DNA of 64,000 bases, taken from assembly GCF_032118995.1 (NCBI RefSeq), contig NC_092661.1, forward strand, positions 2,172,501 through 2,236,500, in the 5' to 3' direction. The position numbers and the translations under genes were made by a program. This DNA comes from Asterias amurensis. Taxonomy: Eukaryota; Echinodermata; Asteroidea; Forcipulatida; Asteriidae. Positions 1-64,000 of the stretch are shown here, piece after piece. Each line of letters begins with the position of its first letter. Position 1 is the first letter of the stretch. The notes under the pieces are model-generated. The model had not been told where the DNA came from and searched no databases. It saw only the letters and a list, made by a program, of their open reading frames with translations.

Positions 1-284
1 ACCCCTTTAATGATTTTGGTCCTTCATAATGTCTCAGAGGACTGCAGATTTCTGCACTTCCTCTCACTTATCCACTTTTTTTCTTTCTATAAATATGTTC
101 AATTCAAGATAACGGTCTACTTGTGACGACAAATTACTTGGAAGGGTGAATTTCTTATGCAAATAACATTTGTCACAACACACTTACTTTTGCTTCACAA
201 TGTGACACATTTGCGGTGTTACCATTGACAACAACAATGACACTGATCCCAGTACGTTGGAACTGCTTGAAAAGACAATATTGC
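1..284. other. Unassigned intergenic sequence
   Basis: No convincing exon, RNA gene or repeat boundary is visible. It lies downstream of the ARMC2 stop on the minus strand, so it could hold 3'UTR or intergenic DNA. Confidence 0.4.
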
Positions 285-621
285 TTAAAGGCAGTGGACA
301 CTATTGGTAATTACTCAAAATAATTGTTAGCATAAAACCTTTCTTGGTACCAAGTAATGGGGAGAGGTTGGTAGTATAAAACATTGTGAGAAACGGCTCC
401 CTCTGAAGTGGGTAAAAACCAAAATGGGTAAAAACCAAAATTAATATCCCTCTGAAGTGTTGTAGTTTTCGAGGGTGTTTTTTACTTTCATAGTTATCTC
501 GCAACTCCGACAACCAATCAAGCTCAAATTTTCACAGGTTTGTTATTTTATACATATGTTGAGATACACCAAGTGAGAAAACTGGTCTTTGACAATGACC
601 AATAGTGTCCACTGTTTTTAA
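285..621. mobile_element. TTAA-flanked foldback MITE, family 1
   Basis: TTAA lies at both ends. The inverted termini start AGGCAGTGGACACTATTGG on the left and end in a degenerate complement on the right. Further copies occur at 7757, 21496, 36163, 37514 and 47244. TTAA target sites with termini starting AG suggest a Kolobok- or piggyBac-mobilised non-autonomous element (inference). No transposase is present. Confidence 0.75.
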
Positions 622-732
622 ACATTTTCTGCTAAGCAAAAATAAGCAGGTTACCAGTTACAGATACATTTGACTTGATAGACAACATTGAAATCAGGGC
701 TACTGTTAAGCATTCTTTGTTTCAAACAGCCA

Positions 733-968
733 GGGCCCAATTCCATGAAGCCTGTAAGCACACAAATTTGCTTAGCATGAAATTTGTGCCCTGATAAAAA
801 CAAGATTACCACCCAAATTTGTTGCATATTGCTTGTTACTGGCATTCAGCTGTTGTTTTGTTATCCTGAAAATCGCAGGGAAATTTGGTTGTTAATCCTG
901 TTTTTATATAGGAAGAAATTTCATGCTAAGCAAGTATTTGTGCTTACAGGCTTTATGGAAATGGGCCC
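733..968. mobile_element. MITE-like inverted repeat with GGGCCC ends
   Basis: The left end reads GGGCCCAATTCCATGAAGC and the right end is its near complement, ending ATGGAAATGGGCCC. Inside are inverted stretches around 'tgcttagcatgaaa'. Related ends occur near 28.0, 34.5 and 35.5 kb. It is non-coding. Confidence 0.55.
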
Positions 969-1075
969 TGCCGTCACACAAATTTGGGAAAAGTGACCAA
1001 AAGCAAACCATGTAGACTGTACTTAGAGTATTTTAATAACAACACCCATATTTTGGACGGTTTGAATATTTACAG

Positions 1076-1435
1076 GGGTGTCGTGGCCGAGTGGATAAGA
1101 GCACCGAACTAAAGCTCTGGTGTTTCTGTTTGCAGCAGAGTGTGGGTTCGAATCCCGGTCATGACACTTGTGTCCCTGAGCAAGACACTTATCTATAATT
1201 GCTTCTCTCCACCCAGGGGTAAATGGGTACCTGTGAGGGCAGAGGTGGTTCATGTGATTGGTTTAGCCGAGTAGCGCATGTATTTGTCGCACAGGCTGTA
1301 TACTCCCCAGAAAGCTGAGATGGTTTAAAGAATGATTTAAGGCCCGGTGACCAGGGGTAATATTGTCGGAAGCGCTTTGAGACGCCCTCCGGCGTGAAAA
1401 GCGCTATATAAAAACGGTCTATTATTATTATTACA
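1076..1435 (+). mobile_element. tRNA-derived SINE, family A (near full length)
   Basis: The tRNA-like head has an A box (TGGCCGAGTGG) and a B box (GGTTCGAATCC). A unique body follows, then a tail with AGCGCTATATAAA and (ATT)n. The flanks TTACAGG(G/T)GTG may be target-site duplications. Other copies are at 6993, 8652, 9167, 15130, 18708, 39120 and 55437. Confidence 0.8.
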
Positions 1436-1850
1436 GGTGTGTTTAAAAGTGCAACTATTTACATAAATCAAACCTAAACTTGATAATTTAAAGCATTTGA
1501 CACATCCATAAATAGTTCACTGTACAGGTACATAAATTGGTCACTCATTCAACACTCCATTTAATTTTTGAAAAAAAATAATCTTTCTCGTAAAAAAAAA
1601 TAATAACGAGATAAAATTATGCATATCTTGGGGACAATCCTTTACAAAAGCATGACGTGGAATTTGTGAACACTTTACTTGGAGACCTGCTTTGATTGCG
1701 ATTTTGTTGGTAAAATATTCTAGGAGATTGCAGCAACAGAAATTGTCTTCGAAGAACAATCAGGAAGTAGGAATGGAAGATTTTAATTTGGGGAAGTTAC
1801 ACACAAATAAAATATTACTTATATTTCATTGTTATGTTTGTGACAATGAG

Positions 1851-2044
1851 TTTGACACTATAAATAGACACTGCTCTAGAATTGCAAAGGTTGTGGGTTC
1901 AAATCCCTCGAATCCCACCCGAGTATTATGCCTCTGATTTTCTTCCCAGAACTCTGGTAAGTACTGAGTATACAGTGCTAACACACAACGATGTATATGG
2001 GTAAAACCCAAAATTAATATTCTATATCTCTGATGCAAATTTCC
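1851..2044 (+). mobile_element. tRNA-derived SINE, family C
   Basis: An A-box-degenerate tRNA head ('gacactgctctagaattgc') is followed by the B-box-like GGTTCAAATCC. The family C body then reads 'actgagtatacagtgctaac' and 'gggtaaaaccc'. Better copies are at 3895-4110 and 37892-38095. Confidence 0.65.
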
Positions 2045-2135
2045 ATCTGATATAAAAAACAAAACAAGCTGGCACCTTGGGTGTGCTGTGCACATTTCAA
2101 TACCACACATTACAGTTACTAGACAAAGATGGCCC

Positions 2136-5100
2136 TCAAGGGGCCTCACCGCCGATGGGTACCAAGTCTGCCTGGTGTTGCTCCACCCTGTTTAGAAGCT
2201 GCGCCGCCACGGGGCAGAATTCCGTCCGCCAGTTTGACCTCATGAAGTCCATGGTCTCAGGGTCCCAGTCCACTCCCTCTGGAGCCTCCATTGCCGTGTC
2301 TTCATCTGGATAGAAAAATATTTCAAACAAATACATTTTAAATTATATGATACTATAATGAGTAGGGTAGATGGCCTTAGCTTTCGATCCAAACCGGACC
2401 TTCTTCTGTTAATTATATTATATTCTTAAATTATATATTATATATTATGATCCTGTTTTATTCTTCAATTGTCTATTGTTAGTTGCATTCTAATGCAACT
2501 TGCTCTCTAATCCTACCCTTTCGTGTTTCCCTGCATTGTAATACATACAAGGCATTTACTACTTTAAAGCCATTGGACACTTTCGGTAAACAGTATTGTC
2601 CAAGGCCCACACTTCGTGTGTAACAACTTATATATAAAATAACAAACCTGTGAAAATTTGGGCTAAATAGCACTTTTTATAGAGAGGTTTTTTTGTAAAT
2701 TTCAATTTCTCTTTGTGTTTCTTTGTTTTGCTGTCCTTTTATAACAACATTCCTGGTATAAAGATGTCATTTTGCCCGGTCCCATCGACCTTGTTATAAC
2801 GAGAGTTGACTGTAATCCTTTGCTCCTGTTTTTACTGAAAATGGATATGTTTTTTGTTTGGGCTTGTTTATGCCTCTGAAGAAAGTCCGGTTTGGATCGA
2901 AAGCTAAGGCCATCTACCCTACTCATTTTCACACATGTAGTGGCTTCTTATAGCGCTAAAATCCATCACCAATCATGTATCATATTTCAAAGCTTATCAT
3001 GGCCCCAAAAATACTTCAAAAATCTCACCAAGAAAATCTGCCAGTTTATCAATGAGGTTTCCTGCTTCCTGCTCCCCGAAGCACTCGACGGAGTTTGTGA
3101 TGTTTTCGCTGTAGTTCCATAACATCTTACAGACCATGCTGGCAAGCTGCCAATCCGATCGGCCAAAGTCAACCAAAACATCCGTTAATCTGGAGAGGGG
3201 GGGGGGTGGGAGAACAAGTTTGTTAAAAGAGCAATAAAATTGTTTTACTTGGATGCGATATTGAAATCTAGAGCCCGATACATGTTAAAGCACCACCGAG
3301 GCAGCTCCAATTGACGCCAAACGTCTTCACATTCAACCTTGGCGCCACTCACAATATTGAAATCTAGAGCCTGATACATGTTAATGCACCACCAAGGCAG
3401 CTCCAATTGACGCCAAACGTCTTCACATTCAACCTTGGCGCCACTCACAATATTGAAATCTAGAGCCTGATACATGTTAATGCGCCACCAAGCCAGCTCC
3501 AATTGACGCCAGACGTCTTCACATTCAAACTTTGCGCCACTCACGGGAAACCACACGTACTCTGGACAAGCACTATTAAATGAACCCCTCCCCCCCCCTC
3601 CCCCGCAATTTTTGAAGCATTACTTCTTTAATATACCAGCTTCAAAATTCATTTGTGCAACTTATTTTTGTGCATACATTTTCGTCTTTGTATCTGATTG
3701 TATTTAAAAGAAATTCAATCTGCATCAGGGATAAAGAAAATTAATTAGGTTTTACCCTAACATTGAGGTGTGTTAGCACTGTATACTCAGTACTTTCCCA
3801 AGTTCTGAGAAAAAGTAAATTAATTAATATCTCCTGTTAGGCCCGCTTGCTCCTGCATCTCTCCTGCGCCAGGAGTGTCTTTTAGACAGACATGGTGCAA
3901 TAGATGTTAAATTTGCATCGGGGATAAAGAATATATATATATTTTTTTTTTACCCATACACCGATGTGTGTTAGCACTGTATACTCAGTACTTTCCCAGA
4001 GTCCTGTGAAAAAAATATCACAGGCATATAACTCGTGTGGGATTCGAACCCACGACCCTTGCAATTCTAGAGCAGTGTCTTACCAACTAGACTACCGAGG
4101 TTGCCCGGTATCTCGAGGCAGTTCCAAACCTATGTTTTGGCAGTTCGAATCCTATGTTTTGGCAGTTCGAATCCTATGTTTTGGCAGTTTGAATCCTATG
4201 TTTTGGCAGTTTGAATCCTATGTTTTGGCAGTTCGAATCCTATGTTTTGGCAGTTCGAATCCTATGTTTTGGCAGTTCGAATCCTATGTTTTGGCAGTTT
4301 GAATCCTATGTTTTGGCAGTTTGAATCCTATGTTTTGGCAGTTCGAATCCTATGTTTCGGCAGACATGGTGCATTACAAATGGCCCTGTTTGTTATAACT
4401 ACGTCAGTGAATGCTCCTAACCATTTTTAGAGCTCTTACTTTTTGATTCCGCCCTCCTTTTTGAGTACCGGCCTCCTGTGCTCATCTGCCATCATATTAA
4501 TGAGCACCCCACACGCAGTGTACACGATCTCCATGTTACCTGCATCCAGTAACGTCACCATCATCTCATCCACTGTAATAATAAAATGAATTATTCATGA
4601 GGCTGGAATGCCTGGCTGTAATTGGTTGAACAATGGTAATCTGATTTGCTTGATTACCTACTGTTGGTTAGTACATCAGAGACCTTATTTGCATATTGAT
4701 GCCACATGGATCTTCAGCCTCCAGTGAGGTTACCATCATCTCATCCATTATTCATGAAGAGTTTGGAATGCCTGGCTGTAATTGGTTGATGGATGATCAG
4801 CTGATATGCATAATAACTTAATATTGGTAAATATGTCAGAGACCTTATTTGCATATTGATGCCACATGTTGCAAGAAGCTTGCCAGCTCTTGTAGTCTGT
4901 TTTTAAGCTGGTAGTTGCCAGATTTTAAGCTAAATCTACTGAAATAAATCTGTATTTTTAAACCACTTCAGTCGTAAAGCAAGGGCTCATCTTTGCAACC
5001 GACAACTTGTGAAATAAAAAAAGGATGTTGGCTTTTGTAGCCCACTGCATAAATTTTGTGTTTACACAAGGCTGTTTCACTTCTCCTGTTTTGACTCTTC

Positions 5101-8100
5101 AAAAACACAGCCCTAACCAAATACTGACACAGGACGAGAATTACAAGAAGTATGAGTAGATTTACCCTTTTTAGATGTCAAGAAATCTCTGACTTCAACA
5201 GTGCGGGAAAGATTGCCAAAAACTCTAGACGCTTCTATCATGGCTTCCATGTTATCGTTCATCAGTAACTTCAGCACAACTGCATAAAGAGATATAATAA
5301 CAGTAGTAACTAGTTTTTATATAAGGGATTTGAGGCATTGTATGGTGAGGTATCAATTTGATTTGCAGTAACACCTTGCGTGTATCTACTTGCCAGGTAG
5401 ATTTTGTTGTGTAGAGAACTGTCATGCTTTATATTCTACTACAGCGGAGCAGGTTTCTTCCGATTTCGGGAGACTTGTCAGTTCTGAAAAGAACAGTCCT
5501 GCTTTTTAAACTACCTGGGCAAAAGGGAGAAAACTGGCCGGGAGTACTACTCAAGCTTTTTTACTTCACAACCCTGGAGTGCGTTCTTAATTGGTCTCAA
5601 GGTTTCGAAAAAAACATTTCACTTACACTAGACAAAGTGCCCTGTATTAGAGCAGTAAGACAATGCTCTAAAATTGCAAAAGTCATGGGTTAAAATCAAA
5701 CCCAAGTAATAATTATGTATGTGATTTTTTCACAGAGCTCGGAAAAGTACAGTGTATACAGTGCTAAGACACAACGTTGTATAAGGGTAAAACCATAACT
5801 AACATAATAACTAATACAAATTTGGGGGGCTAACCGTCCTTACTCGCAGCTAAGAGCTGAATTGTGAAGGACGCAGCTACAACGTGTTCGAGAAGCACGC
5901 ATGCAAGGGCGCATTCAGCTGCCAGCCACATCAACCCATTATGACCACGGAGCACAGCCAAGATTGAAAGTGGTTTTTTTTTTCCTGAGGGAGGAAAACC
6001 GGAGAGTCTGGAAAACCCTCGTGGCACAGCAGAGAACCAACGCACAACTCAACTCACATATGGCCCCGACCGGGAATCGAACCGGGGTCACCTTCGTGAG
6101 AGGCGAGCCCTTTACGCACAAGCCAACCGTGCCACCAGATCTCAAAATCGTTTCACATTTTGCAAAATAAAAAGTACCAAACAAAAAAATACTCACGTCT
6201 GGAAATTTCTGCTTGTCTCTCCACAATACAGCTCCCGATGACGTCATAAAACGATAGATTATTGATTGTGATTACTGTGTTCAAAACTAACTCCTCGCTG
6301 GTACGAATGTCTTTATATTCTGTTTCAAAAGAAATATTAAATTAAGCAAAAATAAAAATTAGAGACAGGCTTCAATGTCAATTTCAGTTTTGTGATTGAC
6401 TAATTTAAATAATAATACTAATAACAAATTCTTATATAGCGCATTTCACAATAACCGTATCAATGCGTTTTACATTAGTGCCCTGGTCATAGGGCCAATA
6501 ACATTCCTGTAATGTTTCTCAGCTCCCTTGGGAGTATACAGCCCTGAGCTGCCTGTAAGGCGCATGTGGCTTTTCATACACAATATCAACCTCTACCCTC
6601 GCAGGTACCCATTTATACCCCAGCATGGCTCTAAAACATTTCTCACCGAGTATCTGCATAAGTTGATCCACGCAGTTCTCATTTGATGCGATAAGCGGCC
6701 CGATGTCTTGGTTGATAGAGAGATTGGCAATGACTCTAATCAACTTAATCAAGACGTCTTCAACGAGACTTGCTGAGTTCTCATACTCGACATCCCCATC
6801 TGGAGACTTGGCCGGCTCCGCAGAATCAGATTTTGATTTCTGGAATATGAAAATAGTTTCGTTGATAATGATAATTAAAGACACTGGACACTATTGGTAA
6901 TTGTCAAAGACTAGCCTTCACATTTGGTGTATCTCCATGGCAACACCATGGCAAACACCTCAGCTAACCGCAGCTCCTTTCAGGACAAGTATAACTGTGG
7001 CGTGTCATGGCCGAGCAGTTAAGAGCACCGGATTCAAGCTCTGCTGTTTGATCAGCAGAGTGTGGGTTCGAATCTCGGTCGTGACACTTGCTACATAAAA
7101 TTGGGGAGGCAGTACTTTCTGCTCTACCGGCCAGGCTTCGGACTGACAGATACCCAAGCCTACATCTGTATGGACTGTAAAAGGGGTAACCCTGTTTCAG
7201 CCCTAGGAGTAGGTGGCATAGGCCTCTGGACAAAAAAAATTGTAGCCAACACCTAGAAGTGGCCTTCAGGCCTTGTGTGTCTGGCGACTTGCATAAAAAT
7301 TTTTAAAAAAAACTGTGTTCTTTTCATGCATTACACAGCGCAAAATGTTTTATACCTCTCAAAGATGACATTCCATCGCTGAGTGCTAATCACATTTCTC
7401 CACAAACAAAAGCTCAAACTTTTACCTGTAAACTTTTAACAAAGTGATGTCGTAGAACATTCAAGATGACTTCCATGGCGTTCTCGGCGTTGAACAAACA
7501 ATATCTGAAGTCGTCGTTCTTGGCCGTAAGATTCCCTAGGGCAAAGCTCAACCTGACGACTGTATAACTCTGGTCTTGGTATCGACTGAGTAGAGCCAAG
7601 ATAGACTGAAACGCTGTTGGGTACTCGCCTAAGACCGTGCAACACTCATGGTTGAGAGTCAGTTTACTGTTGAGCCAAAAATCAAAACAAATTTTACAAA
7701 AAAGGGTTTTGATACCTTTTGTAAATCAAGTTTTGGGCCATGACATGAATCTTTACTTACAGGCAGTGGCGAGCTAGTGGTAATTATCTTTCTTGGTTAC
7801 AAGTAACGGGGAGAGGTTGATAGTATAAAACATTGTGAGAAACAGCTCCCTCTGAAGTGACGTAGTTTTCGAGAAAGAAGTAATTTTCCACGAATTTGAT
7901 TTAGAGACCTCAGATTTAGGTTTTGAGGTCTTGAAATCGAGCATCTGAAAGCACACAACCTCGTGTTACAAGGGTGTTTTTTCTTTCATTAATATCACGC
8001 AACTTCGACGACCGATTGAGCTCAAATTTTCACAGGTTTGTTATTTTATGCATATGTTGAGATACACCAACTGTGAAGGCTAGTCTTCGACAATTACCAA

Positions 8101-11100
8101 TAGTGTCCACTGCCTTTAAGGTAAATGAAGCTGTTAGTAATATAATTTACACGTGTTGATATTCTTTTCATATCTTAGATGTAGAAAACACAGGCCATTC
8201 CAACAGCTTTATTCCACGTACTGCATCTCTTTGGAACTCCTTGCCTGGTGCATGTTTCCTTCCATCCTACAATCTAGACTGTTTTTAGAGGAATATCAAT
8301 TCCTACCTTCAGCTCCCCTGAGTTCTTTTCTCAATAAATATTCTTTCTTCCTGTAGCCCCATGCCAAGAGTGGCTTTTAGCCTCAATTGGAGCGAACTTG
8401 CATAAAAAAAAAATAATAATAAAAAATCACAAAATCACAAAATACCTGAATATTCTAGCGATGTGCATCATGGTCTCGGAGTCGCTCGGGTACAGGTCCA
8501 TGGAGCGACAAATCTCCGGAATGGCTTCATGGGAAATGAAGAGCGCGTAATGATCCTTGTGGTCCACGAAGTTACGCATTGTTGCGATGAGCTGGAGCAT
8601 GATCCCTGCTGACCCCTTGGCTAGCTTGCCGCCGTGAGAGTTCTGTTTTAATAATAATAATACTGAAGTCTTATATAGCGCACGTATCTACCAAACAAGG
8701 TACTCAAGGCGCTGAGTATATACAAACTTTCAGAAAGAAAGGTTATTACAGTGAGACCCAATTACTTAGCACCTTATAAGGGTTTACATGGTGCTGTGGC
8801 GCATTAAGCAGCCACAGCCAGGAACACCGGGGTGAACCCCTTCTCTTTTCGATAAGTGCACTGGGTTCTTTTACATGCGTTACACAACACATGGGACCAA
8901 CGGCTTTCTGTCCCATCCGAAGGACGAAGCAATGGTCAAGCGTCTTGCTTAAGGACACAAGTCTCACGGCTGGGGATTCGAACCCACACTCCGCTGATCA
9001 GAAACACCCAAGTTTGTTTTGAAGAGAGAAAATGATTGCGATAGAAACAAGAACAATGGCAGTGGGCCTTGGTCTTCCCCTATAGTGTAGAGGTGGAAGC
9101 CCCATGAACCATGATTCTGCTGGGTGTTACATTTCATTAGAATAACAGAACTTGGGCTGGAAAACACACCAAACATCGTGGCCGAGCGATCTAGTTCAAC
9201 GCACCCAAGCTCTGGTGCCGTCAGCAGCAGAGTGTGGTTTCGATTTCCCCACATGACACTTGTGCCCTTGAGCAAGGCACTTAACCATAATTGCTTCGGT
9301 AAAAGTTGGGAGGGTAGTGCATTCTGCTCTACCAGCCAGGCTCATAGTGGATGATACCCATGCCTACATCCTCATGGACTGTGAAGGGGGTAACCCTGTT
9401 TCAGCCCAGGGAGTAGGTGGCTCCTAGTGGATGATACCAATTCCTACATCCTTACAGACTGTGAACTGGGTAACCCTATTTCAGCCCTAGGAGTAGGTGG
9501 CTCCTAGTGGATGATACCCATACCCACATCCTTCTGGACAGTGAAGTGGGCAACCCTGTTTCAGCCCTAGGAGTAGGTGGCTCCTAGTGGATGATACCCA
9601 TGGCTACATCCTTAGGGACTGTGAAGGGGGTAACCCTGTTTCAGCCCCAGGAGTAGGTGGCTCCTAGTGGATGATACCCATGGCTACATCCTTAGGGACT
9701 GTGAACAGGGTAACCCTGTTTCAGCCTCAGGAGTAGATGGCATTGTGCCTCCTGGTGCCAGTGAATCTCTCACCTTGAAGTGGCTGTCCATAAGCCTTTT
9801 TGAGGTATGGCAGACACAATAGGAGTGCACTGTTTAGTTTGGGTGTATTGACCCATTTCACCTGACGTCATCATCAGAAAAATCTTGAATGCGCCATACT
9901 GGTGGGGAATTTCACTGTGCGTTTTCATATATAACTCTAGGCATAGAGTATGCTGTGCGTTATGCAGTGAAGTGCGCATTTTAGGCGACGCGGCGTTAAT
10001 ACACAAAAACCTAACTGCCCACCAGCATGGTGAGCGTGGCATCAGTCGCCGCATGTGGCGCGCGTGCAAGGAGTCAATACAGACAAGTATATTCAAACCT
10101 AATAGTGTTGTAGCATTGTGTACGCCGTATGACAAAAAGGCTTATGGCCTTGTGATACCGGTTGATCTCTTGTAAAACAAAAATTGTAAATTTGTTTTTA
10201 TAAATCTTTACTTACCGCTTCATTGACTGACTTCATAATCCTCATGACATGCTCGATGGTTCCAAGTTGGACAAAGCGTTCCAGAACCTTGTAGTGGTTC
10301 TGAGTCAGGAACCTGACGGAACCAACGAGGTAGACTAGAAGCTCATGGGACTGCGTCTTGAAGTCTAGATCGCTCATTAGAGCAACGATTAAATCTGCAG
10401 AGAAAGTAGAGAAGAAAAGAAGTTACAAAAAGGTCAAACCTTTCTTTTGGGTAATGGGTATGTTATAACAATATAAGCCTAGATTTGGTTGTGCCCTACT
10501 CTAAGACCGTAAAATGTTTTTGAATTACTCGCTCTAATACCACATTCCTTTGAAGGGAGTTGATTCTCCAAATGTATAAATTATCAACAGCTGCAGTGAT
10601 TCTTATCACGTAAAATGTTGTGGTCATTAAGTTTTTGAGTAACACCAAAGGTTTACAGTCCCTTGATTTGGTTACATCATCCTATGCCAGTTTAAAAGGA
10701 CCTTTGTGAAAGATAAAGTTGTGACCAAAGTAAAATATAAGAAGTCAGGTTTGAACTCTTCAAACTATTATTTCTTTGATTTATTTTTGCAATTTTCTAC
10801 AGATTAAATTGTATGACAAACTAGTTTGTCGACTTCCACTATCTTGAGGAGTTAATGTCACCTGTCCACCCTCAAGCGATACAATATTTGTATATTTATG
10901 CTTTTATTATTAAAATATATCACTGGCAACCTTACTTACCCATAATGTTGTGTTCCATAAATAGCAGATCATTGTTGTTGTCCTTGCTAACTTTCAAGAT
11001 GAGTTTACTCAAAGTGTTCAAGTTACTTCCATTTACACCAAGCTGAAAAAGAAACCAATAAACAAATATATATATTGGAAAGCATTGCCTCCAAAACACT

Positions 11101-12541
11101 GCAGCCTGCATCGTGACACCGTCTAGAAAATCCTGCTCTATCACCCCTATTGTGAAGCAACTTCACTGGCTCCCTATCTCTCAACGAATCATCTTCAAGC
11201 TGATGCTCATTGTCGACAAAGCACTTAAAGACACCGGACACTATTGGTAATTGTCAAAGACCAGTCTCCTAACTTTTACAACATCTTTCTCCCCATATGC
11301 ATTTTATAAAAAACGGTTACAAACGCTCTTCAAAGACCAACTCGTCCGATCCAAGGCAACGTGTTCCTTTAATCCAAATATTGTTAATTATCAATAATAC
11401 TCACTGCCATCATGAGCCTGGCAGCCTGCAGCTGCACCCTGGGATTGCTGACATCGGTTAACTTAAATATCGACCGCAGCGCTGTTCTCCGTCGCTTGCA
11501 GGCTCTTCCGAACATTGATCCCTCTTCAAGTACATCATAGAGGGCGCTGCAGGCTGCGCATAACCGCTCCTCTTCTGCTTCTGGTACTTTGCCTGTTGAT
11601 TTAAAGACTCAGTGTAATCAGGAACTTATTTTTTGGCAAAGTATACTACATAAATATAGATACTTAAAAGGAACTAACCTATATGTTCCGGGACCATTCC
11701 CTCCAGTACTGGGCTGACCTTTGTATTCCAATAGAGGGCCTCCTCCGGCGTCTCTTCTTCCCTACTACTACCCCCAGATCGACTCCCGCTGGAGACTCGG
11801 TCGCTAACGTAGCCACTCTCAGCCCTCGCTGATGTGCTGCTGGAAACCCGAGATCTGTAAAATCAAAATAATAACAATAACCTTTGTTCTTATATAGACC
11901 TTTACCTCATCCTAAAGTGCTGAGTATTTTTTCCTGCAACCTATGTAAGGGAGCACGTATCTATTTAACCGCCCGAGAGGTAGGCCGAAACTGGCCGAAT
12001 CGCCCGGCGCTGTAATGAGCTTCATCATCAACAGGTGAATGCACACCGCTCGGTTTCCTAGCCTGCATATTCATGATCTCCTTGCCCCTGCTACCCAGCT
12101 TTTGGTACACAAAGGAATAGATGGGCGACTGTTAATCCCTGATGACTTGGACAAAGGCCCTTTGTGCCCGGATTAGAGAAGGGTCCGAGACCATAACTGG
12201 AATCCTTGAGTTCTATTGCGTTTTTTTTTAGCAATGACTGCATTTATTTTGCAAAAATAAGTAAACAAAATAGGAATGATCTCAGCTCAATGCTGATGTT
12301 AAAATGCTACTAACCCTTGATTGGACATCTTTGGTGGTGCAGAGATGAATATGAATTTAAGGATGGACTTACAGTTTAACGGCACAGGACCAAAGAAGAA
12401 TACAAATATTTCTCCCTAAAATACCTAATCTCTATTTATAATCCCAAAATAAATTGTGGATTCAGCCATGTTTACATTCCACAACTGACAAGTTGTTTCT
12501 TTTAATTATGGTGTTGCACGATTTAAACGGGCTGTGTTCAT

Positions 12542-12578
<37 letters not shown>

Positions 12579-15500
12579 GCTCATCACGCCTACTTCATTG
12601 ACGACAGCAAAATTAAGTCCAACGGGGAAAAAACTTACAACAACCTTAATGTATTACTCATTATTTTATTCAGCTTACACGATAAATTTAGTCAGATATA
12701 AATACTTTTATCGCACTATCAATATTGTGTACTGACACAAATTTACTAACGTATAATCATTTCTAGATACATGTCTTTGAAATAAACGAACACTTGGCTT
12801 AGGCTGCATGGTACAGAAAAAAAAAGATTTATTCAAACAAGAGGGCGCACTTTCGCATGGTTCCTTATATTGTATCACGCACGCAGACGTACCAACACGT
12901 CTGGCATACGACCTGTGAAGACATCGTTGTGAGTAAACCGACGACAGATTCTAGTGAAGATTTACTTCTAAGTATTTATTCGAATTTGTTTTAATCAGTT
13001 GTTTTAATGAGTATGTTCAAACTAAAAAATTATATTAAGCTTTGATATCAGATGCTGACTACATATGTCAATTTGAAAAGGAGGTAGATACGGCTGTTGG
13101 CTAAACGTTGGGAGCGAAGTCTTTCCAGCTTATTCAGTCTGTAGTTGCGGGCAGTAATCCTATAATCCCTTTATTGTCAGCCACTTGACAAAGGACCCGT
13201 CGAGCCTATTGTTAGTGCCCCTGGCCCATCCAGACCCAACACCATTGTGTTGAGGTTGTGAAGGTTTAATGAGGAAAGGTGAGCAACTTTAACCCCTGAT
13301 ATGCGGATTATTCATGACACCAGTCATTTCTTTTGTTGATCGGCAAACCGCCAGATTCGGCCCGTTTCGGCCTAGCTCTCGGGCGGTTAAATAGATACGT
13401 GCTCCCTAATCAAACAAGGAGCACTGGAGTGAACCCCTTTCTCTTTGCACTAAGTGTTCTTTAAACATTAAAAATGTAAACATGTACCCGATTGAGTAGT
13501 CGGTTAAACATCACAGGCTTAATAATATTTGGGGGCTGATCATCCTTACTCGCAGCTAAGAGCTGAATTGCGAAGGACGCGGCTACAGCGTGTTCATGAA
13601 GCAGGCATGCAAGGGTGCCTTTTGCTGCCAGCCACATCAACCCATTATAACCACAGAGCACAACCAAGATCGAAAGTGTTTGATTTATCCCGAGAGAGGA
13701 AAACTGGATGGTCTGGAAAACCCTCGTGGCACAGCAGAGAACCACCTCACAACTCAACTCACATATGGCCCTGGCCGGGAATCAAACCGAGGTCACCTTG
13801 GTGAGAGGCGAGCGCTTTAAGCAAAAGCCAACCCTGCCACCAAAAGGCTTAGTTGAACTATTGAATTATTTTCAAATATTTCTTACTTCTCTCTATGGAC
13901 TGGTACACTGTCTGCTGATTTGACTCTCGGCATCCCGTCTTCCGATGGGGGCTTCGTCCTCTCCTTTGGCCCACTGTGGACCCTCCTCTGAAGGAGCTCC
14001 TGATGAGTCGGAGACGGTAGAGGGTTGGACAGCTGCCTCTCTAAGGGTTGGGGTAAAATTTGAACTGCAAAAAAGAAAGTAGATACACATATGGTGTTAC
14101 CACAAACTAAATATATACTGATAGGTATGCAATGCCTCAAATTCCATATGCAACAAGAACAAGATGAATGCTAGCAGGCTCAGCACGCTATCCGGAGGTT
14201 ATTGGTTCGAGTCTCAAACCCAAATTAATAATGAAATACTTCATTCTCTAGTAGCTAGATTGTGATCCTTTACAACAGTATTATCCTTGCTCATCGGGCA
14301 TACCTATACCATTCCTCTAACTTTCTCAACTCCCAAGGAGCATACAACCCCAAGCTTCTATAATTAGCACTAACGGGTTGTTATTCCAACACACCACTGT
14401 CCCAGCCCTCTCAGGTTCCCATTTATACCCCAAAATATTTGTGTGAACCCCTTGCAGAAGTACCATGCAGCTACCACATTCAGGCTTTTGGGGGAACCAG
14501 TACTACATGTACACGCCTTCAGAGCCGGATCAACCAATCAAATCATTGGAATGGTAAACCCAAAGCCTGTCAAATTCCTGGCCCCTGAATGTGTTTAGGC
14601 TGGTACCTCACCTGCAAGACCATCTTGACTAAGGGCGCTCTTCAACTTGGTGTGCATCCGTCGCTTTCCGGACGTTGCTCGGGTTGAATCCAGAGGCGGG
14701 GGCTTTGGCGGTTTGGCCAGATGGGGAACGTATTCAGCGCTGGAAGAGGGGGATACTGGACTGATGGATTGGCTTGGCATCTACAGAACAGGGACGAGAT
14801 TGGAGGAAAAAGAAAAATTGTGAAAATTTTATAACAGTTTTATCTAATGTACTCCTGTGCACAGTTGTGCCGTCTTATAAAACCTGCGCAGATGACTGGT
14901 TTCAAATGGTTTTAAAAACTAGCTTACTCACTAGTATGTTTTAACAAAAAGCGGTAAATATTTAAGGAGCTTAATAAAAAACACTTACATGTTCAAGAGG
15001 GGTAAGCCTTGTTCCAGATGATGGTCGAGAATCGCTGCCATCAAAATGCCGAGCACCCAGGCTGGAAGAAAACAAATGTAATAAAGAGTTTTCATTTTGG
15101 TTTTACCTATATACACCAATATGTGATAGCACTGTATACTCAGTTCTCTTACATGCATTTACACAACAGCTTAAAAACATCCCATCCGAAAGATGGCATA
15201 AGCCAGTAGCATAATGTGTCTTGCTTAAGGACACAATTGTCAGGACCAGAACTCGAAACCCTTACTCTGCTGATCAGAAACACCAGAGCTTGAGTCCAGT
15301 GCTCTTGTCCACGACACGTCACATAAAGCACTATATGAGAATGGAGTATTATTCCATTCTCAGATAGTTCTAGCAACTTATCAAAGGTAAACAAACCTAA
15401 ATGCAGATGGAGGTCTGTCATTTGGACTTCTCGGAACACTTCCACTAAAAAGTGTCCGTTTATCTTCCAACGGCGTGAATGGTCGCTTTGTGCGTACTGT

Positions 15501-15626
15501 GCGTAGTGACGATCGGGCTTCCTTGATGATGTCAGAGCTTGTCGTGACGTCAGCAGGTTTCTCATAGAAGGCTTTGGGTTCCTTGGGACGCCTTCTACTC
15601 GGCCCAGTCTTGTTCACTTGTGCCAT
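2136..15626 (-). CDS. ARMC2: ARMC2, armadillo repeat-containing protein 2 (16 coding exons)
   Basis: All junctions are GT..AG with matching phases. Coding exons in transcript order: 15626-15397, 15061-14989, 14780-14612, 14064-13887, 11854-11679, 11592-11405, 11042-10940, 10394-10216, 8642-8446, 7666-7426, 6839-6647, 6319-6197, 5279-5166, 4572-4440, 3189-3029 and 2305-2136. They sum to 2628 nt, or 875 aa, against about 867 in human. The N-terminus carries the family block LRTVRTKRPFTP followed by RPPSAFSLG and SDSRPSSGTRL. Residues from about 275 onward are helical armadillo repeats (e.g. FALGNLTAKNDDF, SEELVLNTVITINNLS, LVDFGRSDWQLA, LWNYSENITNS). The C-terminus has PVAAQLLNRVEQH, as in the human protein. 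In mammals ARMC2 is needed for sperm axoneme assembly; that role here is inferred. The gene is head-to-head with UTP11. Introns hold many SINEs and MITEs, and exon 14 has a nearby partial duplicate. Confidence 0.93.
2560..2670. mobile_element. Fragment of family 1-related MITE
   Basis: It starts 'tttaaagccattggacac' and continues 'ttcggtaaa', then 'ataaaataacaaacctgtg', matching the ends and interior of the TTAA MITE family. The far end is missing. Confidence 0.5.
2738..2812 (-). mobile_element. Tigger/pogo-like terminal fragment
   Basis: On the minus strand the end reads CAGTCAACTCTCGTTATAAC followed by more 'ttataa' motifs. That is the terminus style of pogo/Tigger DNA transposons and their MITEs. 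Only one end is seen. Confidence 0.45.
3257..3544. repeat. Three exact-length 96-bp tandem repeats
   Basis: 'attgaaatctagagcc' recurs at 3260, 3356 and 3452, giving three 96-bp units with few mismatches. Because 96 is divisible by three, a 103-codon minus-strand frame stays open. It is not an ARMC2 exon: exons 14 and 15 splice directly in phase around it. Confidence 0.85.
3725..3830 (-). mobile_element. SINE family C body fragment
   Basis: 'tgcatcagggataaag' followed by 'tgttagcactgtatactcagtac' repeats the family C body in reverse orientation, without the tRNA head. Confidence 0.5.
3895..4110 (-). mobile_element. tRNA-derived SINE, family C (best copy)
   Basis: Read on the minus strand, the head has a TAGTCTAGTTGGTAAGACAC A-box region and GGTTCGAATCC as B box. 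The body then carries 'ctgagtatacagtgctaac' and a pyrimidine/T-rich end. The intact internal RNA polymerase III boxes mark this as tRNA-derived rather than a tRNA gene, since no acceptor stem closes. Confidence 0.75.
4118..4363. repeat. 22-bp minisatellite, about 11 units
   Basis: The unit 'cctatgttttggcagttcga' plus two bases repeats about eleven times with only c/t variation and one 'tttcgg' at the edge. There are no unique spacers, so it is not a CRISPR. It begins right at the head of the adjacent SINE C in an ARMC2 intron. Confidence 0.9.
4548..4870. repeat. Tandem duplication including the 5' edge of ARMC2 exon 14
   Basis: Two ~170-bp copies share 'accatcatctcatcca', 'ggaatgcctggctgtaattg' and 'cagagaccttatttgcatat'. 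The first holds the true exon 14 acceptor (exon start 4572). The second, near 4730-4745, keeps only the first dozen or so codons and lacks a CAG acceptor in the same place. Confidence 0.7.
5640..5815 (+). mobile_element. SINE family C, degenerate
   Basis: 'gtaagacaatgctctaaaattgc' and 'gtgtatacagtgctaagac' match the family C head and body. The B box is decayed (GGGTTAAAATC). Confidence 0.55.
5821..6143 (-). mobile_element. tRNA-derived SINE, family B
   Basis: On the minus strand the head reads GGTGGCACGGTTGGCTTGTG and has a strong B box GGTTCGATTCCC. The ~320-bp body matches a second copy at 13533-13845 almost throughout. Both are in minus orientation in ARMC2 introns. Confidence 0.75.
6412..6632 (-). 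mobile_element. SINE/LINE 3' tail fragment
   Basis: 'ataataatactaataac' followed by 'ttatatagcgcatttcac' is the reverse complement of the tail shared by SINE A and LINEs here. It ends at 'gcaggtacccatttatacccc', only 15 bp from the ARMC2 exon 11 donor. Confidence 0.55.
6876..6945 (+). mobile_element. Left end of a family 1 MITE
   Basis: 'taaagacactggacactattg' then 'gtaattgtcaaagac' matches the family 1 terminus. The element stops before a family A SINE at 6993. Confidence 0.6.
6993..7310 (+). mobile_element. tRNA-derived SINE, family A, subfamily 2
   Basis: The head has A box TGGCCGAGCAG and B box GGTTCGAATCTC. The body has 'gctctaccggccagg' and 'cagccctaggagtaggtgg' and ends A-rich. The copy at 18708-19018 is closely related. 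Confidence 0.75.
7757..8119. mobile_element. TTAA MITE family 1, near full length
   Basis: The left boundary is TTAC then AGGCAGTGG, with a short internal change. The right end is CACTGCCT followed by TTAA. The middle is itself an imperfect palindrome, including two copies of 'gaggtcttgaaatcga'-type sequence. It lies in an ARMC2 intron. Confidence 0.75.
8165..8400 (+). mobile_element. LINE 3' coding-end fragment
   Basis: Conceptual translation gives 'SLWNSLPGACFPS' and 'YNLDCF' in neighbouring frames, typical of the end of a LINE reverse-transcriptase ORF. A T/A-rich tail follows. It is short, 5'-truncated and frame-broken. Confidence 0.55.
8652..9005 (-). mobile_element. tRNA-derived SINE, family A
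   Basis: It reads from the (AAT)n and 'cttatatagcgc' tail to a reversed B box (GGGATTCGAACCC) and 'ctgctgatcagaaacacc'-type head. The 5' tRNA end is cut just after the B-box region. Confidence 0.7.
9167..9760 (+). mobile_element. SINE family A with internal 80-bp expansion
   Basis: The head at 9176 has 'cgtggccgagcgatctag' and a degenerate B box. From 9342 to 9745 an ~80-bp body segment is tandemly repeated about five times ('agtggatgatacc' at about 9345, 9427, 9507, 9587 and 9667). Single-copy relatives at 6993 and 18708 show the segment once, so the expansion happened inside this copy. Confidence 0.75.
11075..11224 (+). mobile_element. LINE coding fragment
   Basis: The plus-strand translation contains 'ITPIVKQLHWLPISQRI', the conserved block near the C-terminus of L2/CR1-type LINE ORFs. 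It ends abruptly at the TTAA of the next element and is 5'-truncated. Confidence 0.65.
11225..11372. mobile_element. Hybrid MITE: family 1 left end, family 2 right end
   Basis: The left part is TTAA then AGACACCGGACACTATTGG, as in family 1. The right part is 'caaagaccaactcgtcc' then 'caaggcaacgtgttcct' and TTAA, as in family 2 (23394, 35614). At 148 bp it is bounded by TTAA on both sides but its two termini are not complementary to each other over their length. Confidence 0.7.
11880..11947 (-). mobile_element. SINE family A tail, split by an insertion
   Basis: 'aataataacctttgttctta' and 'aaagtgctgagtat' match the reversed tail region of family A. The head-side remainder ('aaggagcactggagtgaacc') resumes at 13408, on the other side of the 1.46-kb element. 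Confidence 0.5.
11948..13407. mobile_element. 1.46-kb DNA element with ~54-bp terminal inverted repeats
   Basis: The left end starts AGGGAGCACGTATCTATTTA and continues through 'accgcccgagag'. The right end is the inverted match with two or three mismatches. No transposase ORF is visible, and a ~33-bp T run begins near 12544. No clear target-site duplication was found. It fills most of ARMC2 intron 4 and interrupts a family A SINE. Confidence 0.7.
13533..13845 (-). mobile_element. tRNA-derived SINE, family B
   Basis: Second family B copy, collinear with 5821-6143 from 'ttactcgcagctaagagctg' to the reversed tRNA head 'ggttggctt'. The B box is slightly decayed (GGTTTGATTCCC). Confidence 0.75.
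14290..14460 (-). mobile_element. SINE body fragment
   Basis: 'cccaaggagcatacaacccc' and 'caggttcccatttatacccc' parallel 6530-6620, in reverse orientation. No tRNA head is present. Confidence 0.4.
15130..15345 (-). mobile_element. SINE family A, 3'-truncated
   Basis: It reads from 'ttacatgcatttacacaac' to the reversed B-box region (degenerate, 'cgaaaccctt') and head ('gagtccagtgctcttgtcc'). It lies in ARMC2 intron 1. A family C fragment ('gcactgtatactcag') abuts it at about 15100-15143. Confidence 0.6.
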
Positions 15627-16440
15627 GGTGCGATACTACCTGGAGACTACAACTAAAAAGGAAAAAAAATTGAAACTTTATAGGGAAGGTATGTGTTTGG
15701 TTATAATAAATCTTAAAATTAAGGGCAATATAATAAGCTTTACTTATTTAGTGAGACAATACACATCTAAGTAAGTGATCGTTTTACAAAGAGCAGCTAT
15801 TTTTATTTCCACTTTTTAAATAAATCATGGGTTTTTACATTTTTGTAGCTGACATTTTTTAAACAATGTCTGGCACTCAATTTGCCACAGTGAGTGAAGC
15901 GCAGCTTTCTCGCTTGATTGTTTTTGCATTTTTAGCCTGCTTGTTCTGTTGTTTATAATTTCTAACCTAAACTAGTCTAACTTCAGACTTAACTTCAGGT
16001 TAACTTTCTATATCTTCGGGTCAAGTTGCATCTTTACAATGACCAAGTGACCATGTACACTTTCCCAATGGCACTGGCAATGCAAATGATCAAATCAAAC
16101 ACAAACAGAAAGAAAGGGTGCATCGAAATTCCACCAACGACCCGACGTCTTTCATTCATTTCAACCCATTTCATTCACACACAATCCAGTGAAGTTTTGT
16201 CTGACAGCGATAACACCGACAAATCAAGACCATAAATCACGTAAATATCGCAACTGACTGTCACTAAATCTCAAATAAAACAAACCCTTAAATGCTACGG
16301 AAAAGGGAAACAGGCTAACAAACGAGATCGCATTCAGAAAAATGTGTTATTTCGGCGGTTATTTTTATGCTTACCTTCCAGAGCCGACATCGGAAAAATT
16401 TCAGCGTTCATAGCTACGGAACAGCGCCCTCTGTTGTCAG
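15627..16440 (-). other. ARMC2: ARMC2 5'UTR exons and intron
   Basis: On the minus strand an acceptor (CTTTTTAG) falls about 25 bases before the ARMC2 ATG, at about 15651. A donor GGAAG|GTAAGC lies near 16377. This implies a non-coding first exon around 16377-16440 spliced to the first coding exon. It is predicted from splice sites only. Confidence 0.5.
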
Positions 16441-16910
16441 AAAAGACATCACAGTCTGCCGTTCAAAAAAGTTAATTAATTGCTTTTTCCTTCTTTTTAT
16501 GTTTCTAAAGTATATATAAAAAGTGTGTAGTTACCGTATAATTAGGTGTTTTGTGTATTTTTGTGAAGCGGTTGCTTTCGATCAGCTTTTTTAAATAGAC
16601 CCTTTTCGAAACCTCGGCAACACGGTTATACTATGCAGTATCCGTACCAACCATTTGAACGTGCAAGGACGGAAGCCGCTGTAAGAGACAAAACGTTAAA
16701 GCCGTAATTTCGAAAAGGGCCAACAAAAATAGAAACACGTGAATTAAAAAAACATTGTTGACAAAGGAGGGCGCACTTCATAAAGCATGTTCTACCGAGA
16801 ATTGAGAAGTTGGTTTTTTGTTGATCGCTTTTTATCACGAAATAATACCCAAATAGCTTTAAATTCAAAGCACAAATTGTTGTGCCTTTGACGTCAGACA
16901 AATATCCACC
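16441..16910. promoter_or_regulatory. Divergent ARMC2/UTP11 promoter region
   Basis: ARMC2 runs left and UTP11 runs right from this ~470-bp gap, so both promoters must lie here. No TATA box is obvious at either side. A 124-bp MITE occupies the middle (16598-16721). Transcription starts were not determined. Confidence 0.5.
16598..16721. mobile_element. 124-bp MITE in the shared promoter
   Basis: The left end GACCCTTTTCGAAACCTCGGC and right end GCCGTAATTTCGAAAAGGGCC form ~21-bp imperfect inverted repeats. It is non-coding. Confidence 0.65.
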
Positions 16911-19900
16911 ATGTCGTCGTTTAGGAAAGCTGCAAAGACAGCTCAAAAAACACACAGAGAGCGATCTAAGGTAAGTCACATTTTGTTGCAGAATGATTAT
17001 GAATCCAAACTTGATTTTTATTAACTAACCAATGATTTGCAGCCTATAAATTATAATGTGCATGGTGCACATATTTAAGTAGTAGATAATACCTGGCACT
17101 GGCTACACAATGTATCTTGAGGATACTTTCCGTATCCTAAATCTCATCCTCCCGAGTCCCTGCCATCCACCGAAGGTTGGTTTCAATGTTTTATTAATGA
17201 TAAAAACCGTACCCAATTCATCATGTTCATACGCGTTATGACGTGACTCGGGATTCATACACGCGTTTGACGTGATTCGGGTATGAAGTGACTTGGGTGT
17301 ACGAAGTTGCTTGGCTACGAAGTGACTTGGGTATGAAGTGACCGTCATTCCCTGCCACAACTTTTTCACTCATTTTCAATTTTACAAAAAAAAGGTTTTA
17401 TTTATCTCAATTGAATTTAGTTTCCTTATTATAGCTCCATGGTTATACTTATAATAGGTAAAACTGTTTTATTTCATAATGACATTCAAGGAATGAAAAA
17501 GTGGCCCATGGTGTTTAGAGCTTTTTCATCCTTTTTAATACCCGATAATTGTCTTTAATTTATATTTTTATTTTTTAATAATAATTGTTTGTTTACTAAT
17601 TCTTCTATTTTGAAATGGATTGAAACGGATGTTAACTTTTTTTTTTAACTATTTTTAATAATAGTTGCTCCATGTCCCTGACTCCTATCCCGTGTTGTGT
17701 TTGCGCCGACTGCAATACAATCATTCCCGTCAATCATGCATTGCTAAATCCCAAACAAGATTTTGTACAAGCTAAGCTTTAGCATCTCATCCAATTCCAA
17801 ACAGTATTGAGACTGGTGGTGCCGTGCAAGGAAAATATTGGGAAATGTAGACAATTATTATAAATGCTTCTCATACAAAAAAAGTCGTTTGAAACTTCAT
17901 TCTACTATCAACATTTTTGTTTTAATTGTGAAATTTTGTATTTCAGCCAACGGATCACCTTGGCTATCTGGAGAAGAAGAAAGACTACAAAAAGCGAGCA
18001 AAGTAAGTGAAGAAAGGTTACCTCAGATCCTAGATCTGTACCCAAGAACGTAGATCTTAGCCCAAGATCCTAGTTAAAGTCCGGATCCTAGATCCTAATC
18101 CAGGAACCTAGATCTAACCCAAGATCATGAAGATCCTAGATTTTTACCTAAAAACATAGACTTTTACCCAAGATCCTAGATCATTACCCCAAATCCTAGA
18201 TCTTTACCCAAAATCCTAGATCTTTACCCAAAATCCTACATGTATCTCTTTACCCAAAATCCTAGATCTGAGTGGATTATTAATTCCTATATTCAGCCCC
18301 TCAGAGTTATTTTCAGCCCTTACCGATAATGGCCTTACGCATTGTTTTGGGCAATTAAAACATCATCATGAACGCATATCAAAAAATTATGTATAAATCA
18401 ATATACCTCTGAAGAAGGTCTGGTTTGGATCGAAAGCTAAGGCCATCTACCCTACTCACTATATAAATCAATAAGAATATATATTAAAAGATGTGATTAC
18501 TTTTTACAACTCATCTGTTTCCCTTTTCCCTGAATTGTTTAGTGACTACCATTCCAAGCAGAACAGACTCAAGAGTCTACAAAGAAAAGCTCTCAACAGA
18601 AATCCAGATGAATTTTACTTCAAGATGGTCAACTCAAAGCTCCAGGTAGGTACATTGTGGTCCTTACAATTCTAAAGGCGTGTCATGATACAGACCCCCG
18701 CTCTTGTGGCGTGTCATGGCCGAGCGGCTAAGAGCACTGGATTCAAGCTCTGGTCAGCAGAGTGTGAATCGAATCACGGTTGTGACACTTGCTACGCAAA
18801 ATTTGGGAGGTAGTGCTTTCTGCTCTACCGGCCAGGGGTCTGACTGATGATACTCAAGCATACATCCGTATGGGCTCTGAAAGGGGTAACCCTGTTTCAG
18901 CCCTAGGAGTAGGTGGCAACGGCCTCTGAAAAAAAAATTGTAGCCCACACCTTGAAGTGGCCTTCAGGCCTTGTGTGGGTGGCGACTTGCATACAAAAAT
19001 ATATATGAAAAAAAAGGTAAACATTTGGCTTACGGAACCTTTCAACTATTTTATTTTTTAATCTTATATATTAATATACTATGAATAAAATTAACATGTG
19101 AAAACTTATCTAAAAGTTGTCATGTATTTTAGGTATTGCTGAAAATCCGTAGCGAATGTGTCCACACAGGAAGAATGATCCCTAACAGGAATACACAGTC
19201 TGAAAAAAATGTTACGACAGTAACACTTCCCAGTTTCAGATTTGGGACATAAAAACCGATATCCTTTTACCTAACCACTCTACTTCAAAATGAACTGTTT
19301 CTCAAAACGCTTTATACTATAGAAAGCTGCTGTACACTTCTAACCAAAAGTTGTTATTGCAAAGTTTCAAATGCTACTTCATAGAGGCTTTGAGATGCCT
19401 GTACCTAAAGCGCCATATAATAACTGGTTAGTATTTATATTATGGGAAAAAAAGTAAAAATAAAAGGGTGACAATTTGCTGTTTAAAAGTTATTTCTACC
19501 CAATATTTATACTTTACATGATATCTTGAACTGGTCACTGGTAAAAGCACGGAACTTGAAGATTAATCCTCGTCGTCAATGTTGTATTGGCATACAAGGG
19601 GTGAGTCGAGGAGTCCGGCGTTAGGAAGAAATGACACGGTGGACGCTCAGCTTGGGTGCAGGATTCAGACTGACGGCCTTGTGGCCAGCTTGGGAGCTGG
19701 CCACTCATGCTGTCATGCCTGACTGATTTATTATTATGTAACCAATCACCAATTACCACATTATTATATTTTACCTAATTTCATTGAGTGATTCTTTTGC
19801 TTTTTTGAAAGGATGGAGTTCATAAGTGGCGGAAGAAGGAAGAGGTGATTACGAGGGAGCAGCAGTTGATGATGGACACTCAGGATAAGAGATACGTCAA

Positions 19901-22900
19901 TCACAAACTCACTGTCGAAACAAAAGTAACTATCAAAACTTTGTCTTCTTATATTTTGTACGATTCATTCTGTTTTGGGCCGAAGACTGATACTGATGTC
20001 TTTTGTGTGTCTTCACCCGACCTCATTCCCAGGGGTGATCGATCTCGCCGCGCAATTTTTTCCCAGCATGCCTTGCTCGATCATAACCCCTGGAAGTGTG
20101 ACTTCAAAATATCCAAATATAAGGGATATTACAATTAGTCCTGTGGTTGATCTGTTCTGTGTTGGGCGTTAGTCGCGCACGGGCTGGATGCGCTGTGTGT
20201 AATAAAAGTCATAAACTTGCCTTGGCGTTCAGTGTTGCGTGATGAATACGTACATCTTTATAGGCACGCGTTTCAGCATATAGAGCTTTTTGAAGACGCA
20301 CAGCGATTCATATTTTGCGCGTATATGATAGCCAATCAAAGACACGGATCATAGTTTCCCTCCCAGGGGTTAGAGACGTACGCAGAGCTAGCGTGATACG
20401 GCGCGCTGCCCATGGTTGCGAGGTTGGTAATCACCTAACAGAATCACCATTTTCACAGATCAATAAAACCAAGGAGCTATCAGCAAACATGCCATTTTTG
20501 CCCGTACTTATACCAAGGGTCACATTTGGTTTTACCCATACACTGATTTGTTAAAGGCCCTGGACACCTTTGGTAAATGTCTAAGACCAGTATTTTCAAT
20601 TGGTGTTCCTAACATATGCATAAAACAACAAACTTGTGAACATTTTGGCTCCTTTGGTCATCGCAGTTGCAAGGAATAATGAAAGATGCATTCAAAAAAT
20701 ACTTTCTCAAATACTGCGTTACTTCAGAGGGAGTTGTTTCCCCACAACGATTTAAACTATCAGCAGTAGTTACAGCTCTCTGTTGCTTGTTACCAAGTAT
20801 GTTTTTATGGTAATATTTGTCATGATTCGCTACCAAAAGTGGCTGTCACCTTAAACAACCAAGATTTTACGACAATTAAGCTTGACATTCTCTGTGTTCT
20901 ATTACTAACAGATTCTTCCTTTTATTTTTTTCAGAAAATAGAGAAGTTAAATTCCTCTCTGCATTATGTGCAAGAGTCAATAGAAAAACCCAAGAATAAG
21001 CACACCTTCTTTGTAGACTCCAAACAAGAAGGTTAGTATGAACATTCAGTGGTCTGGTTTTGTGGGGTTAGTGGAGAAAGTTGTCTGCTGCGCAGAGTCG
21101 GCACGTAGTCTGCGTGTAGCCTGTGCGTAGTATGTGCATAATCTGCACATATTCTACTTATCGTCTGCACTCTCCAAGTTATATGTTTTTGTTCCAAGTT
21201 AACACTCCTTTCCCTCCGACTTCTTCATTAATTGTTATTTGTATTTGTAATATTGTACACCTCCCCAGGGTTATGGGGTATGTTCCAGTAACAATACAAT
21301 TATTGACTTACCTTATTTCTCCTTTTCCAGTTGAAGATTTTGATGTAAAAGCCCATCAGAGGACATTCCAGTCAGAGGATTCACTCCCTCTGGAGGACAG
21401 CAGTGAATTCACACTGGAAGAGGTATGTACTTATAAGAGCTTTACATAAACGCAACATTTGTCTGTCCATAGGTTAGGGAACAAAAACATTGTGCTTAAA
21501 GACACTGGACACTATTGGTAATTGTCAAAGACTACTAATCTTCTCACTGGGTGTATCTCAACATTTGCATAAAATAACAAACCTGGGAAAATTTGAGCTC
21601 AAGTGGTCGTCGTCAAAGTTGCGAGATAACAATTGTCATACGAAGTTATGTGTTTTCGGACATTGTCAGATGCTTGAATTCAAGTTTTTTTTTTATTACA
21701 ATTGTTTTTGAGCAATTACCAATAGTATCCAGTGCCTTTAAAGGGAGGATGTACCTTTTGTAATATGTCAAAAAATTGACGACCATAAAACTTAAGAAGA
21801 TATTGTTTGATATATACCACTTAATTTATTTTTATCTCTTTTATTTTAATACACCAACAAAATTTTGTAATTTTATCTATTGCCCAGTCTTACTCATTCA
21901 TAACATGTCCGTGTCCCTTTTTATTTGTGTACAGAATGGTATCGTTTTCTTTGTATACGTTTCTTTTATCTTTGTCTTTAAAGGGAAGGGGAACAAGAAG
22001 AATTTGCTTCTCATTTTGCTTCACATGTTAACAGTTTTCATTTGTACAAGTTATTATATGTTTTCTGAGCAATATTATGTGTTGATTGATATTGCCATGA
22101 AATATATGTATCTGAAATGAATTTTGTTTCTAAGTGAGATTTTATTTTCATTTTTGAAGATTCTAGACATTGAGAAGAGCAGGAAGTACCGGGAGCTAAG
22201 ACAGAGGAAAGACAGACAGAAACAACTGAAAATCATCGCTGGTAAAATGCAGGCCAGGAGCATCAAGAAGGTACGTGATGAAGGTGGAGAAATTATTAGG
22301 TTTCGACAGAGAACATGCTGCCAATAGATGGATTGCAATTGACTGACATATTTGATGAATTGTGCACTCGTGAAGAGCTACCGTTGGCTGAGAGTCACGC
22401 GCAGCACGTACATGCTGCCATTTTCTCTTGTTAGTACATCAAAGAGGATGGTCGATGACGCATATTGCAACCCATCTATAGACTGTATCGAAAATGACGT
22501 TACCATTCAAATACCTGCCAACAACATGGTGTCTGTGAGCGTGTGCGTGTACATGTGCGTGCGTGCTATACAAATAAGACTGGGAATGTTTCATGCTTCA
22601 TTGATGTACGTGTTTAGACGAACATACGACCTGCCCTAAAAGATGTCCACTTTCATAGCAACTAAGGGGTTATTAGATACGGTCTATTTCACAAAGCAAT
22701 CAAATTCATCGCAAGACAAATTGTCAGTATCACCATAGTGATTTGTATTGTGACATCACACTGTACTTAAAGCAACTTGATTGATTTGCAGTTAAGATCA
22801 ATCTTAGATCTTTGTGAAATCGGCCCGTGATCTGCAGGTGTATTCATTCACTGATCACTTTTGTTACTTTGGAATCGTCACTTATCAAGTTATTCCTATG

Positions 22901-23205
22901 CCAAATATAGTTATTGTTTGTAATTTACTGTTTGATAGGCCTAATGTGGTAATATTTTGCTTAATTTAAACGCTGACTGAAATACTGAAATAATATCATT
23001 TGGCTTCAGGTTTTAGTTTACAAACCTGCTGTAATTACAGTTGAGTAAGAACACTTTGTTATGCCCACATTGATATTATTGAGTTCATATTCTTATTGTT
23101 ATTTTTCTTTTTGCTTGTTAGGATACAAGGAAAAAGGTCATGGTTGCGAAGGAGACGATATCATCGCCAGCCGTCTACAAATTCTTCCCTGAAAGAAAAC
23201 GGTGA
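16911..23205 (+). CDS. UTP11: UTP11, U3 snoRNA-associated SSU processome protein (8 exons)
   Basis: Exons: 16911-16970, 17947-18002, 18543-18645, 19812-19925, 20935-21031, 21331-21422, 22160-22270 and 23122-23205. They total 717 nt, giving 238 aa, and every phase joins cleanly at GT..AG. The start ATG begins MSSFRKAAKTAQKTHRERSK, the family N-terminus. Further family blocks are HLGYLEKKKDYKKRA, LNRNPDEFYFKM, TQDKRYVNHK, KHTFFVDSKQE and the end SSPAVYKFFPERKR. UTP11 acts in the nucleolus in early 18S pre-rRNA processing as part of the small-subunit processome (established for yeast and human). The human protein has 253 residues. The deficit falls between exons 6 and 7, where an acidic/basic linker is shorter, so an exon in that 737-bp intron could have been missed, though none is evident. 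Confidence 0.93.
17222..17345. repeat. Degenerate ~17-bp tandem repeat in UTP11 intron 1
   Basis: Variants of 'tatgaagtgacttgggt' and 'tgacgtgattcggg' recur about seven times. Confidence 0.6.
18030..18265. repeat. ~19-20-bp minisatellite in UTP11 intron 2
   Basis: Around a dozen imperfect repeats of 'atcctagatctttacccaa' occur just downstream of the exon 2 donor. Confidence 0.8.
18407..18465 (+). repeat. Solo copy of the 2357/2871 inverted-repeat arm
   Basis: 'gaaagctaaggccatctacc' and flanks match the right arm at 2871-2926. No partner arm is nearby. Confidence 0.6.
18708..19018 (+). mobile_element. tRNA-derived SINE, family A, subfamily 2
   Basis: A box TGGCCGAGCGG is followed by a decayed B box (GAATCGAATCAC). 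The body ends with a run of A after 'ggcgacttgcata'. It is collinear with 6993-7310 and lies in UTP11 intron 3. Confidence 0.75.
20551..20854. mobile_element. TTAA MITE, divergent family 1 relative
   Basis: TTAA at both ends. The left end AGGCCCTGGACACCTTTGGTA and right end 'taccaaaagtggctgtcacc' are imperfectly complementary. It lies in UTP11 intron 4. Confidence 0.65.
21496..21741. mobile_element. TTAA MITE family 1, internally shortened
   Basis: TTAA then AGACACTGGACACTATTGG at left, and 'accaatagtatccagtgcct' then TTAA at right. The central palindrome is partly deleted relative to other copies. It lies in UTP11 intron 6. Confidence 0.75.
22685..22830. mobile_element. MITE-like element with ATTTCACAAAG ends
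   Basis: 'tatttcacaaagcaatca' at the left is answered by 'agatctttgtgaaatcggcc' at the right. Related ends define a group at 28612, 31949, 36772 and 55846. Confidence 0.5.
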
Positions 23206-23393
23206 CGTCTCTGGGTACAAGACATGTGATATATAGGAGACTTAGTGCAGTATGGGAAAGAGGCCTTTTTGTATGGCGACTCACACCTGGTATCTTCATG
23301 TATCTCCCTTTCCCAACAGTGGTATTAATTGGACCATGCAAACACCAGTTGGGCTGTTGACTCGCTATCGCATGCATATCAACTGCTTATCAG

Positions 23394-23681
23394 TTAAAGG
23401 AACTAGTTGCCTTGGATCGGTCGAGTTGGTCTTTGAAAAGCATTTGTAACCGTTTGTTATGAAATGCATATGGGTGGAAAGATGTTGTAAAAGTAGAATA
23501 CAATGATCCACACAAACATGCCTCGAAATTGCGAGGTTTTCCTTGAACCTCGTCGACTAACACGGTCAGCCATTTAAGGGAGTCATTTTTTTGACTCCCA
23601 TAAATGGCCGACCGTGTTAGTTCGCAAAGGAAAGGGAAAGCCAGGCAATTTCATCCGATCCAAGGCAACGTGTACCTTTAA
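23394..23681. mobile_element. TTAA MITE family 2
   Basis: TTAA then AGGAACTAGTTGCCTTGGATC at left, and 'gatccaaggcaacgtgtacct' then TTAA at right. The middle is an inverted repeat around 'gaccgtgttagtt'. It sits 190 bp past the UTP11 stop. Other copies are at 35614 and 46278. Confidence 0.75.
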
Positions 23682-24903
23682 GTTTGATGGCCTAAGTCAT
23701 AAATTGTACAAAACATGTTATTTTTTAGAGACTTTTTAGAGATTGCATTACAGGAAATCTTCATTAAGAAAAGAGGCCAGAATAAAAACATTCTTTTCAT
23801 CTGGCAACTCACACCTGTTATCTCCATGTATTTTCTTTTCCAACGATGGACGCACCAGTAGGGCTGCCGACTGCCCCGGACATATTAAATGCTCATCTGT
23901 TGGGTTTGATGACCCAAGTAATTACACCGGCACCTTCCCATGCTTTAATAAATCTGATGAAACAAAACAATGTATTCTTTTGTAAATTCTGTTATTGTCA
24001 GTCATTAGGGTGAAACTGTTTGTCATGCGTATGAGCGCAGCGAAGGAGCATGAAACCAAGTAGTTACAGTGTAAACACACCCACTCATTGAAAGGGATGT
24101 ACTTTCTGAGATTTGTGGCCAAACCCGCATAAACTTGCAATACCCGCGACTAACCCGGGGAGGGTTATACAACAATGATAACATACAGACCTGATACATC
24201 AGGGAGGCAACAATGCCTCCGTGCCCCCTTGTCATTGACTTGGTGCCCTTGAAATGCTCCAGTAGGAATTAACAATTTCCTCATAGGGTGCCCTTTACCA
24301 AGGAGAAAATCCCATGGTGCCCTTGCCCTTTCAGAAACGAAGCATACAGGCCTGAAAATAACATTAATAAATAAACGGCTAAGTAAACATGGTAACATGA
24401 AAACATCAATAAATAAATAACAATATACTGAAAAAGTTTTGTTTACTCTTGCACTCGATTAAAAAGTGTATTTCATTATCAACATCCTGTTCACAGTGTG
24501 GGCATATTTCTCTATGCTGTTATATTTACCAATGTCAATGATAGATAACTCCATATCTTCATTATAGGCACAGTGGACATTATTGGTAATTACTCAAAAT
24601 AATGGTTAAAAACTGCCCCCAACCTGTCCCCCCCCCCCCCCCCCCCGCGACAAAAACATGGTGTAATACCGTTGATTTTGCTAGGCGAAGATCAAAGAGC
24701 ATTGAGGATACGTATTATTACATTTAATAGAGGTTTACAAATTGTTTCCATCAAGTTAAGAGGTGCATTGTGCACCCTTTCATTGTGAAGAAGGTGGGGA
24801 AATAGATAAGTTTCAATTGTTTTATTAGATCAAGTACAATTTCGTAGCCATGCCTGATATAAAAAGTTGGGAAAAAATTAAAAAGGCGAAAAAGACAGCT
24901 TAT
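23682..24903. other. UTP11-tRNA intergenic region with repeat fragments
   Basis: No gene is seen. At 24170-24360 there is an interspersed repeat ending 'acaggcctg' that recurs at 27525-27650 and 60487-60668. A family 1 MITE end lies at about 24567-24602. A C run of about 21 lies near 24627. UTP11 3'UTR should occupy the start; several AATAAA hexamers occur but none is clearly the site used. Confidence 0.5.
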
Positions 24904-24975
24904 TGACCCAGACGTGATTTGAACACGCAGCCTTCTGATCTGGAGTCAGACGCGCTACCGTTGCGCCACTGAGTC
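24904..24975 (-). tRNA. tRNA-Trp (anticodon CCA)
   Basis: On the minus strand the 72-nt gene starts GACTCAGTGGCGCAACGG and has an anticodon loop around CTCCAGA with anticodon CCA. The T arm is GTTCAAATC. The acceptor arms GACTCAG/CTGGGTC pair over seven positions (one G-T wobble), and the discriminator is A. The body closely matches animal tRNA-Trp. It carries A and B boxes and no intron. Unlike the SINE heads nearby, it forms a full cloverleaf. Confidence 0.95.
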
Positions 24976-25224
24976 ATGCTTGCAAGAAAAGGAATAGCAA
25001 ATTATTTATAGTCAATTATAATAAGATGGTGCCGTACAAAGCAAGCTAATTTAAATTAAAAGTTATTAATAGCCATTTAATATATCATTTCAAATTATTA
25101 TGTTATCATATCCATATCCCCGGCGTACTTAAGTACGTTTTTTTGACGAATTCAGAGAGGACTTAGAATTGACCCGGAAGTACAACTCGGGGCTAATTTG
25201 ACCTCAAGTAGGGAAACCCGGCAC

Positions 25225-25242
25225 ATGGTCTTTTCGACTGCC
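25225..25242 (+). promoter_or_regulatory. RPL13A: Putative 5'TOP start of RPL13A
   Basis: 'ggtcttttcgactgcc' precedes the ATG at 25243. A start at the C at about 25230 would give a ~13-nt leader beginning with an oligopyrimidine run, as expected for ribosomal protein mRNAs under mTOR-linked translational control. It is inferred from sequence only. Confidence 0.6.
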
Positions 25243-28200
25243 ATGTCAAGCTTTCACAAGGTCTGTACCGCTGAGTGCCGTTAATTTTTCAGTTTTACTC
25301 GATTTTCTCAGCTCAAATTCACGAATTTTAGTTCATATGTAGTACAACATTACCTAGTGTTTAATATTATTGCATTATTATTTGTGATGTGTTTTAAAAA
25401 TTGACTAAAGCGACCGTTTTAAAATTCGATTTTGTGGTCGGAAATTCGTGAATGCGAAAACCTGCAGCTGAGGGCGCTGTACTCTGTGTAGTGCAATGGT
25501 GTACATTTTTAGTAGGCCTCCCTAATTTTGTCCAGCGTGTCATAAAAAACAGTAATATTTACACAAGTTTACCTACTTGATTAATTACCAGAAATAAACC
25601 CTAACTTAAGTGTAGAGCCTTGAGGCTTGACCTTTGGCTTTTGTCTTTTAACTTAATGAAAAATTTAAAAAGTTGTACTTTATTTTATTTATTTCACTTT
25701 CGAGTTTCATTTGCAAATTCCAGAATCCAATCAAAAAATAGATGCAATGTAAAATGTTTTATTCTTTGCAATCCAATCTTTGTCATGAGTTCAGCAATTT
25801 TTCATCATAAAAAATTGCTTGACATGCTGGACATACTGGAGGAGGGACAGATGATGGAATGCCGTACAGTAATTTCTTTTTTAAATTGACTGCCCTGCTG
25901 CTGGAAGTTTTGGGAAAAATCACAAATACGTTTTGGGAAAATCAAAATCAAATGGAAATTCTTTTATTATATTTTTGACTTTGAGAGTGGATTTCAAAAT
26001 TTCATTTTGTTGTCAGGTTTGTATTTATTTATTAACGTATTTTCAGTTTGCTAATTTTTTACAGTTGTTGAGAAGTCGTTCAAACACTGTGCACACGTTC
26101 GCATAAAAATTGGTTTACTTAATTGCTTTCCATGTTTTTAGCACCAGTCCAAACATGTGGTTTATAGGCTTGAATTTGGTAATCTTACTGTCCGAACTTC
26201 GGTTCCCCTTGGTTGATCTGCATTTGTTAAAGACAATGTTTCTATGACTTAAGGAGAGCTCTGATCTGACTGTCTTGTCTGTGATGATAAAATGACCACG
26301 CTTAATCGAGGCATTTATAATGCAATGAGATTATCAATCACATGCACTACCATCTGAGACGAAATGCAAAAGACGTCAACTCTCTGTGAAATTTGAAACA
26401 GGCATGATATTCTTCCTAGTTTGATTTGTTTTCTGACGTGATATACGTTTCCCTTCCTTGGAATTGAACAAAACAAAAATTCCTTAAAAAAAATTATTCA
26501 GGGTATTTACCACATGAAGGTTGGCCCTTAAATTTGTTTATAGGCCCTATATTTCCTTTGAAGGACCAAATATCATACATGTTCTTTTTGCAATAATTGT
26601 AACCATCCTTCCTCCTGACAGTTGCAGTCCGGAGGTTTACAACACAGTCGGGGTGGTGTGAATTTTTACAATTTTTGTCAAATAAGTGACCAGATTTGCC
26701 CACATTAAAAGAGCCTGATAAATCAAGTGGCACAAAACAAATGTAAATCAAGCTGTTTTTCCCCCCTTTTTATAAAAAAAAAACAACTTCTAGGCAACAA
26801 CCTGGGGCATGGAGGCAATCGCCTTTGATGTCTCCATGAATTGTCTGGCCAGCTGTAAACTTAAAGATTTTGGAGTGTGAGCGCAAAACAAAAATGGTCT
26901 TGCCCTCTCTAAGTGAGATATCATGCCTCCTAAGCTCCTGCGTGGTTGGAGTGACCTTTATTAATGAAATCTTTCTTTCTCTGTTACAGACATTACTAAT
27001 AGATGGGAAGGGTCACCTTCAGGGCCGCTTGGCCTCGTTGGTGGCCAAGAACCTTCTTCAAGGTGAGTTGAACTCTTCTTGTTCTTTTAAAGCCGTGTTG
27101 ACTTACTTTGGGTAAACTAACCCAGCAAATGGGTATAAACTTCACCATTTTAAGTCCAGTGCGCACAGCCCAGAAAGTTGTCCTCCAAGATACTTAACCC
27201 GACCCGAATGGGTAGTTTAATCACAAAGTTTTTTGCAACTTCGATGACCATATTAGGCTCAAATTTTTACAGATTAGTTATTTTATGCATGTTGGGATAC
27301 ACCAAGTGTTGTGCAATATCCGTCAGTGATGATAACATGACCACGCTTTTTCGAGGCATTATATTGCAATGAGATTACAACTCAACATGCACTACCATCT
27401 GAGACAGAAATTGGAGCCGAAAATGCTTAAATGTTGGGATTCACCGAGTGAGAAAACTGGTCTTTGACAATAATATCAAAGGTTCAGTGCCTTTAGAGCA
27501 AAGTGTTCTGAATGCTTTGTTTTGAAAGGGAAAGGACACCAAGGCATGTTCTCCTTGGTAAAGGGCACCCTAGATGCGGAAATTATAAATTCCTACTGTA
27601 GCATTTCAAGGGGCACAGAGGTGATCACCTTTGTTGCTTCTGTTGAGTATCAGACATGAGAAACTAACAACTTACAGGCTAAGATTGGGTGCATGACATT
27701 TTCAATTATTTCTCTGTTTGTAGGTCAAAAGATTGTCATTGTTCGATGTGAAGGAATCGACATCTCCGGTAGCTTCTACCGAAACAAATGTAAGTTATCA
27801 AATCAATCAACATTTTCTTTTATTTTTGCCGCAACATAATTACCTCAGTCCAAATCTTGAGAAAAATCAAGTGTTTATCAGTAAGGCATAACTCATTGTC
27901 AATGATGAAGTTTACATCTTAACCTACATTGTTTGATCTTATGTGAGAAAAAAACACTGTTAACTGAGACAATGGGTTTGCAGATATAAACGTAGGGTGC
28001 AATTTTATGGAGCTGCTTGAACACAAAGGTTTTGCCTTGCAACTTTCTGCTCAGCAAATGTAAGATCTAAGATGGAAACCAGTGAGGCAAAGCATTCTAC
28101 TTGCGATTTGGTATAACTGGTATCCTTGATTTGGTAAGCAAAATTTCTTAGTGCTTTTGCTCCTTTTTTAAGCTTAAGCAGCTCTATGAAATTTGGGACG

Positions 28201-31200
28201 CCTCAGAATAATATAGAGGATGCAATTTTTTTTGTACCTCATCTTGAAAAGCTTCCCTACTTCACTTGAAATACAGACCAGTGAAAAAGCTGATGGACTC
28301 TTTACATATTAAGCTACTTGGTCCTGCTGGCCAGTCACTTACTGTTTAGGGCAATCCTTGATTAGTATTGTATAGATTTAAATCCTACTTTTGTTGTTAT
28401 TTTATAGTGAAGTACCTGCAGTTTCTGCGCAAGAGAACCAACACCAAGCCTAGCCGTGGTCCCTACCATCTTAGGTCACCCAGCCGTATCTTCTGGAGGG
28501 TTGTCAGAGGTAAGGTCTCTTACGTCCACGTACTTAATTATTTGGTCCTCGAAACATTTGTACTTATGTAAAAAATACCAAATGGTTTCTAGAAATATAA
28601 TCCAAGGGTAGATTTCACAAAGAGTTTAGACTTGTCTTATCTCAAGTTGGGGCGAGTTACTCATCCTATAAAATTTAGGACTTGTCTTAAGTTTTTAATA
28701 TCTCCTAGGACTATTTCAAGTTAGGACTATTCTTAACTCTTTGTGAAATCGACCCAAGGTTTTTTAACATAATTTTGGTTTTGAAGAAACTGAACTACAC
28801 TCCCTGGCGTGTTCAGGGCAAATTTTTGTGAGTGTTTTTCTGAGTAGCCCAGCTGGGCCTAATCTTTCTGTTCTGCTAAAGGCAGAATTCAGCACCTTAC
28901 AGTACCATTTTGGGCTTTAAAAAAATTATCGCAGAATTTCTGCACAAGCGTTGTAGCCAATTGGCCAGGGTATTATTAAAAGGTTAACTATGCAGGACAC
29001 CCGAGTGTGGTTCAATATCTGTCAGTGATGATAACATGACCACGCTTTTTCGAGGCATTATATTGCAATGAGAATACAACTCAACATGCACTACCATCTG
29101 AGACAGAAATTGGACCATAAAAAAGAAAAACAAACCTGCCAGCTCTCCCAGACTCCGCAAAAAGTTCCCTCAGAGTAGACAAGTGTTTCCATGTTCTGAT
29201 GAACAAATGTAAAAAAAAAAATCCCTGATTGTGGAAACTCGGTTTTTTTGTTAGTTTAATGTAATTCTAATTGTTTTCTTGTCTTCTTGATTGGTGTACA
29301 AAATCTCCCTGACTGCAAGATGCAAATGTCTGCTGCTACATAAAACTGTCCCAAACAGAAGGGTTAGAAGTGCACGCAAAATAACCCAGCGGAAGAGTGG
29401 GGCTTAATCTGGTGTTTCTCATTCAGATAGTAAGCACAGGTTTCCTCAGGCTTGTGAGCTACAGTGATTAAGTTCACTTCTTAGGCATCCTTGGTTTCAT
29501 TACTAGACATAATGAAACTAGTTCTGCTATGTTAAATTTATTAACTACATCTAAATCTTTTGTTGCCCCTGTATTCCTGTAGGCATGTTGCCACACAAGC
29601 GTGCAAGAGGCAAGGATGCCCTAAGCAGACTGAAGGTCTTCGAGGGAGTCCCACCTCCATACGACAAGGTATAGTTTTTTTTTAAATCAGCGATGTCAGT
29701 AAACTTACATGTCAGACACTGCTTGTTGCACCCCCCCCCCTCCCCGACTTGCTCGTAGGGCTTGTCACTTGTATGTTCTGACTGACTCATAAAAATTTGC
29801 CTTGCGTTTATGTTGTTACTTGTGATAGATTCATGTTAACCTGTTTCACACAAGCAGTATGCAAAATTTTGCCTTGCCTGCCCGGCTGCCCATGAAGCAA
29901 GCTTGACTGCCCCGGAGTGCTCTTGGCACTGTTGCCGTTATCAGTCAGTACGAAGTGTGTGTTCTCGATGCCAATGATGTACAACTTTCACTTAACCTAC
30001 ATTGTTTGAGTTTCCGTGAGAAGAAAAACCAAATCTGAGGCTCGGTGCACACACACACTCATGAAATCCTTCACTCAAAACGTTATTATGCTGAGTACCT
30101 TTTGAAACAATTAGAAAAATTACTTCCAAAGCTACGGTCAGTTTGTATGAAGTGAGTACAGCTTCACAACATCTGACAACTGTAAGCCAACAATGCTCTG
30201 CATTTTAACCGGAAATCATCACGGGAAAATTTGTCTACTGTCGTTTCTTAGAACCTTTGTGCTGTTCAGGCCCATTTGTTGTTCGTGTTCGTGTTCGATG
30301 ATGTCGCATTTGAAATTACACTGTGAAAGAGTTAACATTTTATAGGATTTTATTGTGATACTGTAATTGTTGCCCCACTTTCATGAGGGCTCTATCTACG
30401 GGGGAAAATAAGTGCATCGCAAAACTGATTGTTAGCTTTGAGCCCCTTCTTTTGTGTTTAGTTTGTTTAATTCTTGGGCAGATTATGTCATATTTAGTAT
30501 GGAAAATGTTGGGTATTACAGTATAAGTAACATAATTATTATTATTAGTAGTAGTAGTAGTAGTAGTAGGAGTAGAAAATCTTACATGGTGTACATAATT
30601 TGCCCCCCACTTTTATGAGGGGCTCTATCTATTTGAAAATGAGTGCATCACAAAACAACATTTTGACCTTGACGCCCTCTCTTTACTGTTTGTTTAATTC
30701 TCAGGCTGATTTGATAATTTTCAACAGAAAATGCTATAACACTAAAAGTAATTATTAGTGGTAGCAGTAAAGATTCTTATGTAATGGATTATTAATGACA
30801 TATACATTAATACACTTTTCTTTCCTAGTTTCTACATGAGCTTCCTTCTAAAGGTTTTGTATTTCATGTTTTAAACCTGCATTTCAACATTTTTCTTCTC
30901 TTAAAATTTTACAGAAAAAGAAGTTTGTTGCTCCACCAGCACTCCGGTCAGTGCGGCTAAAGCAAAACAGAAAGGTACGTCTTGTCGAAGACTCCGAGTA
31001 AAGGTCTATAGAAAGAGAGATTAATCTGGGATTGGGGAGGGAGCAGAGAGATGAATGGTTAGCCTAGCTACATTGTCTATGATGATATCTTGACCACGCT
31101 TATTCGAGGCATTTTAATGCAATGAGATTATCAATCACATGCACTACCATCTGAGACGAATACTGGTTACCTTTTCATTCATCTTTTAAAATAAGGTGGT

Positions 31201-33045
31201 GGGGGGGATACATATCCACAGAGCCTTGAATACTAGTTTGTAAAACCGACGCTATGTGTTGCGTAAGAGTTTTGCCGGTTATTGTGGTCTCTAAAGTGAA
31301 CTGGGCCCACTTTGATGGCTCTGCAAACCGCTGAACTCTGCGCTTGCGATCAACATTCTCCGCTTGCACGGCAGGCGTTGAATTTCTGCGCTGCGGCTAG
31401 CCTTGTAAGTGAAAAATGCCTAGTTGCGTGGAGTATGCACACGCACAAGCCAAAATTCCCTGCTGACTCGAAAAGTATGCCTTACTAAGCGTAGAGTTCC
31501 TTGCTTCCGTAAGCGCAAATTCTTTGTTGCGTAAGCAAGGCTATAAAGTTGGGCCTTATTTAAAACAATTGTTTTTCTTAAAAGAGTCTTGATTTATATT
31601 ACGATATTAATTGAGTACTTCTGGGTATTGATTTAAAGAAAATCTAACCATGGTGTCTGAGTTTGAAATATTATGAATATTCTCTTCTCTTTGTCGTTGA
31701 TAGTTCTGCAATCTCGGACGTCTAGCCCATGAGGTTGGATGGAAATACAAGGAGATCATCGAGACCCTTGAGGAGAAGAGAAAGGCCAGGTCTTGGGAGC
31801 GCTGGAAGGTCAAGAGAACTGGGCTGGTAAGAGACAACATCTTGCTTAGAATTAATTCATGGAGTTATGGCACTCTAATTTTGCTGAGCTGTTCTCAGCT
31901 CTTTTGTTTGATTGAGTAAGCACCTTTATCAAACTGGGCCTAGGGTCGAGCTGGATTTCACAAAGACTGGAGACTAGTCAATGGTCATATCTCGATTTAG
32001 GACAGGTACTTGAATCTAGGACAAGCCTGAGGTTTAAAAACACTTGGGTTTAGCCCTAAGTTAGGACTATCTTTGTGAAATCGACCTCTGGACTGGCAGA
32101 AATTCTGTTTTCTTGCCCAACCTTCATTGGCTACATGCCGACCTCCCCCCAGAGGCCAAGTTGTATATCTGCTTCTCATCAGAGCTTGTAGTTTGGTTTC
32201 AGTAAAGGTTGTTTGTTGTACTTTTTTGTCTATGATGATATCTTGACCACGCTTAATCGAGGCATTTAAATGCAATGAGATTATCAATCACATGCACTAC
32301 CATCTGAGACGAACAATAGTACACCAATCTGTGAAAACAAATGAGGAATAATCAAACCAACACTGGCTCAATGATTAAACCCCTGAAGGTCGACCTTGCG
32401 TCAACAAAAAACACTCGGCGACTGACTTTTCAGGATCACATGCAGGAACAGTGTGATCCTGAAAAGTCAGTCGCCGAATGGAAACCCCATGTTTATTATA
32501 CTGTGGTTTGGTGGCAATGGCCAGTTGAGCAGGAGTGTATACCGGTAGTAATAGGGGTTAAAGGGGTTAAAGGCAAGTGGTAGCACAGGGGTCGAAATAA
32601 AGTGTATTTCCATGGTAGTCAGCAGGGCTAGTGACCAATAATTTTTAGTAGCCCTGATTAGATTTTGGTAGCCCGAAAGACTTATTATGTCTCGCATCAC
32701 GGCTCAAATTTTACAATACACCAATAACATAGTTCTTTATTGTTTGTGATGATGATTTTTGCATTATTTTTCCACTAGCCCGTCGGGCTATCAAACTGGA
32801 AAAATGAGTAGCCCGGCTGTAAATCTGGTAGTCCCGGGCTAGCGGGCTAGTGGCAATTTCGACCCCTGTAGCAGAGGGTACTCCTTCAGAGGTTATGCAA
32901 CTACTTATTTTTTTGTGACACGCAGTAGTAAATGTTATTTCTATTTTGTCATATTTTGCAGCAACTGCGTCGCAAGGCAGCCAAGAGTGTCAGAGACAAG
33001 GTCGCCCCCTACCAGAAGATCATCCGCCAGTACGGTTACAAGTAA
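25243..33045 (+). CDS. RPL13A: RPL13A, 60S ribosomal protein uL13 (8 exons, snoRNA host)
   Basis: Exons: 25243-25260, 26990-27062, 27724-27789, 28408-28509, 29583-29668, 30915-30974, 31704-31826 and 32962-33045. They total 612 nt, giving 203 aa, exactly the human length. Exon 1 (MSSFHK) is short. It was chosen because it follows an oligopyrimidine tract, ends at a GT, keeps phase and gives the right length, but its donor (GTCTGT) is weak. Diagnostic blocks are [85 protein letters not shown] and [15 protein letters not shown]. The basic C-terminal helix differs from human, as is common. The product is a structural protein of the large subunit. Every intron carries one box C/D snoRNA. Confidence 0.95.
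26276..26362 (+). ncRNA. SNORD33: U33-like box C/D snoRNA, copy a (RPL13A intron 1)
   Basis: Box C GTGATGA is at 26281-26287 and box D CTGA at 26354-26357. A C'-like TGAGATT lies between, and TTGTC/GAC ends can pair. The guide upstream of box D, CACATGCACTACCAT, is the element found in vertebrate U33 (SNORD33), which directs methylation of 18S U1326 in human. Human RPL13A also hosts U33. Confidence 0.88.
27220..27500. mobile_element. Family 1 MITE half, interrupted by snoRNA U33 copy b
   Basis: 'gcaacttcgatgacc', 'ttattttatgcat' and 'gggatacaccaagtg' precede the snoRNA. 'agaaaactggtctttgacaa' and a degenerate CAGTGCCT end follow it. Together they match the right half of family 1 (compare 8005-8119). 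The left half is not recognisable. Confidence 0.65.
27316..27407 (+). ncRNA. SNORD33: U33-like box C/D snoRNA, copy b (RPL13A intron 2)
   Basis: Box C GTGATGA is at 27326-27332 and box D CTGA at 27399-27402, with guide AACATGCACTACCAT. Short end pairing comes from GTC before box C and GAC after box D. It lies inside a MITE and is bracketed by near-identical 19-mers at 27290-27308 and 27432-27450, suggesting retroposition. It is closest to copy c. Confidence 0.85.
27525..27650. repeat. Interspersed repeat fragment
   Basis: 'tctccttggtaaagggcaccc' and 'catttcaaggggcac' match 24240-24340 (inverted) and 60530-60660. It lies in RPL13A intron 2. Confidence 0.5.
27894..27974 (+). ncRNA. SNORD34: U34-like box C/D snoRNA, copy 1 (RPL13A intron 3)
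   Basis: A perfect 7-bp terminal stem, CATTGTC/GACAATG, closes box C ATGATGA (27902-27908) and box D CTGA (27964-27967). The antisense element CTACATTGTTTGA matches vertebrate U34, which guides methylation of 28S rRNA and is likewise hosted by RPL13A in mammals. Confidence 0.9.
27997..28200. mobile_element. MITE-like inverted repeat
   Basis: 'caattttatggagctgctt' at left is answered by 'aagcagctctatgaaatttg' at right. It belongs with the GGGCCC-ended group at 733 and 35500. Confidence 0.5.
28612..28757. mobile_element. MITE with ATTTCACAAAGAG ends
   Basis: 'agatttcacaaagagtttag' at left is answered by 'ttaactctttgtgaaatcgac' at right. The interior is a run of 'taggacttgtctta'-type inverted motifs. 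It lies in RPL13A intron 4. Confidence 0.65.
29015..29106 (+). ncRNA. SNORD33: U33-like box C/D snoRNA, copy c (RPL13A intron 4)
   Basis: Box C GTGATGA is at 29025-29031 and box D CTGA at 29098-29101, with the guide as in copy b. The match to copy b extends into both flanks ('caatat' before, 'gacagaaattgga' after), so the two are recent relatives. Confidence 0.87.
29966..30045 (+). ncRNA. SNORD34: U34-like box C/D snoRNA, copy 2 (RPL13A intron 5)
   Basis: Box C ATGATGT is at 29974-29980, with a final T as also seen in human U34. Box D CTGA is at 30035-30038. It shares AACCTACATTGTTTGA with copy 1. The terminal stem is short (GCC/GGC), weaker than copy 1. Confidence 0.83.
30535..30571. repeat. 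(ATT)n(AGT)n microsatellite
   Basis: 'attattattatt' passes into a run of 'agtagtagt' in RPL13A intron 5. Confidence 0.85.
31074..31160 (+). ncRNA. SNORD33: U33-like box C/D snoRNA, copy d (RPL13A intron 6)
   Basis: Box C ATGATGA is at 31079-31085, box D CTGA at 31151-31154, with guide CACATGCACTACCAT. GTC/GAC closes the end. It is nearly identical to copy e, including 'tcttgaccacgctta'. Confidence 0.88.
31949..32090. mobile_element. MITE with ATTTCACAAAGA ends
   Basis: 'ggatttcacaaagactgg' at left is answered by 'atctttgtgaaatcgacc' at right, with 'taggac' motifs between. It lies in RPL13A intron 7, upstream of snoRNA copy e. Confidence 0.65.
32227..32313 (+). ncRNA. SNORD33: U33-like box C/D snoRNA, copy e (RPL13A intron 7)
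   Basis: Box C ATGATGA is at 32232-32238 and box D CTGA at 32304-32307. The guide and C' region are as in copies a and d. Confidence 0.88.
32415..32477. ncRNA. Perfect 26-bp hairpin in RPL13A intron 7
   Basis: The arms 32415-32440 and 32452-32477 are exact reverse complements, separated by an 11-base loop (tgcaggaacag). The 63-nt foldback is the size of a pre-miRNA but has no bulges. It could be a small-RNA precursor or simply a young inverted duplication; sequence alone does not decide. Confidence 0.5.
32586..32868. mobile_element. 283-bp MITE with CAGGGGTCGAAA termini
   Basis: It starts CAGGGGTCGAAATA and ends TTTCGACCCCTG. The direct repeat TAGCA flanks both sides (32581-32585 and 32869-32873). 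The body is rich in 'tagcccg' inverted motifs. The ends resemble hAT-type MITEs (inference). Confidence 0.75.
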
Positions 33046-33305
33046 ACTAAACGCTTCAACAGAGCAGTTACTATGGCAATCGGCCTCTTTGATACACACT
33101 GAAACGTGCGCAGTCTTCAGAGGAGCTCTACAATCTATACAGAAAACTAATACGTCCAACCGGACAATTTGGTTGGCGTCGCGTTTACAGTTTTCATCCA
33201 AAACCAGGACATACTTGAAAAGATAAGAGAACATTGTCTGAATGTGTCGATAAAGCAGTCAGCAAGATTATAGTACAATTTTTGTTTATAAAAAAGCTGA
33301 AGTAC

Positions 33306-33311
33306 AATAAA
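33306..33311 (+). terminator. RPL13A: RPL13A polyadenylation signal
   Basis: AATAAA lies 261 bases past the RPL13A stop, in 'gtacaataaagac'. It is the only canonical hexamer in that stretch. Confidence 0.65.
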
Positions 33312-33892
33312 GACATGGAAGTGAAATTATAGAAGAGATTGTGTTGTGTTTTTGGTGTTGAGTTAATTAACTTGTGAGTGTTTTTTTTATATACAAAAAC
33401 GGAACTCTGATGGCAGTGATTTTAAAATAATGTAGTCGCAATTTTTTGTCTGTTTGGTTTTGGAAGTTGAATATCCTTGAATATCGTAGATAATATTTGA
33501 GCTTATCACGCATAGTGCCTTCCCCCAGAGTCTTGAAATCAAGTCAGTAATTGTTTAGCTCGGTGTAGCTACGGGGACAGTGCACTCATCCTCTATCCCA
33601 GTACTAACGACCGGTGTTGCATGAATGTGTAATCGCACTGTGACTGTTGCATGAACGGCAGAATGTGTGATTAGAACAAATATGCAGCGCCTAACGACTT
33701 GTCATCAAGGCTACTTCCCCCACTGCAGATACATATACTTTTGCAAGGAAAATTGAGTTCAAACGAATCTTTCAACAGAAGTCGGAACATTCCAGCTCAA
33801 AATTACGACCTTTATTATTTACATTATTTTTTTTTAATCCCTTGAAAATACACTGACTTTATACAATTGTGGTTGATTCGTAATTGAAAACT

Positions 33893-34084
33893 ATAGACCG
33901 ATCCAGTAGGCTCCGCCCACATCGCACGTGTGAGCAAGAACACTTGGTTTCTCCAATGCCTTTCTGCACAACTCTACTGCGCATCTAAGATATGCGCACG
34001 CATGCCAGACCTTATTTGTTGGACCTTTGTTGCATTGTGATTGGTTAATACGCAATGGGGCGGAGCTTAATGGATCGTTCTATT
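33893..34084 (+). mobile_element. 190-bp MITE, copy 1 of an inverted pair
   Basis: The ends read TAGACCGATCCAGTAGGCTCC and 'ggagcttaatggatcgttcta'. 'caatgcctttctgca' lies inside. A TA duplication is likely at the edges. Confidence 0.65.
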
Positions 34085-34261
34085 ATTGGCTTAAAGGCCG
34101 AGTCACACTGCAGGGATGACGACACATAGAGAAAGCTTTCTATTCGTTGAAATGCTCCACGCAGAATATGGCAATTTTTAACATTCTTGTTTCCGTTCTC
34201 GTTATCGAAGCCTGTGTGACAGGGCCCCCAACTCTTGGTTAAACCATTCAAGGGAGTGTGA

Positions 34262-34441
34262 CTAGACCGATCTACTGAGCTCCGCCCCATTGCATATTAA
34301 CCAATCACAACGCCACGAAGGTCCGACATGCGTGCGCGTATCTTTGGGCGGGCGACAGAGTTATGCAGAAAGGCATTGGAGAGGCTCACATGTTCTTGCT
34401 CACAAGTGCATCATGGGCGGAGCCTACTTGATTGGTCTATT
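34262..34441 (-). mobile_element. 190-bp MITE, copy 2, opposite orientation
   Basis: Same family as 33893-34084 but reversed: 'tgcagaaaggcattgg' is the complement of the interior there. It starts 'tagaccgatctactgagctcc' and ends 'gagcctacttgattggtcta'. Confidence 0.65.
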
Positions 34442-34828
34442 CTTAATGACTCCAGCTAGATATGATGGAACACATCATTCAAGGTCATAGTTCATTTCAA
34501 AAAATGATCTTAAACCAATTTCATAGAGCTGATTTTTGCTTACTGCTTACAAAATGCTACCTCCTAAGCTGGTTAACAGGCACCAATTGTTTGATTTTGG
34601 TAAGCAGAGAAAGCCATGAAAGTAAGCCGTGGTTTTTTGACTTGTCTAATAATGGGCATGACAAAAAGCAGCGTTTTCCATAATATCAAAGGCTAGCTCG
34701 GGCCAAGTGCCAGTTAATACACCTGAGGACCAATCAAAATTCACCTTAAGTGGTCCGGCTGACCAGCTCAGTGTTGAAAAAGCATGTCTATTTCATTTGA
34801 TACATGGATGATTGAAAATAATGACAGA
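34442..34828. other. Repeat-rich intergenic DNA
   Basis: No gene is seen. 'ccaatttcatagagctg' at 34519 begins a fragment of the GGGCCC-type MITE group. The block with 'gctgaccagctcag' resembles sequence near 28330 and 35230. Confidence 0.4.
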
Positions 34829-35206
34829 CTTACAGATGCTATGTCAGATTTTTGGACCAAACATTAAAAAATTGATTTTTTTTGAGTGAATGGTATTTAA
34901 AAGAGTATCACCAGCTCTAACAATAAAAAAGTTTAACTTTTACTTTTAATGGGCAGGAACCATGACAACAATTTAAAACATTCTTATAAAACACATAAGA
35001 ATTGGTCACGTGATATATTGTCGGGATCCCCCAAAAAAACTAATTTTGAGCACTTTATTTCACTGCTACTAATAATTGGCGGACTTTTTCGAGCAATGGC
35101 TCAAATGAAAGCTTGTAACTTTCTCGACTCCCATCAAAACACCTATTGAATTTTAAATCAAAATTTTTGGGTCAAATCGGCAAAAAATCTGACATAGAAT
35201 CTTTAA
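34829..35206. mobile_element. TTAA-type MITE, family 3
   Basis: Ends of about 25 bp: left 'agatgctatgtcagattttt' and right 'aaaaaatctgacatagaatct', with TTAC at left and TTAA at right. The interior is unlike families 1 and 2. Confidence 0.6.
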
Positions 35207-35499
35207 GAAATGACAAGCTAGCTGGTCCTGCTAGCCAGTCACTAAAGAAATCATGGGTAAACCCTGTAAGAACTCCCTAATTTTAGTCACAAAAAAACGA
35301 GAAAAAATTATGAAATCATTTGAAACATAACAAGTTTAATAGAGGGATAATCTTATCCTTTATGCATTTAAGATAAACAGCCCCTTAGAATATCAGCGAT
35401 TAAATTGTGCGTTCATATGATATTCAAAGCTTCTTATATTAACAATACCACAGTAAACTTATCTTTTAAGTTGATCATTAACTTCAAATTAGGGGTTTG

Positions 35500-36005
35500 G
35501 GGCCCAATTTCACAGAGCTGCCGAAGTACAAATAGTATGCCTTGATGCCGCAAGTACGATTTAAGTTTCACTGTTGCTTAGCAGAAATTTATGGAGCTGC
35601 ATTTTGTTCCTGCTTAAAGAAAAACGTTGCCTTGGATCGGTCGAGTTGGTCTTTGAAAAGCGTTTGTAACCGTTTGTAACCCGTTTGTTAAAAAATGCAT
35701 GGGTAGAAAGATGTTGTAAAAGTAGAACGCAATAATCCACACAAACATGCCTCGAAATTGCACGGTTTTCCTTAAACCTCGTCGACTAAATGACTGGCAT
35801 AAATGGCCGACCTTGTTAGTTTGCACAGTAAAAGGAAAACCACGCAATTTAGAGACAAGTTTGTGGGAATCATTGTATTCTACTTTTAAAACATCTTTCC
35901 AACCATATGCATTTGATAAAAAAACGTTACAAATGCTTTTTATAGACCAACTCATCTGAGACAAGGCAACGTGTTCCTTTAAGCAACTCTATGAAAATTG
36001 GGCCA
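35500..36005. mobile_element. GGCCC-ended MITE carrying a nested family 2 MITE
   Basis: The outer ends are 'ggcccaatttcacagagctg' at left and 'caactctatgaaaattgggcc' at right. Between them, 35614-35982 is a family 2 TTAA MITE inserted in the outer element. Confidence 0.6.
35614..35982. mobile_element. TTAA MITE family 2 (nested)
   Basis: TTAA then 'aaaaacgttgccttggatcgg' at left, and 'gacaaggcaacgtgttcct' then TTAA at right. An internal foldback surrounds 'aaatggccgacc'. Confidence 0.75.
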
Positions 36006-36162
36006 GGGTAACTGTATCTATTATACAGAAACAAGCATAAAGAATAACGATCGCAATACTAATGAAAAGAGAAAAACTACAATTATTGCTCATTTTGAAA
36101 AGTAGTTTTTGAATTTAATAATACTTTTGTGTGAGAAGAGTACAGTGTATAGACCATAACCC

Positions 36163-36533
36163 TTAAAGGCAGTGGACACTATTGGTAATTACTCAAAATA
36201 ATTATTATCATAAAACCTTTCTTGGTGACGGGTCATGGGGAGAGGTTGATGGTATAAAACATTGTGAGAAACGGCTCCCTCTGAAGTGACTTAGTTTTTA
36301 CGAAAGAAGTAATTTTCCCCGAACTTGTTTTGAGACCTCAGATTTAGAATTTGAGGTCTCGAAATCAACCATCTATTACCCACACAACTTCGTGTGACAA
36401 GATGTTTTTCTTTCTTTTTTATCTGGTAACTTCGACGACCAAATTTTGCACAGGTTTGTTATTTTATGCATATGTTCAGATACACTAAGTGAGAAGACTG
36501 GTCTTTGACATTTACCAATAGTGTCCAGTGACT
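36163..36533. mobile_element. TTAA MITE family 1
   Basis: TTAA then AGGCAGTGGACACTATTGG at left and 'accaatagtgtccagtgac' at right, the last bases decayed. The full central palindrome is present. Confidence 0.75.
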
Positions 36534-36771
36534 TGTACATTCCTGTGCCTTTCTGGCAGGCAAGATACTACCCTCAGCACATGAGAAACTACGTTTTGTA
36601 TCAAAATTACCAAACACAAAAACAAGCTGTAGGGGTAGTGTTCCCTTTCTTCAATTGAAAAGATGATTTGAAAAAAACATGTACTTGTTTATCCACAGTT
36701 ATCTTGTAATGTAAGAATTGTGTTTCATCCATTTAGCTGTGTACATATCGTGCCTGCCGGAAGTCCTGAAT

Positions 36772-36918
36772 GGATTTCACAAAGAGTAAAGACTAGTTTT
36801 ACCTCGAGTTTGGACGAGACTTAGGACTTTCTGTAAGTTTTTAATCTCCTGTTAGGAGTCTAGGACTAGTCCCAAGTTAAGACTAGACTAGACCTCAGCT
36901 CTTTGTGAAATCCACCCC
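36772..36918. mobile_element. MITE with ATTTCACAAAGAG ends
   Basis: 'ggatttcacaaagagtaaag' and 'cagctctttgtgaaatccacc' are the termini, with 'taggactagtcc' motifs inside. It lies downstream of the ISCU stop. Confidence 0.65.
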
Positions 36919-37376
36919 AGACTCTGTTGTTTTTTTTAGTAATGCGACATCACAAGTCACATGGTCTATTGCACTTGCAAAGTTATGTTGATAGCAGCCA
37001 TTTTTCCAGTTTCACTTTACTAAAGCATGGTATTTACAATAGTGTTACTGCTTACCTCTCTTAGTTTACTAGTAGAGAACAATTTCCCTTCTGTAGCGGC
37101 GCAAAATGCTATGCTACTCAAAAGTCATTATTTGCTAAATTGAGTATTAGCTTTAATTGTGCACAAAATCTGTTGTGTCAAAGTATTTTGCCACGCAAAT
37201 TCAGTGAGTGAAATCACTCCCCCTCTCTATTGGTACTGATGTCTTGTTACGCAGGATAGAAGCGCCATGCAATTTCAAACCTGTGTTTTTAAGATAAACA
37301 TACAATTTTAAGAGATGCAAAGTTTTTACACTGCCACAACGATGAACTGCTCTGTGACGTCAAGTCGTTCTCTGAT

Positions 37377-40241
37377 TTAAATGGCCACCTGTGCCTTTGC
37401 TTTTCCCTCTTTCTTCACCTTGTAGTTTGACAAAGCTGCTCTGATGGCATCTTCAGCTAACACTGTCAAAGACAAAAACAAATATGAACCAAAAAAGATA
37501 TTAATAGATGTTATTAAAGGCAGTGGACACTATTGGTAATTACTCAAAATAATTATTGGCATAAAACCTTTCTTGGTGACAAGTAATGGGAGAGGTTGAT
37601 GGTATAAAACATTGTGACCAACGACTCCCTCTGAAGTACCATTGTTTTCAAGTAATTTTCCACGGATTTGATTTCGAGACCTCAGATTTAGAACTTCAGG
37701 TCTCGAAATCAACCATCTAAACGCACACAATTTCGTGTGACAAGGGTTATTTTTCTTTCATTATAATCTCGCAACTTCGATGACCGATTGCGCTCAAATT
37801 GTCACAGGTTTGCTATTTCATGCATATATTAAGATACACCAACTGTGAAGGCTAATCTTTGACAATTACCAATAGTGTCCACTGCCTTTAAGGGATCAGG
37901 GATAAATAACACACATTGTTTTACCCTAACACTGAAGCGCTTTTTACTCGGTACTTAACCAAGTTCTGTGGAAAAAACACAGGGTTCGAATCCTACCAGA
38001 GTGATTTGACTGTTTCTATTATTTCACAGAACTCTACAAAGAACCAGGTATACAGTGATTTTAAAAATACATACTGGTGTTCCGGTAAAACAAAAAAATA
38101 ATATTATTACTTCTTGAACTGCCTTTTCAAATGAGGCAATGAGTCATTTGCAAGTAATGTACTGGTAAATTTGTAATTGCCGAGTTACAAATTGCCAGTT
38201 AACCACTTAAATTTCTCATACTCCAGCGACATTTGCTTTGTTAAATTGTTTGTAGACATTGAATGTATCACAACCCCCATAATGCGCAAACATCAGATCC
38301 AAAACTTACTTGAGCAATGGAGCTTGACTGGAGGAAGGCAGAGTTCTTTAGCGATGTCTGTGTTCTTGATTTTCAGTGCGTCGTCAACCTGTGGGGAATA
38401 GATCAAGAGAAATTAGTCCTTAACCCTCTCACTGTCTGACCATTTAATATCATCCAACGAGGTTTTGAATGAGAAATATTCTGTTCTTCTTCTTCCATAA
38501 GAGTACAGTCTACCGTCTGGTGTATTACATACATATTATACCACGAGTTGAATGCATAGGGGTACACAGTCAACCCTCCCACTGTTTGACCATTCAATAT
38601 CATCCACTATGTCTTTGAATGATACTATGCCAGCCTGCAATGCGAAATCATGTGGTGAATGCATTGACACTGTACACAGTCAACCCTCCTACTGTCTGAC
38701 CATTAAAAATCATCCTCTTTCGAATGTTTTTGTTGAAACAATACAAGGTGTTCATTGCAGACATGTCCACAAAAGCTGAGTTGCTGAAAAGTAATGAGAA
38801 ATTTGTAACCATGTCTTTGTAGGAAACATTGACCCTTCGAGTTAATTGAGAAGTTAATTATTGAAAAGCAAATTACCGATTTTCCCTTGACCCATTCTGT
38901 TGCCAGAGAGCTTGAAGCTATTGCAGATCCACAGCCAAACGTTTTGAACTTTGCATCAACAATCTTTCCATTCTCGTCAACTTTGACCTGAAAAAAACAA
39001 AAACAACAGACAACTAGTTATAATTGAGTGAATACCTTACCAATTTCAGCCAAAACTGGACAATATGGTGACAGTCAGATGTGGTACATTCTTTCACAAC
39101 TTTTTCTTAAGTGTCTTGGGGATGGCTGAGCAGTTTCTTAAAAGAGCATCAAACTCAACCCCTGCTGTTTCTGATCAGCAGAATGTGGGTTCGAATCCAC
39201 AGCCGTGACACTTGTGTCCTTAAGCAAGACACTTAACCATTGCTTTGTCCTTCAGAAGGGACGTAGAGCTGTTGGTCCCGTGTGTTGTTATATAAACTTT
39301 CGCAAAGAGAAGAAGTTAGCCCCGGTGTGTCAGGCAGTGCGACTTTCTTCAAAGACAAAGAAATTTGAACCCCAACGTTCTGACAGCCCTATTCTCCGAC
39401 ACTAGTGTATTTTCCTAGTCCTAACCCTAGTGTCTATCCTAACTCTAGTGTTTTTATAGAATACAGGGGTGTCAGAGAGTATGGAGCAGTCATCGATAAA
39501 CTTGTCTGACCTGAAGTTTCATGACATCACCACATGCTGGGGCGCCAACAAGACCAGTTCCAACGGAATCATCGTTCTTATCCATAGAACCCACGTTCCT
39601 TGGGTTTTCGTAGTGGTCGATGACCTGCATTATAAAAAGATTAAGTTAACAAAAATGAGTTATATGACTTGGCTAGAAGAATTACTTCTACAATTTTATT
39701 AAATTTATATCATGTTGAAAAACTAACAACAGAAAAAACAGCTCAATAATTTGTTACAGCACACCACCTCACGAGTCACGTCACACTCACAGTGTTAAAC
39801 TAGTAAAGACAAATCATGAAAATTGCTGAAAAGTGGTTGCTTTGCGGAAAGTTTACCCTTTTCTTTTTATAATTTATAATTTATTTAGAAGTTAGTTAGA
39901 CTTAGAAGACAAAGATCGGTATTTTTAACAGATTACATGTTACCAGATTACGCTCATTATATGAGTATGGAGAAGGGACAATTTGTCTTGTCCATGGTAT
40001 GAACAAAAATTATTATTTTGATTAGGTAACGAAAGTAGCTTGTTAGAAGACAAAACTTAAGTCTTAATTGTTAATGCATTACGAAATCATCAAAAACAAA
40101 CTACAAATGAGTACCAAAATAAACACCCGAACAGAATAAATGGTTTACATTTTTGTGATAAGACGCTTCCGATGCACAGGTTGCAATTCTCGACTGCAGC
40201 AGTGGACGGAGCGACTTCCCGAGCTGTCGAGCAATCGACAT
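37377..40241 (-). CDS. ISCU: ISCU, mitochondrial Fe-S cluster scaffold (5 exons)
   Basis: Exons in transcript order: 40241-40149, 39624-39511, 38987-38877, 38388-38310 and 37462-37377. They give 160 aa against 167 in human, with all phases consistent. Residues 1-28 are Arg-rich without acids until late ([18 protein letters not shown]), a mitochondrial presequence. The mature part starts [20 protein letters not shown]. Cluster ligands are visible: Cys62 and Asp64 (GAPACGD), Cys88 ([11 protein letters not shown]) and Cys131 (KLHCS). The LPPVK motif bound by the HSPA9 chaperone is present. The protein is the scaffold on which the NFS1 complex builds [2Fe-2S] clusters. An upstream ATG at 40402 (MSLSKQ, donor at 40385) could join in frame if the acceptor before 40250 is used. 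The better pyrimidine-tract acceptor (exon from 40260) would make it an out-of-frame uORF. The gene is head-to-head with the STI1-like gene. Confidence 0.95.
37514..37891. mobile_element. TTAA MITE family 1, complete
   Basis: The cleanest copy: TTAA then AGGCAGTGGACACTATTGG, and 'ccaatagtgtccactgcct' then TTAA. It is in ISCU intron 4, 52 bases from the last exon. Confidence 0.85.
37892..38095 (+). mobile_element. SINE family C, degenerate
   Basis: 'gggttcgaatcctacc' (B box) and flanking body motifs such as 'ggtatacagtga' mark it. It abuts the MITE in ISCU intron 4. Confidence 0.5.
38400..38720. repeat. ~110-bp imperfect tandem repeat in ISCU intron 3
   Basis: 'aaccctcccactgt(t/c)tgacc' recurs at about 38410, 38572 and 38682, each followed by 'attcaatatcatcca' variants. 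Confidence 0.55.
39120..39300 (+). mobile_element. SINE family A, 3'-truncated
   Basis: The head ('gatggctgagcag', B box GGTTCGAATCC) and 'cttaagcaagacacttaacc' are present; the tail is lost. It lies in ISCU intron 2. Confidence 0.65.
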
Positions 40242-40608
40242 TCTGAACTTCTGATTCTTTCTGGAAGATGAAATATGAAAAACAAGTCTAGGAAGTTTCA
40301 CTAATGCTCCGTAAATTCTACCGATTTCTTGTTTATGCAACTTTAGTGCGACATGGTGCACACATGGTTCCCGCGTTTGATTACCTGTTTGGACAGTGAC
40401 ATTGCAGTGAACCACTGAACTGTTGACGACTAACTAAACATTACCACTTGGTGGCGCTATCACAACAAAAAGCGGTAGCAACAAAATATTATTTATTCCA
40501 CCAGCAGCTCTCTGGTTTTTGTTGTGTTTGCTGAATTTTAAGTGAGAGTAGAGACGTTTTTGCTGTATATAATCTCGAATTGTCTTCCAACTACTGGATT
40601 ATCCTGCC
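40242..40608. promoter_or_regulatory. Divergent ISCU / STI1-gene promoter
   Basis: Two ATGs face away from each other 367 bp apart, so the region must hold both 5'UTRs and promoters. A predicted ISCU non-coding exon ends at 40385. No TATA box stands out. Confidence 0.5.
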
Positions 40609-43600
40609 ATGGATGATGACGGTAAGTCCTCACATTCACAATATCTATTTAAAGTTCAAGTTCAACAAAGAAAGAAAATCAAAAAGAGCAACAAAGTTAC
40701 ACTGATTTACAATGACAGGGGAAGAGTAAAAACAAAAATCACCAGATCTTGTTACATTTCTACACTTTTTTTTACAGTCATGATGTTTAATTCATTATGT
40801 AACCAATCACATTTCAATAGACTCAATATTTCACTATTCAAGTCGACAACAGAAGAATAGCACAGCACACTGACTTAGCACATCAAATTGAATTTGTATT
40901 TGTATGTTGTCATCAAGACATCATGCATCAGTTATTCAGAGTGTGTGTGGTTCCAACCGTGTCATGACACTTGTGTCCTTCTCCTTGAGCTAGCAAGATA
41001 CTCTTAGAATCTTGATGGTCATTATTGCTCCTTGATTTGAAGTTATGTCTTACGTATCAAACTTTTTTTCTTCAGGGCCTTTTTGTTAGCCTGGGGAGGC
41101 ACTTGTATTTCTACTGCTTGATTGAGCACCAAACAAACAATCAACCAGGCTAAGCCTTACGTCCAAACTTATGTCATAGATCCTGCTGACTGAATAAACT
41201 AGCGTAAACGTAAACATTATGCCTTGCATGCCCTTGGGAACAGCCAAGTAAAACTGATCAAAGTAGATGGTAGAAGTGACACTTTAAATTGATCAATGAA
41301 AATTCCGTCAATAAAATTAATTAAAATTGTAAAAATTGCAAAAAGTGTTTTTGGTTTATTTTGTACAGATGTCCCTCCATTGGAGGACATGACAGAGTTA
41401 CTTCAGAAGGCAAAGCAGATGATGAGCTCCGAAGAATCCTCTTTATCCTCCCAGTCCATCCCGGTCAAGGCAACCTCTCCCAACGGTCACCATGGCAACG
41501 CATCTCTCTCAACCTCCAGCAGGGAGGCATCGGAGAGCTTAAAACCTAAGAAAGAGACTTCTCCAAAGGTTTGTATTAAAATAATGATAGAACAATATTT
41601 TGTTATTGCTTTGTCATTCTTTTGGTTGCTTTTTGTTTACTTACTTTACTTTACTTTGATCCATCGATGGGGGATGCTTGTAGGGCAATGCCTGTTGATT
41701 GATCGAGGGGTAGTCATGTGCACTGTTGGTGTTCAGTTTGGGAAGTTGTATCTTTCCTCCCCTCCCACCTCTCTAGGACCTCTAGGGTTTTCAGTCCCTA
41801 CCATCCCACCTCGATTACTGCAAGAGTCTCTACATCAACCTTCCTCAATCCCACATTGCTCCCCTCCAACGTATACAGATGACAGAATTCAGCAGCTAGT
41901 TTCTCACACAAAGAAATCAGATCACATCACTCCTGTTCTGCGCTCCTTACACTGCCTCCCTGTGTCTCAAAGGATCCAATTTAAAGTTTTCACTCTTGCC
42001 TACAAAGTTAAACATGGTCTAGCCCCTAAATATATCTCAGAGTTACTTATTCCCAAAAAGCAACCTACAACTCGTGTTCTCCGACCGCCCGCCTGGAATT
42101 CAACTCTGGTCCTATCCCTCGCACTCGCTATGGAAACCGATCCTTCTCAATCGCCACTCCCACTCTTTGGAACAATCTCCCCGTTCATATCCGTGCCTCG
42201 TCTTCACTGGCCTCATTTAAAACTGCTCTAAAAACACACTTATTTAAATCCATCTAGTCTGTTCAGTTTCTGCTATTTCATCCCACTTTTAACTGTCTTT
42301 CTTTTGTTATCATACACTTCCTGTTAAGCGCTTAGAAACCTTGTATTAAGCGCTATATAAATGCATGTTATTATTATTATTATTATTATTATTACCTGAC
42401 TGCGCAGGTTTTCCCTGGAATAACTCTGTGGGGTTTTCCCCCCACATCTAAAACATCCTTCCTCGTCTTCTCTCCATTGGGTTCTTGGCTTAGTGCAGTG
42501 ATTAAGTTTGCTTAGCTTCACAACCAGAATTTTAAAAAAGAAAATGACAGCTACCTACAGACCTTCTAAATTTTGTTCAAACATCGATTGTAAGGGCGAC
42601 CTAGAGTGTCAAGAAACACACTAGTTGAGTTGGTATAATTCCGCATTTTTTGTAACTGTATGTGTGATGTGTACTTTTGTTTTGGGAAGCACAGTTGATT
42701 TGTAATTCATAAATACCTAAGACAGCTTATCCATTCTGATTGTTCGAGAGGGCATCACAAGGTGTTGTTTGAACGGATGATATAACACCAGTAAAAAGTG
42801 TTATAACATGGGCAAGACACGCGCGCTTGCACCTGTGCGTATAAGACAGTTTCTTCATACCTATTGGTCGAGAGCAACGGCTGAAACAGTTGTGCAACAT
42901 CACGCGCGACGCACACAGCATCTCCTTATAAGGAGTTGTTTACCCGAGGGCCTAACCATTTCATAGCTGGAGGGGTGTTGTGTTGAAAGAAATCATTGAA
43001 TAATTATAATTTTTGCATTTATTTTACCCTTTGACCAAAAAGTGTTGATGTTTTTTGACCGAAAAGATATTTATGAATGGGAATAAAAGTGTATTGAATC
43101 GGTTTTCAAGTAATGGTTTAAACCCGCCAAGGCCTGGTTCTTGATAATTTACCTCAATTTAGTCTCGGTAAAATGATCAAGTCCAGGCCTTGGCGCGGGT
43201 TTAAACCACTAGTTGAAAACCTCTTCACCATACATTGATTCCCTTAGCAATACAAGTAATTTGAGAGCGTTCAACCTTGTTTCAAACACATTTTTTTCTA
43301 CAGTGAAGGCATTTCCAGGCATTTGCCAACTGACATGACTGACCGCTTCTGTTGCACCACAAACCAATGTCACTAAAAAAAATTAAAGATTTGTATGAAC
43401 AAAGTTAAATAAAAATGAGGAAAATAAGATTTTTGTAAATAAAGTTATTGGAACCCACTTAAACTAGTTTGATAATTTTTGATTCTGAAATGTAACCATG
43501 GTTACAGGAGACAACAAAACTAGTCGCACCATCGGGTGGTTTCGGTGGAATGAAGAAAGGGTTTCTCTTCGGTGGACCAAGCAACAAAACAGTCACATCT

Positions 43601-46600
43601 TCTGGAAAGTCAAAAGCAAGTTCAGTGAAGTCTGCGCAGAAGTCAAGAGTTGTAGAAGAAATGCCAGTGATCCGCCCAAAGGAAGGGTCCGGCGACAGTA
43701 AAGATCGATATCGACTGGACGAAGTACAGGAGGCATTGAAGGCAACTGCTCCACTTCTTCAGAATAAAGGTACTCACTCGAAGTTATGTGTTACAGTATG
43801 ACCACAAAACTTGAATCTTAGAAGCGTTCATGAACACTTATAGTGCTCCCGGTATCCACCACAAGTGATGCTCATGCTCAAGTAAAAACACAAAATTAAT
43901 GAAAAGCAGCTGTGAAAAAGTGGGTTTTGAGGGCCTCTTTGAACTTAAGAATAGAGGACATGATACGGATGTTAAGAGGCAGATTATTCCAAAGTAAAGG
44001 ACCAGCATGAGAAAAAGCCCTGTCACCCCAATTGTTGTGGGTTTGGGGGACAACCAGTAACGACGAAGTGGATGATGTAAGACATCTGGAAGGATTGTAA
44101 CGGGTAATTAATTGACAATTATACTGAGGAGCAGAACCATGTAAAGAATGAAAAACAAGCAGCATAACGGCTCTCAAATTGTGTATTCCTTGATGTCCTT
44201 AAGGATTTTCAATTATATCTCAAAAGCGCGACCAAAAATGAAATTGAAATTTTCAAAAAATGTACAGGTGTACATTTATAGAGGATTATAACATTCGAAC
44301 AGTTCGAAAAACCAAAGTATCCTTTGCCTTTAATCAGAAATGTATGTTGTTTGTTTAGATGATCTTCCCATGAAGGGAACTCGGCAAACTCCCACAAGGG
44401 GATATAAACACCAAGCTGGCAACAGCCAATCTCTCTCATACAAACATTGGTTAAACGTCTATGAATATGAATTGCACAAATCAAGAAATTGTGAATCAGT
44501 AACTAGACGACAGTATTGTTTCTAGTCATTGTGAAAATCAGCGGCTAGCTGGGGGAATCAAACTCACAACCTTTTATGAGTGCATGTACTGCAGTCTAAC
44601 CACTTGACCACGGTTACTCAGAGAGCTTTGCGGTAGACTTTGTGTATATCTTATTTTGGTGTTGGTTCTGAAAAGAACGATTGTTAGCGATGGTTTTAGC
44701 GCTAACCTATCTTAGTATATGTCCTTGCTGGAAGAACAATCCCATTTGGAATACACAGATACTGAGAAGCGTTACTCTCAGATTAAAATTGTTGGAATAA
44801 TAAAAACTGTTATCTTTTTACTTTGAAGTGAAATGTTTCTCAAAATGCTTTACACGATCAAATGTGATAGGCTTCAACCATGGAGGAAGAAAGAGAAGGA
44901 ATTCGAACTTCAAAAGTCGAACCCATGGTACCGCGGTCTTTTAACGACACCTTGTAATCACCAACATACCTTACACAAACAATGGGTGATCTTTTTCCAC
45001 TGGACAGACAGGGGCATTGTCAGGGTTTTCTTTTGTTACTCTTCGGTTAGATCTCGACTACTTAATATGGAACAATGAACTATTTAGTTGAATTTCAGAG
45101 TGGATAACCGATGACCTCTTGACCAAGTTGGAGAAACACCCAAACATGGCCAAGAAGTTAACGGACCCTCGCTACGCTCAAGCAGTGCCCTTTAGGTGGC
45201 TTGGACCCAGATCTCGACTACTTAATATGGAACAATTAACTATTTAAATTGAATTTCAGAGTGGATAACTGACGACCTCTTGACCAAGTTGGAGAAACAC
45301 CCAAACATGGCCAAGAAGTTAACGGACCCTCGCTACGCTCAAGCAGTTGCGAAGTTTCAATCGAACCCTCAGCAAGCCATGCTGGAGTACAAGGACAACC
45401 AAGACGTCCAACAGTTCTTCAAGGATTTCTGCGGCTTGCTTGGTGAGGATCTGCCCTTTTTAAAGTCTAACAATAATACCAATAATAAAGACTTGCAATG
45501 TACTTAATATCAACCCTGCTATGTGTTCAATGCGCAGTAAAACATAAAACAAACAAAAAAAACAGTGGGGTTTCGAGGTAAAATTCAGTTTTGTGGTTCA
45601 CTCATTTTCCTATAGGTAGAGTCCTCATCAAAATTGGGTTACAAATATTTAAGACTCTGAACCTTATGCTAAAATGTCAATGTGTTTGATACCCTTAAAT
45701 TGTTATTTTTGTCAAAATAATAAAACAAGTTTGATGATGTCACATTTCAAATATGCTGGTCTGTATGTTTTTATACAGAAGTTTTGTTATTTCTGAGTTT
45801 AACGGCTTAGTATTTTACTTCTGAACTGGCAAGAAAATCCTCTTTTTGTTGCACAGACCCAACTGTTTTGGTGTTCCGGTTAAAAACTGTGATTTGAAAA
45901 AGTATCAGATAATAATACGACATTTTACACCGTTTTAACAAGAGATTAGAAACTGTAGTTGGTTTTACATTCATGAGGAACATTATCTTGCTCTACCCAG
46001 GTGAACATTTTTCATCCATGGGTGGAGGTGCCGCCCAGCCGACCCCAACTCCTCCTGTCAACCCAAACATCAGAACGCAAGACGCCTCGTCCAAAGCAGA
46101 CATTGCCGTAAGGAGTAGCACTAATCCCAACCAAGCCACTGCTGCCGATGAAGCCAAGATGCAACAGATTTTATCTAATGCAGAGATTAGAGAGATCATG
46201 GTGGATCAGAGGATACAGAGATTAATGGAAGCCTTGAGGGGTAACCCGGATGAGGGACAGAGGTAAGGATAAGTGATTTAAAGGGACACGTTACCTTGGA
46301 TCCGGCGAGTTGGTCCGTGAAAAGCGTTTAAAAATCATTTGTTATAAAATGCATATGATTGGAAAGATGTTTTAAAAGTAGAATATAATGATCCAAACAA
46401 AAGTGCCTCAAAATTGCACGGTTTTCCTTATACGCCGTGAACTAACACGGTTCGCCATTTTGTGGAGTCAAGTTTCTGACTCGTTGACCGTGTTAGTTCG
46501 CAAAATTAAAAGAAAACCATGCATTTTCAAGGCATATTTGACAAAACACCCAGCTGGCCAAGATCGTTTAAGTACAAGTTGTATATTCCATTTATTATAG

Positions 46601-47774
46601 GTACTCAAAACAGTGAACAGAGGAATTCAAATTTAAGCACCAACTTGTGTCTAAGCAAGTCGCTATGTCACGTAGACTTACTTACTTACTAAGACTTAGG
46701 GGCTCCTGCGTCGTCCGACGCATGAGGCAGTCAACACTCTCCAGGCAGATCGGTCAGCAGTCAGTGACCTGACGTCGCGCCAGCCTCTATTGACCCTATG
46801 AAGGTCCCGCTGGATGGTCTGGTGCCAGTTCATTTAGGTTGGCCTCTCCTCCTCCTTCCCGGCGGGTTCCACCACAGGACTTGATTGGCGAGTCTCGAAG
46901 GGGGTAGCCACGAAACATGGCCCAGCCAGTTCATGCGCCGCCCACAGATTGTATTGGACACTTGAGTTTGTTGTGACCGTTCTCTGACCTCCTCGTTGCG
47001 GACGAAGTCATCCCACTTAATGCCCAAGATCTTCCTTACGCATCTTGAGTCGAGGGCATCAAGTTTCTTCTCTTGACTTGATTTTAAGTGCCAAGCTGTG
47101 TCAGACTTTATCTAAATATTACTTGCAAATGACTTGTGGACTGGTATAACCACAAAGATGCACAATCAACAAAATCATCGGTGGGAAAAGAAGAAAAAGT
47201 AATTGTGAGAGTAATTGAGAATTGAATTTAAACAACAAATTCTTTAAAGACAGTGGACACTATTGGTAATTGTCAAAGACCAGTCTTCTCACTTGGTGTA
47301 TCTCAACATATGCATAAAAATAACAAACCTGTGAAAATTTGAGCTCACTTGTTTTTCAAAGTTGCGAGACATGAATGAAATAAAAAACACCCTTGTCACA
47401 CGAAGTTGTGTGCTTTCAGATGCTTGATTTCGAGACCTCAAATTCTGAATTTGAGGTCTCAAGATCAAATTGGTGGAAAATTACTTCTTTCTCGAAAACT
47501 ACTTCACTTCAGAGGGAGCTGTTTCTCACAATGTTTTATACTACATCAACCTCTCCCCATTACTTGTTACCAAGTAAGGTTTATGCTGATAATTATTTTG
47601 AGTAATTACCAATAGTGTCCACTGCCTTTGATGGTTATGAAAATTCAAATCTTACAAATCTTTTTAACTTATCTTTGTTTTCAACCCAAAAGGATTCTAC
47701 AGTCTGCAGGCCCAGATATGCGAAGCAAGATCCACAAATTGGTCGAAGCTGGACTTCTTGGGTTCGCCTCCTGA
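40609..47774 (+). CDS. Unnamed STI1-domain-like protein (6 exons, 333 aa)
   Basis: Exons: 40609-40621, 41369-41568, 43508-43769, 45260-45442, 46001-46262 and 47693-47774. The 1002 nt joins in phase at GT..AG sites throughout. Residues 1-12 read MDDDDVPPLEDM. Residues 13-158 are low-complexity Ser/Lys-rich with a GGFGGMKKGFLFGG motif. Residues 160-215 (KHPNMAKKLTDPRYAQAVAK, then FQSNPQQAMLEYKDN) resemble an STI1/Hip-type DP helical repeat. Residues about 270-330 (MQQILSNAEIREIMVDQRI, then RLMEALRGNPDEGQ) look like a second such unit, and the end is AGLLGFAS. STI1 repeats often bind chaperone clients or Hsp70/Hsp90 partners, so a co-chaperone role is possible but not shown. No membrane segment or signal is seen. 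I could not assign an orthologue. A partial duplicate of exon 4 precedes the intact one. Confidence 0.85.
40925..41000 (+). mobile_element. SINE family A fragment
   Basis: 'cgtgtcatgacacttgtgtcc' and 'gagctagcaagatac' match the post-B-box part of family A. Confidence 0.4.
41790..42390 (+). mobile_element. LINE 3' end (L2/CR1-like), 5'-truncated
   Basis: The plus frame translates to DHITPVLRSLHCLPVSQRI, then FKVFTLAYKVKHGLAP, the conserved C-terminal block of L2/CR1-type ORF2. After a frame change the 'LWNNLP'-type end follows, then 'agcgctatataaatgc' and an (ATT)n tail. It lies in intron 2 of the STI1-like gene. Confidence 0.75.
43105..43223. mobile_element. 119-bp MITE with ~36-bp inverted arms
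   Basis: 'ggtttaaacccgccaaggcc' and 'ggccttggcgcgggtttaaacc' are mirrored arms with outer 'gttttcaagtaa'/'ctagttgaaaac'. It lies in intron 2 of the STI1-like gene. Confidence 0.7.
43850..44190 (-). mobile_element. LINE 3' coding end, minus strand
   Basis: The minus translation has SSLLVVPQTHNNWGDRAFSH, then PLLWNNLPLNIR, the usual C-terminus of L2/CR1-clade ORF2. It is 5'-truncated and lies just after exon 3 of the STI1-like gene. Confidence 0.75.
45049..45346 (+). repeat. 160-bp tandem duplication including half of an exon
   Basis: 45049-45186 and 45209-45346 match almost base for base, from intronic 'agatctcgactacttaat' through the acceptor and 29 codons of exon 4. Twenty-two unique bases separate them. 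The first copy stops at 'caagcagt' and has no usable donor there. Confidence 0.9.
46278..46535. mobile_element. TTAA MITE family 2, right end lost
   Basis: TTAA then AGGGACACGTTACCTTGGATC at left, then 'tgttataaaatgcatatg' and 'actaacacggttcgcc'. It begins 15 bases past the exon 5 donor of the STI1-like gene. Confidence 0.65.
46690..47090 (-). mobile_element. LINE 3' coding fragment, minus strand
   Basis: The minus frame reads WDDFVRNEEVRERS, then RRMNWLGHVSWLPPSRLANQ, then GRRRRGQPK, the 'R-WLGH' block found near the C-terminus of several non-LTR retrotransposon ORFs. It lies in the last intron of the STI1-like gene. Confidence 0.7.
47244..47631. mobile_element. TTAA MITE family 1
   Basis: TTAA then AGACAGTGGACACTATTGG, and 'accaatagtgtccactgcct' then TTGA. 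It is complete with its central palindrome and ends 61 bases before the last exon of the STI1-like gene. Confidence 0.8.
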
Positions 47775-48109
47775 AGAATGCTGAACTCTCAGTAGAGATG
47801 AGAGTGGTGACTTTTGCCTTGCTGGCAGTTTGTGACTTGAAAGCCATGATTTTTGGCCTAACTCGCAGTCGAGTGGACAGTGGTATGAGGCGAGATTCAA
47901 ACAATGGTTCGACGAGGTGCAAGGTTGGGATAGAAACCACTTAACCAACCTTATTTCCGCCAAATAATTATTATTAAGGGGTTTGGCTCTACAGCTGATA
48001 CGCCTGTTGTTGGTAATACTTTTTATAGATCATGTTTATTGTATATTTCTGGTGATGTTACCAAAGATGCCTTATGAGTGAACTATAATCACTGTAGCTG
48101 GTTCTGCAA

Positions 48110-48370
48110 AATGCCCTACAGAATGTTCCCTGACTCTGCAGATTGTTCCCTGATTCTGAACAACGTTCCTCGACTCTACAGACACTCCTTGATGCTGCAG
48201 AATGTTTTTGATTGAGTGGAAGCTTCTGAATAATGTTCCTTGATTCTACTGAATGTTTCTTGATTTTGCAGAATGTTCCCTAATTCTGTAGAATATTCAT
48301 GATTCTGCAGAATTATCTGCAGAATTTTCCAAAAGATCTGCAGAGTCGTGAAACATTCTACAGAATATTC
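48110..48370. repeat. Degenerate ~25-bp repeat ('gaatgttccctgattctgca')
   Basis: Around ten diverged units of 'tctgcagaatgttccttgat' occur downstream of the STI1-like gene. Confidence 0.7.
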
Positions 48371-48584
48371 CTATTCTTTTTTTCCTAGTATAACTAATAA
48401 TATTCTAAAGACCCCCCCCCCCCATGTTTGGGAAATTGGATAAATACACATGGCGATATAATAGACTTGTGCATTAATGCGCAAGCTCTGTGCATTTTGG
48501 AGCAAAATTTCATACCACAGAAGGCATTATGCATTTTAGAGCAAAATTTGATAAAATACACAAGACTAATTCTGCTCTAAAATG

Positions 48585-48895
48585 CACAAGGCGATAGTAG
48601 CCTTGTCAACTTTTTTAGCGAAAAGTTCACAGCGATATAGCCTTGTGAACGTTTCACTTGAAAAAGTATGAACTTGTCAGCTTTCGCTCGAAAAAGTTCA
48701 CATCTAGCGAAAAAGTTCACAAGGCTATAAAGTACTTTTTCGAGGGAAAAGCTCACAAGGCTGGCCCTGTACACATTTTCATGCCAAATTTGACAAGTTC
48801 ACGAGGCTATAGCCTTGTACACTTTCAAATGAAAAGTTCACTTGTGCACTTTTTCCAGCGAAAAGTTCACAAGCCTTGTGTACTTTTTATATTGT
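48585..48895. repeat. Palindrome-rich array ('gttcacaaggctatagcc')
   Basis: Motifs 'aaaaagttcacaaggctata' and their complement 'agccttgtgaac' alternate about eight times, so single strands can fold on themselves. It is related to the array at 49865 in opposite sense. Confidence 0.75.
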
Positions 48896-49864
48896 GTTTC
48901 ATACGCTTTTGTTAATAGCTGAACTGATTTAAAGGCTCAGCGCTTACTGAAGCAGGGAATTCTGTGCTTATGGAAAGCGTATTCCACGGGTTAGCTGCGA
49001 ATTTTGGCTTTTGAAATTCTGTTTCTGTAGTGTTATTTGCCTGTATGGGTATCAATGTGATGATGATCCGACTGTACATTGTATTAAAGAAAATTTCAAT
49101 GTGGATTTTTACAAAAAGAAGTGTATGTTTTGTTTATTTCATGTGTGTGGGTGTTGTATTGGGACTGCAGCATAAATTTTGAAATTTTATCAAAATAATG
49201 GACTAAAAATCTGAATTTGGAGCCTACCCCCTTGTGATTTGCTTTCTTCTAAGTTGTGCTAACTTTTGATAAATTTTGTGGACGCCGACCGGTTGAGATT
49301 TTCTCCATTATGTTTCCCCAAATTGGATAAAAACACTGGACTTCCCTGTGGAGAGTTGTTTTACATTTTGCACAAAAAAACTGATAAAAATTGTCAGAAA
49401 GTCAAAGCCTTGTGGTATTTTAATTTTGGCAAAAAGTTGGTTTTAAATGACGGACTTTACCCCTTGTATTTTTTTCTTATTCAATATTTGTCCCGTTAGG
49501 TTGACCCGTTTTGATTTCGGAATAGCCTATTAGGACAATCATTGAAATATTGGATTCCCTTCGTGATTGCCCCGAAAAATTTGATAAACGCTGGACTTGG
49601 CCTCATGTGATTTTTTCAATTTTGACAATTAGATATTCAATTAACCTAAATCTCTTAATTGTACTCATTTTTTTTAGCTGTAGGCCTCAATAAAGTAGTT
49701 GTAATATGAACATTCACACTGAAACCCGCTTCCCCAAGACCAGTGAGCTTGACCCACACGCCTACTGCTGGTGATATATAACCGAAATGCTTAAGAGCAG
49801 AGCACAGTCCTCCTTTTAAATCGTTTTCTCAAGATTATTTTGGCAAGTTTGTTTTTGACTCAAA
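48896..49864. other. Unique-looking sequence between two arrays
   Basis: No exon, RNA or repeat was recognised. It is AT-rich with T runs. Confidence 0.35.
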
Positions 49865-50680
49865 ACACTGTTTGACAAGTTCACAAGGCTATATAGCCTT
49901 GTAGACTTTTTCAAGCAGAATTTGACAAGTTCACATTAAGCCTTGTGAACTTGTAAATTTGGCTTGAAAAAAATCTATAAGGCCTTGTGAACTTGTCAAA
50001 TTTTGCTTGGAAATGTCTACAAGGCTATTTGCAAACTTGCAATTGAACTTGTCAAATTTTGCTTGAAAAAGTTTGCAAACTTTTGAACTTGCCAAATTGT
50101 GCTTTTAAAAGCCTTGTGAACTTGTCAAATTTTGCCTGAAAAAGTCTACAAGGCTGTATAAAGCCTTGTGAACTTGTCAAATATTGCTTGAAAAAGTTTG
50201 CATGGCTATAGTCTTTGTGAACTTGTCAAATTTTGCTTGAACAAAATCTATGTTGTGAACTTCTCAAATTTTGCTTGAAAAAAAAGAGAAAAAAACCTTG
50301 TGAACTTGTCAAATTTTGCTTGAAAAAGTTTGCAAGGCTATTATAGTCTTGTGAACTTGTCAAATTTTGCTTGAAAAAGTTTGCAAGGCCTTGTGAACAT
50401 GTCAAATAAGTTTTGCTTGAAAGAAATCTATAATTATAGCCTTGTGAACTTTTTGCTTGAAAAAGTCTACAAGGCAGCTTGTGAACCTGTCAAATTTTGC
50501 TCGAAAAAATTTGTCTGATTTTGCTTGAAAAAAATCTATAAGGCTATATATTGCCTGAACTTGTCATATTGTGCTTGAAAAAGTCTACAAGACTAGCCTT
50601 GTAAACCTTTCAAATTTTGCTTGAAAAATAAATCTATAAGGCTATAATTTTGCTTGAATTTTTTGCAAATTTTGCTTGTA
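49865..50680. repeat. ~50-bp degenerate array ('ccttgtgaacttgtcaaatt')
   Basis: About 16 units of 'cttgtgaacttgtcaaattt' plus 'tgcttgaaaaagtctacaag' and a 'gctata' spacer of variable length. The unit starts and ends with self-complementary 'agcctt'/'aaggct'. Confidence 0.8.
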
Positions 50681-51181
50681 AAGTTTACTTGTGAATTGAA
50701 ATTGTTTTACTGTTTTCTAAAAAAGTAAAGCATTTGAACTTTTGAATCATATAATAATATTATTTCTTTGTTTTTTGCATTAATTTTGTGAGAGACAACT
50801 TTTGTAATGTTTTAGGGATTATTTTACACAAAATTGAAAGCGATTTTTATTTAGTAGTGGGAAGGGATTTCTTTCTTAGATCGTGATGTGGTGTGGTTCG
50901 TATTTGGGATAATGTTTGTTTAATTTTACTGTTTATATTTGTATCTTTAACCAGAATTAATCAAAATCACTCAGCAGGTGGATCTATTAATACTGATTCC
51001 AACTCAATTAACTTTGCGCGGGAGACTCTACAATCCACCAACAGAGGGCGCGATTCCTATTTTAATACCTAGTCAGATACCCTAAACCAAATTCAACGCT
51101 GAACGTATGGGTGAAGTCAGGCTTGATAAATCACTTGCGTCCCATTCAGAAACGCACGCGGGATTAGAATTTCTCTAAAAC
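50681..51181. other. AT-rich upstream region of the POLR1H copy
   Basis: No feature is recognised. Any promoter for the following gene copy would lie here. Confidence 0.35.
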
Positions 51182-53199
51182 ATGGACGGAGAGGAGTGAG
51201 ACGCTTCTTCGAGAGAATTTTGCTCGCAATTTGGCTCCATTTTACCGTTTCTTGAAAAAAGAACGGTAGTTATGAAATGCAAGACATGTCCTCACAAAGT
51301 AGATGCAAAAAGTAAGTTTGGAATATATATATTTATTGTGGAAACCGGAGCTTGTAAAATTGTGTGTGATAGCCCCCTTGACTTGTGCGTTATTTATAAA
51401 AGGGGTAGGCGGGGTCGGGACGTGGCCAAGGAGGCGGTAGGGGAGGAGGCTGATGCATGATCGCCACACTCAGACTTTGAATATTAAATACATTAATGCA
51501 GATTCAGCTTAATGACTGTGATAATTTATAGTTTTAAAACAAAACAAAAATGAATATTTTTTTTAGTATAAAAGAAAATATTTTTTTTAGTAAACTTAAG
51601 TTTTCAATATTAATTTTGTAATTTACATTATATCGGCCTACTACTACTAAGCCTGTCTGTAGGATTAACGATTGCCTTTTATATCATCCTTTGTAATGAT
51701 TGCATCCTGGTGGATCATCCGCTGTTGTTTGGTCAGGTTATTATAATTTATAAAAAAATTAATGTATTGTATATAAATAAATTCAAAATCTTTTTTAGTT
51801 GTGGTAAAAAAAAATAAAAGAAATACCCTTGGCACAACCACTTTTTTATTTGATATGAAATAATATAGTATCGAATTTACCTCAATGAGATATCCCTATT
51901 TGTAAAAATGAGTAAAAAAGTGATGGCACCATACGGAAAGTTATCCCCATTGACTGTCTGACTTGTCGTTTTTGGAAAAGAATGTTTCAGATTTTTAAAT
52001 CTTGATGAGGCATGGTTTGTGCTTTGCAACCTGCTGCGCTGTTGCCGGACTCGCGTGATTACAAAATCGATCACCAACACGTTTTTTTTTTTAAAGTTAA
52101 AATTACATTCCTTTCACAGATTTTCCACAAAATGTAACACTTGTGTAAAGTTGTGTTTATTAATATTATCAGTGAATTTTGTTCTTTGTATCAGTGGTGA
52201 CCGCAATTTTTTTAAATTATTTTTTATTATTTTATATTAATTTATGTTTCCTTTCCTGCAAGCTAGGTTTTTACTCAAATCGAAACAAACTATCAAAGAA
52301 CACAATAAAACTATTTCTTTTACCATAACAAAGGAAATGTTATCAACATTCTAACATTTTGGGGTGAAAAACAATGAAAACTAGGCTAAGAACTAGCTAT
52401 TTTTATAAAGGTAAATTAATCAAAACTCGCCTTTTTTAAAGACAAGTACTATCATTAGCACAGACAGCATTTTTTTGAATGAATGAAAAGTCACTTATTG
52501 CCTTCCTTCTCATTACAGCTGCGTTACATGGTGTGGTCTATCATTCATACCTGCGTCTCAACTCTGGCAAGAATGTTGAAGGTCGTCACGAGGTCGTCAG
52601 CCAGAAAGACCTAGGACCACTGGTGAGTGAAACACTGGAGTTTTATCTTAGGAAATATCCAAATTGTTTAGGTTTATATCTTGCTGTTCAGGCCAAGTAA
52701 AAAAGAAACATGTTTAGCATCCTCGCCCACTTCCTTTATAGGCCGCCTCCTTTTTTATTTTATTTTTTATTTAATTTTTTTTATGCACATCTTTATTATT
52801 ATTATTATTATTTTTTAAGGGTTATTTTAAACGATCTCAGCTAAAAAAAAAAAAAAAATTCTGAATTTCTTGTGTGAATGTCCCAACCAAAATGTTTCAT
52901 TTATAAATGTATTGTCTGTTTCAGCAATAAAAAACAATGTATATTTGACATTAAAAAAGAATGGCAGCCATCTTGAAAAAAAGGAAAAAAAAAGCCCCTC
53001 CTCCTTCCTATTTATGAGAAACCCAGACATTAAACATGTTTCATTTTATACCTCCAAAACATTTTGTTTAAATTTTTTTCTTTCAGAGGTTTTATCATTT
53101 ATATTTAACTCTGAATTAAAAAAAACAGATGTACAATTTTGGAAAAGTGTTCACGGAGCACCCACATGGAAATCTCCGGCCATTTTAAAAATTGGTTCA

Positions 53200-54620
53200 T
53201 GAAAAAAGATGCAAAATAGATTTAACTTATTAAGTGATTTATTTCATATGGTTTCTTATGAAGAACATTACCCCAAAAATATTTAGGTTCACCATTTTAT
53301 TTAAGGAAAGAAACAAAAACAAATCAGTGTAAAGGGTTTGCCACCCAAGTTGCAACCTGTGGGTAAACTCTGGTCAATTATGAAATTGTTTGAAAGAAAA
53401 ATGCAGGACTTTGTTTTAAATAAAAGGTGGTTTATCATTTGGTAAATTTTGTAAAAAAAAGCAACCCCCAAAGTTCTTTGTTTGTACTCTTTATTTTGTT
53501 TCAGAGGTTTTATCCCTCTGAAAACAGCAAAATTTACTGACAATGGGTTCGCCACCCGTAGGGAAACCTCTGGCCAATTTTCTAACTGTGTTTATTTGAA
53601 AAATTTACCACTTTATTTTAAAAGGCGATTTTTTTTAATCTTTTGGTAATTTTTTGAAAATTACCCTCCCCAAAAATATTTGGTTAAAAGTAGTTTTGTT
53701 TTATTTCAGAGGGTTATATTTAATTTTTAAGCAGAGCAAAATTCAGTGATATGGGTTCGCCACCCGTAGGATAACCTCTGGCCAATTTTCTAACTGTTTA
53801 GTTGAAAAAAATTCTACCACTGTTTCATGTTTACCTCTTAAGACATGTAAGCAAAATTCAGTGATATGGGTTTGCCATCCGTAGGGAAACCCCAGGCCAA
53901 TTTTTTAACTGTTAATTGAAAAAAAATGCGCCACTTCATATTGGGTGATTTATCATTTGGTAAGTTTCGAAAAACAAGCCCCCAAACATTTGGTTTTATA
54001 TTTTTAACACTGGAAACAGAAGAGCAAAAACTCAGTGACCATGGGAGACCCCTGGCCAATTTTTTTAACAGTGTTTGATTGAAAATTGCGCCACTTCAAA
54101 TTAATTTGAAAAATAACGTAAACCCCTCAAATATTTTAATGTACAAATAGGTTTGTTTTATTTCAGAGGTTTTATATTTTACCTGTGAACAGAAGGAGCA
54201 AAAATCAGTGACAAAGGGTTCGCCACCCGTAAGGAAACCCCTGGTCAATTTTTTTTACAGTGTTTGATTGAAAATTGCGCCACTTCAAATTTCAAAAATA
54301 ACAGAAACCCCCCCAAAAATGTGGACGTTTTATTTCAGCGGTTTTATATTTTACCTGTGAAAACAGCAAAAATCAGTTACAAAGGGTTCGCCACCCGTAA
54401 GGAAACCCCTGGTCAATTTTTTTTACAGTGTTTGATTGAAAATTGCGCCACTTCAAATTTCAAAAATAACAGAAACCCCCCCAAAAATGTGGACGTTTTA
54501 TTTCAGCGGTTTTATATTTTACCTGTGAAAACAACAAAAATCAGTTACAAAGGGTTCGCGCCTGTAAGGAAGCCCCTGGCCAATTTCTTTCAAATGTTTG
54601 GGGAAAAAAAGCAAACATTA
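53200..54620. repeat. Intronic satellite, ~110-210-bp units
   Basis: 'gggttcgccacccgtaagg' plus 'aaacccctggccaatttt' recurs near 53335, 53545, 53755, 53865, 54215, 54380 and 54550. 'attgcgccacttcaaatt' and 'ttatttcagaggttttatat' fill the rest. The last two units are nearly identical 166-bp copies. It fills the intron between exons 2 and 3 of the POLR1H copy. Confidence 0.85.
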
Positions 54621-55436
54621 TTTGTTGATGTATCAAAATCCTTACCTCGGATGGATTCATCGCTACTGTGACAGGGTTTTGCTTTTTCTGTTTTCTCAGC
54701 AAGTAGAACTAGTAGACATATTTTGCTGAAACTTTCACTGTTTTATTTTATCTTTCTTTGTTTTGTCAATTAATCATTGACATAAAAAACAACTTATGGC
54801 CTTACCTTTTAGGCGTATTATCAGATTTACTTTTTCAATGCTTGGTTATTTTTCATCACTTCTTAACTGCATTTTTGTATCTGGTCTGGTTTCAGATTGA
54901 CAAGCCATGTGCCAAGTGCTGTCACGATGGGCTTCATTTCCACACCAGGCAAACGTGATCAGCTGATGAAGGACAAACCGTCATCTATTTCTGCCCATTA
55001 TGCAAGTAAGTTAATCACTTCTTAATTCATACTTGGTTCATACTTCCTGCAAATGCAAAGTGAATTTTGGCTACACAGCCCTGTTTTCTTAGCGCATGTT
55101 TCGAAGGGGTTGAACACAGTTCGACTGTTGCGAGTTATTAATTGCGAGTTCATGACAACAAAATTTGCTTCGCATTCGCAGGAAGTATGAACCGGGCTTT
55201 AGGGCTGTAGACCCTTTTAGGCAGTTTCCATAGATTTATTATAGATTTATTTAGCGTGGTCACTACATATTTGGCTGCACAGGCAGTTTATTCTCGGGGG
55301 AGCTGAGTTGGTTTGATGAACGGGTAACACTGTTGCAGAGCCACGAGCGTCACTGAATGACGGATTTCAGTGCTATATAAAAGTTAGTACAAGCAGAAAT
55401 TCACTGTTCATATGACATGTATGTAAATCGTCGGTG

Positions 55437-55828
55437 GAAGTTTCATGGCCGAGCGTTTAAGAGCATTAACTTCAAACTCTGGTGTTTCTGATCAGAAGAG
55501 TGTGGGTTCGAATCCCCAGCCTTGACACTTGTGTCCTTAAGCAAGACACTTAACCATTGCTTCGCCCCTCGGATTGGACGTAAAGCCGTTGGTCCCATGT
55601 AAAAGAATGCAGTGCATGCACTTATCGAAAAAGAGAAGGGGTTCGCCCCGGTGTTCCTGGCTGTGGCTGCTGTATGCGCCGTAGCACCATGTAAACCATT
55701 ACATGGTGGTCTAAGGATTAGGTCTCATAATTTCAAAATTTTCGTCCCACTCGCCTTGCAGTGAAAAATATTTGGCGCGTTCTATCCTTTGGAAAAGGCC
55801 GTTATAAATACGTTTATTATTGGATCTT
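55437..55828 (+). mobile_element. tRNA-derived SINE, family A, full length
   Basis: A box TGGCCGAGCG and B box GGTTCGAATCCC lead to the full body ('taaccattgcttcgcccc', 'gccccggtgttcctggctg') and tail 'aaatacgtttattattgg'. Confidence 0.8.
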
Positions 55829-55845
55829 GCAACGGATCTGCAGTG

Positions 55846-56015
55846 GATTTTACAAAGATTAAAGACTAGTCTTATCTTGTTGGGACAATTTACTTGTCTA
55901 ACTTAGGACTAGCCCTAAGTTAGAACTAGTCTTATCTTGTTAGGACAAGTTACTCGTCTAACTTAGGACAAGCCTTAGGTTATACCAGTCCAAACTCTTT
56001 GTGAAATCGACCCCA
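55846..56015. mobile_element. MITE with ATTTCACAAAGA-type ends
   Basis: 'gattttacaaagattaaag' and 'aactctttgtgaaatcgacc' are the ends. An internal 'agtcttatcttgttgggaca' block is duplicated. It directly precedes the first terminal-exon unit. Confidence 0.65.
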
Positions 56016-56086
56016 GGATGGTTAGGTTCAATGGTCCATTTTAAATGTAAAAGTAATTTTTTATTTTTTATTTATTTTATTTACAG

Positions 56087-59000
56087 GCATCAAGAGATTG
56101 AGTACTCCTGAAGAGAATCAACATCTTCGGATCGGTCTACACTGAGAGGAACTCAAGGCAAGAGGTCACTGGAACAAGGAGATGAAATCACCACCGGCGA
56201 CGACGACAACGATGACGACCCGATGCCAGAGAGATGTCTTTCTGATGAGGAGGCAAATTTTTTGACTGATGTGTTCATTGAAAAATGTGCCACTTCATAT
56301 AAGGTGATTTATAAGTTTTGAAAAACAAGCCCCCAACTATTTGGTTTTATATTTTGAACTCTGAAAACAGAAGAGCAAAAATTCAGTGACAAAGGGTTCG
56401 CCACCCGTAAGGAAACCCCTGGCCGATTTTTAAACTGTGTTTGATTGAAAATTGCGCCACTTTGAATTGAAAGTTGACATATGGTAAATTTTGAAAAATA
56501 ACAGGAAACCTCTCAAAATATTTTGATATACAAATAGGTTTGTTTTATTTCAGAGGTTTCTATTTTACCTGTGAAAGGAAATCCCATGCCAATTATTTTT
56601 AAATGTTTGGGAAAAAAGCAAACATAGTTTGTTGATGTATCAAAATCTTTATCTTGGATGGATTCATCGCTACTGTGACAGGGTTTGCTTCTTTCTGTTT
56701 TCTAAGCAAGTAGAACCAATTAACCTATTTTGCTGAAACGTTCACTGTTTTATTTCATCTTTCTAACCATTTGTGAAATCCACCCTAGGATAGTTAGAGT
56801 CAAAGGTTCATTTTTTATGTAAAAGTAATTTTTTTTAATATTTGTTTATATTTACAGGCATCAAGAGATTGAGTACTCCTGAAGAGATTCAACATCTTCG
56901 GATCAGTCTATACTTATAGATCTCAAGACAAGAGCCCACTGGAACAAGGAGATGAAATCACCACCGACGACGACGACAACGATGACGAGCTGATGTCACA
57001 GAGATGTCTTACTGATGAGAAGGCAGATTTTTTGACTGGTGTATTCATTGAAAAATGTGCCACTTCATATAAGGTGATTTATAAGTTTTGAAAAACAAGC
57101 CCCCAACTATTTGGTTTTATATTTTGAACTCTGAAAACAGAAGAGCAGAAATTCAGTGACAAAGGGTTCGCCACCCGTAAGGAAACCCCTGGCCGATTTT
57201 TTAACTGTGTTTGACTGAAAATTGCGCCACTTCAAATTGAAAGTCGACATTTGGTAAATTTTGAAAATTAACAGGAAACTTCTCCAAATATTTTGATATA
57301 CAAATAGGTTTGTTTACTTCAGAGGTTTTATATTTTACCTGTGAAAACAGAGAAAAAATCGGTGATAGTCTCTAAGGAAATCCCATTCCAATTATTTTTA
57401 AATGTTTAGGACAAAAGCAAACATAGTTTGTTGATGTATCGAAATCTTTACCTTGGATGGATTCATCGCTACTGTGACAGGGTTTTGCTTCTTTCTGTTT
57501 TCGTAGCAAGTAGAACCAATTACCCTTTTTTTTCTGCAACTTTTACTGTTTTATTTCATCTTTCTATCCATTTGTGAAATTGACCCCAGGATGGTTAGGG
57601 TCAAACGTTCATTTTTTAACGTAAAAGTAATTTTTTTATATATTTTTTTTATATTTACAGGCATCAAGAGATTGAGTACTCCTGAAGAGAATCAACATCT
57701 TCGGATCGGTCTACACTTATAGATCTCAAGACAAGAGCTCGCTGGAACAAGGAGATGAAATCACCACCGGTGACGACGACATTGATGACGACCTAATGCC
57801 ACAGAGATGTCTTACTGATGAGAAGGCCGATTTTTTTGACTGGTGTATTCATTGAAAAATGTGCCACTTCATATAAGGTGATTTATAAGTTTTGAAAAAC
57901 AAGCCCCCAACTATTTGGTTTTATATTTTGAACTCTGAAAACAGAAGAGCAAAATTCAGTGACAAAGGGTTCGCCACCCGTAAGGAAACCCCTGGCCGAT
58001 TTTTAAACTGTGTTTGATTGAAAATTGCGCCACTTCGAATTGAAAGTTGACATATGGTAAATTTTGAAAAATAACAGGAAACCTCTCAAGATATTTTGAT
58101 ATACAAATAGGTTTGTTTTATTTCAGAGGTTTCTATTTTACCTGTGAAAGGAAATCCCATGCCAATTATTTTTAAATGTTTGGGGAAAAAAGCAAACATA
58201 GTTTGTTGATGTATCAAAATCTTTATCTTGGATGGATTCATCGCTACTGTGACAGGGTTTGCTTCTTTCTGTTTTCTAAGCAAGTAGAACCAATTAACCT
58301 ATTTTGCTGAAACGTTCACTGTTTTATTTCATCTTTCTAACCATTTGTGAAATCCACCCTAAGATAGTTAGAGTCAAAGGTTCATTTTTTATGTAAAAGT
58401 ATTTTTTTTAATATTTGTTTATATTTACAGGCATCAAGAGATTGAGTACTCCTGAAGAGAATCAACATCTTCGGATCAGTCTACACTTATAGATCTCAAG
58501 ACAAGAGCTCACTGGAACAAGGAGATGAAATCACCACCGGCGACGACGACAATGATGACGACCTGATGCCACAGAGATGTCTTACTGATGAGGCCGACTT
58601 TTTGACTGGTGTTTTCATTGAAAAATGTGCTACTTCATATAAGGTGATTTATAAGTTTGAAAACAAGCCCCCAACTATTTGGTTTTATATTTTGAACTCT
58701 GAAAACAGAAGAGCAAAAATTCAGTGACAAAGGGTTCGCCACCCGTAAGGAAACCCCTGGCCGATTTTTTTAACTGTGTTTGATTGAAAATTGCACCACT
58801 TCAAATTGAAAGTTGAAATTTGGTAAATTTTGAAAAATAACAGGAAACTTCTCCAAACATTTTGATATATAAATAGGTTCGTTTTACTTCAGAGGTTTTA
58901 TATTTTACCTGTGAAAACAGAGGAGCAAAAATCAGTGACAGTCTGTAAGACAATCCCTGGCCTATTATTTTTACATAGTTTGTTGATGTATCAAAATCTT

Positions 59001-59390
59001 TACCTTGGACGGATTCATCGCTACTGTGACAGGGTTTTGCTTCTTGCTGTTTTCTAAGCAAGTAGAACCAATAAACTTATTTTGCTGAAACTTTCACTGC
59101 TTTATTTCATCTTTCAAACCACTTGTGAAATTGCCCCCAGGATGGTTAGGGTCAAAGGTTCATTTTTTATGTAAAAGTAATTTTTGATTTTTTTTTGCTA
59201 TTTCTGATTTACAGGCATCAAGAGATTGAGTACTCCTGAAGAGAATCAACATCTTCGGTTCGGTCTACACTGAGAGGAACTCAAGGCAAGAGCTCACTGG
59301 AACAAGGAGATGAAATCACTTCTGACAACGACGAAGACAACGACGACCACCTGATGCCAGAGAGATGTCTTACTGATGAGGAGGCCGAGC
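56087..59390 (+). repeat. Five tandem ~0.78-kb units carrying the POLR1H terminal exon
   Basis: The terminal exon with its acceptor (tttacag|GCATCAAGAGATTG) starts at 56087, 56858, 57661, 58431 and 59215, giving unit lengths of 771, 803, 770 and 784. Each unit holds the exon, 3'UTR with a GA/CGA-rich stretch, and intronic satellite. Copies 2-4 share 'cttatagatctcaag'; copies 1 and 5 share 'ctgagaggaactcaag'. Only copy 5 runs on into unique DNA at about 59395, so it probably holds the original 3' end. Confidence 0.9.
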
Positions 59391-59959
59391 ATCCATCCCA
59401 GTATGGGTACTTAAATAAGATAAGGATCCTTTATCACTGACAGTGCCATCAAGATTGTCTCAAGAAACAAAATGAGGCTTGACAACAAAATTTAGTCTGG
59501 TTCCTTTTTGTTAAACTTTGAGCATTTCGAGCGGGTTTTGATCGGTACACGGGAACCAGACAAAATGGCTGAACTGTGGTAAAGGTGTTTTTAAACTGTC
59601 AGTGTTGCTCACATTAGTTTGCGATAACTCGTGCTTTATAGCTTGTTTTGAAAAAATTAGTATCTGAAATTGAATTGTTAACCGTCGTGAATTGTTGTTA
59701 TTGATCGATCCTCCCCTAACCCCTGGGGTGGGTTGATCGATTGAAAGAACGAACAAGAAACTTGAGTGCAAACCTTTTATGATAAAAGCCTTCTAGCTCT
59801 GTTTAGGATTATGGCATACTTTGTAACTTATGGGTCATGACAAGACTAAAACTCCCTTTTTCCTGAGAGTTGGTCATTGGACAAAAGTCATCCTTGATAC
59901 TGTTACTACGAAACGCCTGATGCATTACGGAGGCCATTGCCACTGGTCCTTGCCTGGTT
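59391..59959. other. Unassigned, possible POLR1H 3'UTR
   Basis: Unique sequence after the last terminal-exon unit. No clear coding region was seen. Confidence 0.35.
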
Positions 59960-60232
59960 TTAGTTTAGTGGCTTACTGTTGTACCACTACCATCACACGT
60001 GACTTTCATCCCTTTCTGCTAGGGATTGGGTCACAGCAAACTTAGTAAAGTTTTAGTTAAGTGGATTACTGTTGTACCACTACCATCACACGTGACTTTC
60101 CTCCCTTTCTGCTAGGGATTGGGTCACAGCAAACTTAGTAAAGTTTTACATTAGTGGCTTACTGTTGTACCACTACCATCACACGTGACTTTCATCCCTT
60201 TCTGTTAGGGATTGTGTCGCAGCAAACTTAGG
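59960..60232. repeat. 93-bp tandem repeat, about 2.9 units
   Basis: 'ttactgttgtaccactacc' recurs at a 93-bp spacing (units start near 59968, 60061 and 60154) with few differences. Confidence 0.85.
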
Positions 60233-60486
60233 TTCATATGTTCATACATGACCTTTTCCCCTTCCTACCTGGGGGAAATGACTGGTACTTTCTATTAATC
60301 CACCTGCCCTGTTACCTCTGACCCTTCCTCTGTGGGGTAAGGTTACTGTAAACCTTTGCGGTTGTATGTCAGAAATGGCCACTTGCCATTTAACTTCTGC
60401 CCCCCCCCCCTTCCCACCTGGGGTGTTTGTTGCAATAACACAGTGATAAATCTTGAATCATGTGTTGTGAATTGTTTCTATAGACT

Positions 60487-60668
60487 AACAGGCCTGCATG
60501 CTTTCTTTTGAAAAGGCAAGGGCACCATAGCATTTCCTCCTTGGTAAAACGCACCCTATGAGGAAATTGTATATCTGTACTGGATCATTTCAAGGGCACC
60601 AGGGCAATGACCAGGGGCATCGAGGCTATCGCCTTTGTTGCCCCCATGAAGTATCAGGCCTGGATTTA
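60487..60668. mobile_element. MITE-like repeat with CAGGCCTG ends
   Basis: 'acaggcctgcatgctttc' at left and 'gtatcaggcctg' at right. The interior 'ctccttggtaaa' and 'catttcaagggcacc' match 24170-24360 and 27525-27650. Confidence 0.55.
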
Positions 60669-61324
60669 TTCATGATTGTGCATTTGACTGCATCTGTGAT
60701 CCAACTTCACAAAAAGAAGACAAATCATTACGTGAAACATTTTGCTTATCATTCTTTTTGTTGGCCACACGCGCAAATTAAATTACTGTCAAAGCTATTC
60801 TTAATTTTGGCTTTCAACTTAATTTTGGGACGAGAAATACGACAATGCGAAAAGATTTGTCCTTTTTGGTAATTTGGGTCACAAGTGCAAAATATTTGTG
60901 TATTTTACATAAATTATCTTATTGAGACATTCCCACGAAATGAGTTCATACAAAATGCATACTTTTCATATAGAACGCGCTAACTTTACTTCCCAAAATA
61001 CAAAATTCAAATTTTTTTTTTACTCTCTTGGCAAATTTTTTTCCCGCTACTACTTCTAAAACTTTGCTCACTTTAAAAACTCTTCTTCTCTTGATTTTTC
61101 CCAGAGTTGGAATATCTTAGCAAATTTTACAGAAATTTTTGTTTTCCTGTTTAGGAAAACAAAACTTTCTGTAAGATTTGCATGTGACTCAAATTGTGGG
61201 AGTGTCTCTGGTTCTATATTGATACTTTGATGATTGTGAAGCCAAGTACAACTTTGCACTCAATACAATTAATGCAAGCGGAACACATCCTAAAGTTGTA
61301 TTCTTGGGACCAATCTTCATGACA

Positions 61325-61512
61325 TACAAGTACGTCATCATTTTAACTAAATTTATTCCTTTTTGGCACGACATGTTTGGATAAGTGTGATGCACACCTG
61401 TCCAAACTCAAAATTAAATACAAGTACGTCATCAATTTAACAAAATTTATTCATTTTAGGCATGACATGTTTGGATGAGTGTGGTGCACACCTGTCCAAA
61501 TTCAAAATAAAA
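61325..61512. repeat. 94-bp tandem duplication
   Basis: Two units with 'caagtacgtcatca' at 61327 and 61421, each ending in 'gcacacctgtccaa', with a few substitutions. Confidence 0.85.
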
Positions 61513-63461
61513 TTGATTAAAAAGTACAATTTATTTTTTTACGAAACAGTCACAAACTTCATTTGAAAATGTTGTTTTTTCCTTCTTTGCATTGCTGCGA
61601 CAGTAATAACTAACAGTTCTTAATTTTATTGAGTTTTTTTTTGCATCAGCTGATACAAAAAAAATCTAATTTCAGAGATAACTTTATTTCAACTCAAGGT
61701 TTGTAAATGTTGCACTTGGCTGTTTTTATAATTTGAAATATTGTGTTGTAAATTAATTGGTTACCATTCATTAAATGCTGTAGAAAGCACCACTGAACTG
61801 TAGAAGCAGCAGAGTTGTGCAAACGTGTGTGCCTGTCGGTGTGGCCAACTACTATCTGGAAAGTGTGACGACCTAATGATCCAAGAGTTAATGGTTGGGT
61901 AAGCATTTTATTAAGTGAAATCTTGTTAATGTGGCGCTGGTAGTCTGTCTTACCGGTGTCCTACCTTACATGATTGACAAACTATTTCAACTTTCTCGAT
62001 CTCCGACAAAAAACGAAACCTAAGAAAGAAAGGATTTGGTTGCCTATTGAAGTCTTTGGGGGCCTGTATCAAAAGTGTCAAGGACTGAGGACCATTGCAC
62101 TTTTTTGCACATTTTTTACCTGATCATTTTGTTATCCTAAGTTGGTACCCGTCTCTCTATACTGTTCCTGTGTAAACGGGTCTACTTTTTGAGCAACTTC
62201 TCTACACTGGACATCCTCTTCTGATCTGAGGGAGCCTCTGAACTTGACGGATGATGGAGACTTCTACCCGGATGTTGGTGTGAGGGTCGGAGAAACGAGA
62301 TTCTGAACATGGCTATTCACGTTTCAATCAGGTACTCAGGCTTTTACATTGGTTTCACTTGTGTTAAGAAGTTTGAACTGTATCAAAAGGAGATATCAAA
62401 GATGACATTTGGATTGTGTAGGAAGTTAACAGGGTCCTTTATAGAAGAAACATCGTTGCTTAGATAGATGCCGTTGTGCATTAGGTACTTGTGACCGGTT
62501 CATTCTAAGCCACAGTAGGTTGTACGTACATTTTGTACACTCCTTCGTCAGTTAGAATAGTGTTTAGATTTTAGATTTAGTTAAAACCCCTGTTGAACTG
62601 GTTGACAATATTCAGTCTATGACGTTAACTATTGGTCTATTTCAGTGACCAATTAACTAGGTTGTTCATTGTAGGTTTTGAGTGGTCAGCTTTATGACAG
62701 ATTCTACAGTAGGTATTTTAACGACAATCAGTTGAAGAAATGATTTACAAATGATGTTGACCAATAGACATTGCTTTTTTAACAAATACTGCCACTGTGG
62801 TGTGCATGATTTGTATACATTTTTCATAAACATAGTAATTTTGCTGCAGTAGGTGTTTAAAATCCTTCAGGGTATTAATTATTGATAATTGTGAACAGTT
62901 TTATAACTGGTTAACCCTTTTCCAGCTGAACATGGTGACGACACTCAGGCGGTTTACAGACACTCACAAAATGTGTTCAGCCGCAATGTTTGAATCTTGT
63001 TTCTCTAGTTATTTAGGCTGTTAACGTGACAAAGACACTTGGTCATTAATAATTTGACAGGTTCTAAAAAGAGTTTAAGATGTGTTACCTGTAGAGAACA
63101 TCTCAACATGTACAACAGCGTAGTGTAATTTGAATCAAACTAGGTGCTTATTAGCAGATTAGCAGTATTAGTGTAGACTTATTCAGTTAAACCTCGGAAC
63201 AAACATAGTAATTTGTCACATGGCTAGGTAGTTATACGAAGCATAAACACTAGTCCAGTATTAGTGTAGAATTATTAAACAAATAACTAAATTAGTTATT
63301 TCTCAATTTGCTTGTTAGATTGATTTTTTTATGAATATTATGCCAAAAAGACACAGCAGGAATAGGTAATCTAAATAAGACATCACTTTGTTACTTTAGT
63401 CATGCACTGTTTGCAGAATCACAGGTGTCTTTCTAGATGGAAAATACACCAAGTTATCAGC
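61513..63461. other. Unassigned AT-rich sequence
   Basis: No supported gene. A short ATG frame at 62310-62332 (MAIHVSI then a GT) could be a first exon of a gene continuing past the window, but nothing confirms it. Confidence 0.3.
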
Positions 63462-64000
63462 GATCTTATCGTCACTGATAAAACCTTAATTTTCCGACAT
63501 CGACGTCAGACTCATTTTTATGCAAAAACATTGTAGTTTATAATTGGTACGAAATCATTAGTATGCAGTGGTTGGTTTGCAGATTTACATGAAGTTAATC
63601 AGTAGGAGTAGTTGTTGATCCTAGATGTTCAATACTTTATTGGGACCTCATTAGCAATTTGTAGTTCCGTAGGATTTGAAACTTTGTTGTACTTAGGATC
63701 TTATCGTCACTGATAAAACCTTAGTTTTCCGATATCGACGTCGTACCCATTTTTATGCAAAAACATTGTAATTTAAAATTGGTGCGAAAATCATTAGCAT
63801 GCAGTTGTTGGTTTGCAGATTTACATGAAGTTAATCAGTAGGAGTAGTTGTTGATCCTAAATGTTTAATACTTTATTGGGACTTCATTAGCAACTTGTAG
63901 TTCTGTAGGATTTGAAACTTGGTTGTACTTAGGATCTTATCGTCACTGATAAAACTTTAGTTTAGAATTTGTTTAGAGATAGGTTAGTTTTTTTTAAGAG
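63462..64000. repeat. ~236-bp tandem repeat, about 2.3 units to the window edge
   Basis: 'gatcttatcgtcactgataa' starts at about 63462, 63697 and 63933. The units share 'ttccga(c/t)atcgacgtc' and 'agtaggagtagttgttgatc'. The array may continue beyond the window. Confidence 0.85.

Follow-up and report, generated by a model that had tools for sequence, protein, structure and literature searches.

The window analysed here, a stretch of 64 kb on contig 14 of the Asterias amurensis genome (491,506,623 bases in 23 contigs, all of which were searched), contains the ribosomal protein gene RPL13A, whose coding exons join to 612 nt including the stop codon and encode, in an intact frame, a product that matches Pfam Ribosomal_L13 with an E value of 1.3e-22 (Table 1). 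An earlier note on this DNA had claimed that every RPL13A intron carries exactly one box C/D snoRNA, in the order U33, U33, U34, U33, U34, U33, U33, and this is the arrangement that Rfam returns. At the gathering threshold, nine matches were found in the whole window, two of them tRNAs, five SNORD33 and two SNORD34, with one snoRNA in each intron and in that order. All five SNORD33 matches (RF00133) exceed the cutoff of 44 bits with scores of 57.1-64.6, and both SNORD34 matches (RF00147; 49.5 and 44.2 bits) exceed theirs of 38.

Boxes C and D are present in all seven units, with box D reading CTGA throughout and box C of the intron-5 SNORD34 copy reading ATGATGT. A permissive Rfam scan of positions 24900-33300 (E value up to 5) gave 26 matches, of which the weak snoRNA ones fell only at the same seven places, and it included neither a U35 nor an H/ACA snoRNA. 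A purpose-written C/D scan of limited sensitivity recovered five of the seven units and no extra ones; it missed those in introns 2 and 5, the same two in which the terminal stem beside the boxes falls below the 4 bp or more seen in the other five. That the cluster is an artefact of assembly error or of chance motif matches is extremely improbable: we found no point in its favour, the U33 copies differ from one another (82.0-97.8% identity) and occupy different introns, and all seven units score 44-65 bits.

Table 1 Features of the RPL13A locus (positions in the window).
Feature	Position	Strand	Details
RPL13A coding region	25243-33045	+	8 coding exons; 203 aa; open frame, GT..AG introns
RPL13A coding exons 1-4	25243-25260, 26990-27062, 27724-27789, 28408-28509	+	
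RPL13A coding exons 5-8	29583-29668, 30915-30974, 31704-31826, 32962-33045	+	
RPL13A introns 1-4	25261-26989, 27063-27723, 27790-28407, 28510-29582	+	GT..AG
RPL13A introns 5-7	29669-30914, 30975-31703, 31827-32961	+	GT..AG
SNORD33, intron 1	26274-26363	+	D box 26354-26357; RF00133 57.1 bits; 13-bp 18S pairing
SNORD33, intron 2	27319-27408	+	D box 27399-27402; RF00133 60.0 bits; 13-bp 18S pairing
SNORD34, intron 3	27894-27974	+	D' guide and box within 27918-27936; RF00147 49.5 bits; 28S pairing
SNORD33, intron 4	29018-29107	+	D box 29098-29101; RF00133 64.6 bits; 13-bp 18S pairing; extended outer stem
SNORD34, intron 5	29966-30045	+	D' guide and box within 29991-30009; RF00147 44.2 bits; 28S pairing
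SNORD33, intron 6	31072-31160	+	D box 31151-31154; RF00133 60.8 bits; 13-bp 18S pairing
SNORD33, intron 7	32225-32313	+	D box 32304-32307; RF00133 61.2 bits; 13-bp 18S pairing
Left direct repeat, intron 2	27285-27308	+	24 nt; end of the interrupted element's left part
Insert holding U33, intron 2	27309-27422	+	114 nt; interrupts dispersed genomic repeat
Right direct repeat, intron 2	27423-27450	+	28 nt; belongs to dispersed repeat
Flank of intron-4 U33 like the intron-2 left flank	28989-29017	+	local alignment; includes part of left direct repeat

Several other features lie in or around the gene. Just upstream of RPL13A and on the opposite strand there is a good tRNA-Trp (CCA) gene (24903-24976, minus strand); the second tRNA match, at 4029-4101 (minus strand), resembles tRNA-Ser (AGA) but is poorer, several of its pairs being broken. 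Related inverted-repeat elements with TTTCACAAAGA ends in common occupy 28599-28762 in intron 4 and 31954-32092 in intron 7, and intron 7 also holds a near-perfect inverted repeat with 29-nt arms and an 11-nt loop (32412-32480), which we considered as a microRNA precursor and rejected, as it is a multi-copy foldback element with 75 matching pieces including the window's own. Farther along the window, an open frame at 54264-54671 has a translation with an internal direct repeat of about 42 residues.

Guides, rRNA targets and constraint

RF00133 takes in both U32 and U33, so the assignment of the five copies to U33 rests on their D guide. We compared the guides with a single rDNA unit on contig 12, located by an exact 28S motif (L014, whose numbering we use for rRNA positions). 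This unit has a full 18S (1740 bits with the Rfam model), whereas its 28S is matched in two pieces that reach model position 2341 of 3401, and the 28S assembly may be incomplete on its 3' side, with the stretch at 6824-9901 possibly interrupted or misassembled; 42 28S and 22 18S annotations are given for this species in an account of the genome (PMC10625585).

The D guides of all five U33 copies form a 13-nt pairing with the starfish's own 18S, 11 of the pairs being Watson-Crick, and in each copy the fifth nucleotide from box D faces the U at L014:2541, which lies in the context GTGG-U-GGUGCAUGG and is the equivalent of U1326. Both U34 D' guides form an 11-nt pairing with the own 28S (12 counting one more base), and their fifth nucleotide, taking TTGA as box D', faces the U at L014:6812 in the context ACAA-U-GUAGG, the equivalent of U2824, the known U34 target site. 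Um1326 is assigned to U33 in a table of PMC3511168. Complementarity to the own rRNA at these two sites had been predicted in the earlier note, and it is there in all five U33 and both U34 copies. The score of the U33 guides (12.0) is equalled by the best of 300 shuffled guides and that of the U34 guides (11-12) is below the best of 300 (13.0); since shuffled guides reach similar scores, the evidence for the targets is the agreement with known sites in seven of seven units.

We also weighed whether the five RF00133 copies could be SNORD32 and rejected this. U32 directs its D' guide to 28S A1511 and its D guide to 18S G1328. The D guides found here lie at U1326, not G1328, and although the starfish 28S contains the A1511 motif, in none of the five copies did this site come up as either of the two top-scoring D' matches listed for each rRNA. 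A search for U32 elsewhere in the genome gave one match to a G1328-type guide pattern, rejected because the 110 nt before it contain no C box; the reversed control also gave one. In all five U33 copies a block of 11 nt ahead of the D'-like box (for example 31091-31101) is invariant, and we examined it for a second target; the best matches (9.0-9.5, against a shuffled mean of 8.7 and a shuffled best of 12.5) include no convincing rRNA site, and the top one, at L014:4218, falls between the 5.8S match (ending at 3875) and the 28S match (starting at 4563).

The U33 copies fall into two groups, one in introns 1, 6 and 7 (93.3-96.6% identical) and one in introns 2 and 4 (97.8% identical), with 82.0-84.3% identity between them. 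In the five-copy alignment 21 of 91 columns vary, none of them among the 23 columns of the C core, guide and D box, compared with 21 of the 68 elsewhere (Fisher p 0.0012); adding D' and C' makes this 0 of 32 against 21 of 59 (p 3.8e-5). The invariant core columns match what retained function would predict. Covariation in the terminal stem was tried as proof of function and set aside; among these five related sequences it speaks neither way, 232 of 500 shuffles being as good.

Taken with the boxes, guides, target pairing and single unit per intron, all of which are read directly from the DNA, this leads us to regard the locus as very probably a functional intronic box C/D snoRNA cluster that has expanded by duplication within its own host gene. 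We infer from these features that the snoRNAs are expressed, that they are processed with snoRNP proteins and direct methylation, and that their guides are under selection. On splicing of the RPL13A pre-mRNA each intron would release one snoRNA, and the five redundant SNORD33 RNAs would direct 2'-O-methylation to the 18S counterpart of human U1326 and the two SNORD34 RNAs to the 28S counterpart of human U2824.

The position of the units in their introns bears on how efficiently this may happen. Between each of the seven and the 3' splice site of its intron lie 315-869 nt, and no unit is close to the mammalian optimum for intronic snoRNAs, which is given as some 50 nt ahead of the branch point (PMC8162545). 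Such a position could be offset by an extended outer stem, for which introns 4 and 6 offer the best evidence. In intron 4, none of 500 shuffles was as strong at 25 nt and 10 of 500 were at 40 nt, as were 10 of 275 places in the same intron at 25 nt; the corresponding values for intron 6 are 7 of 500, 63 of 500 and 13 of 247. For intron 5 only 3 of 277 same-intron places were as strong, yet 73 of 500 shuffles were, and in intron 2 no outer stem was seen (406 of 500 shuffles as strong at 25 nt). Outer stems were not accepted as a general rule, as the combined z (-3.7 at 25 nt, -2.6 at 40 nt) comes mostly from introns 4 and 6. It may be that some of the seven copies are processed inefficiently and are kept by drift with no benefit in dosage. 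The distance from the mammalian optimum and one broken pair in the terminal stem of the intron-2 copy would fit this, as would the drift of snoRNA location and copy number proposed in PMC3511168, but we consider it somewhat unlikely given that each copy keeps its boxes and guide and that no core column varies among the five U33.

An insertion in intron 2 and its link to intron 4

The U33 of intron 2 sits inside a dispersed genomic repeat. The interrupted element starts at about 27216 and runs on to about 27471, and it is split by an insert in which the 90-nt snoRNA unit is preceded by 10 nt and followed by 14 nt, with a short A-run at the 3' end. Direct repeats border the insert, the left one lacking 4 nt that are present in the right copy and in three repeat copies fetched from elsewhere; over their 20-nt core (27289-27308 and 27431-27450) they are identical at 18 of 20 positions, which none of 500 shuffles equalled. 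The repeat has matches on contigs 2, 3, 6, 10, 14 and 20, and in the three fetched copies the element is continuous across the insertion site. Removing the insert and one direct repeat raises the alignment to these copies from 92-110 to 131-153 and lets it span the junction.

The insertion, like the boxes and guides, is visible in the DNA itself, and the intron-2 U33 is best read as a discrete insertion into an older repeat, with the target site doubled. Because the repeat becomes continuous once the insert is removed, the snoRNA would be younger than the element in which it lies, and as an insertion into a repeat it is presumably not the unmoved ortholog of the U32A found in intron 2 of vertebrates. 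None of the other six units has flanking direct repeats beyond chance: in introns 1, 4, 6 and 7 and at both U34 copies, 208 to 496 of 500 shuffles were as good.

The copies in introns 2 and 4 share more than the snoRNA. An anchored alignment of their upstream flanks scores 28, with none of 2161 control positions as good, and that of their downstream flanks scores 18, with 3 of 2161 as good; for the part within the direct repeat alone, 3 of 6642 control positions were as good. As raw scores on this scale, the other pairs reach no more than 6 for the upstream flank and 13 for the downstream one, in each case with introns 1 and 7, and the anchored alignment found no flank sharing between intron 6 and introns 1, 2, 4 or 7, or between the U34 introns 3 and 5. 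The homology we claim for intron 4 is limited to the roughly 30 nt adjoining the snoRNA; the possibility that its upstream region is a longer copy of the repeat element was rejected, as the left-arm alignments do poorly against shuffles, 22 to 114 of 500 being equally good.

These flanks indicate that the two copies are linked by copying at the DNA level that carried along part of the direct repeat. Of the amplification and intron-to-intron spreading proposed in the earlier note, amplification thus stands, and spreading finds support at least in this pair, through the insertion and the common flanks; the lineage specificity and dosage effect also suggested there are conjectural. The two U33 units differ at two positions, split one each when compared with the other three copies. 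Since the repeat is continuous only in intron 2, the simplest order would be an insertion in intron 2 followed by a copy to intron 4; the reverse, a template switch from intron 4 to intron 2, is conceivable because intron 4 retains the better outer stem and is also the site of U33 in mammals.

Origin of the copies within one host gene

No SNORD33 or SNORD34 was found outside RPL13A among the matches listed for the 491-Mb genome, for which the best 59 of 63332 and the best 68 of 92940 candidates were scored, so that the copy numbers are minima. Searching the genome at the DNA level with the intron-2 unit gave 12 matches, namely the same five U33 places and seven pieces of the repeat. That only five U33 and two U34 are among the genome matches listed favours duplication confined to the gene, and we consider it most likely that the copies arose in this way: the intron-2 copy would have arrived as a 114-nt insert, the snoRNA with its short extensions, in a resident repeat whose target site was doubled, and introns 2 and 4 would have been joined by DNA-level copying that took some flank along.

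The same evidence can be set against ordinary retroposition, in which snoRNA precursors would be reverse transcribed by LINE-type machinery and inserted at random, with survival only in RPL13A introns. The long direct repeats and A-run of the intron-2 insert are as expected from such a process, an A-rich run follows close behind the intron-4 copy (29119-29130), and the copies in introns 1, 6 and 7 are alike mainly over the snoRNA, apart from the weak downstream likeness of 1 and 7. Retroposition is nevertheless quite unlikely, given that no dispersed U33 is among the matches listed elsewhere in the 491 Mb (E value up to 0.001) and that the units other than that in intron 2 have no direct repeats beyond chance.

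Copying at the DNA level alone is a serious possibility, if somewhat short of probable. Template switching or ectopic gene conversion between RPL13A introns, with the copying strand returning 28 bp upstream of its point of departure, could leave an apparent target-site duplication; it would explain why introns 2 and 4 have flanks in common, including part of the direct repeat, and why all U33 and U34 matches listed are in one gene, and human C/D families lie mostly within one host gene, which is ascribed to recombination (PMC8178906). It would, however, need two switches at what appears to be weak microhomology, and no flank sharing was found for intron 6 with any other U33 intron or between the two U34 introns, a lack that decay could account for.

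A further reading, which we regard as unlikely, is that U33 spreads by a gene-confined process templated by RNA, in which precursor snoRNA or intron lariat RNA from the locus is copied where neighbouring introns break, with target-site duplications as the trace, so that the introns of one highly transcribed gene would be recolonised repeatedly. If this were true, equal intron positions across phyla, such as U32A in mammals and U33 in starfish in intron 2, would be convergent and not inherited.

Duplication within the gene, the reading we prefer, places the starfish locus beside known clusters. In mammals, U34 lies in intron 5 of RPL13A. U32a, U33 and U35a are described from mammalian introns 2, 4 and 6 (PMC11308251), so that U33 in intron 4 is common to mammals and starfish, and the mammalian gene is reported to hold four different snoRNAs (PMC6667457). 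The starfish cluster is like the mammalian one (U32A, U33, U34, U35A) in its host gene and in the U33 and U34 families, but differs in having only U33 (five copies) and U34 (two), with every intron filled and U35 elsewhere.

Intragenic (cis) duplication of snoRNAs is described for host genes of chicken, platypus and human (PMC2653536, PMC8178906), and the starfish copies resemble these in that one family occupies several introns with its guide kept and the rest diverged; they differ in that one of them is an insertion into a recognisable repeat, at a target site that is now doubled. In sponges, an H/ACA snoRNA is reported as duplicated in neighbouring RPL13A introns (PMC3412847), a case with the same host gene and duplication to a neighbouring intron, but of another class and family and with two copies. 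A filled, redundant cluster is therefore of a kind already known from animal ribosomal-protein genes; what is new is that the intron-2 copy is an insertion into a repeat and is tied to the copy in intron 4. Among the open-access papers listed, judged by titles and abstract openings, we found none on the RPL13A snoRNAs of echinoderms; one of them deals with small-RNA sequencing of sea urchin and sea star (PMC3247247).

With the insertion and the 2/4 link, cis-duplication is no longer just a pattern but an event that can be tested. Multiplication within one host gene has been ascribed to recombination largely since the copies share a gene (PMC8178906), whereas the intron-2 copy interrupts a repeat that has uninterrupted counterparts elsewhere in the genome, which means that related starfish can be used to test its arrival, its order and its source. 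The locus also illustrates that when a snoRNA family recurs in the matching intron of a given gene, common ancestry need not be the reason, in agreement with the independent snoRNA gains argued for in PMC3511168.

Other snoRNA families in the genome

The earlier note had reported U32- and U35-like copies as missing and set this against the mammalian cluster. Within RPL13A the observation holds for U35, which the permissive scan did not find, but it does not extend to the genome, and reading the contrast as a loss of U35 fails: contig 10 carries at least five SNORD35 copies, each in minus orientation, scattered across about 0.8 Mb. They lie at 1073131 (L015), at 1564285 (L016) and within 1840536-1842956 (L017), the last being a stretch of 2.4 kb with three copies. 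One SNORD35 copy lies between two pieces that match both ends of a DnaJ domain, one piece being below the Pfam cutoff. RPS11 was tried as a U35 host and rejected, as it gave matches at chance level only (E value 0.33 or worse). The flanks of some SNORD35 copies look alike by eye.

Among the matches listed for SNORD36, three copies lie between exon matches of RPL7A and one is on contig 8, and one copy of SNORD24 is listed in the genome. RPL7A with SNORD36 is thus likewise a multi-copy case in the same starfish genome, with another host and another family. RPL13A is the fullest multi-copy case seen and not a lone one, two of the three other families examined (SNORD35 and SNORD36, not SNORD24) being multi-copy as well.
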